From the NCBI RefSeq assembly GCF_015500095.1, contig NZ_CP062983.1, forward strand, positions 558,001 to 622,000: a DNA stretch of 64,000 nt, given 5' to 3'. The notes beneath the pieces were generated by a model, which had not been told where the DNA came from, did no database searches, and saw only the letters and a program-made list of their open reading frames with translations. The position numbers and the translations under genes are program-made. The DNA is from Phototrophicus methaneseepsis (GTDB lineage: Bacteria > Chloroflexota > Anaerolineae > Aggregatilineales > Phototrophicaceae). This document shows, in pieces, positions 1 to 64,000 of the stretch (position 1 is its first letter; each line of letters begins with the position of its first letter).

Positions 1-949
1 AACCGCCCAGGCTCTGCCCGCTGATGATCGTGCGGGCCGGATCATCTGTCATGGACCAGTTTTCTCGTGCCCAGGGCAGCAGCTCATCCCGCAGGAAATC
101 GACAAAGGGCGCGGAACAGGTCATCTCCTGCCAGCGGATTTCTAAATCAATCGAGCTAGGCATGACTGCAACGAGCGGTGGAATCAGCCCTTCAGCAATG
201 AGCGCGTCTAATGTCTGGGAAACAGTCAGCATAGGCTGCCATACATTCCCGTCCAGCAACACCAATACACCATAAGTCTGCTCTGGCGTATACCCAGGCG
301 GTGTATACACCCATACGGGCCGCTCATTGCTCAGCACCTCGCTGGCGACGACATGTTCAACCACCTCACCGCTGACCTTTGCGGGGCCATATTGCCACAG
401 CGAAGCAGGCGCATTGGGCAACTCTAAGATAGAAGTGACGGGTTGCAGCCGTGTAGCCGGGAAGGTGCGCGGGTTGAGCGGGTCCGCGATGGCATCTTGC
501 AGCACGCTTATCCAGCCAGGACGGGTCTTGCCAGCCTCTATCTTAAAAGGTGGGCGGGTGCCATCATCGACATAAAACTGATACCGTGCCCGGTGATCAT
601 GGCGCAGGCGATACGTTTTATACCAGACGTCTGTCTCCGCAATGGGCTGCATGAGATGACGTTCCAGATGGTCTTCACGATCTTTGTCCGTGAGCGTGTC
701 GACCATCACAAGCACATGTTCGACCTGTGTACCCGGTTTTGCACGCCACAAAAACGTCACAAAACAATAGTCAGCATCGCCGTCGATCGGCTCTACTAGG
801 GGCGCCCCTTGGGCAGTGACTTCCGCCCAGAAATCATCGATTAGCGTCGTGGGGTTATCGCTCGTATTGAACGCTTCCTTAAGCTGCTGGATACATGGGC
901 TTATGAGTGCATCGTCATGGGTATCTGAATAGGTTGATTGGGTTCGCAT
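1..949 (-). CDS. Enterochelin (ferric siderophore) esterase-like protein, 3' part outside window
   Basis: This reading frame starts at an ATG at 949 and stays open to the left edge, giving 316 codons without a stop. The N-terminal half resembles the enterochelin-esterase N-terminal domain. The second half is an alpha/beta-hydrolase of the esterase D/Fes type, with VWVYTPPGY then VLVLLDGNVW. The last visible residues are the nucleophile elbow GQSLGG, whose Ser would be catalytic. The Asp and His of the triad lie beyond the edge. Fes-type enzymes hydrolyse ester bonds of siderophores in the cytoplasm to release iron. Some homologues cleave other esters, so the substrate is not certain. There is no iron transporter in the window to support the role. 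The start codon has only a weak upstream AGAAG. The plus-strand frames over this stretch are shadows. Confidence 0.8.
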   Translation of the reverse strand, partial: MRTQSTYSDTHDDALISPCIQQLKEAFNTSDNPTTLIDDFWAEVTAQGAPLVEPIDGDADYCFVTFLWRAKPGTQVEHVLVMVDTLTDKDREDHLERHLMQPIAETDVWYKTYRLRHDHRARYQFYVDDGTRPPFKIEAGKTRPGWISVLQDAIADPLNPRTFPATRLQPVTSILELPNAPASLWQYGPAKVSGEVVEHVVASEVLSNERPVWVYTPPGYTPEQTYGVLVLLDGNVWQPMLTVSQTLDALIAEGLIPPLVAVMPSSIDLEIRWQEMTCSAPFVDFLRDELLPWARENWSMTDDPARTIISGQSLGG

Positions 950-1245
950 AAGCTTCTGACAGTGTGATTTTATAAAATGATAGTAACTGAACAGTGATAA
1001 GACAGTCATTATCTCGCAGCAACGCTGGCAGCGTCCACAACGCCCATCAAAGCCATGTTTAATACATCATTAGACTGATTCTTACAGGGATAAAATTTAA
1101 TTTTTCATGGCTGATCTTTTGTACGAACGACACGCATCATACTCGTGATATGAGAAGCTAAATGAATGCGTCAAGCAGAATATGGCATACTAAGTCATCG
1201 CTTTATAAAGACTTTGCCATACCCTTCCAGTGGAAAATTTAGCGT
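950..1245. other. Intergenic region between divergent genes
   Basis: About 300 bases lie between the leftward esterase-like gene and the rightward pgl cluster, so promoters for both must sit here. The stretch around 965-1000 and 1075-1110 is AT-rich. I could not pick a convincing -35/-10 pair or an operator, and no small gene is seen. Confidence 0.4.
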
Positions 1246-1869
1246 ATGTACGCACACGGCATCAAACGAGGGCTTGATCTAATCATCAGTGGTATAGCGC
1301 TGGTGGTCTTATCGCCTGTACTGCTCATCATAATGATGTTGATCTATATCAGGCTGGGAAGCCCCATTCTCTTTAAACAACAGCGCCCAGGCTTACATGG
1401 CAGGCCGTTCATGATCTATAAATTCCGCACGATGACCGATGGCCGTGATGCAGCAGGCCAGCCCTTACCAGATGCCGAACGTATGACGCCGCTGGGGCGC
1501 TTCCTGCGCAGTACCAGCCTGGACGAACTGCCTGAGTTGTTGAACGTCCTGAAAGGCGACATGAGCTTGATCGGCCCACGCCCTTTGCTGATGCGCTATC
1601 TGGACCGCTATACCACTCAGCAAGCGCGCCGTCATGAAGTGAGACCCGGCATTACGGGATGGGCACAGATAAACGGACGTAATGCCATCACCTGGGAAGA
1701 GAAGTTTGAACTGGATGTATGGTATGTTGAGCATTGTTCGCTGGCGCTAGACCTGAAAATCATCTTCCTCACTATCTGGAAGGTCGTCCGGCGCGAAGGG
1801 ATTTCTCAGCAGGGCGAAGCCACAATGAGCGAATTCATGGGTACAGAAGAAATATTCTATGACAGCTAA
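1246..1869 (+). CDS. pglC: PglC-like monotopic phosphoglycosyl transferase
   Basis: This 207-residue protein transfers a phospho-sugar from a UDP-sugar to polyprenyl phosphate at the inner face of the membrane, the first membrane step of glycan assembly. It has the small monotopic PGT fold of Campylobacter PglC. An N-terminal re-entrant helix carries Ser23-Pro24, followed by KFRTM. The catalytic Asp93-Glu94 dyad lies in TSLDELPELLNVLKGDMSLIGPRP. All three positions fall at the same residue numbers as in Campylobacter PglC. The C-terminal extension of WcaJ/WbaP-type enzymes is absent. The gene overlaps the next one by 11 bases, so the two are probably translationally coupled. With PglD-like and PglE-like neighbours the likely donor is UDP-N,N'-diacetylbacillosamine or a related amino sugar. 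The donor is inference; the family call is firm. Confidence 0.9.
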   Translation: MYAHGIKRGLDLIISGIALVVLSPVLLIIMMLIYIRLGSPILFKQQRPGLHGRPFMIYKFRTMTDGRDAAGQPLPDAERMTPLGRFLRSTSLDELPELLNVLKGDMSLIGPRPLLMRYLDRYTTQQARRHEVRPGITGWAQINGRNAITWEEKFELDVWYVEHCSLALDLKIIFLTIWKVVRREGISQQGEATMSEFMGTEEIFYDS

Positions 1870-2506
1870 CTCTCTGACAGACAGGTATCTCATCATCGGC
1901 GCAGGTGGACATGGCAAAGTCATTGCAGATATTTTACTGGCCCAGGGTAAGCGACCTCTCGGTTTCCTAGATGACAATTTGGCCATGGTTGGACAGACTA
2001 TTTACGGATTACCTGTTTTAGGGAAAATTGACACATGGGCCGATATGGATCCTACTGGATTGATCGTTGGCATTGGCGATAACACTATTCGACGAGCAAT
2101 CGTACAGCGCATCCATCAACAGGTCAAATCACCGCCCTGGTATACAGCTATTCATCCAACGGCCATCATATCCCGTTCTGTTCAGATCGGAGTAGGCACA
2201 GTAATTGTCGCAGGGGCCATCATCAACGCAGACGTGCACCTGGGCAATCATGTGATCATCAATACAGCTGCCACCATAGACCATGACTGTATCATTCAGG
2301 ATTATGTCCATATTGCGCCAGGTGCTCACCTGGCAGGGAACGTTCAGGTCGCTGACAATGTCCTTATGGGTGTAGGCTGCTCAGTCATCCCAGGCTGCAA
2401 AATCGGTGCAAACACAAAAATTGGTGCAGGTGCTGCTGTGGTCTCAGATGTTCCCCCCGGCGTCGTTGCAAAGGGGGTTCCTGCACGTTGGCGCAATGTG
2501 AGCTAA
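1859..2506 (+). CDS. pglD: PglD/NeuD-family sugar N-acyltransferase
   Basis: This 215-residue two-domain enzyme has an N-terminal Rossmann-like sugar-nucleotide region (IIGAGGHGKVIADIL, residues about 11-26) and a C-terminal left-handed beta-helix of hexapeptide repeats (residues about 95-205). The expected catalytic His142 lies in ATIDHDCIIQD, which matches the PglD acetyltransferase motif. In the bacillosamine pathway PglD acetylates the 4-amino group of the UDP-sugar using acetyl-CoA in the cytoplasm. The start overlaps the end of the PglC-like gene by 11 bases, and the aminotransferase gene follows 72 bases downstream, so all three are probably one transcript. Family members also acetylate other amino sugars such as perosamine, so the exact product is open. 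Confidence 0.85.
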   Translation: MTANSLTDRYLIIGAGGHGKVIADILLAQGKRPLGFLDDNLAMVGQTIYGLPVLGKIDTWADMDPTGLIVGIGDNTIRRAIVQRIHQQVKSPPWYTAIHPTAIISRSVQIGVGTVIVAGAIINADVHLGNHVIINTAATIDHDCIIQDYVHIAPGAHLAGNVQVADNVLMGVGCSVIPGCKIGANTKIGAGAAVVSDVPPGVVAKGVPARWRNVS

Positions 2507-2578
2507 TCTGCAATGCTCAATGTCCACACCCCTGAATAAAGCGTATCATGCGTTTATCAACGATATAGAGACAGGATA

Positions 2579-3709
2579 ATGACTGTGTCTGAACGTATTT
2601 ATCTCTCCCCACCGCATATGTCTGGCGAGGAACTCAAACGTATACAACAGGCCTTCGCTGATAATTGGGTCGCACCCGCAGGGCCAAACCTGGCCGCCTT
2701 CGAAGCGCAGCTTTGTGATTATGTCGGCGCACAACATGCCGTGGCGGTTTCTTCTGGCACTGCGGCGATTCACCTGGCGTTACTCGTCACGGATGTGCAG
2801 CCGGATGATGAAATTTTCGTCTCGACGCTAACATTCGCGGGCAGCGTGAACCCGATTATCTATATGGGGGCGAAGCCTGTCTTCATTGATAGCGAGCCGC
2901 AATCCTGGAATATGGACCCCAATCTGCTGGAAGATGCCCTTAAAGCGCGTGCCCAATCCGGCAACCTCCCTAAGGCTGTGATGCCCGTCCACCTCTACGG
3001 GCAATCCGCAGATATGGACGCCATCATGGCTGTGTGCGAGCGTTACGAAGTCATGGTGATCGAAGATGCTGCCGAAGCATTAGGAACGCTCTATCGTGAT
3101 CGGCACCCCGGCACATTCGGCAAGATGAGCGCGTTTTCGTTTAACGGCAATAAGATTATCACGACCTCCGGCGGCGGTATGCTCATCTCTGATGATCGCG
3201 CATTGATCGAACACGCTCGCAAATTAGCCAGTCAATCGAGGGAGCCTGTCGCACACTATGAGCACCTCGAGATCGGCTATAACTATCGCATGAGCAACAT
3301 CCTGGCGGCGATTGGCTGCGGGCAGATGACAGTGCTTGAAGATCGCGTCCGGCGGAAGCGCGAAATCTACGCCTATTACGCCCAGCGATTGGGCGATATA
3401 CCAGGGCTGACCTTCGTCGATGAAATGCCTTACGGTCGGCATACGCACTGGCTAACCGTCATGCTGGTGGACCCGGCACAATTCGGCGCGGATCGAGAGC
3501 AAATCCGGCTGACGCTGGAAGATCACAATATCGAGTCGCGCCCACTCTGGAAGCCGATGCACTGCCAGCCTGTCTTCCAGGATTATGAATTTATCGGCGG
3601 GAACGTGGCGGATTCACTCTTCGACCAGGGGCTATGCTTGCCTTCCGGTACGGCCCTTACAGATGCCGAGCTTGACCGTATTATCTCAATCATTCAGGCG
3701 ATGCGATAA
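2579..3709 (+). CDS. PglE-like PLP-dependent sugar 4-aminotransferase (DegT/DnrJ/EryC1/StrS family)
   Basis: This 376-residue aminotransferase of normal family length would convert a UDP- or GDP-4-keto-6-deoxy sugar to the 4-amino sugar. Visible landmarks are VSSGTAAIHLAL (PLP phosphate binding), VIEDAAEALG (Asp contacting the pyridine nitrogen) and Lys192 in FNGNKIITTSGGGM (Schiff-base lysine). The start is an ATG with AGG three bases upstream (GACAGGATA). It sits last in the pglC-pglD-pglE-like cluster and supplies the substrate for the upstream acetyltransferase. The matching 4,6-dehydratase (PglF type) is not in the window. Members of this family making perosamine or other amino sugars look alike, so I leave the symbol blank. 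Confidence 0.85.
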   Translation: MTVSERIYLSPPHMSGEELKRIQQAFADNWVAPAGPNLAAFEAQLCDYVGAQHAVAVSSGTAAIHLALLVTDVQPDDEIFVSTLTFAGSVNPIIYMGAKPVFIDSEPQSWNMDPNLLEDALKARAQSGNLPKAVMPVHLYGQSADMDAIMAVCERYEVMVIEDAAEALGTLYRDRHPGTFGKMSAFSFNGNKIITTSGGGMLISDDRALIEHARKLASQSREPVAHYEHLEIGYNYRMSNILAAIGCGQMTVLEDRVRRKREIYAYYAQRLGDIPGLTFVDEMPYGRHTHWLTVMLVDPAQFGADREQIRLTLEDHNIESRPLWKPMHCQPVFQDYEFIGGNVADSLFDQGLCLPSGTALTDAELDRIISIIQAMR

Positions 3710-3845
3710 CGCATATGCGGTAACACAACACCAGACGCTGCATCCTATCTCATGGCCTACATCAGGCCGCTCTGGCTTTTCAGCCTGCTGGGAGCATGGC
3801 TGATTATGTTAGAATGCGCACTTTCCTCTTGCCTCAGAGGTTGAT

Positions 3846-5618
3846 ATGACGCCAGCGATTGCGGCATTCCTGTTTATATTCGTTATAGGGCTCGTACTAT
3901 TTGCCTGGGAGCGCGTCCCGGCTGATGTGACAGCACTTGGCCTGATGCTCAGTCTAATCCTCACAGGCTTGTTAAGCCCGGCAGACGCTTTCGCCGGGTT
4001 TGGCAGCGAAACAGTCCTGATGATCCTGGGCCTCCTGATTCTGACGGAAACCCTGGTATATACGGGCCTCGTTGATATGACCGGGCGCTGGATACTCGGC
4101 ACTGTTGGCGAGGATGTCTCCCGGTTGCGCTGGATTATGCTGATCGTGCCCGGTATCGTCAGCGCGGTGATCAGCAATACGGCAGCAGCGGCCTTCTTCC
4201 TGCCGATTGTGCTCGGCCTTGCTCATCGCCTGCGTATCAGCGCATCACAATTGCTGATGCCGATGGCTTTCGCTGCCATTCTGGCCGGCTCTGTAACGCT
4301 CATCGGTACTTCAACGAATCTAGTTGTCAGCGGCTTGATGCAGCAGCAGGGCCTCGCCCCCCTCTCCATGTTCGAGCTGACGCCTGTCGGCCTGCCTATC
4401 CTGATCGCAGGCATTCTCTATATGGCGTTTATCGGTCGTAAGCTCATACCGGATCGTACAGCGCGCACCATTGACGGCCCCGTGCTGCCAGATGACCTCT
4501 ACTTTACGGAGATCACCCTCACGCCGGAAAGCCCCGCCGCAGGCAAAAGCATTGAAGAATCGCTCATCATGCGCGACCTGAACCTGGGCGTACTGGCTTT
4601 GCAACGTGGGGACGAGGTGCTGCGTCCCCTGGCGGATACAATCCTCACGGAAGGGGATACGCTCCTTGTAGAAGGCAAGCGCGAAGACATCCTGCGCATC
4701 CCACAGACAAACGGCATTGAGATTAGCGGACGCATTGAAGAACTGGAAAGCTATGCCCAGGATGGTACGACACAGGTTGCAGAAGTCGTTATTTTGCCAG
4801 GGTCGCCCTTGTTGGGCCGGACCATCCGTGGCCTGGGCCTGCGTGAGCGCTACAAGCTGCAAATCCTGGCTGTGAACCAGGCCGGGGATATTCGCTACAG
4901 CAAAATAGGCCGCCTGACACTGAGCCTGGGCGATGTGCTGCTGGTGCAGCTACCAGCCACAAATTTGCGCCTGCTGGAAAGCGAGAAGATGTTCCGCGTG
5001 CTGGATATCATCGAGACGCCGCCTAACGATCTCTCAAAGGCACGTCTTGCCAGCCTGATCTTCATTGCCTCTTTGGGCATGGCTGTACTCGGCATCCTGC
5101 CGATTGCCGTTGCCGTGCTCTTAGGCACCCTGATGGCCTTCCTGACGCGCTGCATCACGCCAGAAGAAGCGTATCGCCGCATCGAATGGAAGACGCTAAT
5201 CCTCATCGGCAGCATGTTGGCTTTTGGGCAAGCCATGACCCAAACAGGCACGGCGGACTATCTCGCAGAATTGATTGTCAACCTGCCCGGTGTTGGTTCG
5301 CCCTTCGTCCTGCTGACGTTTTTCTTCTTCATCTCCGTCGTGCTGACGCAGCCTATGTCCAACCAGGCCGCGGCGGCGGTCCTGGTACCCATCGCCATCC
5401 AGACAGCCCTGTTATTAGGGCATAATCCGCGCCCGGTCGTCATTATGATTGCCCTGGCAGCGAGCTGCTCGTTCATTACACCCCTAGAGCCTGCCAGCGT
5501 CATTGTTTACAGTGCAGGGCGCTACCGCTTTATGGATTTCATCCGTGTGGGTGGCTTGCTGACAATTGTCGTCTATGTGATCGCGATTTTGTTGGTGCCG
5601 CTCATCTGGCAAGCCTGA
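3846..5618 (+). CDS. SLC13/DASS-type permease with two internal RCK_C (TrkA-C) domains
   Basis: This 590-residue inner-membrane transporter has two blocks of hydrophobic helices, residues about 1-200 and 400-590. They flank a soluble insert (about 215-390) that contains two TrkA-C-like regulatory domains in tandem. The permease halves carry the pseudo-symmetric motifs SNTAAAAF (about 110) and SNQAAAAV (about 507), which correspond to the SNT sodium/substrate motifs of the divalent anion:Na+ symporter family. The second motif is changed from SNT to SNQ. Proteins of this architecture move dicarboxylates, sulfate or similar anions, and the substrate cannot be read from sequence. AGAGG precedes the ATG. 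The gene stands alone, between the sugar cluster and a convergent gene. A bidirectional-looking hairpin follows at 5651-5671. Confidence 0.88.
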   Translation: MTPAIAAFLFIFVIGLVLFAWERVPADVTALGLMLSLILTGLLSPADAFAGFGSETVLMILGLLILTETLVYTGLVDMTGRWILGTVGEDVSRLRWIMLIVPGIVSAVISNTAAAAFFLPIVLGLAHRLRISASQLLMPMAFAAILAGSVTLIGTSTNLVVSGLMQQQGLAPLSMFELTPVGLPILIAGILYMAFIGRKLIPDRTARTIDGPVLPDDLYFTEITLTPESPAAGKSIEESLIMRDLNLGVLALQRGDEVLRPLADTILTEGDTLLVEGKREDILRIPQTNGIEISGRIEELESYAQDGTTQVAEVVILPGSPLLGRTIRGLGLRERYKLQILAVNQAGDIRYSKIGRLTLSLGDVLLVQLPATNLRLLESEKMFRVLDIIETPPNDLSKARLASLIFIASLGMAVLGILPIAVAVLLGTLMAFLTRCITPEEAYRRIEWKTLILIGSMLAFGQAMTQTGTADYLAELIVNLPGVGSPFVLLTFFFFISVVLTQPMSNQAAAAVLVPIAIQTALLLGHNPRPVVIMIALAASCSFITPLEPASVIVYSAGRYRFMDFIRVGGLLTIVVYVIAILLVPLIWQA

Positions 5619-5642
5619 AAATACCCTCAAGGCTTGATGCTA

Positions 5643-5671
5643 AAGAAAAAGGGCACAGCGATGCTGTGCCC
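5643..5671 (-). terminator. Rho-independent terminator of the double solute-binding protein gene
   Basis: A perfect 9-bp stem, GGGCACAGC/GCTGTGCCC with a 3-base loop (5651-5671), is followed on the minus strand by a U-rich run (TTTTTCTTTA). It lies 60 bases past the stop of the leftward gene. A second small stem (GTGGTT/AACCAC, 5676-5690) sits beside it. The hairpin may also stop the rightward permease transcript, though no U-run follows on that side. Confidence 0.75.
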
Positions 5672-5729
5672 TCATGTGGTTTTGAACCACGTTTATGACT
5701 TTGGCGCTTAGTGCGCGTTATGCTCAGGG

Positions 5730-8357
5730 CTAGTTCACGCCGACAGCACCAAACAACTCGCTCATGCTGCTATCGGTATCAATCGCACATTGAACGTATT
5801 CCAACGTATATTCCTGTACATCATCTGTGCCGGATTCAAAGGGCGGTAAGGCCCCCGCGCATGTGATGAAGTCCTGTGCATAGACCTGCGCCTGTTCCAA
5901 TTCAGCCACCAGGTCCGCATCTTCCAGCACATAAGCGTCAAACGCCCGATACAGCCAGATGGATGTAATCAGGTCATCAATGACACCTACCTGGGAGCTG
6001 ATCATCGACTGGAATTCCACATGATCGGGCTGGCTGAGCGTATCGGCAAAGGCTTCATAGTAAGCTGTCGCTTCTTCGCTCTGGGTCGTCGCCAAGACCG
6101 GGTTATCCAGCTCGCTGCTCCAGGCAGGCATGCCACCAAAGAACTCAGGGTGACGCGCTAATTCACTGATGAAATCGTAGCAAGCTTCCATACGACCTGT
6201 GTTCGGGATGATATAGGCCGCACCGATATCATAGGTCACGGGTGTATACATGTTGCCTCTCGGATACGGCACATAACCGACATCCTCGGATGTCCCCGCG
6301 AAGTTGAAGATCGGGCTCATCAGGAAGGCGTACATCGGGTACGTATCCTGGAACGAGATATTGCTCATCGCAGCCAGGTCACCCATCTGGGAATAGTGAA
6401 TATAGCCTTCTTTGGCGAGGTCCAGCACCTGACGGATCGCGGCCACACTTGAATCACTGGTGAAATCCAGGGTAATAGGCGTGGTGCTGGTATCCAGGGG
6501 CAGCCCGCCATAAGATGCAATCAAGGAAAGCAGATACGTCCCGCCAATGCTGCGACTGCCGAAGGGCGCATCTTCTGCGGTATCCGTCTGGAGCGATTGC
6601 AAAGCCAGTTCAAAATCAGCCGTCGTCCATGTCGGATCAGGGAATGGCACGCCGCTGGCCTCAAACGAAGACGGCACATAAGCGATCAATTCCGGTTGTA
6701 AGTGAATCGGCAAAGCATACGTCTGACCATTGAACTGCAACTGCGAGAGCACATCCCCTACGACATCATTACGGTTCAAGTTCGGGTCGCTATCCAACAG
6801 CGGGTCCAAGGGTAGCAGCAGGGACATATCTTCCGAGCCAACGAGGTTGCCTGAGTAGTAGAAGCAGTCAACCTGATCGGCAAAGTTCGCCAAGGATATC
6901 GCACCAGATAGCACAGATAAGCGTTCAAGCTCAACATTAGCGACACCGCTGGTTTCTTCGGCATAGGTCACCATGAAGTTTTCTAGTTCTTCCTGGTTCG
7001 GGATCGCATTTGCCAGTACATAGTAACCAAACTTGATGTTGACGTCATTTTCGCCAGCAGGGGCCAGGACACGGCCACCCGGTGCATTCACCGTGACGAC
7101 ATCACCCTGGCGATTGGTCGCCGCCGTCATGGCATCCAACGCCGTCACTTCGACCTCGTTCAGGGCATCTTCCGCGAGGGCATCGTTCATCTGCACATTT
7201 TGTAATGCCGCCGCGACATAAGGCGAGAAGAGTAAATCAGCGGGAGATTTTGCTGATTCCACATAAGCCAGGATCGTAGACAACAAGTCTTCTGGCAGGC
7301 TAATATTCGCAAGTGCAGCAATACCTGTATCCGCGTCCATGTCGGTGAGTTCGCGCAGGGCCGGGATCGGTGAAGAAACGATTGAACTCACGGATTCCAG
7401 GTCTGTGGTGAGGAACTTCACGACTTCATAGGCCGCATCACGGGAGAGCGTCCCAGCACTGACGGCCAGCCCCGCCACATCAATAAAGGTACTGCCGCCC
7501 GGTAAAGATGTGAACTGGTAGTTAGAAGTGTCGCCACCTTGCAATCCAGGCAGGATACTCAAAATAGAAGGCGAAATCGACACAGGGGGCAGATCTAGAA
7601 TGGAATTCGTCGGCGTACCAATCAGCCCTTCTTCCGTGAGCTCTGCCCACGTTGTCATGAGTTCTGCCAGGGCCGGGTCATCAAAATTCGGGGTCGCTTC
7701 CAAGGCTACAGGGTCATATAGCAAATTATCCAGCATCGAGTTGATAATCTGATCGCTGGAAGCATAAATATAGACACCCGGCGCTTCCACATCGCCGTTT
7801 TCATCATACGTGGCGAATTCACGAGCGGCTGTTTCCATGTCAATCATGGACCAACTTTCGCCAGGGTAAGGCAGGTTGGCCTCGTCAAAAGCATCCTGAT
7901 CATACAAAATGCCAATGACATCACCAGTCATGGGCATCGCCCACATGCCACCTTCCCATTGGAAGGCCCGCCACATCGACCCATAAAAATCCGACGGATT
8001 CAGGCTGGTATCCGCAGTGACCAGCGGCGCGATATCGAGGATGTAACCGCTCCGCGTCGCAACCAGCGGTAGTTGGCTGCTTTGAGCGAAAAAAATATCC
8101 GCTTCTGAGACAGCCGCCGACAGATCATCAAGATAGGTCTCTGCATCAATCCCAGCGCCATAATAAGGCAAACTGGCTTCCGTCAGCTGGATCTGAATAT
8201 CCTCATGTGCCGCATTGAAGTTTTCAATGGGTGTTTTTAGTAAATCCTGATAAAAGCTAGCCATCCCCACTGTTATCGTGACGGGATTTTGAGCCTGCAC
8301 CGGAACAATCACCGCCCACGCAAACAAGCACAATAAACCAGCTAAAATTTTCTTCAT
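5730..8357 (-). CDS. Secreted protein of two fused family-1 solute-binding domains
   Basis: I place the start at the ATG at 8357, because it is preceded by GGAGGAG nine bases upstream and opens directly on a signal peptide (MKKILAGLLC... ending near VQAQ). The upstream extension lacks both. The 875-residue product has a first periplasmic-binding-like domain at about 25-415 and a second at about 436-870. Parallel landmarks support a duplication: GGMWAMPMTGDVIGILYD at about 136-153 and GQTYALPIHLQPELIAYV at about 544-561, each followed by an acidic segment and a Trp-rich loop. ABC-type binding proteins normally have one such domain and a permease partner, and no permease or ATPase is nearby. 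It follows the two-component cluster behind a terminator. A ligand sensor or scavenger role is inference. Confidence 0.8.
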   Translation of the reverse strand: MKKILAGLLCLFAWAVIVPVQAQNPVTITVGMASFYQDLLKTPIENFNAAHEDIQIQLTEASLPYYGAGIDAETYLDDLSAAVSEADIFFAQSSQLPLVATRSGYILDIAPLVTADTSLNPSDFYGSMWRAFQWEGGMWAMPMTGDVIGILYDQDAFDEANLPYPGESWSMIDMETAAREFATYDENGDVEAPGVYIYASSDQIINSMLDNLLYDPVALEATPNFDDPALAELMTTWAELTEEGLIGTPTNSILDLPPVSISPSILSILPGLQGGDTSNYQFTSLPGGSTFIDVAGLAVSAGTLSRDAAYEVVKFLTTDLESVSSIVSSPIPALRELTDMDADTGIAALANISLPEDLLSTILAYVESAKSPADLLFSPYVAAALQNVQMNDALAEDALNEVEVTALDAMTAATNRQGDVVTVNAPGGRVLAPAGENDVNIKFGYYVLANAIPNQEELENFMVTYAEETSGVANVELERLSVLSGAISLANFADQVDCFYYSGNLVGSEDMSLLLPLDPLLDSDPNLNRNDVVGDVLSQLQFNGQTYALPIHLQPELIAYVPSSFEASGVPFPDPTWTTADFELALQSLQTDTAEDAPFGSRSIGGTYLLSLIASYGGLPLDTSTTPITLDFTSDSSVAAIRQVLDLAKEGYIHYSQMGDLAAMSNISFQDTYPMYAFLMSPIFNFAGTSEDVGYVPYPRGNMYTPVTYDIGAAYIIPNTGRMEACYDFISELARHPEFFGGMPAWSSELDNPVLATTQSEEATAYYEAFADTLSQPDHVEFQSMISSQVGVIDDLITSIWLYRAFDAYVLEDADLVAELEQAQVYAQDFITCAGALPPFESGTDDVQEYTLEYVQCAIDTDSSMSELFGAVGVN

Positions 8358-8512
8358 GTAATGGAACTCCTCCCAAATAGGCAATTGCAGCACCAGTCTG
8401 CATTTACTTATACGCATATCCTGGTGATTTAGTTGTGTGAAACGCTTATTAAAATGCTCATATTTCAGCGATCTCAAAAGTGCAGCAACACGCGGCATAA
8501 AGCCCTAAAAAC

Positions 8513-8542
8513 AAACATCCAGCCTAGTATAGGCTGGATGTT
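8513..8542 (-). terminator. Rho-independent terminator after the STAS-like gene
   Basis: A perfect 12-bp stem, AACATCCAGCCT (8514-8525) with AGGCTGGATGTT (8531-8542) and a 5-base loop, is followed on the minus strand by TTGTTTTTAG. It separates the signalling operon (8595-12758) from the double binding-protein gene, which must therefore have its own promoter or depend on read-through. Confidence 0.8.
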
Positions 8543-8594
8543 CGCTGTGAGCTGTCATGTTTGAATTCAAGCGTCGGCGTTCGGTATGGAGACG

Positions 8595-8963
8595 CTAGGT
8601 ATTGACAAGCTGTTTATTTAACAAGACGTTCGCCTGCTCGACATCCCGGCAGACATGCAGGTAGGCACGGCTCAAGTTAAATATGACCATCATTGCCAGC
8701 TTGACGAGACGATCATCAGCAGCCACATAGATATGCTTGAGATGATGATCGTCCATGTACGTCTGTACAGAACGCAAGTCGCTAAAGTTATAAGGCCGGT
8801 TCATCTTCGTCGCATCAATGAGAAGGATAAGCGGCGACTGACTCTGCTTGAGCTTATCCAGGATGAGACGATTCGCCTCCGCTGCCTCTTCTAGCGTATA
8901 AGTCCCACGGAGTGCCAGTAACAGCACTTTATCGTCGACTTGCCAGGTGAGTTGATATGGCAT
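8595..8963 (-). CDS. Small STAS-like (SpoIIAA-like) cytoplasmic protein
   Basis: This 122-residue protein has no signal peptide or membrane segment. The pattern of beta-strands and helices (VLLLALRGTYTLEEAAEANRL, then PLILLIDATKMNRP) resembles STAS/SpoIIAA-like domains. In that family a Ser or Thr in the DxS/DxT region can be phosphorylated to switch partner binding; here the segment reads IDATKM. It is the last gene of the signalling operon, 23 bases downstream of a receiver gene, with GGGAG upstream of its ATG. It might relay the signal by protein contact, but the target is unknown. The STAS assignment is from strand pattern, not from a strong motif. Confidence 0.6.
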   Translation of the reverse strand: MPYQLTWQVDDKVLLLALRGTYTLEEAAEANRLILDKLKQSQSPLILLIDATKMNRPYNFSDLRSVQTYMDDHHLKHIYVAADDRLVKLAMMVIFNLSRAYLHVCRDVEQANVLLNKQLVNT

Positions 8964-8986
8964 CGCGTGTCTCCCATAAGCGGGAT

Positions 8987-9352
8987 TTATAAGATTGCTG
9001 CAAGCTCGCGGGCGAAATGGGTCGCATCCAACGGCTTGGAAAAATACGCATTAAAGCCTGAGTGCAATGCTTCTTCGCGCGTCTTCGACGTGTGATAGGC
9101 CGTGATGGCGATACACGTCAGGTCTTGAGTCTCAGGATTCTCGCGGATTTCCGAAAGCAGCTCCCAGCCATCTTTGCCAGGTAATGCCAGGTCAATAATC
9201 ACAGCCTGAAAGTGTTCGCCAGCCATCAGCTTATGGATTGCTTTTTCGGCATCTCCGACGACATCATGAGCAACCCCTAGATGGCGCATGATATGCGCCA
9301 CCATCTCCTGACCATCTGGATCATCTTCAACGATTAGAATAGGTAGTGCCAT
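8987..9352 (-). CDS. Stand-alone response-regulator receiver (CheY-like) A
   Basis: This 121-residue protein is a bare receiver domain with no output domain. The acidic pair follows LIVEDD, the phospho-acceptor is Asp54 in VIIDLALPGKDGW, the switch Thr lies in IAITAYH and the conserved Lys in YFSKPLD. AAGGAG precedes the ATG. It lies between receiver B and the STAS-like gene in the same operon as the histidine kinase. With no DNA-binding domain in either receiver, output is probably through protein contact or as phosphate sink. The ligand or partner is not identifiable. Confidence 0.95.
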   Translation of the reverse strand: MALPILIVEDDPDGQEMVAHIMRHLGVAHDVVGDAEKAIHKLMAGEHFQAVIIDLALPGKDGWELLSEIRENPETQDLTCIAITAYHTSKTREEALHSGFNAYFSKPLDATHFARELAAIL

Positions 9353-9400
9353 TGTTCTCTCCTTAGAGGTTCACTGATTGATTCTGTGTCATTTTTAACG

Positions 9401-9826
9401 CTAAATGGTCAGGTATTCGCTAAGCTGCGGAATATCCAGCAGCAGGACGAGCAGTTCGTCCATAAACGTATGGGCCGTCAGCGGCTTTGTGAGATAGTTA
9501 TGGAAGCCGACCGCAATGGCTCGTTCGCGGTCGCCTTTCATCGCATGAGCAGTCAGGGCGATGACGGGAATATCCCGCATATACCCCGTCGATTTTAAGT
9601 TGCTCAAGAACTCCCAACCGTCCATGATCGGCATCGACAAATCGGAAATGACGAAGCGCGGACGGACCTCCTCAACCAGATCGAGGCCCTCTTTGCCGTT
9701 GGTGGCTGTATAGACGTTCGCGCCGTAAAAATCAAGGATATAACGGGCTACTTCCAGGCTGTCAGGCTCATCGTCAACGACGACAATATCCCAGCCCATC
9801 AGTAAGTCCACAGGTATCTTACTCAT
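9401..9826 (-). CDS. Stand-alone response-regulator receiver B
   Basis: This 141-residue single receiver domain has a short N-terminal lead of about 10 residues and a C-terminal tail of about 15. The acidic pair is in VVVDDEPDS, the phospho-acceptor is Asp62 in VISDLSMPIMDGW, the Thr is in IALTAHAMKGD and the Lys in YLTKPL. It overlaps the histidine kinase by ATGA, with GGAG seven bases before its ATG, so it is translationally coupled and the obvious cognate phospho-acceptor. There is no effector domain. Receiver A, 48 bases downstream, could receive phosphate in parallel or in competition. Confidence 0.95.
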   Translation of the reverse strand: MSKIPVDLLMGWDIVVVDDEPDSLEVARYILDFYGANVYTATNGKEGLDLVEEVRPRFVISDLSMPIMDGWEFLSNLKSTGYMRDIPVIALTAHAMKGDRERAIAVGFHNYLTKPLTAHTFMDELLVLLLDIPQLSEYLTI

Positions 9827-11703
9827 GCAGTTGCTCCTTCAGCGGTTCCTTGTGGTGTGGCTTCCGGTACTTGTAGCGGCAGAACAACAGTGAAGGTACT
9901 GCCCGCGCCCACTTCACTCTCTAAGGAGACGTGGCCGCCCATAGCGCGAGACAACTTCTGTACCAGCGAGAGGCCCAGGCCAGTACCGCCATAAAGGCGT
10001 TTTGAAGACCCATCAACCTGACGGAATTCGTCAAAGATGTATTCGCGAGCATGCGGCGGAATGCCAATACCCGTATCGCTAACAACGATCATCCACTCAT
10101 CGCCCATCCGCTGGAGGTCCAGGGCGACGCGTCCTTCGTGAGTGAATTTAAACGCATTACTCAGCATATTCACAGCGACTTTGGAAAGCGCGTCTTCGTC
10201 GCCCAGGATCATCACTGGTAGATCTGGGCTGATGGTGACATCAAATTCGATGCCTTTCTCTTCTGCCAAAATGCCGACTTCTTCCTGCCATTTTTGCGCC
10301 AACCGCGCGGGCGAAAGCGGCGTACTGACGAGTTCCAGGCGGCCCGATTCAATACGGGATAGATCCAGGAAGTCGTTGATCAGGTGCAATAGGCGTTTGC
10401 TGTTGGCGCTCACACGTTTGACCATATCTTCAGCACGGGCACTGAGTTCCACACCCATGCCGCCCAGCATGATACTGGTAAAGCCTTCAATAGCGTTCAA
10501 CGGCGTCCGCAGCTCATGCGACATCGTCGCCAGGAACTCAGACTTGAGTCGAGAGTTCTCATCTGCAATACGTTTCGCTGTCTGCAGGTCTTTAATGAGT
10601 TGGGCGCGCTCTTGGTTGGAGTATTCCAATTGTTCAATATTGCTCTGCAAGCCTTCCAGCGTTTTCTGGAGTTGTGCCGTCATCTGGTTGAAGGTGCGGC
10701 CCAACAGCGCAATTTCGTCGTTGCCTTCTTCCGTAACACGTGCGGTGAGGTCACCACCCTGGATCGCTTCCGCAGCGTGCGACATATTGATGATTGGGTT
10801 CACGAGGCGGTTCACCGTCCAGATAACAATCGCACTCGCGACGATAAGCGTCGTCACTGTGATCAAAACCGAGATTCTGAACACATCGTTCGCCAGTACC
10901 GTCGCATTATCGAAGCTCGTCTCAGCAACGACGGTCAGGCCTTCATTCGACAAATCAACTGTATCCGTCGCTAGGATGACGTCCGTCCCACTCAGGCCCG
11001 TCGTGCGACCATCGCTTTCTGGCAGGTCAAAGGTTGTCTCTCGGATCACCAGGCTGGGGTCGCTATGGGCGAGGATGACGCCCCTATTGTTGACGACGTA
11101 GACATCATCGCCTTCATTCAGGTCCAGTTCACGCAGAATCGCATCACTGACGTTCTGGAAGCGCACTTCTGCAATGAGGACATTCCCCACATCACCCGTA
11201 TAAAGGTTTTCAATCGGCACAGCGAGCGTAATCAGGCGGTCGCGTGCTTCTTCATTGAAGTATACCGAGCTGTAAGTGATGTCGTGCGTCTGTACGGCTC
11301 TCTGGAAGATCGCATCATCGGCCCGGCTAATCAGGTCGCTATCTGTGATGACGTCACCGCGCGTCACGCGGATCGTTTCCATTGCATTCGCCCCAACCAG
11401 CGCCAACTGATAATAAGCCGTCTGTTCGCTCAGCAGGGTGAGCAAGATGTCTTCCTGGGTATCCTCTGGGAGCGTATCCAGACCATAGACCTGTGTCAGG
11501 GTTGTGAGTTCCGTTTCGCGCTCGTTAAAGAACGCTTCCAGGTTAATGGCTGTACGCTGGGCCAATTCATGCTGCAAATCCACTGCGTCATTTTGCAGCG
11601 CGTTATAACCACGTGACGTAATCAGCACACCCACGATAATTAGTGGGATAATTGTCAAGCTGACAAAAGTTAGTGTCAACCGGGTACGCAGGCTGTTAAG
11701 CAT
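9823..11703 (-). CDS. Membrane hybrid-free sensor histidine kinase (Cache-like sensor, HAMP, HisKA, HATPase)
   Basis: This 626-residue sensor kinase has a membrane helix at about 9-29 and an extracytoplasmic sensor of about 245 residues with a Cache-like pattern (DDVYVVNNRGVILAHSDP at about 199-216). A second helix follows at about 276-297, then HAMP (about 298-350), a coiled coil, and HisKA with phospho-acceptor His396 in FLATMSHELRTPLNAIEGF. The ATPase domain has N box NMLSNAFKF (about 512-520), G1 DTGIGIP (about 543-549) and G2 GGTGLGL (about 572-578). All catalytic motifs are intact. It overlaps receiver B by 4 bases and lies 53 bases downstream of a secreted substrate-binding protein gene, which suggests that protein could present ligand to the sensor domain. 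That partnership is inference. Confidence 0.95.
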   Translation of the reverse strand: MLNSLRTRLTLTFVSLTIIPLIIVGVLITSRGYNALQNDAVDLQHELAQRTAINLEAFFNERETELTTLTQVYGLDTLPEDTQEDILLTLLSEQTAYYQLALVGANAMETIRVTRGDVITDSDLISRADDAIFQRAVQTHDITYSSVYFNEEARDRLITLAVPIENLYTGDVGNVLIAEVRFQNVSDAILRELDLNEGDDVYVVNNRGVILAHSDPSLVIRETTFDLPESDGRTTGLSGTDVILATDTVDLSNEGLTVVAETSFDNATVLANDVFRISVLITVTTLIVASAIVIWTVNRLVNPIINMSHAAEAIQGGDLTARVTEEGNDEIALLGRTFNQMTAQLQKTLEGLQSNIEQLEYSNQERAQLIKDLQTAKRIADENSRLKSEFLATMSHELRTPLNAIEGFTSIMLGGMGVELSARAEDMVKRVSANSKRLLHLINDFLDLSRIESGRLELVSTPLSPARLAQKWQEEVGILAEEKGIEFDVTISPDLPVMILGDEDALSKVAVNMLSNAFKFTHEGRVALDLQRMGDEWMIVVSDTGIGIPPHAREYIFDEFRQVDGSSKRLYGGTGLGLSLVQKLSRAMGGHVSLESEVGAGSTFTVVLPLQVPEATPQGTAEGATA

Positions 11704-11756
11704 GTTTTATTTTTTCCTCTCCAACAGTCTGTGATTGTTGTGTTAATGTCATCGGG

Positions 11757-12758
11757 TTATCCGCCCGTTTCGGTCGTCGTATCTGCATCACCGGGATGAA
11801 CGATCAAATCGGCCTGACGCAAAACAGCTATCGGGACGTCAATACCCATAGAATCAGCAACTGTCAGATCAATGACCAGGCCATTTTCGACAATGCCAAT
11901 CGGCAATTCGCCAGGGTCTGCCCCACGGAAAATGCGGTCAACGATCTGCGCAGCATGGCGTGTCACAGCGGGTAGGTCTGGCCCATAGCTAACGAGGTAA
12001 CCAGGGACCACCGCAGCGAAGAACCCTGCAATAGGCGCATGATGCGATTCCGACGTCGCTAACAAAAGCTCGGTGAAATCTTCGTTATCAAATGGCACAT
12101 ACGGTGTGATGAACAGCCAGTCGATGTCTTCCGGGGCTTCTTGCAGCAGGGTCATCGCGCTTTCGAGATCGGTAATGGGGGCACCAATAACCTCGACACC
12201 CAATTCTTCGCCCAGTTCTGTTACCTGGTTGAAGATCGTGACACTATCCGAAGCAGGCGCGTAATAGAGGTAATAGACTGATTTCGTCGTTGGGATCACT
12301 TCAGTCAACAGTTGCAGACGACGCTCATGATGGCGATTCGTCATCAAGCCCGTTGTATTGCCGCCGGGGGTCGTAATGTCGGCGACGGTGCCGTTCGCCA
12401 CAGGATCATCAGAAATGGTGAAAACAACCGGAATATCAGGTGCATACGCCCGGATAGCCATCGCGCCGGTATCGTTATCGACAACGAAAATATCAACAGG
12501 CTCTGCGATCATTTCCTGTAATTGGGGGACCTGATCTTCAAATACCTGTGATTCCACCAGGAGCAGCGGCATCACACGATAATTAACGTCGGTACCTTCG
12601 ATATAGCCCAACGAAGTCATTTCGTCGATGAAGACAGATGAATCCGTATGAGAAATTAACAATCCGATGGTGAAAGGTGCTTCACCACTCTGAGCATAAA
12701 CGGCCCCGGAGAGTGACAGCACACAGACTACAATGAGCGAGAAAATCGCTTTACGCAT
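11757..12758 (-). CDS. Secreted ABC-type substrate-binding protein (TrpX-like, ABC_sub_bind family)
   Basis: I use the ATG at 12758 because it opens on a clean signal peptide (MRKAIFSLIVVCVLSLSGAVYAQ). The in-frame extension upstream to 12935 has no leader features. The 333-residue product reads like the PF04392 family of type-1 periplasmic binding folds: FTIGLLISHTDS, VDIFVVDNDTGAMAI, PVVFTISDDPVANG, GNTTGLM, and a C-terminal region with VNRIFRGA-like sequence (IVDRIFRGADPGELPI). Family members bind aromatic or other small ligands and normally serve an ABC importer. None is encoded here; instead the next gene, 53 bases on, is a histidine kinase. It is first in the operon, so its product and the kinase are probably made together. 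Confidence 0.85.
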   Translation of the reverse strand: MRKAIFSLIVVCVLSLSGAVYAQSGEAPFTIGLLISHTDSSVFIDEMTSLGYIEGTDVNYRVMPLLLVESQVFEDQVPQLQEMIAEPVDIFVVDNDTGAMAIRAYAPDIPVVFTISDDPVANGTVADITTPGGNTTGLMTNRHHERRLQLLTEVIPTTKSVYYLYYAPASDSVTIFNQVTELGEELGVEVIGAPITDLESAMTLLQEAPEDIDWLFITPYVPFDNEDFTELLLATSESHHAPIAGFFAAVVPGYLVSYGPDLPAVTRHAAQIVDRIFRGADPGELPIGIVENGLVIDLTVADSMGIDVPIAVLRQADLIVHPGDADTTTETGG

Positions 12759-13037
12759 GTTCAATTTCAACTTCTCCAATCTTTGCAAGCCTGCAAAGAA
12801 TGTCACTGAATAAAAAGCAGCAACGATAAAACCGATACCACTGATGTTTTTCCATAGCCTTTGCCTTTGGTTTGTAGCACTGATTGTTCTCTGTAATTTC
12901 CCTAAGCCGCATTCAACGAAGATGCTAAGTACCATTCTCAGTTAGCTTTTAATAGGTCTTTTCATCGCAGGTACAACATCATCTGAGTTACAGAGTCCCC
13001 TGTTAGTTATGGTATTGCATGAAAAAACAGTAAACAA

Positions 13038-13053
13038 AGTGATGAAAGTCACG
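13038..13053. promoter_or_regulatory. Candidate CRP/FNR-family operator
   Basis: The sequence AGTGATGAAAGTCACG contains GTGA-N6-TCAC, the core dyad bound by CRP/FNR-type regulators. It lies about 280 bases upstream of the binding-protein start, which is far for direct activation. No CRP-family gene is in the window. The match is short and could be chance. Confidence 0.3.
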
Positions 13054-13214
13054 AAAACGTTAATGTTTTTCACGCGGTAAGTTTCTTTTTGACGGAGGTA
13101 AGAAATAAGGATGCAAAATCATGTTTCCCCCGCAATGCACAGCCACAAGGCTTAGCAGTATATTACTTAAAATTATGTAGGTTACACCGTATAACAAGCA
13201 TAGACGTCGCAGGT

Positions 13215-13244
13215 AAATTGTCTATAAATTGTAAAGATACAATT
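13215..13244. promoter_or_regulatory. Repeated AAATTGT elements with a perfect inverted repeat
   Basis: AAATTGT occurs at 13215-13221 and 13226-13232, one helical turn apart. The second copy forms a perfect 7-bp inverted repeat with TACAATT (AATTGTA-AAGA-TACAATT, 13227-13244). The arrangement looks like a multi-site operator. Which protein binds and which flanking gene it serves are not known. Confidence 0.35.
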
Positions 13245-13303
13245 AACAACTAAACATAAAATTCTATTCTCACAATTATTCCTGGACTTTAAGGGGGTGA
13301 GGC

Positions 13304-13328
13304 ATAAAAAAAGCGCCTTCTGGCGCTC
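13304..13328 (-). terminator. Rho-independent terminator after membrane protein gene 13374-14054
   Basis: The stem AGCGCC/GGCGCT with a 4-base loop (13312-13327) is followed on the minus strand by a run of seven T before ATGCC. It lies about 47 bases past the stop of the leftward gene. Confidence 0.8.
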
Positions 13329-13373
13329 TCAAACTCTAGGAGATGAAACGATATTTGGGGTGATGCAGGACAA

Positions 13374-14054
13374 TCAACGCTCAGCCTGCAAGCGCTTATG
13401 ACGGGGATTCTGCCTCTCATCGTACCAGGCATCATCCCGGTAGCGCTCATCATCATACACAGCATCCTCTGTAAGCCGATCCTCATCAGCAAGTAGCCGC
13501 TGTCTTAATTCACGGATTTCAGCATCGCTCAGGCTGGCAAAGAGGTCATCGACGCGGCTTGTGCGCTTTTGTTTTTCAACCTGAGTCAGGTTCTCTTCCG
13601 GCTTATACAATACCCTGAAGCCAAGCCAATCCATGATAATGGCGAACAAGAATGACATCACACAAGCCAATACGACGCTCGCGATTTGGGCAGATCGCAA
13701 TGCCTCTGGTGCAAAATCAATATAGCTGTTGTGGTTATAGTAAAAAACATCGATACCAAGCGCGATAGAGACAGAAAACAGGACGATCATCAGGGTGCTT
13801 AGAACAACAGGTAATCCGATTTCTTCTACTTTTTGCGGCAATGTGGTCAGTAGCCGACGCGGTAATAAAAAGCGAAATCCAAGCCAGTTGATGAGGATCG
13901 AGGCAACCAGGGCCGTCCCCATCCCGGTGATGAGCGCCCATAAGAAACTGCTAAACATCACGCCCGTAAAAAAGTAACTCCCGCCGAATCCAATCGCGGC
14001 CAGAGTCGCGAGGAAAGCGAGCAAGCCAATAGCGCGCTTAAATTTCCAGAGCAT
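13374..14054 (-). CDS. Four-helix membrane protein, paralogue A, with DDLFASLSDAEIRELRQRL tail motif
   Basis: I do not recognise a named family. The 226-residue protein has four hydrophobic helices in two pairs (about 7-28, 33-57, 80-102, 122-145). Each pair is followed by a similar phrase, LINWLGFRFLLP and IMDWLGFRVLYKP, so the protein looks like an internal duplication. The cytoplasmic tail has a helical motif at about residues 168-188 (VDDLFASLSDAEIRELRQRL), then an acidic, Arg/Tyr-rich stretch ending KRLQAER. The adjacent gene (14116-14739) is a paralogue with the same layout and ending. GGAG precedes the ATG. A role in membrane stress or scaffold formation would be guesswork. Confidence 0.75.
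   Translation of the reverse strand: MLWKFKRAIGLLAFLATLAAIGFGGSYFFTGVMFSSFLWALITGMGTALVASILINWLGFRFLLPRRLLTTLPQKVEEIGLPVVLSTLMIVLFSVSIALGIDVFYYNHNSYIDFAPEALRSAQIASVVLACVMSFLFAIIMDWLGFRVLYKPEENLTQVEKQKRTSRVDDLFASLSDAEIRELRQRLLADEDRLTEDAVYDDERYRDDAWYDERQNPRHKRLQAER
13495..13547. repeat. 53-bp near-identical block shared with 14222-14274 (copy 1)
   Basis: This block encodes the SLSDAEIRELRQRL motif of paralogue A. It matches the block in paralogue B at 52 of 53 bases, while the rest of the two genes has diverged at nucleotide level. Confidence 0.85.
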
Positions 14055-14093
14055 CTTGCAAACTCCATCATCAACGGACAGTTTTCACTATAG

Positions 14094-14121
14094 CATAGGT
14101 TATCGATAACATAGGTTATCG
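14094..14121. repeat. 12-bp direct repeat spanning the stop codon of the upstream gene
   Basis: CATAGGTTATCG occurs at 14094-14105 and again at 14110-14121, separated by ATAA. The second copy contains the stop codon of the leftward gene 14116-14739. It looks like a slippage duplication. Confidence 0.7.
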
Positions 14122-14739
14122 CTCGGCCTGCAAGCGACGTTTGCTTTTCTCGGCATATCTCTCGTCCTCGCTGATGAATTCCTCTCTAATCACTTCATCC
14201 TCATGCAGGGAGTTATCGACAAGCCGCTGTCTTAATTCACGGATTTCAGCATCGCTCAGGCTAGCAAAGAGGTCGTCAATGCGGCTGATGCGTTTTGGCT
14301 TCTTAGCATGTGTATCTTCCTCATCCTGTTGGAACGATACGCGGAAGCCTAACTGATCGAAGAAAAATCCCAGTATCAAGACGCTGATGAGCACGAAAAC
14401 GATCGGCATAGTAGATATTGTTGGCCACAACCCTATAAACATATAGCCGAGGATTAACACCAGAAACGGAACGATCATAAATACGGTGCTGATAGCGAGG
14501 TGTGCCAATATTTCTGCGAAGCGACCGTTCATCATATTGTGAAAACGAGACGGAATAAGCAGCCGGAAGCCAACCCAGTTCATGATGCTTGCTATAAGGA
14601 ACGCTATAGGGAAAATTGCAAACACATTGCTACCCCAGAGCGCGTCGCCCGTCAGCAAATGCGCACCACCTAATCCGCCAGCTAGCAGCAATCCAACGAT
14701 AGCGAACAAAGCAAATATACGCTTCAGTCTGCGGGCCAT
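14116..14739 (-). CDS. Four-helix membrane protein, paralogue B, with DDLFASLSDAEIRELRQRL tail motif
   Basis: This 207-residue paralogue of 13374-14054 has four helices (about 7-28, 35-58, 80-102, 110-132). The first pair is followed by MNWVGFRLLIP and the second by FDQLGFRVSF, the same internal duplication. Its tail carries RIDDLFASLSDAEIRELRQRL at about 152-172 and ends KRRLQAER, matching paralogue A almost residue for residue, although the membrane parts differ. GGAG stands 8 bases before the ATG. The two genes are 61 bases apart in the same orientation and probably cotranscribed. Function is unknown. A heterodimer of the two products is a reasonable idea from the shared tail, not something the sequence shows. 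Confidence 0.75.
   Translation of the reverse strand: MARRLKRIFALFAIVGLLLAGGLGGAHLLTGDALWGSNVFAIFPIAFLIASIMNWVGFRLLIPSRFHNMMNGRFAEILAHLAISTVFMIVPFLVLILGYMFIGLWPTISTMPIVFVLISVLILGFFFDQLGFRVSFQQDEEDTHAKKPKRISRIDDLFASLSDAEIRELRQRLVDNSLHEDEVIREEFISEDERYAEKSKRRLQAER
14222..14274. repeat. 53-bp near-identical block shared with 13495-13547 (copy 2)
   Basis: This is the copy in paralogue B, with one mismatch to copy 1. It codes for the same tail motif. Confidence 0.85.
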
Positions 14740-14804
14740 GCAGTCAACTCCAGCAGCTCATCAGGACGTTTAATAACACTATATCATACTTAACAGCAAC
14801 CTCG

Positions 14805-14825
14805 TACCTGGCATTAAACCAGGTA
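14805..14825 (-). terminator. Possible weak terminator or processing hairpin after purN
   Basis: A perfect 7-bp stem, TACCTGG/CCAGGTA with a 7-base loop, lies 65 bases past the purN stop. No U-run follows, so it may be a processing or stabilising hairpin rather than a true terminator. Confidence 0.35.
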
Positions 14826-14889
14826 AAGGCACTGAAAAGCACAACTTGGCTTACTTTATGATTTTGTGATCTGGTGATAGGGGTTCGGC

Positions 14890-15498
14890 TCAAGCTTTTG
14901 CTAATTGTATCTGTCGTACAGCTTCTACGATAATGCGATGCTCGGCGGCGTGGATGCGCGTTTCGTAATCGTCGAGGGACTCACCCGCTGTAAAGGGTAC
15001 AATCGCCTGTGTGATGACTTCGCCCGCGTCAATCTCTGGGATGACGTGATGCACCATACAGCCGCTCTGGCTGATCTCGCCACGCTGAAAAGCCTCATAC
15101 GCGCGTTCGATGGCATGGGTACCGGGGAAGGTACCGGGCAGCGCCGGGTGCAAGTTAATCACAGGGGCCTGGATCACATCCAGGAAAGCAGCACTGACGA
15201 TATGCATCCAGCCCGCCAGCACAATCAAATCGGGCGCATAGCCATTGATGACTTGCGCCAGATCGACATCATACTGTTCACGCGTGTGGCCCTCGCGCAG
15301 ATAAGGCTTGAGCGGTGCCACATGGGTGGGAATACTCGCATTTTCGGCGCGTTCCAGGGCGTAAGCCTTGCGCTTATTGCTGACCACACAGGCAATCTGT
15401 GCATCGAGCGTGCCGCCAGCAATAGCATCCATGATGGCCTGTAAATTGCTGCCGCTGCCGCTAACCAGCACGACCAGCGCATAGGGCTTTTCAGACAA
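14890..15498 (-). CDS. purN: Phosphoribosylglycinamide formyltransferase (GAR transformylase)
   Basis: PurN transfers a formyl group from 10-formyl-THF to GAR, step 3 of purine synthesis. I place the start at the TTG at 15498, which gives 202 residues, the usual length. It begins LSEKPYALVVLVSGSGSN, overlaps the purM stop by 8 bases and has AAGGGG upstream. Longer in-frame extensions run back into purM and give no homologous sequence. Visible motifs are the SGSGSN phosphate loop and the catalytic set Asn115, His117 (INLHPALPGTFPGTH) and Asp157 (IPEIDAGE). It is the last gene of the leftward purine operon. The TTG start and overlap imply translation coupled to purM. Confidence 0.93.
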   Translation of the reverse strand: MSEKPYALVVLVSGSGSNLQAIMDAIAGGTLDAQIACVVSNKRKAYALERAENASIPTHVAPLKPYLREGHTREQYDVDLAQVINGYAPDLIVLAGWMHIVSAAFLDVIQAPVINLHPALPGTFPGTHAIERAYEAFQRGEISQSGCMVHHVIPEIDAGEVITQAIVPFTAGESLDDYETRIHAAEHRIIVEAVRQIQLAKA

Positions 15499-16498
15499 GC
15501 TGCACCCCTTCGCCAGGGATAATTTCACCGACGACAAATGCATCCGGCACAAGATCGAGGGCGGTTTGGGCATCGCCAGCGGGGACGATGACCAGCATAC
15601 CCAGGCCCATATTGAAGACGCGCGCCATCTCCAGCGCATCGACATCGCCGTGTTCTTCAATCAGCTTAAACAAGGCGGGCACATCCCAGGCATCCCAGCG
15701 GATCTGTGCGCCCAGGCCACTGGGCAGAATACGCGGCAAATTATCAACCACGCCACCGCCGGTGATGTGGGCCAATCCGCACACATCAACGGACCGTTGT
15801 AAAGCCATCACCTCTCGCAGATAGCAGCGATGCACAGCCAGCAAAGCATCTTCCAGTGGTACGCCCAGGTTTGGCTGAACAGCAGCCCAATCGAAGTCTT
15901 CCAGCACGGCGCGCGCTAAAGTGAAGCCGTTGGTATGCAAGCCACTGCTCGGAATCGCGATGATGGCATCCCCGGCACTGATGCGCTGGCCGTCGATGAC
16001 GCTGTCTTTATCGACAACGCCAACAATGGTGCCAACCACATCGACCTCACCTGTGGCATAAACACCGGGCATCTCGGCAGTTTCGCCACCTAGCAAGGCA
16101 CACCCTGCCGCCGAACACGCCGCCGCCATACCGTTGACGATAGCGGCGATCTGGGCCGGTTGCAGCTTATCAGACGCGACGTAATCCAAAAAGAAAAGGG
16201 GCCGTGCACCCTGCACCAGAATGTCGTTGATGCAGTGATTCACCAAATCCTGGCCGATCGTATCCCAGCGGTTGGCACGGGCCGCGACCTTGGTCTTGGT
16301 GCCGACGCCATCCATACTGGCAACGAGCACCGGATGCGCCATGCCGCTCAGGTCCGCCAAGCTGAATAAGCCGCCAAAATTGCCCACATCGGAGAGCACA
16401 TTGGGCGTATACGTGGCGCGGACGGCCTCTTTCATCAACTGGACCGCCTGAGAACCGGCGTCGATATCCACGCCCGCTTTTTTATAGAGGTCGCTCAT
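15491..16498 (-). CDS. purM: Phosphoribosylformylglycinamidine cyclo-ligase (AIR synthetase)
   Basis: This 335-residue enzyme closes the imidazole ring of FGAM using ATP to give AIR. The length and motifs are typical: MSDLYKKAGVDIDAG at the N-terminus, the VASMDGVGTKTKVA nucleotide and phosphate region, LLGGETAEMPGVY, and GLHTNGFTLAR. It overlaps purD by ATGA and purN by 8 bases. GGAGG lies 8 bases before its ATG, within the end of purD. Its product is the substrate of the class II PurE encoded upstream in the same operon. Confidence 0.96.
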   Translation of the reverse strand: MSDLYKKAGVDIDAGSQAVQLMKEAVRATYTPNVLSDVGNFGGLFSLADLSGMAHPVLVASMDGVGTKTKVAARANRWDTIGQDLVNHCINDILVQGARPLFFLDYVASDKLQPAQIAAIVNGMAAACSAAGCALLGGETAEMPGVYATGEVDVVGTIVGVVDKDSVIDGQRISAGDAIIAIPSSGLHTNGFTLARAVLEDFDWAAVQPNLGVPLEDALLAVHRCYLREVMALQRSVDVCGLAHITGGGVVDNLPRILPSGLGAQIRWDAWDVPALFKLIEEHGDVDALEMARVFNMGLGMLVIVPAGDAQTALDLVPDAFVVGEIIPGEGVQLV

Positions 16499-17781
16499 GC
16501 GTGCCGCCTCCCGATGTCGGTGCGAAAGTGCTTCTTCTCAAAATGAATTTGCTCAATATCGCTGTAAACCTGCATCAAGGCCCCATTCAGGGTGGCCGCA
16601 CGAGCCGTCACCGCCAGGACGCGCCCGCCGCTGGTGACGAGGTCGCCCTGTTCCGTGCGCTTGGTCCCGGCATGGAACAACAGCGTACCCGGTGAGAGGG
16701 TATCAACCTCAATCGGCAGCCCCTTAGGGTACGCCCCTGGATATCCCGGTGATGCCAGGATGACCGTCGCGCAGGTGCCACCAAACCAGTTAATAGCGGC
16801 GTCAGCCAATGTCCCATCGATGCAGGCATTCATGATGGTATACAGATCGCCATCGAGCATCGGCAGCACAACCTGCGTCTCCGGGTCGCCAAAGCGACAG
16901 TTGAACTCCAGGACTTTAAAGCCCGCGTCTGTGCGCATCAACCCCGCATAGAGCACGCCAATATAGGGCGTATCCTGGGCGCGCATGCCGTCAAGCGTAG
17001 GCTGCAAAACCGTCTCGACAATCGTCTGGATATCTTCTTCGCTGAGGTCAGTGGTGGGCGCATAAGCCCCCATACCACCTGTATTAAGGCCTCTGTCGCC
17101 ATCTAACGCGCGCTTATGATCGCGGGCAACCATCATAGGCCGCACCGTCACACCATCGCAGAAAGCCAGCACGGAGAATTCATCGCCAACCATGCAATCT
17201 TCAATGACAATCTGCGCACCCGCATCGCCGAAGGCCCGCGCCGCCATAATCTCATCAACAGCGTCGTGGGCCTCTTGCGCTGTCTGGCAGATGAGCACAC
17301 CTTTCCCGGCGGCCAAGCCATCCGCTTTGACAACCAAGGGACGGTCCTGCTCAGTAATGTAGGTCTTGGCCGCGATGGCATCTGCGAATGTGGCATAAGC
17401 AGGTGTCGGAATATCATGTTCAGCCATGAAGTCGCGTGCATAGGCTTTGCTGGCTTCTAATTGGGCCGCAGCCTGCGAGGGACCAAAGGTCCGCAGCCCC
17501 TCGCGGGAGAAGACATCGACAATCCCCGCCGCCAGGGGCACTTCCGGCCCGATGACAGTCAGAGCGACATTTTCACGGCGGGCCAGGTCCATCAGCCCCT
17601 CAAAATCACCCTCACTGAGCGCGACGGTTTCGCATGGGGCCAGGGCATCATTCCCGGCCCAGCTCGTCCCGCCATTGCCAGGGGCGACCAACACCCGGCT
17701 CACCTGGGGTGACTGTGCCAGCTTCCAGGCGAGAGCGTGTTCACGCCCCCCGCCGCCGATAACGAGAACGGTCTGGCTCAT
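16495..17781 (-). CDS. purD: Phosphoribosylamine-glycine ligase (GAR synthetase)
   Basis: This 428-residue ATP-grasp enzyme joins glycine to phosphoribosylamine. I choose the ATG at 17781, which overlaps the purF stop as ATGA and has GGAGG upstream. An in-frame TTG three codons earlier is less likely. The N-terminus reads MSQTVLVIGGGGREHALAWKL. The ATP-grasp core has KADGLAAGKGV, DHKRALDGDRGLNTGGMGAY and LEFNCRFGDPETQ. It overlaps purM by four bases at its 3' end. Everything expected of a full-length PurD is present. Confidence 0.96.
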   Translation of the reverse strand: MSQTVLVIGGGGREHALAWKLAQSPQVSRVLVAPGNGGTSWAGNDALAPCETVALSEGDFEGLMDLARRENVALTVIGPEVPLAAGIVDVFSREGLRTFGPSQAAAQLEASKAYARDFMAEHDIPTPAYATFADAIAAKTYITEQDRPLVVKADGLAAGKGVLICQTAQEAHDAVDEIMAARAFGDAGAQIVIEDCMVGDEFSVLAFCDGVTVRPMMVARDHKRALDGDRGLNTGGMGAYAPTTDLSEEDIQTIVETVLQPTLDGMRAQDTPYIGVLYAGLMRTDAGFKVLEFNCRFGDPETQVVLPMLDGDLYTIMNACIDGTLADAAINWFGGTCATVILASPGYPGAYPKGLPIEVDTLSPGTLLFHAGTKRTEQGDLVTSGGRVLAVTARAATLNGALMQVYSDIEQIHFEKKHFRTDIGRRHA

Positions 17782-19352
17782 CCGCCCCAAACCTCCTCAA
17801 AGAGCATCTTGTCGCGTTCTTCTTCCATAAGCCAGGGCGGGATCGTCAGTGGATAATCCCCGCTGAAGCAGGCTGTACAGAAGCCTTCCTGCTCCTGGGC
17901 ACCCTGGCGGATCGCATGCAGCATGGCCTCAGTTGATAGATAAGCCAGTGAATCCGCCCCGATGTGCTTACGGATACCTTCAATGTCATACTGATTGGCG
18001 ATCAGTTCCTTACGGGTTGCCATATCAATCCCCATAAAACACGGGTAACGCACAGGCGGTGACGACACACGCACATGCACTTCCGCCGCGCCACCATCGC
18101 GCACGAGCTGCACCAAGGGGCCAGCCGTATTGCCGCGCACGATAGAATCATCAATCAGCACCACACGCTTGCCTTGCAGGTTGCTCGTCAGCGCGTTGAA
18201 CTTGAGGCTGACGCCTTGTTTACGCAGGCCATCATCCGGCTGGATGAAGGTGCGACCAATATAACGATTCTTGGTCAGGCCTTCCCCATAAGGGATGCCA
18301 CTCTCTAAGCTGAAGCCAATCGCCGCTGGGATCGCACTATCTGGCACTGCAATGACCATATCGGCATCCGCAGGGGCTTCGTGGGCCAGCATACGGCCCA
18401 TATTCTGGCGCGCATTATGGATTGACTGTCCATCAAATGCAGAATCTGGCCGCGCAAAGTAGACATACTCAAAGACGCACATCGCGCGCTTCGGCGCGGG
18501 CTGCACGCCAAAAAACGATGTAATACCGTTTTCATCCAGTCGAACAATCTCACCCGGTTCTACATCGCGCACATATTCCGCACCAATGGTGGAAAGGGCG
18601 CAGGACTCCGACGCGACCACATAGCCTTCGTCCAACTTGCCAATACACAGCGGGCGCAGGCCGAGCGGGTCACGCAGGGCATAAATACCCGTACGCATCA
18701 GCAAAGCCAGTGAATAAGCGCCTTCGGCCATACTCATTAGCATGCGAATCTGGTTTACCCAGTGGTCATCGCTCTTCTCGATCTTGAATTCATCGCCCCA
18801 AACATCACTCGGCGCAGCGATGATCTGCGTGATCATTTCGCTGTCGCTGGTGCTCGTCAGGCCAACACCGCGCTTGAGCAGGCGATTACGGATCGACAGC
18901 GCGTTGGTCAGGTTCCCATTGTGCGACAAGCCCAGGGGACCATGCATCGTCTCGATGAGGTACGGTTGGGCATTTTGCAGCTTGACGCCACCTGTGGTGG
19001 AATAACGCGTGTGACCAATCGCCATATGGCCCTTCAAAGGGGTGAGGTTGTTCTCGTTAAAAGCCTGGGAAACCAGGCCCATCCCCTTGGCATGATAAGC
19101 GCGAAGGCCATCACATGTGGCGATACCCGCGCTCTCCTGCCCACGATGCTGCAAAGCATACAGCGCGAAGAAGCTCAGGCGGGCGACATCACGCCCTGGC
19201 GCAAACACGCCAAAGACGCCGCACTCCTCCTTGGGGCTATCATCAAACAGGTTGTCGTCAAACAAGTTGTCGTCAAATGCTCGGTCGGTATCCGTCGGGT
19301 TGTTAAGAAAGAGATTGTCATCGAACAGGGTCACGTTCGACTGGTTAGGCAT
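17778..19352 (-). CDS. purF: Amidophosphoribosyltransferase with a long repeated propeptide
   Basis: PurF makes phosphoribosylamine from PRPP and glutamine, the committed step. The start I favour is the ATG at 19352, one base after the purE stop, with GGAG nine bases upstream. That gives 524 residues. The Ntn-hydrolase nucleophile would be Cys44 in EECGVFGVFAPG, exposed by removal of a 43-residue propeptide. That propeptide is acidic and carries repeated FDDNL units (residues 10-14, 26-30, 31-35, partial at 36-38). The PRPP loop is RVVLIDDSIVRGNT. Cysteines in AMCVFEYVYF, RYPCFMGID and FCTACFSGDYP fit the 4Fe-4S ligands of B. subtilis-type PurF. It overlaps purD by four bases. Confidence 0.95.
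   Translation of the reverse strand: MPNQSNVTLFDDNLFLNNPTDTDRAFDDNLFDDNLFDDSPKEECGVFGVFAPGRDVARLSFFALYALQHRGQESAGIATCDGLRAYHAKGMGLVSQAFNENNLTPLKGHMAIGHTRYSTTGGVKLQNAQPYLIETMHGPLGLSHNGNLTNALSIRNRLLKRGVGLTSTSDSEMITQIIAAPSDVWGDEFKIEKSDDHWVNQIRMLMSMAEGAYSLALLMRTGIYALRDPLGLRPLCIGKLDEGYVVASESCALSTIGAEYVRDVEPGEIVRLDENGITSFFGVQPAPKRAMCVFEYVYFARPDSAFDGQSIHNARQNMGRMLAHEAPADADMVIAVPDSAIPAAIGFSLESGIPYGEGLTKNRYIGRTFIQPDDGLRKQGVSLKFNALTSNLQGKRVVLIDDSIVRGNTAGPLVQLVRDGGAAEVHVRVSSPPVRYPCFMGIDMATRKELIANQYDIEGIRKHIGADSLAYLSTEAMLHAIRQGAQEQEGFCTACFSGDYPLTIPPWLMEEERDKMLFEEVWGG
19246..19275. repeat. 15-bp tandem repeat inside purF
   Basis: AACAGGTTGTCGTCA (19246-19260) is followed directly by AACAAGTTGTCGTCA (19261-19275), with one mismatch. 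The repeat encodes the FDDNL units of the PurF propeptide. Confidence 0.85.
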
Positions 19353-19353
19353 A

Positions 19354-19848
19354 TTATGCGTCTCCGCTGCTAACGTCACGGTCGTCTTGCAGGATCACAT
19401 TGGCAGTCTCTAGCCGCTTGGCGACGAGTTTTTCGCGCACATCGGCATCGAACAGGGCGATGATTTTGGCAGCCAGGAGGGCCGCCCCGGTGGGCTCCAG
19501 CACGACGGCTGGCGCAACCCCGCTGGGCATCCGCAGGGAACTATAAATATCGGCCCCGCCAAAACTGCTGGAGACGGGCGGGCAGGCAATCACAGGCGCG
19601 TTCACCACCCCATCGGTAAAACCGCTGAGGGCGTTGCTGCGTCCTGCAATCGTAATATACACCTTCGGACGGGGATCGTTCTCATAAGCTTTGAGCAAAT
19701 CCAGCACGTGGACCGGGGTCTTATGGGCAGACCCAACGCGATATTCGTACGCAATGCCGAACTCCGCCAGGGCCTCACCGATTTTTTCGGCATGGCTCAT
19801 ATCACTGCGTGACCCCATCAAAATCGGGACAATGGCTTTTTCAGTCAT
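19354..19848 (-). CDS. purE: Class II PurE: AIR carboxylase (direct CO2-using)
   Basis: This 164-residue protein has the PurE fold landmarks MGSRSDMSHAEKI and VGSAHKTP. Where class I mutases have GGAAHLPGM, this protein has AGRSNALSGF, and it continues PVIACPPVSSSFGGADIYSSLRMPSG. These are the signatures of class II PurE, the direct AIR carboxylase found as the second half of animal PAICS and in a minority of bacteria. Such enzymes need no PurK, and no purK is present in the operon. The gene lies between purC and purF, 32 bases after purC and one base before purF. The gene order purC-purE parallels the domain order of PAICS, although this PurC is not the animal type. Confidence 0.93.
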   Translation of the reverse strand: MTEKAIVPILMGSRSDMSHAEKIGEALAEFGIAYEYRVGSAHKTPVHVLDLLKAYENDPRPKVYITIAGRSNALSGFTDGVVNAPVIACPPVSSSFGGADIYSSLRMPSGVAPAVVLEPTGAALLAAKIIALFDADVREKLVAKRLETANVILQDDRDVSSGDA

Positions 19849-19880
19849 GGAAGTTCTTTTCCCTTCTTAGGATGCGATAC

Positions 19881-20834
19881 TTATGAGGCAATGCCAGCAA
19901 GAGCGGCCTGAATACGGGGTTGGGCGGGCAGTTCACCGGGGACGAATGTTTCACCAGTGAGCTTTTCATAGGCTGCGATATAACGGCCAGCCAGTTCAGC
20001 AGCGAATTCATCGGGAATCGCCGGGATGTCGCCATCGCCACTGTAGCCAACAGACTTAAACCACTTGCGCAGATATTCCTTATCGAAGTTCTCTGGCTCC
20101 TCACCCTTGCCATAAGTCTCAGCCACCCAGAAGCGGCTGCTATCCGGCGTGTTGATCTCATCAATCAGGGCCAGTTCACCATCAATCAAGCCAAATTCGT
20201 ACTTGGTATCTACAAGGATCAGGCCGCCTTTTTGGGCGATTTCCTGCCCGCGTTTGAAGACAGCGATAGCCGCTTCTTCAACCTTCTTGTACAGCTCTGG
20301 CTCGACGATGCCACGCTCCAAAATTTCATCACGGGTGAGGCGTTCATCATGTTGGCCCGCTTCCGCCTTGGTGGTCGGCGTAATGATCGGTTCTGGCAGC
20401 GGATCATCCTTTTTGAGGCCATCCGGCAGCGAAATGCCATACGGCTTGCGCTCGCCAGCATTGTAAAGCGTCCATAATGATGTGCTAGTTACGCCTGTGA
20501 TGTAGCCGCGCACAATAATTTCGACGGGCAGCGGGTCAGCTTCGCGCGCGAGCGTGACATTGGGGTCCGGTGCGCTGATGAGATGGTTGGCGACAATGTC
20601 TTCCATCTGCTTAAACCACCAGACGCTCAACTGATTGAGCACCTGCCCTTTATAGGGGATGGCACCGACGACGCTATCGAAGGCGCTCACACGATCAGTC
20701 GTAATGAGCACGCGCTTATCGCCAAGGGTGTAAATATCACGAACTTTGCCGGTCTGCTTCTCACCAAGTCCGGCAACGTCAACCGAGGTCATGGCATTTG
20801 GTACCGCATTCAGAAGGTCTTCCTGCGTCAGCAT
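19881..20834 (-). CDS. purC: SAICAR synthetase (long, ADE1-type)
   Basis: This 317-residue protein condenses CAIR with aspartate, using ATP. It is the long form resembling yeast Ade1 rather than the short form of about 240 residues. Landmarks are GKVRDIYTLGDKRVLITTDRVSAFDSVVGAIPYKGQVLNQLSVWWF, EIIVRGYITG, LILVDTKYEFGL and IDEINTPDSSRFW. GAGGAG lies 11 bases before the ATG. It follows purL after 73 bases and precedes purE by 32, in the leftward operon. No sign of damage. Confidence 0.96.
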   Translation of the reverse strand: MLTQEDLLNAVPNAMTSVDVAGLGEKQTGKVRDIYTLGDKRVLITTDRVSAFDSVVGAIPYKGQVLNQLSVWWFKQMEDIVANHLISAPDPNVTLAREADPLPVEIIVRGYITGVTSTSLWTLYNAGERKPYGISLPDGLKKDDPLPEPIITPTTKAEAGQHDERLTRDEILERGIVEPELYKKVEEAAIAVFKRGQEIAQKGGLILVDTKYEFGLIDGELALIDEINTPDSSRFWVAETYGKGEEPENFDKEYLRKWFKSVGYSGDGDIPAIPDEFAAELAGRYIAAYEKLTGETFVPGELPAQPRIQAALAGIAS

Positions 20835-20907
20835 GTGATGTAGAACTCCTCTTTCTTGTATAACGAGATCGTGAAAAGATAGGTGTTGATATTATCAGGG
20901 CCAGGCG

Positions 20908-23900
20908 CTAAGCGCGCTGGACACCATTGATAAACAAGCTCAGGCCCAGGCCACCGTCTATACCACGGCGCACCTGTGGGTGCTGCCAGGGGAATATGTG
21001 GTTTTCCGGGTGGGGCATCAGGCCCAGGACGTTACCCGCTGCATTGCTCAAACCCGCGATACCCGCGATAGAGCCATTCGGGTTGGCGGGATAGTCGCTA
21101 GGGCCAGCAGGGCTGCCATCGGCATGAACGTAATTCAAGGCGTTGAGGTTCGCAGCCAGCAGGGCATCCGTCGTCGCGGCGCTATCCGTCATGACGCGCC
21201 CCTCACCATGCGCAACGGGGCAGTGAATCAAGCCTTCGATACCCTGAGTAAACAGATTAGGGCTGTTGGGGTTGGCTTCCAGGTAGACCCAGCGACACTC
21301 GAAGTGCTCACGGGCGTTATACGTCAGCGTCACCTTGCCGCTAAATTCACCCCCCGGCAGCAAGCCGGATTTCACAAGGGTCTGGAAGCCATTGCAGATG
21401 CCAATCACAGGCTTACCCGATGCGACGAAAGCATCCATCTGCTCAGCAAAGTCATAACGTAAATCCAGCGACCATAAACGCCCTGCGCCCAGGTCATCGC
21501 CATAAGAGAAGCCCCCCGGCACCACCAGCATGGCATAATCCGAGAACTGCTTCTCGCCTTGGCGAAGCTGATTAATATGCACAATTTCAGGCTCCGCGCC
21601 TACCAGTTCACAAGCCAGTGCCACATCATGATCGCGGTTCGTGCCATTGGCATGCAAAATCAGCACGCGGGGACGGGTCGTCTTGACCGCAGGTGCACTC
21701 ACCTTAGAGAGCGCTGCGGGGGCATCCAATTTTGTCTGGGTGGGGTCATCGCCACGCCATGATTGCCGCAACTCAGCCACCGTAAAGCGGCTCTCGCCAG
21801 AGGTGTCTTCATAGATGCAGGTAGCACTGGCCGTCGTCTCGCCAATTTGACGGCAGTTCTGGCCGAATAGTTGCTCAAATTGCGCCGCGGCCCCTGTGGG
21901 GACCTCAACCACGAAGCGGGCGATGCTCTCTGAAAATGCGGCGGCGGCATCACTGAGGCTTTCAGCACCCGGTGCCTGGCACAAGTTCACCGTAAAGCCA
22001 ACATTGCCGCCAATAGCCATCTCCGCCAGGGCGACCGCAAGGCCCCCTTCTGAGACATCATGGCAGGCAGCAACCAGGCCTTCGCGGATAGCCTGATGCA
22101 TGGCTCGCATGGTGGTTAGCGCATCCTCAACGGGCTGCGGCACAACCGCATAATCGCGCCCGGTGACCATACCATAATGGCTGCCACCCAATTCTGTGCG
22201 CGTCTGGCCAACGACGTAGACCGCATGGCCTGCCTGTTTAAAGTCGCTGGTCGTGGTTGCATGAACATCTGGCACGATGCCAACTGCTGAGATAAGCAGC
22301 GTGCCAGGGATGGCATGGCGGTTACCAGCAGCATCAGTGTATTCATTATTGAGGCTGTCTTTACCGCTGATATAAGGCGTGCCATAAGCCATGGCGGCAT
22401 CGTGGCAACCCTGGACGCAGCGCACCAGACTACCCAGCCGATCCGGCAAATTGGCGTTGCCCCACGAGAAATTATCTAAAATAGCGATCTGGTCCGGGTC
22501 TGCACCCACAGCGACCGCATTCCGCACAGCTTCATCGACGGCGGCGAAGGCCATCGCGTAGGGGTCCTGATCCGTATATTGCGGGCAGATGCCATTACTC
22601 AGGACGACGCCGCGCGTCTTATCCTGGGTACCAATCGGCACCAGCACCGCGCCATCGTTATGACCATCATGCTGCGGCCCGGTGAAGGGCTTAATGTGTG
22701 ACGCGCCCTGTATTTCATGGTCATACAGGCGCACAATCGTTTCTTTACTGCGGATATTGGGATGTGCTAGCAGCGCGGGCAGGGTTTCCTGCAAAGTTGG
22801 CTCTGGTGTCGCCGCTTCTTCGACCGTTGCGGGCTGCCACAGGGCGGCAAGCTGGCGCGTCGGGATGCCATCATGCAAGAAGATCATCGCCATATCCCCG
22901 ACGACGCGCTCGCCATCGAGCACTTTCAGGCGGCCATCCGGCACAAAGCTGCCAATATTGACCGCTTCCACATCCTGTGTGGCGCAGATCGCTTGCAGGC
23001 GTTCCCAGTACTGCGGTGGCACAGCTAAGACCATGCGTTCCTGCGCTTCGCTCAGCCAGATTTCCCAGGGCTGCAAGCCGGGGTACTTCAGCGGAATATC
23101 ATCGAGCTGCACCGTCGCGCCGATCTCTTTCGCCATCTCGCCCACCGCGGAAGATAACCCACCCGCGCCACAATCTGTGATAGCGCTGTAAAGGCCTTCA
23201 TCGCGGGCACGCAGGATAACTTCCTGCACCTGCTTCTCCGTGATGGGGTTGCCAATCTGGACGCTGCTACCGGCAACGGTACCTGTCGTGGCGTCCATCT
23301 CCATACTGCTGAAGGTAGCCCCTCTCAGGCCATCACGGCCTGTGCGCCCACCAATGACGACGATATAGTCGCCCGGTTGTGGCTCCGTCGTGTGGGAATC
23401 ATGCGGGAGGATGCCCAGGCAGCCGCAGAATACCAGCGGATTGCTGAGGTAGCCTTCATGATAGAGCACAGCCCCGTTCACCGTGGGGATGCCCATCTTA
23501 TTGCCGTAATCTTCTACACCAGCGATGACGCCATCTGCGATGCGGCGCGGCGGCAGCACACCAGCAGGCAAATCAGCCAGGGGGGTATCTTGTGGGCCGA
23601 AGCAGAGTACATCCGTATTGGCGATAGGCTTAGCACTCACGCCCAGCACATCGCGCACAACGCCACCTACGCCAGTATTGGCCCCACCGAATGGCTCAAT
23701 GGCCGAAGGCCGATTGTGCGTCTCTACTTTAAAGGCCAGGTCATACTGGTCATCGAAGCGGATAATGCCCGCGTTATCAACGAAGACGGAACGCAGCCAG
23801 GGCTTATCGAGCTTTTCCGTAGCGGCGCGAATGTACTGCTTGAGCAGGCCATGAATCGTCTCTTTGCCCTGCGGCCCGTCATAGTCGATCGTGGCGCGGA

Positions 23901-24639
23901 AGGTCTTATGAACGCAGTGTTCACTCCACGTCTGGGCGATCATTTCAATTTCAAGGTCGGTTGGGTCGCGCTTTTCTTCTTCAAAATAGTCACGGATTGC
24001 GCGCATCTCGTTGAGGTCGAGCGCGAGGCGTCGCTCCTGACTGATCTGGAGCAGGCCCTCATCTTCTATACCCTGTACAGGGACCGTTTCAACGGTATCG
24101 TTGGCCGTGGTCGCGATGCCCTGCGGCACAATCGGCGCGTCGATAGTGTATTGGTGAATGACCACATTGGCGAAGAGATTTTCCGCCAGTTGATGCAGTT
24201 CATCTTGCTTCAGCTCGCCAGAAAGCGCATAACGATCTCCGACAGCGGCCCAGGCGAGCTCGCCAATGCCCAACTGTCGCACGCGCTGCGCCAGGTTATC
24301 CGCCACAGCATTGGTCACACCCGGCAGCGTGGCGACTTCGATATGATGCGTATAGGCGTCGCCCAGGTCATAGGGCGTCTCTATCGGACTGATGACGTAC
24401 TGCTCAGTGACGGTATCTGCCAGCAGCAGCCTTGCGATTTCATCCAGTTGAGAGGGCGTAAATGCCCCATGTAGGAAATAAAGACGGGCTGCAAAACAGC
24501 CCGTTAGATTTTCTATATTGAGTTGGTGTGCCGCTTCTACAAAGCGGTTGGCAGCTTGGGCCGCGTCACCGACGTGATCGCCTTGTATAAGGTGGTCACC
24601 CTGCGTGAAGACTTCAATGCGGTAAGTGAAATGTGCCAA
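20908..24639 (-). CDS. purL: FGAM synthase, fused PurS-like/PurL/PurQ polypeptide
   Basis: This enzyme amidates FGAR to FGAM with glutamine and ATP. The likely start is a TTG at 24639 with GGGGA five bases upstream, giving about 1,243 residues. A GTG at 24690 is possible. The N-terminal 165 residues look like two PurS-like ferredoxin folds in series (each ending near VTEQYVISP or VIHQYTID). The centre is small-type PurL: IAQTWSEHCVHKTF, FKVETHNRPSAIEPFGGANTGVGG, ITDCGAGGLSSAVGEMA. The last 260 residues are PurQ glutaminase, with nucleophile Cys in GICNGFQTL and His-Glu in CPVAHGEGR. It is first in the operon, so one gene replaces purS, purL and purQ. Confidence 0.92.
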   Translation of the reverse strand: MAHFTYRIEVFTQGDHLIQGDHVGDAAQAANRFVEAAHQLNIENLTGCFAARLYFLHGAFTPSQLDEIARLLLADTVTEQYVISPIETPYDLGDAYTHHIEVATLPGVTNAVADNLAQRVRQLGIGELAWAAVGDRYALSGELKQDELHQLAENLFANVVIHQYTIDAPIVPQGIATTANDTVETVPVQGIEDEGLLQISQERRLALDLNEMRAIRDYFEEEKRDPTDLEIEMIAQTWSEHCVHKTFRATIDYDGPQGKETIHGLLKQYIRAATEKLDKPWLRSVFVDNAGIIRFDDQYDLAFKVETHNRPSAIEPFGGANTGVGGVVRDVLGVSAKPIANTDVLCFGPQDTPLADLPAGVLPPRRIADGVIAGVEDYGNKMGIPTVNGAVLYHEGYLSNPLVFCGCLGILPHDSHTTEPQPGDYIVVIGGRTGRDGLRGATFSSMEMDATTGTVAGSSVQIGNPITEKQVQEVILRARDEGLYSAITDCGAGGLSSAVGEMAKEIGATVQLDDIPLKYPGLQPWEIWLSEAQERMVLAVPPQYWERLQAICATQDVEAVNIGSFVPDGRLKVLDGERVVGDMAMIFLHDGIPTRQLAALWQPATVEEAATPEPTLQETLPALLAHPNIRSKETIVRLYDHEIQGASHIKPFTGPQHDGHNDGAVLVPIGTQDKTRGVVLSNGICPQYTDQDPYAMAFAAVDEAVRNAVAVGADPDQIAILDNFSWGNANLPDRLGSLVRCVQGCHDAAMAYGTPYISGKDSLNNEYTDAAGNRHAIPGTLLISAVGIVPDVHATTTSDFKQAGHAVYVVGQTRTELGGSHYGMVTGRDYAVVPQPVEDALTTMRAMHQAIREGLVAACHDVSEGGLAVALAEMAIGGNVGFTVNLCQAPGAESLSDAAAAFSESIARFVVEVPTGAAAQFEQLFGQNCRQIGETTASATCIYEDTSGESRFTVAELRQSWRGDDPTQTKLDAPAALSKVSAPAVKTTRPRVLILHANGTNRDHDVALACELVGAEPEIVHINQLRQGEKQFSDYAMLVVPGGFSYGDDLGAGRLWSLDLRYDFAEQMDAFVASGKPVIGICNGFQTLVKSGLLPGGEFSGKVTLTYNAREHFECRWVYLEANPNSPNLFTQGIEGLIHCPVAHGEGRVMTDSAATTDALLAANLNALNYVHADGSPAGPSDYPANPNGSIAGIAGLSNAAGNVLGLMPHPENHIFPWQHPQVRRGIDGGLGLSLFINGVQRA

Positions 24640-24814
24640 CGTTATCCCCGTATTGATCGCACTTGTGTCTCGATGTGCGTATCTTAACACAGGCTTCGCT
24701 TCTTAAAACAGGCATAATATAGACCACTTTTGCTTCTCTTATATGCCAAGCGGGGATAAAGCGTCCTACTGCACAGTCATGGCCTGTTTGTGCACCCTTA
24801 CCAGCCCATTAGCA

Positions 24815-25813
24815 TCAGGATAGAACCGCATCGCGCTCTAAAATGCGGTCGATTTCTGCCATCTGGTCAGCCGTCAGCGGGCCGTATTGCAGCGCCCCTG
24901 CATTTTCCTCTACCTGAGCGACCGTCTTAAAACCAGGGATCGGCAGCATCATCTCGCTAGCGGCCCAGAGCCATGCAATCGCGCCCTGTGCCAGCGTACG
25001 GCCACCGCTCCTGAGCACTTCACGGATGGCCTCTAACTGAGCGAGCATTTTGGCGTTCGGCTTCCCATAATTGAAATATCCCTCGTCCGACTGGGTCTGC
25101 TTCGGCCCACGGACGTCATCCTCCGCCAGGGTAGAGGCTCTCGTAAATTTACCCGTCAGGATACCCATCGCCAGGGGGCCGCGATTCAGCCCACCCAGGT
25201 TATGCTGCTCACAGAAAGCGATCATCTCGCGGTTGACGTCGAGCACATTGCATTCAAACTGTACAGCGCTGTTATGCGCACCTTCATTGAAGATTGCCGC
25301 CTTCTCAATGAAATCTGTGCTCCAACCATAAGCGCGGATCTTACCCGCCTGCACCAGGTCTTCCAGAGTATCCCGCACCACATCAGCACCTTCCAGGGGA
25401 TGCTCATTGATATGGAACTGGTAAAGGTCAATGTAATCCGTGTTTAATCGCCGCAGGGATTCATCCACAGCCGAGCGAATGTATGCCGCATCACTGCGCC
25501 CCTCAAATGTATGGCGCGTCTCTTCATCGAAGGTATAGCCGAACTTGGTCGCGATCACGACATCTTTGCGTCGGTTACCCAAGGCCTGCGCCAGGACGTA
25601 TTCACTGTGGCCTGCGCCATACACATCAGCGGTATCGAACAACGTCACGCCCATATCCAGCGCTTTATGGATGCTGGCAATAGAATCATCGTCGTTGACA
25701 TCACCCCAACCGTTGGGCAAATCACCATCCCAAAATGGCCCGCCAATGGCCCAGCACCCCATACCCAGTGCAGATACTTCAATTTCGGAACGTCCTAATT
25801 TGCGATTATTCAT
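24815..25813 (-). CDS. Aldo-keto reductase A
   Basis: This NADPH-dependent aldo-keto reductase of the TIM-barrel superfamily has about 332 residues. I use the ATG at 25813, since AGAGGA stands just before it; another ATG 18 bases upstream lacks a site. The catalytic tetrad is visible: Asp and Tyr in FDTADVYGAGHSE, Lys in VVIATKFGY, His in LYQFHINEH. The nucleotide region near the C-terminus reads ALQYGPLTADQMAEID. It is the third gene of a merR-AKR-AKR operon, 102 bases downstream of its paralogue. The substrate cannot be deduced. Paralogue identity is high over the first 100 residues (both read GMGCWAIGGPFW), so this is a tandem duplication. Confidence 0.92.
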   Translation of the reverse strand: MNNRKLGRSEIEVSALGMGCWAIGGPFWDGDLPNGWGDVNDDDSIASIHKALDMGVTLFDTADVYGAGHSEYVLAQALGNRRKDVVIATKFGYTFDEETRHTFEGRSDAAYIRSAVDESLRRLNTDYIDLYQFHINEHPLEGADVVRDTLEDLVQAGKIRAYGWSTDFIEKAAIFNEGAHNSAVQFECNVLDVNREMIAFCEQHNLGGLNRGPLAMGILTGKFTRASTLAEDDVRGPKQTQSDEGYFNYGKPNAKMLAQLEAIREVLRSGGRTLAQGAIAWLWAASEMMLPIPGFKTVAQVEENAGALQYGPLTADQMAEIDRILERDAVLS

Positions 25814-25915
25814 GACAGTCCTCTCATTCATAAAAGATTACTTTTCAAAAGATCTGTATCCCGCGCCCCCGGTGGTGTACCAGAGAAAGCGGGATACCAT
25901 GGTGAAGGGAATTAC

Positions 25916-26908
25916 TCAGCTCAGGGCCTTATCTCGCTGCAAAACACGTTCAATCTCGGCCATTTGCGTCGCAGTCAGCGGGCCATATTGCATAGCGGCA
26001 GCGTTCTCCGCAGCTTGCTTTTCCGTACGAATGCCAGGGATCGGGATTGTGCGCTCGCTCCGTGCCCAAACCCATGCCAGCGCACCCTGGACCAGCGTAC
26101 GCCCGTCAGCGGTCAGTATCTCGCGGATGGCATCAAGCTGCTGCAACAATTCTGGACGGGGACGCCCATCTACGAAAGAAGTCGCCCAAACATGCCCCGC
26201 CCCTCTGAAGTCATCCTCCGGGAAGACGAAACCCGGCCCATACTTGCCGCTGAGCAAGCCATTCGCCAGCGGGCTGTTGGTCACGCTCATCACGTCGTAT
26301 GCTGCACAAACATCGAGGATTTCCGGCGTGCCATCCAACACATTCAGGCCATGTTGTATCGCAACGCCATTTTCTCGTTCAGCCAGCAGCCGCGCACTGG
26401 CAACATCGCCCGTGCTCCAGCCATACGCGCGGATTTTACCTTCCTTGACGAGCGTATCCAGCGCATCGAACAGCGCTTCGGCTTCCTGGGGAGAAGCGCC
26501 GCAGTGCAGTTGATACAAGTCGATATAATCTGTATTCAAGCGCTGCAAGGATTGTTCACAAGCCCAGCGCGCATATTCTGGCGTGACGTTCGTACCACCC
26601 ACTGTCTTTTTGTCTTCATCATAGATAAAGCCAAATTTTGTCGCGATCACAACCTGCTCACGCTGGTCAGCCAACACACGCCCAAGCACGCGTTCGCTGT
26701 GGCCCGCGCCATAAGCGTCCGATGTATCGAAGAAATTCACGCCCATATCCAGCGCTTTGTGGATCGCCCGCGCAGATTCTTCATCATCAACCTGGCCCCA
26801 GCCATCTGCTTTGCCATCCAACCAGAATGGCCCACCAATCGCCCAACAGCCCATCCCGATTGCACTCACAGGCTGATCGATTTTATGAATGCGACGTGTC
26901 ATCGTCAT
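25916..26908 (-). CDS. Aldo-keto reductase B
   Basis: This 330-residue aldo-keto reductase is the paralogue of 24815-25813. The tetrad lies in FFDTSDAYGAGHSE (Asp, Tyr), VVIATKFGF (Lys) and LYQLHCGA (His). The start ATG has GGAGGTG five bases upstream. It lies 24 bases downstream of a MerR-family regulator gene and is almost certainly cotranscribed with it. Tandem AKRs under a drug- or metabolite-sensing MerR protein suggest detoxification of reactive carbonyls or a related inducible reduction. That is inference from context. Confidence 0.93.
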   Translation of the reverse strand: MTMTRRIHKIDQPVSAIGMGCWAIGGPFWLDGKADGWGQVDDEESARAIHKALDMGVNFFDTSDAYGAGHSERVLGRVLADQREQVVIATKFGFIYDEDKKTVGGTNVTPEYARWACEQSLQRLNTDYIDLYQLHCGASPQEAEALFDALDTLVKEGKIRAYGWSTGDVASARLLAERENGVAIQHGLNVLDGTPEILDVCAAYDVMSVTNSPLANGLLSGKYGPGFVFPEDDFRGAGHVWATSFVDGRPRPELLQQLDAIREILTADGRTLVQGALAWVWARSERTIPIPGIRTEKQAAENAAAMQYGPLTATQMAEIERVLQRDKALS

Positions 26909-26932
26909 TTGCTCACCTCCACGGCGTTTCTA

Positions 26933-27745
26933 TCATTTCTTTAAGATCGGGAATTGCAATTCATACGCGTACTGTTCAGGGTCCTCATCACTCGTTTCAT
27001 GTAAGAAAATTTCCCTGAACGGCCCAACAATCTTGTAGTCGTTGCGGTGTATCCATTGATTCAACGCAACCCAGCCAGGGGCCATATCTTTTGGCCCGGT
27101 GTGGATCACAGCGGCGACAGTCATCGCTGGCAAGAGACGTTCTGCGACACCATCATTGCCTTGCAAGCGGACGTTGCTATCGGTTGGTTGGGCCACCTCA
27201 ATAGGGATGTCCCGCGGCGGGTGCAGATAATCAAGGAACATTGCCATGACAGGCGCTGTGGGGTAGACGTGGTATGTTGCGATGCGCGCTTTCAGCATAG
27301 CAATGGTATCGCCAACATCTTTTTGCAGTGGTGCGGCCCCGCCTGCGACGAGCACCTTCATCGGTTCCAGCCGCTTGACCATGACCTCGTACGAAGACAT
27401 GCGCCCTTCAATCTCAACTTCGTAAATCTTGTTATCTAGATAGGCGATCTGATCTTGCAGCGTACGCAAGGCAGCGTCCAACTCGGCCCGTTTTGTCTTC
27501 AAGAAGCGCCGTGTCGGACCCAGTGTCATAGATTCATCCAGCAGGTCGCTGATTTCGTTGAGCGCCAGCCCCATGTTCTTGAAAGACGCCAGGCGATAAG
27601 CACGTGCTAACTGAGCAAAGGCGTAATAGCGATAACCTGTTTCAGGGTCCACATGGATAGGCTTGAGCAAACCAATATCATCGTAGTAACGCAGCGTCTT
27701 GATGCTCATATCCGCTAGCACTGCGAATTCACCAATCTTTAGCAC
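26933..27745 (-). CDS. MerR-family regulator with GyrI-like effector domain (BmrR type)
   Basis: This 270-residue activator starts at a GTG with AGAGGT upstream. The N-terminal MerR winged helix (residues 1-70) includes IGEFAVLADMSIKTLRYYDDIGLLKP and ETGYRYYAFAQL. A coiled-coil dimerisation helix follows at about 80-112 (RFLKTKRAELDAALRTLQDQIAYLD). The C-terminal 150 residues form a GyrI/AraC-effector-like ligand domain. BmrR-type proteins twist an over-long promoter spacer when ligand binds. Such a promoter, TTGACA-19-TAAAGT, lies just upstream (27776-27806), so the protein most likely controls its own operon, including the two aldo-keto reductases. The ligand is unknown. Confidence 0.93.
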   Translation of the reverse strand: MLKIGEFAVLADMSIKTLRYYDDIGLLKPIHVDPETGYRYYAFAQLARAYRLASFKNMGLALNEISDLLDESMTLGPTRRFLKTKRAELDAALRTLQDQIAYLDNKIYEVEIEGRMSSYEVMVKRLEPMKVLVAGGAAPLQKDVGDTIAMLKARIATYHVYPTAPVMAMFLDYLHPPRDIPIEVAQPTDSNVRLQGNDGVAERLLPAMTVAAVIHTGPKDMAPGWVALNQWIHRNDYKIVGPFREIFLHETSDEDPEQYAYELQFPILKK

Positions 27746-27775
27746 GTTTCTACCTCTCTGGCGTTTCTGATGGTC

Positions 27776-27806
27776 ACTTTAGGCCGTCCGGTAAGGGGAG
27801 TGTCAA
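27776..27806 (-). promoter_or_regulatory. MerR-type promoter with 19-bp spacer
   Basis: On the minus strand TTGACA (27801-27806) and TAAAGT (27776-27781) are separated by exactly 19 bases. The spacer (27782-27800) contains an imperfect dyad around CCTTACCGGACGG. MerR-family activators work on 19- or 20-bp spacers, while sigma-70 alone prefers 17. It lies about 30 bases before the merR start, so the regulator probably drives its own operon. Confidence 0.85.
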
Positions 27807-27881
27807 GCAGAACAAACCGTAATCTTGGCATATTGTGGGCTTTTATCCTGCATTTGATGATAGCCCAACCCTATAGAACGC

Positions 27882-27905
27882 AAAAAGGCGCGGAGCCGCG
27901 CCTTT
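27882..27905 (-). terminator. Rho-independent terminator after the ABC-2-like gene
   Basis: GGCGCGG/CCGCGCC (27887-27902), with a very tight loop, lies in AAAGGCGCG...CGCGCCTTT and is followed on the minus strand by TTTTTG. It lies 41 bases past the stop at 27946. Confidence 0.8.
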
Positions 27906-27945
27906 ATCTTGTGCATTTATCTTCTATAGGAGGAGTTCGTGGTCC

Positions 27946-29361
27946 CTAAGCACTGTTAGGCAATTCCTCGATGCGTTCCGCCCGCGCTGCCAGGATACGC
28001 ACAGGCTTTTCGCCTGTTTCAGCGATGAAGAGCTGCGTGCTGTGGGCAATCAGGCTATTATGAGTGACGCCCGTCTCTTGCAAGAATTCTTCGTATTCTG
28101 CTGGCGTGCCCACGCGGAAATCTGCCCCGACCCATCGCGCTGGCACGTCCATATACACCACCCCATTAAACTGCACATACTGGACACCCACCTCATCACT
28201 CAGCAAGCGTAAGTGCAGCCGAGAGACATTGCGATGATACTGATACAATTCCACACGCACAGCAGCCGGGTCCCTTAATGAAAAGATGTTGCGATCTTCC
28301 GGCATGAACACAGGCGAGGCCACGACTGGAGCCGCCACAGGCACAGCAGAGGACGTTTGTAGGGCGCTAATGCGGTCCCGCTTGCGTTTGGGCAATGGCT
28401 TGCCAATGAAAGCATTGTCATTGATGCCCTCACGCACCGCAACCGATTTGGCCAGCCGCAAGGTAATCAGCGTGAAGACAATATAAAGCAAGGCTCCGGC
28501 AGCTTGCCCAAGACGCAGCCCTTGTAGCCCCCTATAAGCTGAGGCCATTTGATAGTCCAAGTAGACTGAAGAAGACAAAGCAGCGTTATCGAATAATGAG
28601 CCGATGCTGGTCATATAGAAGGCTGTTTCATCATATGTCAGGACCGGGCGATGAGGATAGACATTCAACTGACCAAACGCCAGCGCCACAGCAAGTCCCA
28701 GTACGAGCCCGACCCCGATGCGCAGCATGACGGCAATCCAGATGCCCGCCCGGTTCGCCCATCGGAACAACCCCACGAATACGCCAATGGCGGCAGAAAA
28801 GCCTAATTCCAGGAAACCAAAGCCGAGCAGCAAAATCGACACCTTGAGCAAGGTATCCCAATCCACAGCTACATCCTGCAGCCGTGCATCCCGATACAGC
28901 CCATATAGACTCTGATGCCCACTGTACCAGGCGAAGATCCCCACACGCAGCACCCATAACCACACATAATCACGCATCATATAGCGCATGACGCCCGTCC
29001 ACTTGCCCAGCACAAAGCGCCAATGATCGACGCCCGTCAGCATGAGGAGCTCCAAAGTGCGCCCGCTGCGCTCCCTCGCAACAGCGCTGGTCCCCGTCGT
29101 GAGCGTGCTGAGCACAACCTTGAGATACGTCACCACATGGATGATGATGAGGACGCCGAGGACACTATTCAAATCATAGTAAAACCAGGGCGCGTTCCCT
29201 TGCACAATCGGCCAGATTATGACGAGTCCACTCAGGGCGACCATCACTCGCCAGGCCCATTTGCCCCACCAGCCTTCCCGACCGCGCAGCAGCATTAAAG
29301 ATTCTGCCTGTTGGATGGGGTTGGCAATGAGGTTTGATTGAATGCTGGACAAGGGTGTCAT
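27946..29361 (-). CDS. ABC-2-type permease-like membrane protein
   Basis: This 471-residue integral membrane protein starts at an ATG with AGGAG upstream. It has about six to seven hydrophobic helices in the first 310 residues. An ABC-2 permease phrase lies after the second helix (SAVARERSGRTLELLMLTGVDHWRFVLGKW, about 92-121), where such permeases contact their ATPase. The C-terminal 150 residues are soluble and unusual: a Pro/Ala linker, then a domain rich in Arg and Val (VRVELYQYHRNVSRLHLRLL). No ATP-binding subunit is adjacent, so a partner would have to be encoded elsewhere. It is a single-gene unit with its own terminator. The transported substrate is unknown. Confidence 0.75.
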   Translation of the reverse strand: MTPLSSIQSNLIANPIQQAESLMLLRGREGWWGKWAWRVMVALSGLVIIWPIVQGNAPWFYYDLNSVLGVLIIIHVVTYLKVVLSTLTTGTSAVARERSGRTLELLMLTGVDHWRFVLGKWTGVMRYMMRDYVWLWVLRVGIFAWYSGHQSLYGLYRDARLQDVAVDWDTLLKVSILLLGFGFLELGFSAAIGVFVGLFRWANRAGIWIAVMLRIGVGLVLGLAVALAFGQLNVYPHRPVLTYDETAFYMTSIGSLFDNAALSSSVYLDYQMASAYRGLQGLRLGQAAGALLYIVFTLITLRLAKSVAVREGINDNAFIGKPLPKRKRDRISALQTSSAVPVAAPVVASPVFMPEDRNIFSLRDPAAVRVELYQYHRNVSRLHLRLLSDEVGVQYVQFNGVVYMDVPARWVGADFRVGTPAEYEEFLQETGVTHNSLIAHSTQLFIAETGEKPVRILAARAERIEELPNSA

Positions 29362-29461
29362 GGATTATCTCCTGGGCTAGCCTTGTACCTGATGGCAGTA
29401 TAGCACAGCTTATTAAGAGCCAACGCTATCATCGGGCAACCGTCAGGAATATCACATCAAC

Positions 29462-29494
29462 AAAAAAACACCCCATCTCCTTAAGAGATGAGGC
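29462..29494 (-). terminator. Rho-independent terminator after the LysM protein gene
   Basis: The stem CCTCATCTC/GAGATGGGG (one G-U pair) with a 5-base loop is followed on the minus strand by TTTTTTT. It lies 28 bases past the stop at 29522. Confidence 0.8.
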
Positions 29495-29521
29495 ATTTTA
29501 TGCTGCTGCGTTCAGGGTCGC

Positions 29522-31165
29522 TTACTGGTCTTCGTAACGAGTGATTTTGCCGGAGCGCGGCGTCACACATAGATACGTATCATTGGCATAAGCGCGCACT
29601 TCCCAGTACAACTCGGACCCTGTCGGAATGCGGCCTGTATTCAGGTAGATCTGCGGTTCCTGTGCCGGGTAAGTCTGGGCGAGGATGCCTTCATAATTAT
29701 AGAAGACAACTTCATAGCGTGTTGCGCCCGGTACGGCTGTCCACTGATAGAGCGTATCTCCTACAGAGACGTCTGTCGTCGGGTAGATGAGCGCGAAGTT
29801 GCTGCAACTCGCTGTTGCCCCGCCATCGGCTGTTGTCGCTGTAGGCGTCGGCAGGTCAATCGACACAAAGCCGCTGCCTGCATTCGGGATCAGCAAGCGC
29901 TGCCCCACACTGATACTCGTCGGGTCGGGTAGCTGGTTGGCTTCGACAATCGCGGGCATGCTGGCTTCATAATAGAGCGCGATACGATACAGGTTCTCGC
30001 CAGGGGCCACAATATGATACACATCGCCCTGCGGCGCTGGTGGCGTGATGCCCGGTGCTGGCGTCATGGTCGCCATATCGGTGGGTGTTGCGGTTGGCTC
30101 CGGTGGCGCGAGCGGCGCAACGTCATATTCTCGCCAATCATTAGCGCGTGCCAGAACGTTGAGCGCTTCCTGAACGCGTGTACCCTGTTCATAGGCTTCT
30201 TCTGTGATGGCCTGCGGCGTATCCCAGCGGACGATATTCCCCCCGACGCCCAGTTCCGCCATGATGCTTTCATTGGCATGGATGAGCTGGCCGGATGTCG
30301 TCTGTACCTGCCCACGATGTACCGTCAGCAGGAGACTATTCTCGTCCAGAGATTGCAGCGTCAGCATAGACCCAACGCGAATATCCACACCATTGACGGT
30401 CATATCAATCTTGAGGCCCTGCGGGCTTTGGATAGCGATGACAGAATCGGCTTCATTGCAACGCGGTGTACCCAAGCCGGTACTGAAATAGAACGATTGC
30501 ATGGGTGTGCGCTGGCTGCTGCCGATGGTCGGCAGCGCATTCAGTGCCGCGCTCTGTACCAGATCAGCCGTGTGCACCCACAGGACGACATCATTCACAA
30601 TCGTGCGCGCCCATGTCTTTTGCGGCGTCAGGCCATCAAGCGGCAGCAGTTCACCTTGTGGAGCCGTTAATATAATATCTGCCGCCTCCGAGGGTTCACT
30701 AAACAGGTTCGCATTGACCGCAACCGGGACCGGGATCGTATCAATCGAAGGGACGATCGTCTGCGGATTAACAGCATTGGACACGTTCGCATCGCCCAAT
30801 AGCAGGAAAATGACACCTTGCCCGGGCAACGTGTTGGGGACGTTGGCCTGCACGTTCATGGCGGCTACGCCAAATTGCGTTTCCTCGTCGAAGGCGTACG
30901 TTTGCAGGCTCTGCATATCCAGCAAACTGGCTCGGTCGGCTGGCTCTGTAAAAGTGCCCTCAGGCTGCGTCTCATAAAATGATGCCTCAACGCGATCATA
31001 GCCATAACAGGCATTGTTACGATTGAGTTCTGTACAGTTATCTCCCATCGCCTGCAAGGACTCTATGACGAGCTGCGGGCAATCGAACTGAGCCAGGGCG
31101 GGCATCGCAGCAACGAGGAGTAAAAAAAGGCTCACAAAAGGCAATCGCCGGAATAAATGCTTCAC
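29522..31165 (-). CDS. Secreted LysM-domain protein with FecR-like middle region
   Basis: This 547-residue exported protein starts at a GTG and opens on a signal peptide (MKHLFRRLPFVSLFLLLVAAMPALAQ). The middle (about 235-310) resembles a FecR-type beta-rich domain (LTLQSLDENSLLLTVHRGQVQTTSG). A Pro/Thr/Ala-rich linker (about 355-390) leads to one LysM repeat (YHIVAPGENLYRIALYY...GQRLLIP, about 395-440), which binds peptidoglycan-type glycans. A second linker leads to a C-terminal beta-sandwich-like domain (TLYQWTAVPGATRYEVVFYN...). Cysteines are few and could form disulfides. It is a single gene. Cell-wall or surface attachment is likely; the specific role is not. Confidence 0.8.
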   Translation of the reverse strand: MKHLFRRLPFVSLFLLLVAAMPALAQFDCPQLVIESLQAMGDNCTELNRNNACYGYDRVEASFYETQPEGTFTEPADRASLLDMQSLQTYAFDEETQFGVAAMNVQANVPNTLPGQGVIFLLLGDANVSNAVNPQTIVPSIDTIPVPVAVNANLFSEPSEAADIILTAPQGELLPLDGLTPQKTWARTIVNDVVLWVHTADLVQSAALNALPTIGSSQRTPMQSFYFSTGLGTPRCNEADSVIAIQSPQGLKIDMTVNGVDIRVGSMLTLQSLDENSLLLTVHRGQVQTTSGQLIHANESIMAELGVGGNIVRWDTPQAITEEAYEQGTRVQEALNVLARANDWREYDVAPLAPPEPTATPTDMATMTPAPGITPPAPQGDVYHIVAPGENLYRIALYYEASMPAIVEANQLPDPTSISVGQRLLIPNAGSGFVSIDLPTPTATTADGGATASCSNFALIYPTTDVSVGDTLYQWTAVPGATRYEVVFYNYEGILAQTYPAQEPQIYLNTGRIPTGSELYWEVRAYANDTYLCVTPRSGKITRYEDQ

Positions 31166-31393
31166 TTCTATGTCACTTTCTCAAACCAATGGCGTTCGTT
31201 GGTCCGATCTTTTTCAAACAATTCGATTTCAAACGATTTGATACGCAAGCACTACCATCTTAGTGGAAGACGGTTTGCTGGACGTTCACTTTGGTTACAA
31301 TTATGTTATATCACGTTTGCCAGTATCAGGGTGCTTTTGTGTGGCCTTTTTGGTGAATTTTTATGATCAGTGAATGATTCTCATGTGTTCAAG

Positions 31394-32272
31394 CTAGGCG
31401 CACTGCATAATCGTCCAACAATCTTCAAACTGGCGAGCCTCAAGGCTTGCCCTGGGGATGCAGATATACAACGTTCCCATATCGCCCCACATCACATCCA
31501 GGCTGGCATCGCTGTCAATCTCAAAGAGGAACTGCCACTGTTGCATCTGGTCGCTGATATATGCCTTCTGTTCATCACGATAACTTTGGGGCTGCGTCTG
31601 GCTGCCGAGTTTGATCTGCCCGGATTGAACGACACATTCGCGGATGACGTTGCCCTGTACGGGGAAGGGATACCCCAGCAAGTGATGATGCGGCTCAGGA
31701 TAGGCTAACGCCCACATATCCCAATAGGATTCATATTGCATGGGGGAATTTTGCGGGTCATAGGCTGCTTCCCAGGGGCCATCCCCCAGGGGCAAGCTCC
31801 ATTTTTGGGCAAACGTCAGGCTGTGAGCAGGCAGCGGCTTGATCTGGCCCCACGCGCCCTGATGCACAGGATGAGCCGTACGAACCAGACCTATATTGGC
31901 ATCCTCGATATAACTGATATGCCAGCCATCTCGCTGGTCATACTCGCCCCAGGGGACTTCATCCGCCTCAAAGAAGAAGGACAACAGGCCCCGCTTCGGT
32001 AGAATAGCTTCTATGTCATAAGGGGCTATTTCCGCTAAGTTAAACTGCCCGATGAAGGTCAGCGGCTTCTCACCCCTATAAGGCCATGAAAAACCCTGCG
32101 GTAAATCTGGCAAGCCGCCTAATTTAGAAGCCCCCACAGCCATATTGTCATCAGGGGTAGGGGTGCGTGTCATGTGGATAGCAGGTTTTGCCAGTTGGAC
32201 GATCTGGTCTTCGATGTGCCCCAGGCCGGATTCCCGTACACGGGCACGAATGGCATCAATATCCTGGAACAT
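31394..32272 (-). CDS. DUF1963 (YwqG-like) protein
   Basis: This cytoplasmic protein of about 292 residues belongs to the YwqG/DUF1963 family, whose biochemical role is not established. Typical phrases are SKLGGLPDLPQGFSWPY, KPLTFIGQFNLAEIAPYD and GLLSFFFEAD. The C-terminal part has the usual LLGYPFPVQG and LFEIDSDASLDVMWGDMGTLYICI. I use the ATG at 32272, which has AAGGG seven bases upstream; an ATG nine codons earlier has none. It is a lone gene, divergent from the kinase-like gene. No membrane segment or signal peptide. Confidence 0.88.
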   Translation of the reverse strand: MFQDIDAIRARVRESGLGHIEDQIVQLAKPAIHMTRTPTPDDNMAVGASKLGGLPDLPQGFSWPYRGEKPLTFIGQFNLAEIAPYDIEAILPKRGLLSFFFEADEVPWGEYDQRDGWHISYIEDANIGLVRTAHPVHQGAWGQIKPLPAHSLTFAQKWSLPLGDGPWEAAYDPQNSPMQYESYWDMWALAYPEPHHHLLGYPFPVQGNVIRECVVQSGQIKLGSQTQPQSYRDEQKAYISDQMQQWQFLFEIDSDASLDVMWGDMGTLYICIPRASLEARQFEDCWTIMQCA

Positions 32273-32575
32273 CACGCTACCCTTTTCTTGAACGGTCATT
32301 TAGCCGTTGTATAAGCCGCTATTTTCCGCTTGATTTCCATCATACAGGAAAAGCCCATACCCTGACGATACACGGACGCAAGATCATTACAACTTGCCAA
32401 CCTCTGTGCATGATGTACAATCGCCTATCCTTCCTATGGTGCGATTGTTTGTGTGGTCGATGCCGTTTTGGATGGTCGTATGGCTGCGACCCATGCCCAT
32501 ATCCACGAGGCCAGCACGAGCAAAGCACAGTTTTATTTTCACTCGACTTGTTACGGAGATACCCAGGTAAGCTGC

Positions 32576-33700
32576 ATGGACCTGAACGAGATTTACCAGA
32601 TCGACCAATATATTGATACTTTCGCTTTGGGGCACTATGCACGCGTCTTGTATGCAACGGACCTGCGCGAAGATAAACCTGTCGCGTTTAAGGTCATGCG
32701 TCCAGAGCATCTGCTATCAGACGGGGATACCCGCTGGGAGTTCCGCGCTTTCGTCAATGAAGCGGAAATTCTGCGCATCCTGGATAGCAGCCCGCATCTG
32801 GTGAAGCTCATCGATTGCGGCTATCTTTCCAGCGTGGCAGAAGCCCCCGGCGAGGGAGAAATCGCCAGTTTTGGCCGCAACGTCACAGCCTTCAGCACAG
32901 AAATGCATGAATTTGCCCTGCAAGGATGGCGGCCTTATCTCGCGCTGGAATATCTTCCACGGATGAACAACTTGTTCTATGCGATGCGCGGCACCAATAC
33001 CAACGGCCCTATCCGCCGCCGCTTGCCCAGCGAAGAAGGCATCACGCTGGCGTTGCAATTTGCGAATTTACTCAAACAAGCGCACCAGAACCAGATTGTG
33101 TATCTTGATCACAAGCTGGAACATATCTACTGGGATGGCGTTACCCTGCGTGTGATCGACTGCAACAGTTCCCAACGCCTGAATGGCGGCGCTGGCGATA
33201 ATCAGCAATATACAAAAGACGTGCACAATATGTGTGTGGGTGTGTTGTACCCGATGTTTACGGGCATGTCCCCCCAGCAGACGACCCTGCGCCCCCAACC
33301 TGGCAGTAAAGAAGATGTCGAAGCACGCTATACAGACATCACCGAATTGGATTTTATGATGGTGCCGGAACTCAGCCAGGCCATTCAGGGCCTGCTACAA
33401 GCTGGGGCCGCGCTGGAAATCCGCACCATTGACGACTTCATCGACGAACTACAAATGGTCGCAGCGCTGCATGGTCGGGATTTCCCCCATTCAAAGACCA
33501 CACCCAACAGCCGCACCGCCCGCGACCAGATGCGCCGAGGGCTTTCTCTGCTGCGTGAGGGCGAAACACACATCCGCGAAGCGCGCGATCTCTTCCGCGA
33601 TGCCCTTATCATTGATGACATCACTGAGGATATCGAAGAAGAACTACGTCGCCTCGTCAAGAGCGTCAACGAAGTGCTCAATCGGCGCGTCATCCCCTGA
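32576..33700 (+). CDS. Atypical protein kinase-like protein
   Basis: I start at the ATG at 32576 (AGGTAAG upstream), giving 374 residues. The fold reads as a Ser/Thr-kinase domain: beta-3 lysine Lys39 in VAFKVM, an alpha-C Glu near 62-64, and a catalytic-loop region YLDHKLEHIYW with Asp178 and Lys180. The usual HRDxKPEN is altered to YLDHKLEH, so the metal-binding Asn is His183. DFG is changed to Asp195-Cys-Asn. The glycine loop is degraded (LGHYARVLYA). The C-terminal 100 residues are helical and Arg-rich. This could be a pseudokinase scaffold or a divergent active kinase, and the retained lysine and two aspartates leave both possible. It is a single gene without an obvious partner. Confidence 0.8.
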   Translation: MDLNEIYQIDQYIDTFALGHYARVLYATDLREDKPVAFKVMRPEHLLSDGDTRWEFRAFVNEAEILRILDSSPHLVKLIDCGYLSSVAEAPGEGEIASFGRNVTAFSTEMHEFALQGWRPYLALEYLPRMNNLFYAMRGTNTNGPIRRRLPSEEGITLALQFANLLKQAHQNQIVYLDHKLEHIYWDGVTLRVIDCNSSQRLNGGAGDNQQYTKDVHNMCVGVLYPMFTGMSPQQTTLRPQPGSKEDVEARYTDITELDFMMVPELSQAIQGLLQAGAALEIRTIDDFIDELQMVAALHGRDFPHSKTTPNSRTARDQMRRGLSLLREGETHIREARDLFRDALIIDDITEDIEEELRRLVKSVNEVLNRRVIP

Positions 33701-33963
33701 TCAAACATCGCTAACAAGTCATTTCATCGGCTATCTATAAGGAGAGAGGGGCTAACTACAACGACAAGCCGTAGAGCATCCTTTCTCCTGAGTGTCGCAA
33801 GCACGGCCTGAGGGCTGCGAGTGGGCACGCCCCTGTAACATCAACGCCTGCAACGTCATACGTCCGCTAACAACCGACGCTCAGATCTTATACGTGGCAA
33901 ACAATATTCCATGATATACAGGAAGTGTGCTGTTCCATATCATCACGGATAGAAGCCCACTTG

Positions 33964-35868
33964 ATGACACGCCTGCGTACGCATACCCTGCCCATGCTGC
34001 TGCTCTTCCTCATCTTCGTGTACATGTATTTTGGTATCACATTCACAGGTGTGGTCGCCCTGACCAGCTTACAACCTTTGACGATGGGCATTTTTTTGGC
34101 CGGGGCACTATTTACGGGCGTGCAGTATCTACGCGGACGTTGGAAAGTCTATAACACACCGTTTGCGCCTATGTTCGCCTTATGGGCCGTCGCGTTCATC
34201 ATCTCGATTGTCGCCAACCCGGCATATGCACGCATAAGCATGGAGGGCCTGTGGTATATGGGCCTCTTCATGGGTACCATGTCCATCTTCATCAGCGCCC
34301 TAACCAATAAAGCCCTGACGCGACCCCTCATTGAAGAAGCCATGCTGCTGTTGGGCTTTGTGTTGTTGTTCATTGGCAGTTTGCAGATCGGGCTGATATT
34401 TACCAATACAGGTGCCATTCCCCGCACAGCGAACCCGATAGGCAATCCCAATTTTTACGCCATGATTTTGTTGATCATCACCATGCTGGCGCTGCACCGC
34501 GTCCTGACCACGCACAGCCTATTCGTGCAGCTCATGATGGGCCTGTATACGCTGGTCGCGCTGGTCCATCTGCTGCTGAGCGGATCCCGCGGGGGGCAGT
34601 TAGGGTTCCTGGTCGCATTGGCCCTCTATATCGGCCTGCGCTTATTCACACGACCACAACCAGAAGCGGAAACGCCATTTGAACGTCTGAGCAAATGGCT
34701 CCACAAGCGCACCGGGCTTTCGCCCAAAATATGGATTGCTGGCATCTTCGCCATGGGTATCGTCGTGGTTTTGCTGATCGTATTCCAGCGCAGCCGGTTG
34801 ACCAGTGGCCGCACGCCGCTTTACGTGCTGGCTGTGCAACTTTTTTTGGAACGCCCATTGACCGGGCAGGGCTTGTTTACTTTTGGGCCGCATATGCTGG
34901 CCCGGATGAGCACGCCGCCCAACGGGTTATTACCTCATCCTCACTCGGTCCCCCTGGCTATCATGGCTGAACTGGGCTTACCGGGCCTCATCGCCCTAGG
35001 CTACAGCATCCTCGCAGGGGTGCGCGCCATCTGGATGAGCCGTCAGGCCCTTATCGGGAAGCAGCTCGCTGGCTATGACGCTCTTGTCGCGATTCTGGTG
35101 GGGTTATCGCTGCATCACCTGGTTGATAGTGCTATGCTCTATGTCGCCTTACTTGTGCTGCTGGTTGTGGTGATGGTCATGACACCCATCAACCCCATAC
35201 CAGCCCCACGCAGCCGACAAATCGCCTTTGGTATCTCGCAGGCCATCTTATGGAGCGTCTTATGCATTGGCTTCCTCTGGCATAGCAGCATTTACCAGCC
35301 CTACATGGAAATTTTAAATGAGGTCCGCCAACAAAAAGCAGCAGGGCCCGTTGACTATCCGGCAGCCATGGAACGCCTCTCAGAGATAATGGCCGCTGAC
35401 CCGCACAATATCGTCTATCACATCCAATATGCTGATTGGGCGGGCCTGCTGGCCGATCAATCCCAGGCTAAAACAGATATTGAAACGGCCATTGCGGCGT
35501 ATGACAGGCTGCTATCGATTGAACCGGGCTATGGCGTTGCATGGGCGAACCTGGCAGCGCTGCATTGGCAGGCTGGCGATCCTTCATCCGCTGTTGAGGC
35601 GCTTGAACAGGGTATGGTCCACGCCCCGGATTGGCGTATGATGGCCTGGCAGTATCATGCATATGCGTACAATCATCCCATTCCACAATTCAAGCCGATT
35701 GAGTGGAAGCAGGGACTTTCCAGCATTCAACTCGTCTATTTGCGCGATATAGAATCGCCATTGCTCCTGCCCCAGGTCAATGAAAGTGCTATGGTGCCGC
35801 TTGATGAACTGGCAGCCAGATTATTCCTCGGACTTATGCGCCTGCCCATCGCGGTCGTGGAGCAATAA
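33964..35868 (+). CDS. O-antigen-ligase/polymerase-family membrane protein with C-terminal TPR region, copy 1
   Basis: This 634-residue protein has about 12 membrane helices over residues 1-455. The Wzy_C/WaaL-like region includes SGSRGGQLGFLVALALY and GQGLFTFGPHMLARMSTPPNGLLPHPHSVPLAIMAELGLPGL, a large extracytoplasmic loop with the family's His and Arg. The C-terminal part (about 455-634) contains TPR-like helix pairs (ERLSEIMAADPHNIVYHIQYADWAG, YDRLLSIEPGYGVAWANLAALHW). Such proteins polymerise or ligate glycan chains from lipid carriers. The next gene, four bases downstream, is a paralogue with the same layout. The sugar chain might come from the pgl-like cluster, but that is inference. 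Confidence 0.85.
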   Translation: MTRLRTHTLPMLLLFLIFVYMYFGITFTGVVALTSLQPLTMGIFLAGALFTGVQYLRGRWKVYNTPFAPMFALWAVAFIISIVANPAYARISMEGLWYMGLFMGTMSIFISALTNKALTRPLIEEAMLLLGFVLLFIGSLQIGLIFTNTGAIPRTANPIGNPNFYAMILLIITMLALHRVLTTHSLFVQLMMGLYTLVALVHLLLSGSRGGQLGFLVALALYIGLRLFTRPQPEAETPFERLSKWLHKRTGLSPKIWIAGIFAMGIVVVLLIVFQRSRLTSGRTPLYVLAVQLFLERPLTGQGLFTFGPHMLARMSTPPNGLLPHPHSVPLAIMAELGLPGLIALGYSILAGVRAIWMSRQALIGKQLAGYDALVAILVGLSLHHLVDSAMLYVALLVLLVVVMVMTPINPIPAPRSRQIAFGISQAILWSVLCIGFLWHSSIYQPYMEILNEVRQQKAAGPVDYPAAMERLSEIMAADPHNIVYHIQYADWAGLLADQSQAKTDIETAIAAYDRLLSIEPGYGVAWANLAALHWQAGDPSSAVEALEQGMVHAPDWRMMAWQYHAYAYNHPIPQFKPIEWKQGLSSIQLVYLRDIESPLLLPQVNESAMVPLDELAARLFLGLMRLPIAVVEQ

Positions 35869-35872
35869 CGTT

Positions 35873-38293
35873 ATGCCAAAGAAGTTACCCGCGAGCATAT
35901 GGCTCTTTCTGTACATTTTGTTTGGCTTATTTGCTGGCTTCGTCGTCACAAACTACGCACCCTATCTTTACGATCTGCGCACCGCAAACCAGATTTTGCT
36001 AACCCTGCTGCTAGGGGTCTGGCTGGTGTGGCGCTGGCGAAAGGGCAATAGCTTGCCCCACATGCCGCTGACCATCCCGCTCCTGCTGGTGCTGTGCTGG
36101 TGGTTGATGAGTGATGCACTCAGCATGGACCCCCGCATGGCCCTGGAACGCACTTGGACGGGCATTGTCTCAACGATGATATTCTTCGCCCTGGTTGAGT
36201 TGATGCGCCATCGGCAGCAGCGGCGCACTGTGATAGAGGCCCTTTTCGCAACAGCAATGGTCATTCTGGCGATGACGCTGCTGGAATTGGCGAATTATGC
36301 CTTTGGGTTGGGCATTCTGGCGAATTCGACGTATAGCTGGCTGGCGTATGGGCTGCCTGCCAGATGGCCCGTCCTGGTGATGGCCCAACCGAACGTCAAC
36401 ATGCTGGCGGCATTCTGCGTCATGATGGGCACGCTCAGCTTTGGATGGGGGCTGGCCGCACGCCAGATCGCCCGTTATATGCTCTGGTTCCTGGGCCTCC
36501 TTTTCCTGCTGCCGCTCCCTATGACGTACAGCCAATCTGGCTATGTCGCATTGGCAGTTGCCGCTGGAACGATGCTTCTCTTCTGGCTGTGGCATCATCC
36601 GGCTGTTCAGCGCATCCCCGGCCAAACGCGCAGCCGACTCATCATCTTAGGTACACTGGGCGCAGCACTGGGCGCCCTGGCCGTTGCTTATTTATTTGCA
36701 GATAGCCGCTCGGACCTGTGGCAAGCTGCCCTCCAAATGATCGCCCAGGACCCGCTGACGGGGGTCGGATATGGCTTATTTGGGCATGGCCTACGTGCCG
36801 TTGATGGATTGCGCTATGAACATCTGGACCATGCCCATAACCTATTCCTGAACATAACGGCGGAAACGGGCCTTATCGGGTTGGGGCTGGTATTGTGGGT
36901 AGGCGTGGCATTAGTACGGGTAGGCATCCGCCACTGGCAGCAAACCAGCGGCGTCGAACGCATTAAATTGCAGGCTGTGATTGCGGCTCTTGTCGCCTTT
37001 AGCTTCCATAACCTGGCGGATTATCTCTCGAACCCGACACTGGTGCTGATCGTAGCCGTATTGGTAGCCTACATAGTCGCCGAGCCGATTCTCGAAGAAA
37101 GTGCAGAAGTCGCCTATGCGACCACACCCCCCATACGCTTATTACCGCTAGCATTGGCAGGCCTGCTGGCGCTTTATGCCATCGCCTTTGTGCCTATTCA
37201 TCAAGCTTACGCCCATTACCAAGCCAGCATCCGGGCCAAGACTATGGAAACTGCTCTGGCAGAAATTCATACAGCCATATCATTAGACCCTTCGCTGCGG
37301 CTCTATCAAGCTGAAGAAGCTTACCTGTTGGGGCCGCTCGCCCTGGCCGATACTACCAGACGCGATGACGCCCTGGCTGCTTATGATGCTGTCTTGGCGC
37401 AGCAGCCAACCTGGGCCGAAGGTTGGCTGAACAAGGCGGCGCTCTTGCTGGACGATGAACGAATCAGTGAGGCGTTGGCCGCTTTGGAGCAGGCCGCCCA
37501 AGTCGATGCTTCTGGGGCGGCGTGGCTGCATTGGGCCCGCCTAAGCGAGCAGTACAACACCAGCGATCAAGAGACTATCATCAGCGCCTATGTGCACAGC
37601 ATGGCAGAAAGCGAGCCGCAAGTTTTGCCTCTCGCCAGCTTCTGGCAGCAGACGCCCCTGCGCCAAACAGCGCTTGAGCGCTTCGCCGCCACGCAGCCTA
37701 TCGACGTGCAATATCGCATCTGGCAAGCCCACGATCCCTCTCGGCTGGCAGCGCTGGTACCACAGACCCCACACACATCGGGCGAATACTGGATCGTAGG
37801 AGAATGGGCGCTCTCCCAGGGCGATGTCGATACAGCCAGAACTGCCTTCGCAGATGCCATCGCGCGCAGCCATCAGGATAGCTACTATATTTCGCTAGCC
37901 AGTACCTATACGGACCTCACGCCAGAAGCCGAATTAGCGCTCATCCATGCGCAACAGATGTTTGCTTATATGGATGTGAACCGACTGCGTGCCCAATGGG
38001 CGGATGACCCGGACGACCGACTGAATGCACTATTGGCGGCGGTGCCTGTATATGCGCCCCGGCAATATTTCGCACAGGTACTGTATGATCGCAGCGGGGC
38101 CTTCGACATACCGCCCCAGATGCGTTTGCCAGGGCCAGCGGATGCAGCCCTGCAACCCGCCTTCGACGCACTGCCTTTGTTAGAGGCCCAAAAGCGTACA
38201 GAAACAATCGGCTTGTTATGGCAGCAGGTCATGAATGTGGCCCCGTTCAATGATGAGGTCCAGGCTATCGCTGACGCACTGAATATGAATTAA
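35873..38293 (+). CDS. O-antigen-ligase/polymerase-family membrane protein with C-terminal TPR region, copy 2
   Basis: The start is the ATG at 35873, four bases after the stop of copy 1, with GGAG in the end of that gene. In-frame residues upstream are overlap. The 806-residue protein has about 12 membrane helices to about residue 450, with the ligase loop GVGYGLFGHGLRAVDGLRYEHLDHAHNLFLNITAETGLIGLG, including the His-rich LDHAHN motif. The long soluble C-terminus (about 455-806) has TPR-like repeats (ALAAYDAVLAQQPTWAEGWLNKAALLL, ISEALAALEQAAQVDASGAAWLHWARL). The tandem arrangement of two such proteins suggests two sequential or alternative ligation steps, or a hetero-oligomer. Confidence 0.85.
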   Translation: MPKKLPASIWLFLYILFGLFAGFVVTNYAPYLYDLRTANQILLTLLLGVWLVWRWRKGNSLPHMPLTIPLLLVLCWWLMSDALSMDPRMALERTWTGIVSTMIFFALVELMRHRQQRRTVIEALFATAMVILAMTLLELANYAFGLGILANSTYSWLAYGLPARWPVLVMAQPNVNMLAAFCVMMGTLSFGWGLAARQIARYMLWFLGLLFLLPLPMTYSQSGYVALAVAAGTMLLFWLWHHPAVQRIPGQTRSRLIILGTLGAALGALAVAYLFADSRSDLWQAALQMIAQDPLTGVGYGLFGHGLRAVDGLRYEHLDHAHNLFLNITAETGLIGLGLVLWVGVALVRVGIRHWQQTSGVERIKLQAVIAALVAFSFHNLADYLSNPTLVLIVAVLVAYIVAEPILEESAEVAYATTPPIRLLPLALAGLLALYAIAFVPIHQAYAHYQASIRAKTMETALAEIHTAISLDPSLRLYQAEEAYLLGPLALADTTRRDDALAAYDAVLAQQPTWAEGWLNKAALLLDDERISEALAALEQAAQVDASGAAWLHWARLSEQYNTSDQETIISAYVHSMAESEPQVLPLASFWQQTPLRQTALERFAATQPIDVQYRIWQAHDPSRLAALVPQTPHTSGEYWIVGEWALSQGDVDTARTAFADAIARSHQDSYYISLASTYTDLTPEAELALIHAQQMFAYMDVNRLRAQWADDPDDRLNALLAAVPVYAPRQYFAQVLYDRSGAFDIPPQMRLPGPADAALQPAFDALPLLEAQKRTETIGLLWQQVMNVAPFNDEVQAIADALNMN

Positions 38294-38389
38294 TCTGGGA
38301 CCAGGGGGCTGTTTTCCGGTGACGCATTTCGGTACACTTTCCGACGTTTGAAACCACCGCCTATTTTGCTTCATAAGGATCGCCTGACC

Positions 38390-38743
38390 ATGATTATCCA
38401 TTGGGAACGTATTGCCCCTGTAATCGTCTCGATCCTCGTGATCATTGCGATTGCAATCTTGCGTGAATACAGCAAAGTCTTCGCTTCGATTGCAGCGGTC
38501 ATGCCCATTAATGTGCCGTTGGGCATGTGGATTGTCTCCGCGGGTGAAGACAACCCTAAAGAAGCTTTGGCGACCTTTAGCGAGGCGCTGCTGGTGAACA
38601 TTATCCCGACAATCGTCTTTCTCGTCGTCGCGTGGCAGATGACAAAAGCAGGGTATGGCTTAATCCCTACCGTTATAATTGGCTATGCCATCTGGGGTGT
38701 AGGCGTGCTGATTATCTTCGCCCTGCGCGGCCAGTTTTCTTAA
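38390..38743 (+). CDS. Small three- or four-helix membrane protein, unknown
   Basis: I prefer the ATG at 38390 (AAGGAT upstream), giving 117 residues. Hydrophobic helices lie at about 7-25, 32-50, 62-82 and 93-112 (PVIVSILVIIAIAILREY, SIAAVMPINVPLGMWIVSAG, NIIPTIVFLVVAWQMTKAG, PTVIIGYAIWGVGVLIIFAL). The pattern recalls small membrane proteins of the GlpM/DUF3147 kind, but I do not recognise it firmly. Its last 32 bases overlap the end of the convergent EamA gene. No neighbour explains it. Confidence 0.65.
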   Translation: MIIHWERIAPVIVSILVIIAIAILREYSKVFASIAAVMPINVPLGMWIVSAGEDNPKEALATFSEALLVNIIPTIVFLVVAWQMTKAGYGLIPTVIIGYAIWGVGVLIIFALRGQFS

Positions 38744-39605
38744 CGGTTAGTACCGCTAACCCCAGGAAGATCAGGCCAATGCCCAGAATGCCTATCGGCG
38801 GCACAGCTTCTTGCAATAACAAAATACCCAGTAAAGCAGCGGTCAATGGCTCCGCCAAGGTGAGCGTGGCCGCTGTTGACGCCATGACCTGCTTTAAGCC
38901 ACGCCCAAAGAACGTATAACTCAGCCCGGTGACGATCACGCCAAGGTACAGCACCACCACAAGGCCGCTCGGCGTACCAATCCAGCTCGTCTCTGCCGTG
39001 GGGAGCAGCGGCACCAAGCACAAGGCCGCAAAACCAAATGTCACCGCCATCACAGCATCCGGGCTATGATAAGCCAGCAAATGCTTACTGGCTAAAGTGA
39101 AGACAGCATAGCTGAGGCCCGCACCCAGGGCCAGCAAAATACCCAGCGGATCAATCGTCACCGCTTCGCCACCAGCCAGCAAAAGCGCACATCCCACAAT
39201 CGCCAGTGCTGTCGCCAGCCACCAACGACGCGTTACGCGTTCCCGCAAGAACACCGCCCCCAGCAATCCGGCAAAGATCGGTGATGCCCCAATGCCGACT
39301 ACCGTCCCAACGGCAACCCCGGTCAAATGCGTCCCGCCAAAAAAAGCAACCTGGTAGAGTGCTGTGCTGAGGATCGAAAGCACAGTCGGCAGAAGGGGCC
39401 AGGGACCAGCCTGCCTCAGGCTGCCTTTATAAAGTGCAATGAAAATCAAGGTAATACCGCCAACCAGAATGCGCATGGTCCCGATGACGAGCGGGCTGCT
39501 GCCGAGAGGGGCCAGCGCCTGCGTGGTGCCTGTGGTACCCCATAACATCGCGGCTGCGATCACATAAAATGCGCCGTATTTCACGCCGGATTGAGCGTCT
39601 TGCAT
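38712..39605 (-). CDS. EamA-family (DMT superfamily) transporter
   Basis: This protein of about 297 residues starts at the ATG at 39605 with AAAGG upstream; the longer in-frame extension has no membrane-protein character. It has ten hydrophobic helices in two EamA repeats: first YGAFYVIAAAMLWGTTGTTQAL... to about 140, second LGILLALGAGLSYAVFTLASKHLL... to the end. This is the drug/metabolite exporter architecture (RhaT/YdcZ type). Its 3' end overlaps the convergent small membrane gene by 32 bases. The substrate is unknown; family members export amino acids, nucleosides or drugs. Confidence 0.9.
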   Translation of the reverse strand: MQDAQSGVKYGAFYVIAAAMLWGTTGTTQALAPLGSSPLVIGTMRILVGGITLIFIALYKGSLRQAGPWPLLPTVLSILSTALYQVAFFGGTHLTGVAVGTVVGIGASPIFAGLLGAVFLRERVTRRWWLATALAIVGCALLLAGGEAVTIDPLGILLALGAGLSYAVFTLASKHLLAYHSPDAVMAVTFGFAALCLVPLLPTAETSWIGTPSGLVVVLYLGVIVTGLSYTFFGRGLKQVMASTAATLTLAEPLTAALLGILLLQEAVPPIGILGIGLIFLGLAVLTVKKTGRAGRR

Positions 39606-39809
39606 GTAGGACCTTTTCTGTTGGCAAAGCATGTATTCTACAATCTTTCTGGTAGTTTTTAGGGGCCAGATCAAGCGAAGGACCCATTGGAAAGGCGGCC
39701 ACAGCATCCAACGAGCAACCCTTGCTGAAAATGCTATAATATCTATAGAACACTTTTGCGAATCGCTCGCATATCAACAATTGACAACATGGGCTGAAAG
39801 CGACAAGCC

Positions 39810-41516
39810 ATGCAAAATCTGCTCAACACCCTGCGCGATACAGATGCCGGTATGCTGCCACCCTTGGCCCAGGTATGGGGCCTAAAAATGGAAAACCTCG
39901 ATGCAGATGCGACGGTCAAAGCGCTGCACGATGTCATGCTCGCGCCAGAAAATGCCGAGACAGTCTGGGATACGCTCGATGATCGCCAGCGGGGTGCATT
40001 GCAAATGCTGCTCGCCAGCGGGCGCAAAATGCCAACCAACCAGTTCGAGATCGCCTTCGGCAAGATCCGCAAGATGGGTAAAGGGGCCATCGAACGCGAG
40101 CAGCCCCACAAAAACCCGCAATCTGTAGCCGAAGCACTCTTTTACAGGGGGCTGATTGCGGAGTCCTTTGAACAGGGGACGAGCGGCATGCGTCCGATTA
40201 TCTATGTGCCGGAAGACCTGGCGCGGGTGCTGCCCGTCCATAAAACAGCGTATGCCAACCTGAAGGATGACCTCGAAGACGAAGACCTCTATGGCGAAGT
40301 GCCATCCAAACTCAACCTGATCGAAGCAGATTTTTTGGAGTTGGTTGAACCTGCCGACACATCCATCGTTGATGATATGACCACCCTGCTGGCTTATCTG
40401 CGCGTGCAAAGTGCTGAGGTCGAAGAAGACGCCTTCTTACCCGTCGAAACGGAGCGCATCGGGCCGCACATGCTCGTAATGGGCGAGCCTCGCCTGACGT
40501 TTGCGCTGGGTGTGGGCGTCGCCGCTGATCTCATCACCACGCAAGAAGGCCGCGCCTATGCCAAACGCACTTCATTACAAAGTTGGTTGGGCAATCAGCG
40601 CTGGCAGCAGCTCAAGGCGCTGACGGATGCATGGCGCAAAACGCCCCTCTATCAGGAATTGTGGCACGTCCCCGGCTTATTCCCAGAATCCGGCACGAAT
40701 TACGACGCGCAAGCGGCCCGTGGCGCTGTGCTGGCAATGATTAAGGAATTGGCCCCGCCGGATGACTGGTGGTCCATTGAGGAATTCATCACGCTGGTGA
40801 AGGCCAAAATCCCCGATTTCATGCGCGATGACTTCGACAGTTGGTACATCCGCAATGCACGCGATGATTACCTGAGCGGGCCAGATAGCTGGGATGCTGT
40901 CGAAGGGGCTTACCTGGAATTTATCCTGATGGGCCCTTTGCACTGGCTGGGATTGCTGGACCTGGCTGAAGACGCGGCTCATCTCACAGTATGGGGGCGG
41001 GCCTTCCTGGGCCTTGTCGATTGGCCGCAGCCAACCATCCCGGAAGAACCCATCAGCTATGATGAAGACGAAAACCGCCTCATCGCCAGCCGCAAAGTGC
41101 CGACGATTGACCGCTTCCAGTTAGCGCGCTTCACGAACTGGCTGCCAACTGGCGATCCATACGAATACATCCTGGATGCAGATAGTATCCAGCGAGCCGG
41201 GCAGCAGGGCATCACCACCGGGCATATCGCCGCCTTCCTCACGCGGCACCTTGGCGAGCAACTGCCAGAGCATATCGCCAAATTGCTAGAAATATGGCAG
41301 GGTGGCGGCTCAGCCGCAGAAGTCTCATTTGAGCGTTTGCTCGTCATGCGGACGACATCACCGGAAATATTGGACCGCCTCTACGATGAGCCAGCTTATC
41401 GCCGCTATATGGGCGCACGCCTAGGCCCTATGGCTGTCGTCATCCGCAGCGATCAATCCGATGCACTCAAAAAAGCCCTGGAAGAAGCAGGCATCCATAT
41501 TGAAATGATTGGTTAG
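39810..41516 (+). CDS. Helicase-associated (XPB/Ssl2 N-terminal-like) domain protein
   Basis: This 568-residue cytoplasmic protein resembles the helicase-associated domain proteins seen in Actinobacteria and Chloroflexi. Its C-terminal third matches the XPB/Ssl2 N-terminal-like family (PF13625): RKVPTIDRFQLARFTNWLPTGDPYEYILDADSIQRAGQQGITTGHIAAFLTRH, then RLLVMRTTSPEILDRLYDEPAYRRYMGARLGPMAVVIRSDQSDALKKALEEAGIHIE. The first 200 residues are helical (MQNLLNTLRDTDAGMLPPLAQVWGL). No helicase motor motifs (Walker A, DExH) are visible, and no helicase gene is adjacent. It could bind and position a helicase or a nucleic acid. The gene is alone with a YrhK-domain gene 52 bases behind it. Confidence 0.8.
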   Translation: MQNLLNTLRDTDAGMLPPLAQVWGLKMENLDADATVKALHDVMLAPENAETVWDTLDDRQRGALQMLLASGRKMPTNQFEIAFGKIRKMGKGAIEREQPHKNPQSVAEALFYRGLIAESFEQGTSGMRPIIYVPEDLARVLPVHKTAYANLKDDLEDEDLYGEVPSKLNLIEADFLELVEPADTSIVDDMTTLLAYLRVQSAEVEEDAFLPVETERIGPHMLVMGEPRLTFALGVGVAADLITTQEGRAYAKRTSLQSWLGNQRWQQLKALTDAWRKTPLYQELWHVPGLFPESGTNYDAQAARGAVLAMIKELAPPDDWWSIEEFITLVKAKIPDFMRDDFDSWYIRNARDDYLSGPDSWDAVEGAYLEFILMGPLHWLGLLDLAEDAAHLTVWGRAFLGLVDWPQPTIPEEPISYDEDENRLIASRKVPTIDRFQLARFTNWLPTGDPYEYILDADSIQRAGQQGITTGHIAAFLTRHLGEQLPEHIAKLLEIWQGGGSAAEVSFERLLVMRTTSPEILDRLYDEPAYRRYMGARLGPMAVVIRSDQSDALKKALEEAGIHIEMIG

Positions 41517-41568
41517 GCGAAGATCGGTTACACTAGTAGGCACTTGGAACATCATACAAGAGGTGCCT

Positions 41569-41823
41569 ATGTCAGACTTGCATCATCGTGGGAAACAGGT
41601 CGGTAAATCAGCCCTAATGCTGCTCATCCAGGAATATGATTGGGTCCATTGGGGCCTGGGGTTGCTGGGTAATATCACATTTTTCATCGGCAGCATCCTC
41701 TTTTTATCAGACGACACTGAGACAATCGGCATCTGGCTGTTCATCATCGGCAGTGCGGGCATGTTAATCGGGTCGATTGGTAAGTATATTGTCTGGTGGG
41801 ATAAAAAGCGGCGTGACGTATGA
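41569..41823 (+). CDS. Small YrhK-domain membrane protein
   Basis: I start at the ATG at 41569 (GAGGTG five bases upstream), giving 84 residues. Two helices (about 30-48 and 55-74) match the YrhK-like family: WGLGLLGNITFFIGSILFL and IGIWLFIIGSAGMLIGSIGKYIVWW. YrhK domains are found alone or in longer membrane proteins, and their function is not established. It follows the helicase-associated gene. No operon partner is clear. Confidence 0.75.
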   Translation: MSDLHHRGKQVGKSALMLLIQEYDWVHWGLGLLGNITFFIGSILFLSDDTETIGIWLFIIGSAGMLIGSIGKYIVWWDKKRRDV

Positions 41824-41840
41824 GCACGCCGCCAATCCTG

Positions 41841-41870
41841 ATATCAAATACCCTGACATCAAATACCCTG
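41841..41870. repeat. 15-bp tandem repeat after the YrhK gene
   Basis: ATATCAAATACCCTG is followed directly by ACATCAAATACCCTG, with one mismatch. It starts 17 bases past the YrhK stop. It looks like a slippage duplication. Confidence 0.7.
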
Positions 41871-42004
41871 TAAAAACTCGCAAAAGATCAGCCGCAGCTA
41901 TTGTACAGGTGCTTCAGTCGTCTCTATAATGATCTCAGCAATCGTCATACAACCTTTCTAACCGTCCGATTTCCTAAATGTGATTTCGCAAGAAGAGGTG
42001 TGTC

Positions 42005-42616
42005 ATGGCATTTATTGAAGCAATCCCGGAAGAAGAAGCAGCCGGGAAAATCAAAGACCTTTACGAAGCATCGCAAGAAAACGCTGGCTATATCCCCAAT
42101 TATTTGCGTCTCTTCAGCCATCGACCAGAAGTCTATGAAGCCTGGGATGCCCTGCTCAAATCGATTCGCAAACATTTGCGCCTGCGCCGCTATGAACTGG
42201 TCACGCTGGCAGCCGCCAAAGAACTGGACTGCACCTACTGCATGTTGGCTCATGGCAGCGTCTTCCTGAACAGTGGCGAAGTCGATGAAGCTCAACTGAT
42301 CGCCATTGCGCAGGATTACCACAATGCCCAGCTCGCACCCGATGAAGTGGCGATTATGGATTACGTCCAAAAAGTCATTGCACACGCCAGCGCCGTCACA
42401 CAGGCTGATGTCGATAATCTGAAGCAATTTGGCCTATCCGATGAAGATATTCTGGATATTACCCTGGCCGCCACAGCGCGCAGCTTCTTCAGCAAGACGC
42501 TGGACGCCCTCAGTGCGGAGCCTGACGCCAAGTACATGCAGCTCACGCCAGAGCTGCGCGAGGCGCTGATTGCAGGCAGGCCATATGTCGCTGAAAAGCC
42601 CTCCACGACCACCTGA
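42005..42616 (+). CDS. AhpD/carboxymuconolactone-decarboxylase-like peroxidase-related enzyme
   Basis: This 203-residue helical protein carries the CxxC-containing motif ELVTLAAAKELDCTYCMLAHGSVF (residues about 60-83), typical of the AhpD/CMD superfamily and its peroxidase-related members. In AhpD the pair of Cys and a nearby His support disulfide reduction or peroxide handling. Here Cys72-Thr-Tyr-Cys75 and His79 are kept. AAGAGG precedes the ATG. The protein is cytoplasmic with no leader. The gene stands alone, 190 bases before the TIR-WD40 gene. It probably protects against peroxide; the partner reductase is unknown. Confidence 0.85.
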   Translation: MAFIEAIPEEEAAGKIKDLYEASQENAGYIPNYLRLFSHRPEVYEAWDALLKSIRKHLRLRRYELVTLAAAKELDCTYCMLAHGSVFLNSGEVDEAQLIAIAQDYHNAQLAPDEVAIMDYVQKVIAHASAVTQADVDNLKQFGLSDEDILDITLAATARSFFSKTLDALSAEPDAKYMQLTPELREALIAGRPYVAEKPSTTT

Positions 42617-42807
42617 TCACATCAAGGATGCTGCCTGGGCTGTACAGGCCAAATATCAAAACCTGGCAAAAACAAAATTTAGTAAAAAAGGGCAGCCGTA
42701 GACTGTGCGTTTGTTGTGCCGATCCAGCACGCTCCCTATAATGAAGTCATAAAGTTCGTTATTGTTGCGAAAAAACCAGGCAGCTCATCCCCGGCAAAGG
42801 TAATAAA

Positions 42808-45800
42808 ATGGCCGATACGTTTAATATTTCCCAGGCATTTGTTTCTTATTCGAGGCGCAATAAGCTTTTTGTCCAACGATTAGAAAAAGCGCTCAATGAC
42901 CACGGATTAGAAGTCTGGGTTGATTGGGAAGACATCCCCCCCAGTGCGGATTGGTGGCGGGAAATCCAGGCCGGGATTGCCGCTGCGGATAACTTCATCT
43001 TCATCATTAGCCCGGAAAGCGTCACGTCAGAAGTTTGCGCCCGCGAAATTGAATACGGCGTCGAGACGCACAAACGCTTCATCCCCGTCCTGTTAAAAGA
43101 AGTCACCGACCCAACCCATCAAGCCCTGATTCCACCGGCCATCAACACGCCTAACTGGATTTTCTTCAGGGAACAGGACGACTTCGACGCGGCTGTCGAT
43201 ACGCTCGTGGAGACGATCCAGACTGACCTGCAACATGTGCAGGCACATACGCGCTTCCTGGTTAAAGCCCGCGAATGGGATTCTCATCAGCGTGATAACA
43301 GCTACCTCCTGCGCGGTACGGAAGTGCAACTGGCGGAAAACTGGCTGATCCATGCTGAAGAAGAACGTCCGGCACCGTCAGAATTACATCGCACCTACAT
43401 CCTTGAAAGCCGCCGCGCCCAGAATGCCCGCCAGCGCACGCAGCTTATCAGCGCCCTGGTGGCACTGGTGGTCTCTGTGGTGCTGCTGGTCTTCGCTGTC
43501 GTCCAGACGCTTAACTTGGATGAGCGAAACGAAGAACTCGCAGAACAGATTACCATCAGCGAAGCGAACCTGAGGCGCGCTCGCAACACACAATCACTCT
43601 TTTTGACGACCCTTTCCGATCAAGAATTGGCCCAGGGCAACGGGCAATCTGCCCTGCTGTTGGCCCTGGAATCCATGCGCTTTATCAATAACGGCATCTA
43701 TCACATCCAGAGTTACGAAGCCCTGACTGCCGCTATACTCAGCCCCGTGCAGGAGGTGGCCGTACTGCGCCAGAACGGTCAGGCGATGACCGTCACAGGC
43801 TGGGATACCAGCGGCACGCGCTTACTCACCTCCGGGGATGATGGCACAGCACGCCTTTGGGGTGCAGATGGCGCACTCATCCAGACGTTCCGCCATGCAG
43901 CGGAAGGCGTTAGCGTCCAGGCAGGCTGGAGCGCGGATAATCTGCGCGTCTATACCTGGGGGGGTGATGAAGCCACCATCTGGTCTATAGAAGGCGTGGA
44001 ACTGGCTCGCTTAAACCATGAAGGCGACCAAGTGACGCGCGTCACCTGGCGCAGCGATGGCAACCGCATCATGACAATTGCCTTGCCAACGGCGGATTGC
44101 ACAGACGAATGCACCTATATCCTGCGCGTGTGGAATGCGGATGGCACGCTACGGGGCATCTATGACACAGCCCGCGCGCGAACAGTGCCAGAAGTCAGTT
44201 GGAATGAGGATTGGTCGCGGGCGGTCGTCACGGGTACGAGCGGCTTCGTGGTATTAGATGACGCGCTGGAACCTGTTTCCAGCCACAGCGGGGCTATCGG
44301 TTCAGGCACAGACTGGAACGCCGCCGGGGACCGTTACATTACCCAGCCGACGTTCACCACAGCGGCTTCATTATGGGGGACAGATGGGAATGTTCTGGCT
44401 GAATTGAGCGGGGCCAGGAGTGCCCGCGACGTCACATTCAGCCCAGACAGCCGTTTTTCGCTGGCATGGAGCGGCGAAATCGTCAGCTTCTGGGATATGT
44501 CTGGCGAGACGACTTTTACTACACCACCGCCAGAGGGCACCCGCTTTGCATCCGTCTTTTGGCTACCGGGTGAAGCCGCAGAAGCCGCCTTGCTAGCCCG
44601 CGATGCCTCTTGTGCGAGTGGCGATGTTTGCACCTTTACCCTGCAAATGGTCAGCCCCAATGGTGAAGACGTCACAACCATCACCTTTGAAAGCGAACTC
44701 GGCGCGGCCAGCGTCACGCCGAACCCGGCAGGCGGGCAAATCCTCGTTAATGCCTGCAGCGCTGTGCGCCTGTTCAACCTGCGCGGCGACCTGATGCAGA
44801 CAATCCCCATCCCTACCGGGCAGCCCACTACCTGCGTTGGCGTCTGGAGCGATACAGGCGAACATCTCTATGTACAGTGGGGGCCAGTCGTCAGCCTGTG
44901 GCGGGCCGATGGCGCTCCGGTTGATACGCTTGAACATCCCTTCCTAGCGAGCGATACGCGCTGGGTGGCTGATGGCACGTTGATTGCCGTCACCAGCCCC
45001 ACAGCAGAGACGCAAATCTGGGATACCAACGGCGACCGCGTCCTCAACTTCGACTACGGGGTGGCTGCGCAGCCATTGGCCTTCAATGACAGCCATACCC
45101 ATGTCGCTGTCCCCACAGCACAGGGCGTTGTCCATCTCTGGCGGATGGTCGATACAACCGAGCCAACGCTCGATCTGACAGTATGGGATGGGCTGGTATG
45201 GAGCGAAGATCGTAGTTTGGTGCTCACATGGCGCGATGATACGCTCTATCTTTGGCAGACCGACGGCACGCGCCTGGGTACGCTCAATGATGGGCTGCCT
45301 ATCGCTGATGCCGTCTTCAGCGATGACAACAGCGAAGTCTTGTTTGTCGATAACAGCCCTACCAATTGCGAGACGGATTGCAGCTATCGCGCGCGTGTGT
45401 GGGATACGACAACGGGCGCGGTCACAGCCAGTTATGAGCATACCGTCCCCCTGGCAGAAGCAGATTGGAACGCTGACGATACGCGCATCATCGTGGAGAC
45501 AGCCCGCCGCCCCAACTGCCGCAATGTCTGTAATACCAAGCTCGTCTTGCTGGATGATGCTGGCGCACCCTTGATTGACCAACCCATTGACCATACCAGC
45601 ACAGAAGATGCCCAGATTTACGAAGACCGCTTTATCGTAGCCGTTGCGCGCAGCGGCACCAACAACATCAGCACCATTTACGATACAGCCGGCACGCCCC
45701 TGGCACAGATCACCGATGCTAACCCGGTGCGATCTTTGCAATTCACGGAAAGTGACGATTTCGCTGTGACAGCGACTGGCGTAACGCGCTCCCTGGTACA

Positions 45801-46665
45801 ATTATGGCGGATACAGCCAGACGCCTGGGAACTCGTTGCGACGCTCAGCGCTGGCGACCCCATCAATACCAGCGGCGACGTCAGCCTGTTGAGCGGTGAC
45901 CGCATCATGACGATTGATAATGCCTCTACAGGCTGTGATATATGCGATTCTGACGTCATCGTATGGGATACCCTTGGGCAAGCACTCTTGCGCCTAGAGC
46001 ATACAGATCGCATCAGCGGGGCAGTATATAGCCAGACCTCTGAGCGCATTCTGAGCTATACGAGTGATGGTTTGCTCACCATATGGGATGCCGCAACAGG
46101 CGAGAACCTCATCCAGATACCGCACGAGACAGCCATCGACAGCGCCCAATGGAGCCCGGACGGCACGCAAATCCTGACCCTAACAGATGATGATCGTCTG
46201 GTTTTGTGGCAGGCCAGCGGCGAGATGGTCTTCGTGGCATCTCTGCCAGAAGGCATCATTAGTGCCTCGTTCAGCACCAGCGGGCAGTACATCGCCGCAT
46301 GGAGTTGGGATAAAACTATCCATATTTGGGATAACACTGGGGATATACAGAGCGTGCTGGCGTCTCAGGAGATTGTCTCAGGCGTCTGGTCAGAAGAAAG
46401 CGATGTGCTGTTCACATCAGCCGATAGCGGCGAACTGCGTCTCTATGCGGTCGATGGCCTGGAACTGGCGGCAATGCACCTCAGCGAAGAGCCTACGCAG
46501 TTCTTCCTGACTGAAGATGGCGCACACGTCATCACCAATGGCAGCGATTTTGGTCAGCGCTGGCTTGTTGATCTGCCGCAGCTCCTGGCGTTAGGGCAGC
46601 AGCTCGCTGTCCGGGACCTCAACGAGGGCGAGCGGCAACAGTTCTTCCTATTTGATGGGCAGTAA
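42808..46665 (+). CDS. TIR-transmembrane-WD40 giant protein with blade cysteine pairs
   Basis: This 1,285-residue protein has an N-terminal TIR domain (about 7-140: AFVSYSRRNKLFVQRLEKAL, IISPESVTSEVCAREIEYG). Glu80 is in the usual position of the NADase glutamate. A linker, one membrane helix (about 213-233), a short coiled coil and a helical segment (TLSDQELAQGNGQSALLLALESMRFI) follow. From about 300 to 1,270 come roughly 20 WD40-type repeats, probably several propellers. Close cysteine pairs recur just before the WD strand: 431/435, 602/608, 854/858, 904/908, 1043/1046. With TIR in the cytoplasm the propellers would be outside, where such pairs could be disulfides. An immune or signalling role is inferred. 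Confidence 0.85.
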   Translation: MADTFNISQAFVSYSRRNKLFVQRLEKALNDHGLEVWVDWEDIPPSADWWREIQAGIAAADNFIFIISPESVTSEVCAREIEYGVETHKRFIPVLLKEVTDPTHQALIPPAINTPNWIFFREQDDFDAAVDTLVETIQTDLQHVQAHTRFLVKAREWDSHQRDNSYLLRGTEVQLAENWLIHAEEERPAPSELHRTYILESRRAQNARQRTQLISALVALVVSVVLLVFAVVQTLNLDERNEELAEQITISEANLRRARNTQSLFLTTLSDQELAQGNGQSALLLALESMRFINNGIYHIQSYEALTAAILSPVQEVAVLRQNGQAMTVTGWDTSGTRLLTSGDDGTARLWGADGALIQTFRHAAEGVSVQAGWSADNLRVYTWGGDEATIWSIEGVELARLNHEGDQVTRVTWRSDGNRIMTIALPTADCTDECTYILRVWNADGTLRGIYDTARARTVPEVSWNEDWSRAVVTGTSGFVVLDDALEPVSSHSGAIGSGTDWNAAGDRYITQPTFTTAASLWGTDGNVLAELSGARSARDVTFSPDSRFSLAWSGEIVSFWDMSGETTFTTPPPEGTRFASVFWLPGEAAEAALLARDASCASGDVCTFTLQMVSPNGEDVTTITFESELGAASVTPNPAGGQILVNACSAVRLFNLRGDLMQTIPIPTGQPTTCVGVWSDTGEHLYVQWGPVVSLWRADGAPVDTLEHPFLASDTRWVADGTLIAVTSPTAETQIWDTNGDRVLNFDYGVAAQPLAFNDSHTHVAVPTAQGVVHLWRMVDTTEPTLDLTVWDGLVWSEDRSLVLTWRDDTLYLWQTDGTRLGTLNDGLPIADAVFSDDNSEVLFVDNSPTNCETDCSYRARVWDTTTGAVTASYEHTVPLAEADWNADDTRIIVETARRPNCRNVCNTKLVLLDDAGAPLIDQPIDHTSTEDAQIYEDRFIVAVARSGTNNISTIYDTAGTPLAQITDANPVRSLQFTESDDFAVTATGVTRSLVQLWRIQPDAWELVATLSAGDPINTSGDVSLLSGDRIMTIDNASTGCDICDSDVIVWDTLGQALLRLEHTDRISGAVYSQTSERILSYTSDGLLTIWDAATGENLIQIPHETAIDSAQWSPDGTQILTLTDDDRLVLWQASGEMVFVASLPEGIISASFSTSGQYIAAWSWDKTIHIWDNTGDIQSVLASQEIVSGVWSEESDVLFTSADSGELRLYAVDGLELAAMHLSEEPTQFFLTEDGAHVITNGSDFGQRWLVDLPQLLALGQQLAVRDLNEGERQQFFLFDGQ

Positions 46666-46935
46666 GCAAAGCCCACAGTCGATTAAAGAGGGCGAGCGAA
46701 TAATGCATCACATCCAGATGAAGAGCGACACATTTGCGATGCTCAATCTGAATGTGCCTATCGAAGCGCTGCATAGCAGGGGCTATGTCTGCGGGTAAAG
46801 GGGCTTCCTGACGCCTAGGGAGGGTGTCGTATAGCATGTCAGCGTAGGCTGTTCGTACGTAGTGCCGCCATGGTTGGCTTTGTATACTGAAAGTATATTC
46901 GCAAGGCCGTAACCATTGATGCGGGACGACCGACC

Positions 46936-48168
46936 ATGAAACACAAGTACACATTCACACGCCGCGACTTTCTGAAGATCACAGGGGCCAGCTTCGTAAG
47001 CATGGCTGCCAGCGGCCATATGTGGATTGCTGTACCACGCGACACAGACCAATCGCCAGAACAGCCCACAGGCCCCAACAGTCGCGTTTACCTCCACACA
47101 TATGATCCCGCCGATACCCTGACAAGCGATGCTGTCCGTCAGACGATGCTCTCCGTCAGCGATTTAAGCTGGCTGAAGGCAGGTGATTCTGTTTTTGTGA
47201 AGGTCGCCAGCAATTCCAATTATGCGCCGCCTTCTGTGACGTCCCCCGCCGTGTTGGAAGGTGTCGTCAGCTTATTAAAAGAAGCAGGCGCGGGCACCGT
47301 TTACGTCGGCGATATGAGCGGGGCGCAGTTTGTGCGCCACCTGGCAACAGAGACGATTGGCTCCACCCGCGAGAATATGCGCCAGAACGGCCTGCTCGCT
47401 GCTGCGGAAGCCACAGGCGCGACGATTCACTGCTTTGAAGAAATCCCCTTTGAAGAAGCTTACATCCCCGGTGTACCGATGATCGACCACCACTGGGGGA
47501 CTGATTTACAGGTCGCTGAAATTCTGGATCGTGTCGATCACATCATTAATCTGCCGCGCCTGGGCAAACACGTCCTGGCAGGGGCATCCTTAGGGATGAA
47601 AAACGCCATTGGCTGGATCAGCGACCACAGCCGTATGGTGCTCCATCGTGATGCGGATACCTTCCATGAAAAGATCGTTGAGGTCAATGCCATCCCGCAG
47701 CTTGCCGATAAGATGCGCATGACCCTGACCTTGGTTGATCAGGCTCTGACCACCTACGGACCGGATGCCGGTTATCATTTGCCGCTGGCACAGCCGATTA
47801 TCCTGGCCTCTGATGATGTCGTCAGTCATGACCAGGTAGCGCTGCTCTCTCTGCTATGGGCACGCACCCAGACGAGCGCGGAAGCTATCGCCGCAGACCC
47901 TTACCCAGATGAATCGAACGGCCTCAACTGGTGGTTTGTACGCGTCACCTGGGGCGAAGAAGCCGCTGCGGCTTACCAGGACTTGCAGGCATATGATGCG
48001 CTGATTGAGCCGGATACCCCCACGCACATCAATCTGGCGTGGCAGAGCCTGCGAGGTGGGCGGCCCGCCGCTATTGAAGTATTGCCAAGCGGCCTGGCTA
48101 TCAACGAGCGCCTGGCAGCGACTCTAACACAAAATGAGAACCTGGGCGTTGTCCTGCCCAGCCTGTAA
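46936..48168 (+). CDS. Tat-exported DUF362 protein
   Basis: This 410-residue protein has a twin-arginine signal (TRRDFLKITGASF), so it is exported folded, probably with a cofactor. The mature part matches DUF362: VFVKVASNSNYAPPSVTSPAVLEGVVSLLKEAGAGTVYVGDMSG and the conserved INLPRLGKHVLAGASLGMKNAIGWI. The two 4Fe-4S motifs of some DUF362 proteins are not present. It is the first gene of a rightward block with three exported cytochromes. GGGACGACC precedes the ATG. The function of DUF362 is not established. Context suggests a role in redox or cytochrome maturation outside the membrane. Confidence 0.82.
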   Translation: MKHKYTFTRRDFLKITGASFVSMAASGHMWIAVPRDTDQSPEQPTGPNSRVYLHTYDPADTLTSDAVRQTMLSVSDLSWLKAGDSVFVKVASNSNYAPPSVTSPAVLEGVVSLLKEAGAGTVYVGDMSGAQFVRHLATETIGSTRENMRQNGLLAAAEATGATIHCFEEIPFEEAYIPGVPMIDHHWGTDLQVAEILDRVDHIINLPRLGKHVLAGASLGMKNAIGWISDHSRMVLHRDADTFHEKIVEVNAIPQLADKMRMTLTLVDQALTTYGPDAGYHLPLAQPIILASDDVVSHDQVALLSLLWARTQTSAEAIAADPYPDESNGLNWWFVRVTWGEEAAAAYQDLQAYDALIEPDTPTHINLAWQSLRGGRPAAIEVLPSGLAINERLAATLTQNENLGVVLPSL

Positions 48169-48341
48169 TCCCGTCATCGTGGCCTGACTGAAGTAGGGTT
48201 TCGCCAAAATCCAGCTATGGCATCGAACGCCAGCCCGGACAGTATCCACGGAGCGACCTGGCTATGGGCCCGCAGACCTTACCTTATAGGACGCGGCCTA
48301 CCTAATTACATACAATAAGACCGACTGAGTAACACATCGCG

Positions 48342-50033
48342 ATGTCTTCAAAACAGAAAGTGACCTTTCTCATTCCGGTGATCGCCATTGCAGGACTATT
48401 CGGCATCATCTTGCTCACGCCACAGGACGAACAAATCATTGCACGCGGGATTGTCCATGATGAATCCGGCCCTTTGGAAGGCGCTGTCGTCCGGCAGCGA
48501 GGCAGTTCCTATTACGTCCTCACGAACAGCGATGGCTACTTCGAACTCCCCCTACCAGAGAACAACGGCGCGCAAATCACAGCCTGGATACCAGGGACTT
48601 TCATCGGCGGCGGCGATGTTGAAGGCTTCCTCAATCCAGAAGGCGATATGCTCTTCCTGCATCATTACCCCGTGACCGATAATTCAGAGTATCCATTCGT
48701 TAGCCCCACAGATCCAGATAATGAGACGGCTTGCGCTAACTGCCACGCAGATCATACCGGCGAAAATGATAGCGCCATGCCCTTTGACGAATGGCAGCAA
48801 GATGCCCATGCAACGGCGGCGACCAACAAGCGATTTTTATCGCTTTACAATGGCACCAACTTAGCCGGCGAAGCAGGCCCGGCTACCCTGTTCATCTATG
48901 AAGCCTTGCAAACGGCCAATAAGCCGGTCGCGCCTTCGCTGGGCCAGGATGCCGTCGGCCCAGGGTACAAGCTGGATTATCCAGATCAGAGTGGCATCTG
49001 TGCGACCTGTCACACGCCCATCCTCGCCATAGATACACCCTACCACGCGGACCCCAATACAGCGGTTGGGGTTGCTGCGGAGGGCATCTCTTGCGACTTT
49101 TGCCATAAAATCCAGGATGTGACCCTGCGCCCAGATGGTAAGCCGGACCCTGGCTTACCGGGTGTGCTATCTGTCCAATTTTTGCGCCCACAAGCCGGGG
49201 AACAACTCTTCATCGGGCCGCTTGATGATACCCCTGGCGAGGATATTTATGCCGCTTCGCAGGATGAAAGCCAATTCTGTGCTGCCTGCCATAGCGGGCA
49301 GTTCTGGGATGTGCCTATCTACGACAGCTTTGGCGAATGGCTGGCAAGCCCTTACAGCATGGGCGATCAGGCCCAAACCTGCCAGGATTGCCATATGCCC
49401 CATGTTGGTGTGACGTCATTCGTACAGCTCCCACCAGATGACACCACCATCCTCGCCCCGCGCGACCCGGAGACTATTTTTAGCCATCGGATGCCTGGTG
49501 CTGCCGACGAAGCCTTGCTCGAAAGCGCCGCTACGCTCACCGTGGAGGCAAAGCCCACGGGCGATCAATTGCACGTCACCGTCCGCGTGACCAATACCGG
49601 GGCGGGACACCACATCCCAACGGATAACCCCCTGCGCAATATGATCTTGCTGGTCCAGACAGTAGATGGCGAAGGCCAACCGCTGACGCTTCTCGATGGG
49701 CCGACGATCCCAGCATGGGGCGGCGTAGGCGACCCAGCAGAAGGCTACTATGCAGGCCAGCCAGGGATACTTTATGCTAAAATCCTGGCTGATCTTTTTA
49801 CGGATGAGATGCCTACCTATGCTTATTGGCGGCCTACCCGCCTGGTGAGCGACAATCGCATCGCGGCCCTGGCGACAGATCAATCGTCGTACACATTCGC
49901 CTTGCCTGCGGATCAAGATGTGACAGTTGATGTACAGCTTTATTTGCGCCGGGCGTACATAGAACTGATGGACCTGAAAGATTGGGATACAACAGATATG
50001 TTGATGACCCAGCAGATCGTGAGAGTGCCTTGA
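48342..50033 (+). CDS. Five-haem c-type cytochrome with carboxypeptidase-regulatory-like domain
   Basis: This 563-residue protein has an N-terminal membrane helix (about 7-27) acting as anchor or uncleaved signal. A carboxypeptidase-regulatory-like beta-sandwich follows (ARGIVHDESGPLEGAVVRQ...TNSDGYFELPLP, about 35-75). Five CxxCH haem sites then come, with first Cys at 131, 220, 251, 313 and 347. The C-terminal 190 residues are a beta-rich domain without haem. The haem spacing resembles cytochrome c554/NapC-nitrite-reductase-like multihaem proteins, but I cannot assign a substrate. It ends by overlapping the next cytochrome gene, so the two are coupled. It should face the outside of the membrane. 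Confidence 0.88.
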   Translation: MSSKQKVTFLIPVIAIAGLFGIILLTPQDEQIIARGIVHDESGPLEGAVVRQRGSSYYVLTNSDGYFELPLPENNGAQITAWIPGTFIGGGDVEGFLNPEGDMLFLHHYPVTDNSEYPFVSPTDPDNETACANCHADHTGENDSAMPFDEWQQDAHATAATNKRFLSLYNGTNLAGEAGPATLFIYEALQTANKPVAPSLGQDAVGPGYKLDYPDQSGICATCHTPILAIDTPYHADPNTAVGVAAEGISCDFCHKIQDVTLRPDGKPDPGLPGVLSVQFLRPQAGEQLFIGPLDDTPGEDIYAASQDESQFCAACHSGQFWDVPIYDSFGEWLASPYSMGDQAQTCQDCHMPHVGVTSFVQLPPDDTTILAPRDPETIFSHRMPGAADEALLESAATLTVEAKPTGDQLHVTVRVTNTGAGHHIPTDNPLRNMILLVQTVDGEGQPLTLLDGPTIPAWGGVGDPAEGYYAGQPGILYAKILADLFTDEMPTYAYWRPTRLVSDNRIAALATDQSSYTFALPADQDVTVDVQLYLRRAYIELMDLKDWDTTDMLMTQQIVRVP

Positions 50034-51937
50034 AGCAACTTCTATATGGATGGACTGCGATTGTGCTCGTGATGGGGGCGCTCCTGCTTTACACCACGGG
50101 CATCTTTGCGGAAGATACAGCTTCGCGTACCGCATCACAAACGGCCTTCCCCACCTATGAAGGTATTCACGAATTTGCGCCGACAGCGACGCGAGAAATC
50201 ACACCTGTTCCGCTGGCGTTGACGCCCATCAGCACGCCACAGCCCTTACCCGGCTTACCCGCCCTGACCAACAGCCAATCGAGCAAGATGCTCGCCATCA
50301 CGGGTGAAACGCTCATCACCGTGAACCCGGATAGTGATTCTGTAACCTTGGTCAACCTGGGCGACAAAACCATCATGACGGAAATCAGCGTCGGCGATGA
50401 CCCGCGTTCTGTAGCGATCACACCAGATGGCACCACAGCCCTGGTCGCGTTACGTGGTGATAACGCCGTCGCCATCGTTGACCTGGCAGCGCAGTCGTTA
50501 GATCGTATCGTGAGCGTCGGGCATATGCCCTATGGGGTCGTCACAGATGGGCGGCGCGTCTTTGTGAGCTGCTTCGGCGACGATACGATTGTCGTGTTCG
50601 ATCTGCAGACGGATGAAGAATTGTATCGTCTTGCAGTGCCGGATGCCCCTGCGGCTATGGTGCTGGGTGAAGATTGGCTGTTAAGCACACATTTTTACAG
50701 CGGGCTGGTAACCGTCATCAACGTATCGCGGACACCTGTCGTGGTCGGCTCAGCCAATGTCGAGCCAGATGGTGAGCTTGCCGGGGCCATTGTGCTCTCG
50801 CCGGATGGTGAACGCGCTTATATTCCGCAGCAGCGTACAGGCCTTTCTTTGATTTCACTGCAATACATGCAGGATTGGTTCCCTGTCGTCAGCGTGCTCG
50901 ATATGGCGACGATGACGGGCGACCGCGACGCTCGTATGACGATTTCCATGATCGACAGCGAAACGGCCAACATGCCCTTCGACGCCGCCTTCGATGATCG
51001 GGGCGAAACACTCTATGTTGTGCTGGCGGGGAATGATGCCATCGTGGCGATTGACCTAGAGAATGAGAGCGTCCTGGCGCGCGTGCCCGTCGGGGCCAAT
51101 CCGCGCGGGATCACGATAGATGGCGCGTATGTCTACGTACTCAACACGCTGGATGGCACGCTTTCCGTGATCGACACAGCTAGCCTACAGGTCGTCGATA
51201 CCCTGACCGTGACACAAATCCCGATGGACCCCATACTGCTGCAAGGGAAAATCTTATTCCACCGAGCCGATGCCCCCATTATGAGCGATGGGGCTATCAG
51301 TTGTGCAACCTGCCACTTTGACGGGGGCAATGATGGGCGCACCTGGATTAACTTCCGCAGTGGTCCCCGCAACACGCCTTCCTTAGGCAATCTATCCCAG
51401 ACGGCACCCTTCCATTGGGCGGGCGATATGCCCCAACTACAGGACAGCATCGAAGATACAATTCGCCATGTCATGCTCGGCGATGGCCTGATCAATGATG
51501 GTGAAGCCTTCGACGCGACCATTGAACAGGATGATGCAGGCCGCTCCGCCGACCTGGATGCACTTGTCGCTTATGTCGAATCATTGGAGCCATGGCCGAG
51601 CCCTTATCTGGCAGATGATGGCACCTTAAGCGACGCTGCACAGCGCGGTATGCAGATGTTCATCAGTGGGTCGCCCGGTTGTGGCTGCCATGTCCCCCCG
51701 CTCTATACGGACCTCCAACTGCATAACCTGACAGGGGCGGCTTTCTCCCTGGAAGTCTTCGAAGATTTCGATACGCCAACGCTGCGCGGCTTATGGGCCT
51801 CCGCGCCTTATATGCACGATGGCGTGGCCCAGACGTTGGAAGAAGTCCTCACGCGGACGGACCCCGTCCATAGCGTGGCCGACAACCTCACAGAGCAGGA
51901 ACTTGCTGATCTGGTCGCCTTTTTATTATCCTTATAA
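50030..51937 (+). CDS. YVTN beta-propeller fused to di-haem cytochrome c peroxidase/MauG-like domain
   Basis: The likely start is the TTG at 50030, which overlaps the stop of the previous gene (TTGA), giving 635 residues. An N-terminal helix (about 4-24) leads through a Thr/Pro-rich linker to a YVTN/NHL-type propeller (about 80-410), with repeats such as SVGDDPRSVAITPDGTTALVAL and VPVGANPRGITIDGAYVYVL. The last 220 residues look like the di-haem peroxidase/MauG family: SCATCHFDGGNDGR (Cys425), RNTPSLGNLSQTAPFHWAGD, and MHDGVAQTLEEVL. The expected second haem site is CGCH at 551-554, one residue shorter than CxxCH. It is exported and presumably docks with its neighbours. Confidence 0.85.
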   Translation: MKQLLYGWTAIVLVMGALLLYTTGIFAEDTASRTASQTAFPTYEGIHEFAPTATREITPVPLALTPISTPQPLPGLPALTNSQSSKMLAITGETLITVNPDSDSVTLVNLGDKTIMTEISVGDDPRSVAITPDGTTALVALRGDNAVAIVDLAAQSLDRIVSVGHMPYGVVTDGRRVFVSCFGDDTIVVFDLQTDEELYRLAVPDAPAAMVLGEDWLLSTHFYSGLVTVINVSRTPVVVGSANVEPDGELAGAIVLSPDGERAYIPQQRTGLSLISLQYMQDWFPVVSVLDMATMTGDRDARMTISMIDSETANMPFDAAFDDRGETLYVVLAGNDAIVAIDLENESVLARVPVGANPRGITIDGAYVYVLNTLDGTLSVIDTASLQVVDTLTVTQIPMDPILLQGKILFHRADAPIMSDGAISCATCHFDGGNDGRTWINFRSGPRNTPSLGNLSQTAPFHWAGDMPQLQDSIEDTIRHVMLGDGLINDGEAFDATIEQDDAGRSADLDALVAYVESLEPWPSPYLADDGTLSDAAQRGMQMFISGSPGCGCHVPPLYTDLQLHNLTGAAFSLEVFEDFDTPTLRGLWASAPYMHDGVAQTLEEVLTRTDPVHSVADNLTEQELADLVAFLLSL

Positions 51938-51959
51938 GCTTAGTCACAAGCTTAGTCAC
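51936..51959. repeat. 12-bp perfect tandem repeat at a stop codon
   Basis: AAGCTTAGTCAC occurs twice in direct succession (51936-51947 and 51948-51959), starting within the stop codon of the preceding cytochrome gene. Confidence 0.8.
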
Positions 51960-52014
51960 ACTGAGCATTCCCAATCATCAACATTTACTCAATCTGTCCA
52001 TAGAACAAACCGGT

Positions 52015-54198
52015 ATGATGATGCCTCAAATCCGAACCAAGCAATTCAAGATACGCACGCTCATTCTGCTGCTCGCTTTAATCAGCCTGATGGTACCTAC
52101 CCTGGCACAGGACGAGGATGAAGGTCCCCAGGCGACAGGGGGCCAACCCTGGGACCTGAAAGAAGCCACCCAGGATGGGTTATTCATCTTCTATGACGCG
52201 CCCGCCGGGGCATCGACAACGGGCAAGCCCGTCGATGTCGGCGACTTTGACGGAGATGGATGTGGTGATCTCGCTATCACCGGGCAAAATGCCGCCCATG
52301 CGCTCGATGGTGTGTGGCGCGGTAGTGCGGGGCACGTGCGCATTGTGATGAACCTATGCAATATCACAGGGCAGATTGCTATCGACGATGTGCCAGCAGA
52401 CCAGACTGTATTCACGATCTTTGGCGCCTATGCTGGCGATATGGCTGGCACAGAGACGTACATCGCGGATTTCAATAACGATGGCTACGATGACTTGCTC
52501 TTCAGCGCGCAGAACAGCGACGGCCCCGTACAGCAGCGCTCCAACGCCGGGGCCGCGTATGTGCTCTTCGGCAGTGAGGACTTTGCCGAGCATGGTGATA
52601 TTGATCTGCGCACCCTCCCAGAGGACGTGATCGTCTTTTACGGAGCTTCCGCAGAAGACCGCCTGGGCCTATGGGTTGAAGGCGGCGACTTCGACGGGGA
52701 TGGCTACCATGATGTGCTGGTCGGGGCCAATCAGGCAGATGGCCTCAACAATGAACGCATCAACGCGGGCGAAGTATGGATCCTCTATGGCAGCGAAGAT
52801 ATGGCCGAGACATACGGGCAGGTCACGGACCTGGCAGAGCCGCCGGAAGATGCCACGCGCATCATCGGCGCGGATTATGATGATTTGATGGGGTCCTGTG
52901 TTTGGGGCGCTGATCTCAACGGCGATGGCTACGACGACGCTATCGTCAGTGCGGGCCTATGGCGGGCATCGTCCGGCGTGGGCGGGCTCTCCTTTGGCGG
53001 TGCGGATGGCCCTGCCAACCAGCGCTATAACAGCGGCGAGAGCTTCGTCATCTTCGGCGGAGAGGACCTGCGCGGCCAAGTCATCGACCTGGCAGAGAAA
53101 ATCGACGAAACAGGCGCGCCCATCGACGACAGCGTGACAGTCATCTATGGTGCTGATGCAAACGACCTGCTCGGCGAAGAAATCGCCACAGGTGATATGG
53201 ATGGTGATGGCATTTATGATCTCATCCTGGGCACGCTGGTGGGCGATGGCGCTGAAAATAACCTCGATGAAGCCGGAGAAGCCTGGATTATTTACACCCA
53301 TGCGCCTTTTGAGGGGCAGATGTTCGATTTAGCCGATGTAGACCCGGCGCGTGCTGTTGTCATCTTCCCAGATCAGGCTGATAGCAAAGCGGGCGACACA
53401 TTACGTGTGGATGACATCGATGGCGATGGCATTGCGGACATGTTCTATGGCGCGCCAGATTATGACGCAACGGGCTATGATGGCGTCCTACGCCCCAATA
53501 CTGGTATGTTGGCGGTCATCTTCGGCGAAGAAGGCGGCATTCCGCATGATGACGGGCGTATCCTGCTGTTCGACCCGCCCGCAGACCTGCGCGTGAAGGT
53601 GATTATCGGCCCGGAAGCCAACGATATGATGCCTTATGCCCTGGCAATCTATGATGTTGATGGGGATGGCGTCATTGACATCATACCCAACGCCATGGGT
53701 GGCGATGGTGCCCATAACGACCAGGTCAACGCCGGGGAAATCTTCGTCATTAACGGGGCTGAATTTTTATCTGATGCGCATAGCTACCAGGTCACAGCGC
53801 CAGAAGCAGACCCTGATGCGACCCCAGCATCAACGACAGAGGTAACCTCGGCCTATGCCACGGCAACCCCACACCTTGAAGCAACAGCCGTTACTTCCAA
53901 TGTGGGCGATGTCGAACAGGGACAGCGCAACTATGAAGAAACATGTGCCGGATGCCATGGCTTTACCGGGGAAGGCGTACCCGGTCTGGGCCTGCCCCTG
54001 GTGACGTCGCCACTGGTGCTTTACGCTTCCGATGCGGATTTACTCGCCTTCCTGCGAGAAGGACGCCCAGCAGATCACCCAGATAATACAGTCGGTATTT
54101 CCATGCCAGCCAGCGGTGGCCGCCCGGATTGGACCGATGAAGACCTGATGGACGTCATCGCTTATTTGCGCCAGATGCGTGACGAGTACGACGACTAA
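52015..54198 (+). CDS. Integrin-alpha-like FG-GAP propeller fused to C-terminal cytochrome c
   Basis: This 727-residue exported protein has a signal segment (about 12-32, ending near LAQDEDE). About seven FG-GAP/VCBS-type repeats (about 45-590) carry calcium-binding loops such as DFDGDGCGD, DFNNDGYDD, DFDGDGYHD, DLNGDGYDD, DMDGDGIYD, DIDGDGIAD and DVDGDGVID, as in integrin-alpha propellers. A linker leads to a class I cytochrome c domain (about 630-720) with haem site CAGCH at 644-648. A probable axial Met lies near VGISMPASG (about 697). FG-GAP propellers usually bind ligands or calcium, and cytochrome c moves electrons, so the fusion suggests a surface redox partner. It ends the four-gene exported block. 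Confidence 0.85.
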   Translation: MMMPQIRTKQFKIRTLILLLALISLMVPTLAQDEDEGPQATGGQPWDLKEATQDGLFIFYDAPAGASTTGKPVDVGDFDGDGCGDLAITGQNAAHALDGVWRGSAGHVRIVMNLCNITGQIAIDDVPADQTVFTIFGAYAGDMAGTETYIADFNNDGYDDLLFSAQNSDGPVQQRSNAGAAYVLFGSEDFAEHGDIDLRTLPEDVIVFYGASAEDRLGLWVEGGDFDGDGYHDVLVGANQADGLNNERINAGEVWILYGSEDMAETYGQVTDLAEPPEDATRIIGADYDDLMGSCVWGADLNGDGYDDAIVSAGLWRASSGVGGLSFGGADGPANQRYNSGESFVIFGGEDLRGQVIDLAEKIDETGAPIDDSVTVIYGADANDLLGEEIATGDMDGDGIYDLILGTLVGDGAENNLDEAGEAWIIYTHAPFEGQMFDLADVDPARAVVIFPDQADSKAGDTLRVDDIDGDGIADMFYGAPDYDATGYDGVLRPNTGMLAVIFGEEGGIPHDDGRILLFDPPADLRVKVIIGPEANDMMPYALAIYDVDGDGVIDIIPNAMGGDGAHNDQVNAGEIFVINGAEFLSDAHSYQVTAPEADPDATPASTTEVTSAYATATPHLEATAVTSNVGDVEQGQRNYEETCAGCHGFTGEGVPGLGLPLVTSPLVLYASDADLLAFLREGRPADHPDNTVGISMPASGGRPDWTDEDLMDVIAYLRQMRDEYDD

Positions 54199-54227
54199 CG
54201 TCTCTTATCTTGGTTAAACCGAACAGG

Positions 54228-55040
54228 TCAGCGCGCCATCTGCATCACGGTATACCAGCCGCGCCGACCTTGACGGGTAAAATCAACCACGCGGTAGCCC
54301 TGTTCAAAGGCTGGGACCAACTTCTCGCGCAGCGACTGCTGCCACTGCTTAGCAAGGGCAATATCTTGCTGTTTAATCGCCCCGATGCTCAAAGGGACTT
54401 CCGCAAAGTAAGCGGAATTTTCCAGCGGTCCCACATCATGACACAGCGGGAACCCTTGGCTATCCGTCGTCAGCAAAAAATGGTCTTCAGGGTAGGATGT
54501 GACGAGGGGCTGCGGCGGTTGCCCCGCCGAGAGGTCAATCACACGCGGATGATCCAGATCCCATGTCATCTCGAAGCGGTCTGTTTCCATGCCTGCATTG
54601 ATCGCATCGTTCATCGCGCCATATTGATTGACCATGTATTGCGCTGCTGTCGCGCCCAGATAACGCAGATTGAAATTGGCATTGCCGCTCTGGAGGGGGT
54701 CCGTCGTCCAGTTGATGCGCTTATAGCCGTGCGCTAAAGCCCAGTCTCGCTGCATGAATTTGAGCTTCTGGCCGATCTTCTGCCCCTGGTAAGCAGGCAG
54801 CGTCCCGGCCATGTGGGACCAGAGCAGCAGTTCATCGCCCTGGCGCGCTAATATAGCGAAGTTGAAGCTGATGAAACGGCCTTCATCGGCGGCAGCAAGG
54901 ATAACGCCGCCCGCATGGGCAATCGCCATCAACATATTATGCGGCGTACTGGCGCGATCCGTTGCATTCCAGACTTCCGCCTGCAAATCAACGATCTGCT
55001 CTAAATCTTCTGGTGAATGGAGTTCGTGGTAAGTGATCAT
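54228..55040 (-). CDS. GNAT-family predicted acetyltransferase
   Basis: This 270-residue cytoplasmic protein belongs to a COG3375-like group of predicted GNAT N-acetyltransferases. The acetyl-CoA region is LLLWSHMAGTLPAYQGQKIGQKLKFMQRDWALAHGYKRINWTTDPLQSGNANFNLRYLGATA, with the P-loop QKIGQKLK. The C-terminal half is a family-specific extension. Stop codons of this gene and the convergent cytochrome gene are 30 bases apart, with no terminator between. The acceptor is unknown. The start lacks a good ribosome site. Confidence 0.85.
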   Translation of the reverse strand: MITYHELHSPEDLEQIVDLQAEVWNATDRASTPHNMLMAIAHAGGVILAAADEGRFISFNFAILARQGDELLLWSHMAGTLPAYQGQKIGQKLKFMQRDWALAHGYKRINWTTDPLQSGNANFNLRYLGATAAQYMVNQYGAMNDAINAGMETDRFEMTWDLDHPRVIDLSAGQPPQPLVTSYPEDHFLLTTDSQGFPLCHDVGPLENSAYFAEVPLSIGAIKQQDIALAKQWQQSLREKLVPAFEQGYRVVDFTRQGRRGWYTVMQMAR

Positions 55041-55386
55041 TTACAAGGGTCCGTGGCGAGTTAAGGCCATTCAATGTATGCAACAATGATGACACTGGCT
55101 ATCAGGTCAGGGGCAGTCCGTATCACATGAGTGTGAACCCCACATCAAGCCGTATTTATGAAACAGTCCATAAAAAAGATTGTATGATCAACGCATTGTG
55201 TGATCCAATCATGGCAGGCTATTATAGCAACGGATGATGCGCCTACAAAAGAAAAATACACAAATTGTTGCAATTATTCCTGGGCAAGAATGCTAGAGCC
55301 AGCGATAATACAAACATCATACAATACATGTGACGCATAAAATATAACGTAGACAACGCACCCAGGCAGAGGGAGGGCATCGGCTT
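55041..55386. other. Intergenic region between divergent GNAT and RpiR genes
   Basis: About 350 bases, AT-rich near 55240-55350, hold no gene. A 5-3-5 palindrome AATTGTTGCAATT (55263-55275) could be an operator. GGAGGG stands before the RpiR start at 55372-55377. I see no firm promoter. Confidence 0.45.
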
Positions 55387-56274
55387 ATGAATGACCAGGG
55401 TACCGATGTATTGACACATATACGCACCCAATACGACTCGATGAGTAAGAGCCAGCAGCGCGTGGCGGAGTTCTTGCTGACGCACGGCCTCGATGTGGTG
55501 CACCTCTCTGCGGCGCGCATTGCAGAACTCGTCAACGTCAACCGTTCGACAGTGGTCAGGACAGCCCAGAGCCTGGGCTATGAAGGCTTCCCGGATTTAC
55601 AGGCCGATCTACAAGATCAGCTCCTAGGGCGGCTGACATCGCAGCAGCGCTTACAAACTGGTGCTCGCCAGCTCATGGTGGAGATTGAGCAGCAAAATAA
55701 CGGCACCGCCCAGGTCCTGCATACGATGCTGCGCTCGGAAATCAGCACCCTGAGCGCGGTTGTCCATAACATATCCGATAGCGAGTTCATCCAGGCGGCG
55801 GATATGATTGATGCCGCTGAGAAAGTCTATATCCTGGGGCTGCGAAATTCGCTGCCGTTGGCGCTCAATTTTGGGATGCTGCTGCGTTACGTCAAAACCA
55901 GCAGCGTGTTGGAACCCAACACGCGCACCATTCCCGATCAACTGGAAGCGCTCCAGCCAGAAGACCTGCTGTTTACGATCACCTACAGCCGCTATGCACG
56001 CGAAACACTCACCGCGATGGAATACGCCCAATCTATCGGCTCCAAAGTCATCACCATGACCGATAGCACGCTCTCCCCTGGGGCCAAACGGGCCGACCTG
56101 GCCTTGATTGTGCCGTTCCGCTTATGGTTATATGGCAATTCCCTGGCCTCTTACGCGGTGCTGAATGCACTCTTTGGCGCGCTGCTTGTGCGCCATACGG
56201 ATGAAGCACAGAACAAGCTGGATCACCTCGACCGCCTTTACGAAAAATTCCAGGTCTACGAAAACAAAGACTGA
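55387..56274 (+). CDS. MurR/RpiR-family transcriptional regulator (HTH plus SIS)
   Basis: This 295-residue regulator has an N-terminal HTH_6 domain (about 1-80: MSKSQQRVAEFLLTH, AARIAELVNVNRSTVVRTAQSLGYEGFPDLQADLQ) and a C-terminal SIS sugar-phosphate isomerase-like domain (about 120-260: AADMIDAAEKVYILGLRNSLPLALNF). RpiR proteins sense phospho-sugars or amino-sugar phosphates and control nearby sugar genes. GGAGGG lies eight bases before the ATG. A GH2 beta-mannosidase follows after 357 bases and an aldolase after that, so this gene probably controls the glycan locus. The ligand is unknown. Confidence 0.9.
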   Translation: MNDQGTDVLTHIRTQYDSMSKSQQRVAEFLLTHGLDVVHLSAARIAELVNVNRSTVVRTAQSLGYEGFPDLQADLQDQLLGRLTSQQRLQTGARQLMVEIEQQNNGTAQVLHTMLRSEISTLSAVVHNISDSEFIQAADMIDAAEKVYILGLRNSLPLALNFGMLLRYVKTSSVLEPNTRTIPDQLEALQPEDLLFTITYSRYARETLTAMEYAQSIGSKVITMTDSTLSPGAKRADLALIVPFRLWLYGNSLASYAVLNALFGALLVRHTDEAQNKLDHLDRLYEKFQVYENKD

Positions 56275-56631
56275 GACGCACGCTTGCATCATCAACCAAT
56301 AGCCTCGCCTGCATGAGCAGCACGTTTTAGAGCCAGCTTGCCATGCAGTGCTGCGGTTTACCTCCGATAGCCGCCATTCATATCCTCGTATCAGACGACT
56401 TGTCCTCAACATGTGTAACAATGATCACTCGCGGCATTGGTCACCATTGGCTTATCATTGAGAACGTCAAAAACCCACTTTTATAAGGCCAATTGCGTTT
56501 AACCGCGCGCGTGGCGCAGTATGATAGGAATGGGGCCAACCATAGCATAACAGGACAAATAGTCCTTTTATAAGATGCCCTGGCTGTATGGTGAAAAATA
56601 CTGTGCAGTCACACAACTGAGGAGACGTTTG
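56275..56631. other. Intergenic region upstream of the beta-mannosidase
   Basis: About 357 bases hold no gene. AGGAC-AAATA-GTCCT (56552-56566) is an inverted repeat about 65 bases before the beta-mannosidase start, in a suitable place for an operator or an early hairpin. A TATAAG lies just after it (56570-56575). Neither is proved. Confidence 0.4.
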
Positions 56632-59121
56632 ATGTTTGAACAATGGAAGTTGCAGCACTTTGACCCTGGCGCGGGTGAAGAAGCCGGGTGTGCTCGCAAA
56701 ACGTATGATGATGGGGATTGGCTACAAATTGATGTGCCGGGTGATGTCCACCGTACATTGATTGCCAATGGCGACATTCCAGACCCGTTCTATGACCAGA
56801 ATGAGCGTGAATGTGCCTGGATGGAAGAAAAAGAGTGGTGGTATCGGGTGCAGTTCGACGCACCGCAGGCCGCCCCTGCCGCCGATGAACGCTTGCAACT
56901 CGTCTTTAATGGCGTAGATACCTTCGCAACGATCTGGCTGAATGGCGAAAAACTCGGCCAGACGAATAACATGTTCCATCCCTGGGCTTATGATGTCACG
57001 GATAAGCTCCAATATGGGGAGAGCAATACCCTTGCAATTTGCTTCGATCCGCCGCTGAGCCACGTCACACAAGAAGAAATTGAAGCCGTTGGTTGGGGCC
57101 GCAACCCTGAGCGCGTCTATATGCGCAAAGCCCAATTCGGCTATGGATGGGATTGGGGGCCACGCCTGCCAACCATCGGCCTGTGGCTGCCTGTTGAACT
57201 GCGCTATGAACGTAAAGCCGCTATCGCAGGCACGCATTTCTATACATTGGAGCTTAACCAGACAGAAAACCAGGCTGTTGTCGCCCTCAAAGTAGAAGTA
57301 GACCGCTTCGCCACAGAGGAACCCCTCACCGCTACGCTGAAGCTAACAGGTGACAACACCATTGAAAAATCGCTGACTATCCAGGGCGATGCCGCTACGG
57401 CCTACCTGGTCATTGATGATCCCAAGCTGTGGTGGACGCACGACCTGGGCGAGCCATTCCTGTATACCCTGTCCGTCACACTGAGCCAGGGTGATGAAGA
57501 ACTGGCGACCCAAACGGAAAAAGTCGGCATTCGTACGATTGAGTTAGATGAATCTGTCGATACGGATGAACCAGGGACGCGCTTCTTCCGATTTGTGCTG
57601 AATGGGGTGCCTATCTTCGCCCGTGGGGCGGATTGGATCCCGGCGGATTCTTTCGTGGGGGCCATCCCGGATAGCCACTATCAAAAGCAGATCACCGCAG
57701 CCCGCGATGCAAATATGAATATGCTGCGCATCTGGGGTGGTGGCATTTATGAGCACGAACTGTTCTACGATCTCTGCGACGAAATGGGCATCCTCGTCTG
57801 GCAAGATTTCATGTTCGCCTGTGCACCCTACCCAGAAGACGAAGCCTTCGCGGAATCCGTCCGTGCAGAAGCCCTTTACCAGGTACGGCGCTTACGCAGT
57901 CGTGCATCCCTGGCACTGTGGTGTGGTAATAACGAAAATCAATGGCTGCATGAGCGCAATAATTGGCAAAAGGGCTACGAACAAGCCCCTGGCGCGCTCT
58001 ATTATCATCACATCCTGCCAGAGGTCGTCGCGGAGTGGGATGGGCACCGCGCTTACTGGCCCGGCAGCCCCTACGGTGGCAACGACCATTCCAGCATGCT
58101 GGATGGCAACCGTCACAACTGGGAAGTGTGGCACGGTAACGGCTATCACCGCCACTTTGGCGAAGAGCCAGCCCGTGATAATACGCCAGAAGCCGTCTCT
58201 TACCTGCGCTATGCGGAAGATATGGGCCGCTTCATCAGTGAATTTGGCATGCACGCCGCACCCGTCCGCGAAACCCTGGAACGTGTCATCCCGGAAGACC
58301 AACGCTATCATCATAGCCCCTCTATGGACCATCACAACAAAGATAATCCCAAGAATAAGGGCGATAACTTGATGATCGGTGTGACTGGCCTGCCAGAAAC
58401 GCTCGATGATTACATCGACTACAGCATGATTGCCCAGGCAGAAGGGCTGAAGTTCGGCATTGAGCACTTCCGTCAGCGCAAACCGCACTGCTCCGGCACG
58501 CTCATCTGGCAGTTCAATGACTGCTGGCCGGTGCTGAGCTGGAGCCTCGTCGATTATTATGGTTTCGGCAAGGCCAGCTATTACTATATGCGGCGGACCT
58601 TCGCCCCGGTGCTGGCATCATTCAAAGTGCGCGAAGACGATAAGGTCGAGTTGTGGGTCACGAATGACTCCCTGGAGACCATTCAGGATACCGCCGTCAT
58701 CACCCTGCGCACGTTTACAGGCCACATCCTGGCGGAAATTCACGAGCCTATCACAGTGGGCCCCAACCAGAGCAAGCGCATCCGCAGCCTGCCCGTCAAA
58801 GCGGGGAATGACCGTTATCTGATGGTGCACTCAACAAATGGCCTGTTCTACAGCAACCGCCATTTCTTCGTCATGGTCAAGGACCTGCAGCGCGATGTGG
58901 TCCCGGTATCTTTCAACGTGAAGGAAGTCTCACCCAACGAGTTGGAAGTCGAGCTCAGCGCAGAAGCATTCGCTTACTTCGTACATCTAAACGTCCCGCA
59001 CGAGTTCACCTACATCAGCGATAACTTCTTCGACCTGGAAGCAGGCGAAACCAAGGTCGTCCGTGTTGTAAATAACGCCTATACGCTATCCGCAGACGAC
59101 ATTACCATCAGCTATCGCTAA
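56632..59121 (+). CDS. GH2 beta-mannosidase
   Basis: This cytoplasmic protein of about 829 residues starts at the ATG at 56632 with GAGGAG seven bases upstream; in-frame residues before it are leader. The layout is the GH2 order: jelly-roll sugar-binding domain (about 1-170), immunoglobulin-like domain (about 170-290) and TIM barrel (about 290-620). C-terminal beta domains follow. The acid/base Glu435 lies in LWCGNNENQW and the nucleophile Glu537 in RFISEFGMHA, both typical of beta-mannosidases. No signal peptide is seen, so it acts on imported manno-oligosaccharides. It lies between an RpiR regulator and an aldolase. Confidence 0.93.
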   Translation: MFEQWKLQHFDPGAGEEAGCARKTYDDGDWLQIDVPGDVHRTLIANGDIPDPFYDQNERECAWMEEKEWWYRVQFDAPQAAPAADERLQLVFNGVDTFATIWLNGEKLGQTNNMFHPWAYDVTDKLQYGESNTLAICFDPPLSHVTQEEIEAVGWGRNPERVYMRKAQFGYGWDWGPRLPTIGLWLPVELRYERKAAIAGTHFYTLELNQTENQAVVALKVEVDRFATEEPLTATLKLTGDNTIEKSLTIQGDAATAYLVIDDPKLWWTHDLGEPFLYTLSVTLSQGDEELATQTEKVGIRTIELDESVDTDEPGTRFFRFVLNGVPIFARGADWIPADSFVGAIPDSHYQKQITAARDANMNMLRIWGGGIYEHELFYDLCDEMGILVWQDFMFACAPYPEDEAFAESVRAEALYQVRRLRSRASLALWCGNNENQWLHERNNWQKGYEQAPGALYYHHILPEVVAEWDGHRAYWPGSPYGGNDHSSMLDGNRHNWEVWHGNGYHRHFGEEPARDNTPEAVSYLRYAEDMGRFISEFGMHAAPVRETLERVIPEDQRYHHSPSMDHHNKDNPKNKGDNLMIGVTGLPETLDDYIDYSMIAQAEGLKFGIEHFRQRKPHCSGTLIWQFNDCWPVLSWSLVDYYGFGKASYYYMRRTFAPVLASFKVREDDKVELWVTNDSLETIQDTAVITLRTFTGHILAEIHEPITVGPNQSKRIRSLPVKAGNDRYLMVHSTNGLFYSNRHFFVMVKDLQRDVVPVSFNVKEVSPNELEVELSAEAFAYFVHLNVPHEFTYISDNFFDLEAGETKVVRVVNNAYTLSADDITISYR

Positions 59122-59164
59122 CGAGGTATCGTTCGTTATCGTTCAATCGCACGCTATCAAAATG

Positions 59165-59206
59165 ACCTCACCCCCGGTTGCCATATGATGGCGCTGAGGG
59201 TGAGGT
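59165..59206. other. Two-part hairpin between beta-mannosidase and aldolase genes
   Basis: The outer stem is ACCTCACCC/GGGTGAGGT (9 bp) and the inner stem GCCAT/ATGGC with a 3-base loop. No U-run follows. It could process or attenuate the transcript rather than end it. Confidence 0.45.
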
Positions 59207-59244
59207 GTGCGTATAAAATAACCCTAAGCTTATTTAAAAATAAT

Positions 59245-59269
59245 CATGCAAATACACCATGCAAATACA
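59245..59269. repeat. 12-bp direct repeat upstream of the aldolase gene
   Basis: CATGCAAATACA occurs at 59245-59256 and 59258-59269, one base apart, just before the ribosome site of the aldolase gene. Confidence 0.7.
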
Positions 59270-59283
59270 AAAAGAAGGGCCTT

Positions 59284-60174
59284 ATGATGAAGCTCAAGGG
59301 TGTCATCCCGCCAATGCTGACGCCATTATCCAATGGGGAAGTCGATGCTGAGGCGACCAAACGGCTCATTCATCATCTGATCGAAAGCGGCGTTGCCGGC
59401 ATTTTCGTCATGGGCAGCACAGGCGAAGGGCCCTGGCTCAACCAACATCAGCGCAAAGCCCTATTGGCCGCCACTGTCGATGCTGTGGATGGTCGCGTGC
59501 CGATCCTGGCCGGGGCGCTGGAACCGGGCACAGGCCCCACGCTGGAAGCGATCCAACTCATTGCAGGCTACGCCGTCGATGTGGTGGTGGTGGCAACACC
59601 TTATTACTTCCAGGCGGATGCGGCTACACAAGCCGAGCATGCGCGCATCATCGCTGACGAATCGCCCTTACCTGTGATGCTCTACAACATCCCTCAGATG
59701 ACGCACAATCCGCTGCGAGCAGAGACTGTCGCCCAACTGCTGGACCACGAAAACATCATCGGCATTAAAGACAGCCAGGGTGATTGGGCCAATTTTGAAG
59801 CCCTGCTCAAGCTTAAAGAACAACGTGCCGATTTCATCATCAGCCAGGGTGCGGAAGCACAGGGCGCACAATCCGCGCTCGCCGGGGCGGATGTCCTGGT
59901 ACCGGGGATTTCTAACCTCATCCCTGAGAAATTCGTCAGCGTGATGAACCAGGCCAGCTTAGGCCATACCGATGAAGTTCACGCGATGGCAGATGAGATC
60001 AGCGGTGTGATGAAAGGCATTTATGGCGATGGCTTCTGGCTGCCACGTATGAAATATGCGGCTTCGCTGCGCGGCTTTGGCGATGGCAGCCGTCTCGCGC
60101 CAGCGCCCCCCTTAGCAGAAGCCGAAAAAGAAGCTGTACGCAGTTATGTCGAGCGCTATCTCGATAAAACGTAA
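59284..60174 (+). CDS. DHDPS/N-acetylneuraminate-lyase superfamily aldolase
   Basis: This 296-residue protein has the (beta/alpha)8 class I aldolase fold. It carries the Schiff-base Lys162 in IIGIKDSQGDW, Tyr134 in VMLYNIPQMTHNP and the GSTGEGPWL carboxylate loop, all at the canonical superfamily positions. The Arg138 of true dihydrodipicolinate synthase (YNVPSRTG) is replaced (YNIPQMTH), so lysine synthesis is unlikely. The superfamily includes lyases for sialic acid and 2-keto-3-deoxy sugar acids. The start is at 59284 (AAGGG upstream); longer frames are leader. With a beta-mannosidase upstream, a keto-sugar acid substrate is reasonable but not shown. Confidence 0.9.
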   Translation: MMKLKGVIPPMLTPLSNGEVDAEATKRLIHHLIESGVAGIFVMGSTGEGPWLNQHQRKALLAATVDAVDGRVPILAGALEPGTGPTLEAIQLIAGYAVDVVVVATPYYFQADAATQAEHARIIADESPLPVMLYNIPQMTHNPLRAETVAQLLDHENIIGIKDSQGDWANFEALLKLKEQRADFIISQGAEAQGAQSALAGADVLVPGISNLIPEKFVSVMNQASLGHTDEVHAMADEISGVMKGIYGDGFWLPRMKYAASLRGFGDGSRLAPAPPLAEAEKEAVRSYVERYLDKT

Positions 60175-60192
60175 CGATAACACCTGAAAAGC

Positions 60193-60226
60193 AAAACGCC
60201 CCACAAAGTTAATGGGGCGTTTTTTA
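60193..60226. terminator. Bidirectional rho-independent terminator
   Basis: An 11-bp perfect stem, AAAACGCCCCA/TGGGGCGTTTT with a 9-base loop, is flanked by T runs on both strands. It serves the rightward aldolase and the leftward GH31 gene, which converge here. Confidence 0.9.
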
Positions 60227-60243
60227 TTTGAGCGAGTAAAGGC

Positions 60244-63200
60244 TTAAGAGGCCGGATATTCTGCCAGGATTGTGCGGGCTGTCTCAAGGTCGCCAGCCAC
60301 AATCGCATCGAAAACGGCGTCAAGCTGTTGATTCGCTTCGGCATCATCCGCATACATGCGACGTGCCTGCAACAGCATAAACGGCAGTTGTAAGTCGTCC
60401 GGCGTGGCTGCAAAATCGCTGTCTATGGTCTGGCGCGTCTGCTGGATGATCTCCAGGCGCGTATAGCCGTAATCCTCTGTTGGCTCAATGGTCGTGCCTT
60501 CACCATAATCATTCCAGGTCGCCAGTTGGATGATTTCAGGGTTAGCCGCCAACGCCATGGCTAAGGTTTCCCGCAATGTATCGCCATCACGTGCGTCGAT
60601 GTAGCCATAGCTGGAACGCACGTCTGCTTCCGCATAGATATCATAGAAGCCAGGGAAAGCCGTGCCAACGATCATCTCAGTGCGTTCTGCATTACGATAA
60701 AAGCGTTCTAAGTAGCTTTGCAAGATGGATTGCGGCAGCTCAATACCGCCAGACATCTCCATCGGCGGCCAGGGATAGCTGGTGAGGGCGGCAAAGCCCA
60801 TATGTCCATCCAAGGTGACCAACCCAGGCGTTGGCTCTATGCCTGTGAAGATCGTCTCCCAATCACTTGGCTGGCGGAAGTACAGCGGCCCGAAGATAAA
60901 CCACAACGGCTGCCCCTGATAGGTCACATAGGCCTCGCTGCCAAACCAGTTCTGCTGCGCATATTGTAAATCAGCCTGCCCTTGTTGGAGCGCGTCTTCG
61001 TGGGGCATATCGGTTGCATTGACGATATTCGTCAGGGTGCGGTCTTCATAGCAGATGGCGAACTTCAACCCGGCCCGTGTGATGGCTTCAAAGAGTTTCT
61101 CCGTCGCCGCGTTGATGGTGGCATAATCGTTGAAATCTGCTGTGCCGTACCAATCCGCGATGACGCCATCAATCCCGCTGAGCTTCATCAACAGCACCTG
61201 ATATTCCAGAACAGCCTCATCCGCGGAGTCATAAGGCCCCGTCAGAGGCATAAACTGAGACGCAATCTGTGCGCGGCCTTCTTCATCGGTCTGTGACGGG
61301 TTGAAGTGGTCCATCGTCCAGTGCCAGCCCCAATACCCGCTGACATCCGGCGTCTGGTACCAGGGCATATAATGCGCCAGCAGCAAAGGCCGCTCAATGG
61401 CGGCGACATCGGCCTCCTGCGGAGCGGCCTCAACCTGCGATGTCTGTTCTGGCTCAAATATAATCGTCTGCGGCTCATCCATCGGCACCATCCCCAGATG
61501 GACCTCAACAACGCCTGAATCAGCCTGTATCCAGCCCAGGTCATCATTGCTAGGCAGGGCCTCGCCATTCAGCAAAACCTGGCCTACTGTGCGCTCCGGG
61601 CTGTAAAGCCGCAGCGTCATGGGGCGCGTATCCGGTGCACCCGCATAAGCCCCCGCCGCACTGATCGTCACAATGAGGTTATCGCCTTCAGCCCTATGAG
61701 TGATGGTTGTCTCGCGCACAGCCCCATCCTGATACGCCATCGTCTGGCCGTCATCCTCGATAAGCGTGAAGGTGCCATCCTCAGCCGCGTGATAGATATT
61801 CAACACAATCGACTCATCCTGAGTACCATCCGCACGCTGCCCCAATACATTCAGCGTCTCGGCATCAACAGGCATCAAGGGGAGAATAGCCCCATCGCGT
61901 ACAAAAAGCGGCGCCTGCAAGACCTCATCGGATGAGACATCGACCGTCTCGCCTGCGCTCCGGGTATAAGCCCCTGTATGATAGTCGAACCAGCCACCTT
62001 CCGGCAGATAAACCGTCGTGATTTCCGGGTCGTAATCAGTGAGGGTCGCCATCATCATCTGGTCGCCGATCATCTTCTGGCTGCCCATGGCTCGCACGGC
62101 CATATCCTCCTGGAAGGCATACACCAGCGGCGGATAGATCGCCTCGCCAGTACGATAGGCACGATGCGCCAATGTGTAGAGATACGGGCTAAGTTCATAC
62201 CGCAGCCGTACATTCGCCAGATTACTCTCAACATCCCCAATCAGCGAAGGGGCCGTCTGGTAAGTGTTCTGTTGATTGGCAGCGTGGGGCCGCAAGGGCA
62301 CATCCAGCAAGGCAGCATTCGCCAACCATACAGAATACATGCCTTCCATACCCAGCACCGGGTCAAAAGCTTGCCGATAAAACCCGCCGACATCCGCGCC
62401 GAAGTAATCTATGCCACTCAGCGACATCTGCATTTGCACGTTCATCTGCTCCGTCAGGCTGAGCATATTCGCGGCAATATCGCCGGACCACATCGCCACG
62501 CCATAGCGCTGGCTGCCCGATGTACCCGACCGCGATAAGCTGAAGGGCCGTTGATCGACATCATTGCGCGCATATCCGTCCCATATACTCGCGGACCAGA
62601 GCAGGTTATACAGGTTGTGAATGGCGGCTTCATCGTGCATATCCAGCTCAGGCAAGCCCGCATACCAGGCCGCCTCACTGTAATTTTCCGGTTCACCCAG
62701 GTCTGTCCAATGGCCGATGATGCCAGCATCAACCAGAGGTTGGCGGCGCACATCATGCCACCAGGCAGCCGCATCAGGGTCGCTCCAATCGACCATCCCG
62801 CCGAAGCCCCACCACCCGCTCAGGCTGACCGGGTCACAATCTGCACAATCGCGCACAAGCACGCCTGCATCCAACGTTTCTTGATAATTCTCAGCAGATT
62901 GCGCGACATAAGGCTCCTCAATCGTCATGAGGCTGACGCCTTCTTCATCTCGTAGCTGCGCAATAAATGCCTTGGGGTCCGGGAAGTTGGCTTCATCCCA
63001 CGTCAATGAACCCATCTGGCTTTCGCCCGCGATGCCCCCAAACCAGAGCAAATCCAGCAAGAAGCCATCAACCGGGAAATCCGCCTCACGCAGAGACGCC
63101 AGCACGCTGCTGAGTTCTGCCCAATCATCATACCCATATTCAGATACCCATAGGCCGAATAGCTGCTGTGGTGGCACAGGGGGCCGCCCGGTCAGTTCCA

Positions 63201-63939
63201 TATAGTCGGCCCGTAAATCCGGTAGATCACTGCCCGTCATCACATACCAGCGAATGGGGGCCTGTGCCGTACGCATCACGAAGGGGTCGGCATTAAAGCC
63301 CCAGAATTGCTGGTAAACATGGTCCACGAAGATAGCGTAATTATGGGTGTCTTCCCCCAGGGCATACATGATGGGAAACTGCGCATTACCGACATTGCCC
63401 CCGTTAAAGCTAGCCAAGCTGTTGCCATAAGCGTTCGTCATCAAACGACGATCCCCCATGAGATTGCCATCCGTACCGCCACGCCGCCGGAATTGCTCCC
63501 CCAGCCCATAAATATCGGTTGTACCCTCTGCGCTAAAGGTCAGCCCATTGATCGCGTTATCGTCATTCAAGGAAGGGCAGGCCGTCGTCAGCGTTAGTTC
63601 CGGGTCGCGCGTGCGGTCTATGATCGTGACGCACAGGCTTTCTGCATCAATTTGCAGCCGCATCTCCGGCGTGAGGATTTCATCATCTGTGGGCTGTTCC
63701 ACTAGGGATGGCCCGGGGTAATCTGTCTTGGCGACCATGGGCGAGGCCCAGATGGGGCCCTCTGCCGGGGCGGTGGGGCTAATTTCAAAATGCGCCAGGT
63801 CATCATCCAGTAGTTCAATTGTCAAATAATGGCCTGCCGCGCTGATCGTCGTCCGGTAAGGGCCTGCCTGCGCCTGACTATGCAGGGGGGCCATACACAA
63901 TAACAAGAACAAGCATAATAAACGGTTCCGCAGCATCAT
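60244..63939 (-). CDS. Secreted GH31 glycosidase fused to a GH99-like domain
   Basis: This 1,231-residue protein has a signal peptide (MLRNRLLCLFLLLCMAPLHSQAQA). The GH31 part occupies about 30-830. Its nucleophile is Asp413 in GHWTDLGEPENY and its acid/base is Asp487 in AMWSGDIAAN, so alpha-glycosidase action is expected (alpha-glucosidase, xylosidase or similar). From about 850 to 1,180 a second domain starts LLLAHYMPWYQTPDVSGYWGWHW and ends LATWNDYGEGTTIEPTEDYGY. This resembles GH71/GH99-like (WbsX or endo-alpha-mannosidase type) barrels. The C-terminal tail is helical. AGGGA precedes the ATG. The protein would act outside the cell on a glycan whose products could be taken up and handled by the neighbouring beta-mannosidase. 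Confidence 0.85.
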   Translation of the reverse strand: MMLRNRLLCLFLLLCMAPLHSQAQAGPYRTTISAAGHYLTIELLDDDLAHFEISPTAPAEGPIWASPMVAKTDYPGPSLVEQPTDDEILTPEMRLQIDAESLCVTIIDRTRDPELTLTTACPSLNDDNAINGLTFSAEGTTDIYGLGEQFRRRGGTDGNLMGDRRLMTNAYGNSLASFNGGNVGNAQFPIMYALGEDTHNYAIFVDHVYQQFWGFNADPFVMRTAQAPIRWYVMTGSDLPDLRADYMELTGRPPVPPQQLFGLWVSEYGYDDWAELSSVLASLREADFPVDGFLLDLLWFGGIAGESQMGSLTWDEANFPDPKAFIAQLRDEEGVSLMTIEEPYVAQSAENYQETLDAGVLVRDCADCDPVSLSGWWGFGGMVDWSDPDAAAWWHDVRRQPLVDAGIIGHWTDLGEPENYSEAAWYAGLPELDMHDEAAIHNLYNLLWSASIWDGYARNDVDQRPFSLSRSGTSGSQRYGVAMWSGDIAANMLSLTEQMNVQMQMSLSGIDYFGADVGGFYRQAFDPVLGMEGMYSVWLANAALLDVPLRPHAANQQNTYQTAPSLIGDVESNLANVRLRYELSPYLYTLAHRAYRTGEAIYPPLVYAFQEDMAVRAMGSQKMIGDQMMMATLTDYDPEITTVYLPEGGWFDYHTGAYTRSAGETVDVSSDEVLQAPLFVRDGAILPLMPVDAETLNVLGQRADGTQDESIVLNIYHAAEDGTFTLIEDDGQTMAYQDGAVRETTITHRAEGDNLIVTISAAGAYAGAPDTRPMTLRLYSPERTVGQVLLNGEALPSNDDLGWIQADSGVVEVHLGMVPMDEPQTIIFEPEQTSQVEAAPQEADVAAIERPLLLAHYMPWYQTPDVSGYWGWHWTMDHFNPSQTDEEGRAQIASQFMPLTGPYDSADEAVLEYQVLLMKLSGIDGVIADWYGTADFNDYATINAATEKLFEAITRAGLKFAICYEDRTLTNIVNATDMPHEDALQQGQADLQYAQQNWFGSEAYVTYQGQPLWFIFGPLYFRQPSDWETIFTGIEPTPGLVTLDGHMGFAALTSYPWPPMEMSGGIELPQSILQSYLERFYRNAERTEMIVGTAFPGFYDIYAEADVRSSYGYIDARDGDTLRETLAMALAANPEIIQLATWNDYGEGTTIEPTEDYGYTRLEIIQQTRQTIDSDFAATPDDLQLPFMLLQARRMYADDAEANQQLDAVFDAIVAGDLETARTILAEYPAS

Positions 63940-64000
63940 CTATTCCCTAAAAATAGTCATAAAATAAGTTGCTTGACGACGCCCTATATTCTGGGCCCTC

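Follow-up and report, generated by a model that had tools for sequence, protein, structure and literature searches.

Among the closest known relatives of the locus considered here are the beta and gamma subunits of hydrazine synthase (fused in Scalindua; chains B and C of 5c2v), in which a seven-bladed propeller precedes a dihaem MauG-like domain. Fused beta-gamma homologs occur in other phyla as well, where clades I to III are distinguished, FG-GAP genes flank them, and the clade I proteins include a fused multihaem part; all three clades carry an alpha homolog. The same study gives the roles of gamma-His144, at the active haem, and gamma-Cys165, the third haem I-binding Cys (PMC12758564). 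A second point of reference is the Geobacter ext cluster, in which a pentahaem cytochrome (ExtKL) is encoded with Rieske, cytochrome b, and tetrahaem cytochrome c genes (PMC5877670). In a study of cable bacteria, Geobacter ExtKL and archaeal cytochrome wires are both linked to the c552-type pentahaem fold (PMC11976967).

We analyzed a 64,000-nucleotide stretch of the Phototrophicus methaneseepsis genome (NZ_CP062983.1, positions 558,001 to 622,000; GCF_015500095.1), here called the window, which contains a four-gene cluster at 46936-54198 (Table 1). We tentatively propose that the four genes encode an exported, membrane-tethered, quinol-linked redox module with the gene 3 product as its core enzyme. 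On the comparisons below, and because similar fused homologs are described in PMC12758564, we regard the cluster as a further form of the hydrazine-synthase-beta-gamma-like clusters already known. With clades I to III it shares the fused beta-gamma protein, the Trp at the His144 position, and the adjoining FG-GAP gene; it differs from them in its separate pentahaem protein, its haem-bearing FG-GAP protein, its DUF362 protein, and, in some relatives, its bc-complex genes. The statement in the initial annotation that no named system has this gene set was therefore too strong, given the homology of gene 3 to fused beta-gamma proteins and the FG-GAP clusters already described.

Table 1. Features of the four-gene cluster, numbered from the first nucleotide of the window
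Feature	Position	Strand	Basis
Gene 1: Tat-exported DUF362 protein, RRDFLK signal, 410 aa	46936..48168	+	ORF; Pfam
Gene 2: membrane-anchored five-haem cytochrome c	48342..50033	+	Pfam, structure match
Gene 2 haem motif 1, CANCH	48732..48746	+	alignment
Gene 2 haem motif 2, CATCH	48999..49013	+	alignment
Gene 2 haem motif 3, CDFCH	49092..49106	+	alignment
Gene 2 haem motif 4, CAACH	49278..49292	+	alignment
Gene 2 haem motif 5, CQDCH	49380..49394	+	alignment
TTGA overlap, gene 3 start within gene 2 stop	50030..50033	+	
Gene 3: seven-bladed YVTN propeller + dihaem MauG/CCP domain, hydrazine synthase beta-gamma-like	50030..51937	+	
Gene 3 propeller, residues 86-398	50285..51223	+	structural match
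Gene 3 haem motif I, CATCH	51302..51316	+	Cys, Cys, His invariant (n = 33 sequences)
Gene 3 Trp463, CCP/MauG Trp position	51416..51418	+	alignment; invariant (n = 33 sequences)
Gene 3 haem motif II, CGCH (CXCH, one residue short)	51680..51691	+	
Gene 3 His614, candidate distal ligand of haem II (putative role)	51869..51871	+	invariant (n = 33)
Gene 4: FG-GAP (integrin-type) propeller + C-terminal cytochrome c	52015..54198	+	
Gene 4 haem motif, CAGCH	53944..53958	+	

The four open reading frames and the domain order originally described are all present, as is the overlap noted between the middle two genes, where the TTG start of gene 3 (position 50030) shares four bases with the gene 2 stop. 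Two domain assignments stand in part. The di-haem domain assigned to gene 3 has a CCP_MauG match and two haem motifs, but only one of these is a canonical CXXCH; the other, CGCH, had been overlooked, and it is the one non-canonical motif among the eight of the four-gene set. The carboxypeptidase-regulatory domain assigned to gene 2 is backed by the fold of the model, although its Pfam match is below threshold. A promoter scan gave promoter-like sites no more frequently than in shuffled sequences. Just upstream of the cluster (window 42808-46665) lies a gene for a large TIR-domain protein with a WD40-type propeller, which was not found beside the cluster in relatives.

Recurrence of the gene set was assessed at 17 loci with gene 3 orthologs (L072 to L088), some of which stop at contig edges. 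Genes 1 to 4 stand in the same order at nine of them (L073 to L076, L079 to L082, and L086), or ten loci with the window. Wherever the locus could be read (16 of 16), gene 4 lies directly 3' of gene 3, and among the 17, gene 2 comes before gene 3 in 12 and gene 1 in 11; L077 is without gene 2, and L083 and L087 are without gene 1. A start/stop overlap (ATGA and similar) or near-overlap recurs at the junction of genes 2 and 3 in relatives. The flanking genes vary between genomes, so the unit has sharp borders. Conservation of the gene order in other Chloroflexota had been set beforehand as a check on the grouping, and the neighbors are indeed conserved together within one taxonomic order of the phylum; this recurrence is far beyond chance. 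Gene 2 turned up in 22 of the 101 genomes searched from that order, and strong gene 3 orthologs are found in about 18 of 154 genomes.

The outer two genes are the simpler ones. The gene 1 product matches Pfam DUF362 (6.5e-32) and is 72 to 74% identical to its counterparts in two members of the family and 61 to 62% identical to those in another family. It has one Cys only, which makes an Fe-S cluster of its own with four Cys ligands impossible. A sequence search found no relative of it in the PDB, and the idea that DUF362 is lactate-racemase-like (LarA) found no support in a profile comparison (probability 0.1, both profiles being shallow). The gene 4 product has a signal peptide, FG-GAP repeats (Pfam, 9.4e-30), and a single cytochrome c domain (9.8e-9). 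Full-length or nearly full-length homologs were found in five others of the 199 genomes of the class searched, all five within the order, with identities of 54 to 74%.

The gene 3 product begins with a hydrophobic segment, and most of its orthologs have a lipobox-like LAAC or similar sequence. It matches the YncE/YVTN propeller and CCP_MauG families of Pfam (the latter at 1.9e-7 and 32.2 bits against a cut-off of 25.6), as well as models for MauG and MbnH. Against the PDB, its profile aligns co-linearly with hydrazine synthase, beta (2e-24) then gamma (2e-30), and a single-sequence search aligns likewise. In the AF2 model (mean pLDDT 83.8), the propeller superposes best on hydrazine synthase beta (5c2v_B; Z 35.5, rmsd 2.4 over 293 residues) and next best on an archaeal YVTN protein (1l0q, Z 34.1); the dihaem half is left unresolved by the structure search because propellers fill the match list.

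Gene 3 thus has the propeller-then-dihaem architecture of hydrazine synthase beta-gamma and shares with it a conserved His beyond haem motif II: His614, which like His429 and His554 is invariant in 33 sequences, aligns with a His of the gamma subunit. It is nevertheless a relative rather than a hydrazine synthase, because Trp463 occupies the position of active-haem gamma-His144, the stretch aligned with gamma-Cys165 holds no Cys, and the alpha subunit has no linked gene. Haem motif II is also CXCH in place of the synthase's motif, and the hydrazine synthase NCBIfam model scores gene 3 at 115 bits against a cut-off of 1250. The HZS_alpha family (PF18582) is absent from 9 of the 10 cluster genomes, and its single match in the window's genome lies about 2 Mb away. 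We rejected the idea of an alpha partner encoded elsewhere, as this one unlinked protein occurs in the window's genome only; it is a 582-aa single-haem protein above the HZS_alpha cut-off (L171:8050-9798). With the dihaem cytochrome c peroxidases, MauG, and MbnH, gene 3 shares the dihaem domain, the Trp, and a PYxHDG motif, but it adds an N-terminal propeller, its second haem motif is CXCH rather than CXXCH, and the usual distal Met position of the peroxidases is Thr or Ser in the cluster's orthologs.

More distant gene 3 homologs occur in other settings. In SAR202, other Chloroflexota, and Gammaproteobacteria (L090, L092 to L095, L099, L100, L104, L105, L108, L110 to L117, L120, and L123), they follow a protein of mostly 1050 to 1500 aa; the four such partner proteins tested had no Pfam match, and all 20 compared are mutually homologous. 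Single proteins that contain gene 3-like domains, and that can be as long as 2300 aa, are seen in Verrucomicrobia and others. One genome (G243) encodes, upstream of the cluster, a MauG/CCP domain fused to an UnbV/ASPIC domain (L054:125-2062).

The gene 2 product consists of an N-terminal membrane anchor, the carboxypeptidase-regulatory-like domain, a haem core with five CXXCH motifs, and a C-terminal Ig-like domain. Its Pfam multihaem matches are weak, and the haem core of the model, taken by itself, is of low confidence; residues 118-562 of that model superpose on pentahaem cytochrome c552 of Thermochromatium tepidum (5ze8) with Z 25.2 and rmsd 3.6 over 331 residues, and the Foldseek match to 5ze8 has E 8e-15. 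Five-haem core and C-terminal domain correspond between the two, whereas the anchor and the carboxypeptidase-regulatory-like domain are extra in gene 2. The five haem motifs, the Ig-like C-terminal domain, and the c552 fold place gene 2 in the pentahaem c552/ExtKL type. The model for ExtKL itself fits it very weakly at best, as the NCBIfam equivalog gives 17 bits for the window's protein and 24 to 47 bits for its relatives against a cut-off of 250.

The first haem motif varies across the gene 2 family, being CXXCH, CXXCM, or CXXCK. Among the homologs at L058, L060, L062, and L063, it is CXXCM at three loci and CXXCK at one; CXXCK is known from the NrfA nitrite reductase. A related pentahaem cytochrome from three other families of the order lies within an apparent oligopeptide-type ABC transporter operon (L066 to L070). 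At L067 it is flanked by genes for a solute-binding protein, two permeases, and an ATPase, and the others of this group have like gene sizes and order.

In one genus (g8; five genomes, L079 to L082 and L086), genes for a cytochrome b, a Rieske protein, and a four-haem (four-domain) cytochrome c come directly after gene 4, and the resulting seven-gene run (DUF362, pentahaem cytochrome, gene 3, gene 4, cytochrome b, Rieske, tetrahaem c) has gaps of at most 14 bases or overlaps. At L077 and L087 the Rieske and cytochrome b genes are divergent, and the tetrahaem gene stands after gene 4. Cytochrome b and Rieske genes are thus at the cluster in 7 of the 17 relatives, with five of the seven from one genus. 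No cluster-type cytochrome b was found in the window's genome, which has only an unlinked, distant one, or in G146, G127, and G019, and hence only some of the cluster genomes have the bc link. Three further genomes (G163, G243, and G232) have such bc genes elsewhere, and one (G250) has bc genes with no gene 2 found. The bc genes in one genus and two other genomes support an electron transfer role for the cluster.

This set resembles Geobacter extHIJKLMNOPQS, where genes for Rieske, cytochrome b, and tetrahaem c likewise accompany one for a pentahaem cytochrome of that fold family. The ext cluster, though, has a porin, a rhodanese, and 10- and 12-haem cytochromes and is without a propeller-dihaem or FG-GAP protein. 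We also considered the cytochrome b as an ortholog of ExtP and rejected this: it scores 265 bits, below the cut-off, and the match is non-specific because the range for the remaining cytochromes b in these genomes is about 200 to 280 bits; none of them reaches the cut-off, which one control genome does.

One alternative is that the pentahaem cytochrome and the two haem-bearing propellers form an extracellular electron-transfer conduit, moving electrons over the cell surface to an outside acceptor or from an outside donor. The fold of gene 2, from a family tied to metal reduction in Geobacter and compared with archaeal cytochrome wires (PMC11976967), would suit such a role, as would the export and anchoring of the proteins. 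We nonetheless consider a conduit unlikely: the annotated neighbors include neither a porin nor a large multihaem surface cytochrome, eight haem motifs with one non-canonical are all that the set offers, and in gene 3 haem I still looks like that of an enzyme, the CCP/MauG Trp being retained. The initial annotation had suggested a surface or extracytoplasmic electron-transfer machine. Its extracytoplasmic part fits well with a single conserved unit whose proteins are exported or anchored by signals, whose haem domains are conserved, and which is joined by bc genes in some genomes; the surface role is less well supported, given a core that looks like an enzyme and annotated neighbors among which no porin or long multihaem wire gene was seen. 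Likewise, electron transfer as the joint function gains backing from the bc genes. The kinship of gene 3 with hydrazine synthase beta-gamma had been missed.

An alternative that we also hold to be improbable is that gene 3 is an oxidase or maturase like MauG or MbnH, which would modify a partner protein or oxidize a small substrate and release the electrons through the cytochromes. The matches to the MauG and MbnH models and the MauG-type Trp position are in keeping with this, and the FG-GAP protein, whose gene always adjoins gene 3, could be the protein substrate. The bc genes at seven loci, however, suggest a link on the quinol side, and the closest solved relatives of gene 3 are hydrazine synthase subunits, not MauG.

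Within the dihaem MauG/CCP superfamily, marked by two CXXCH motifs, the second haem motif of gene 3 is a departure. This motif reads C-[GSA]-C-H in 14 of the 17 orthologs, as it does in the window (CGCH), the residue between the two Cys always being small (G, S, or A), and it is CXXCH in L077, L085, L087, and every further relative read. On a tree built without the motif columns, a single change accounts for this pattern, and recurrence of the motif in independent assemblies excludes a sequencing error. When 400 genomes sampled from the phylum were searched with a DNA pattern for CxCHxPPxYxD, which is narrow, only the window's genome matched, most of the genomes being from outside the order. 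Within the CXCH clade, mean identity is 75% in haem domain I, 74% in haem domain II, and 60% in the propeller. Four residues do not vary at all (n = 33): the two Cys of motif II, the proximal His, and His614, the candidate distal ligand. Hydrazine synthase has a bis-His haem at the corresponding place (PMC12607021). These observations lead us to infer that haem is still bound at CXCH, perhaps through one thioether, though its attachment may depart from the normal mode. That CXCH has instead abolished covalent attachment and left gene 3 single-haem or partly non-functional is quite improbable, for although the motif is unlike every standard one and no paper in the open literature was found to join the word CXCH with cytochrome c and heme (a weak negative), the change arose once and has been kept in 14 relatives and the window, with its Cys and His residues and the candidate distal His614 invariant, its inter-Cys residue always small, and its domain as well conserved as that of the intact haem I. 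A dedicated haem lyase for the motif was considered and rejected, as CcsA/ResC-type genes number 2 to 3 per genome with or without the cluster; the annotated parts of the cluster neighborhood contain no haem lyase gene.

We return to the quinol-linked redox module as the preferred reading. Its core would be the propeller-dihaem protein of gene 3, from the hydrazine synthase beta-gamma and MauG/CCP superfamily; its substrate site would probably be haem I, with electrons entering at haem II. The products of genes 4 and 2, possibly in a complex with it, would pass electrons to or from gene 3, and the DUF362 protein would be accessory. Where bc genes have joined the cluster, the most likely route would run from quinol through cytochrome b, the Rieske protein, and the four-haem cytochrome c to the module. 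With quinol-derived electrons arriving by this route, the module would serve as a terminal reductase, its acceptor being a small oxidant, for example peroxide or a nitrogen oxide. The likeness to hydrazine synthase, the odd haem motif, and the bc genes of some relatives together indicate that the cluster probably encodes a respiratory enzyme, so far unstudied. Less probable is the full combination: a bc-linked respiratory enzyme of Chloroflexota, of common stock with hydrazine synthase beta-gamma, that acts on a small nitrogen or oxygen compound and carries a natural CXCH-attached c-type haem.

To our knowledge, the tolerance of cytochrome c maturation for a shortened motif has so far been probed only with engineered variants. 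A stable natural CXCH site, if that is what gene 3 has, would put this tolerance to the test, and haem attached there would come as a surprise to cytochrome specialists. If the enzyme exists as proposed, it would also be a bacterial relative of hydrazine synthase whose propeller-dihaem core could be studied without the alpha subunit, and, if it works as proposed, it would give widespread environmental Chloroflexota an extra respiratory branch.
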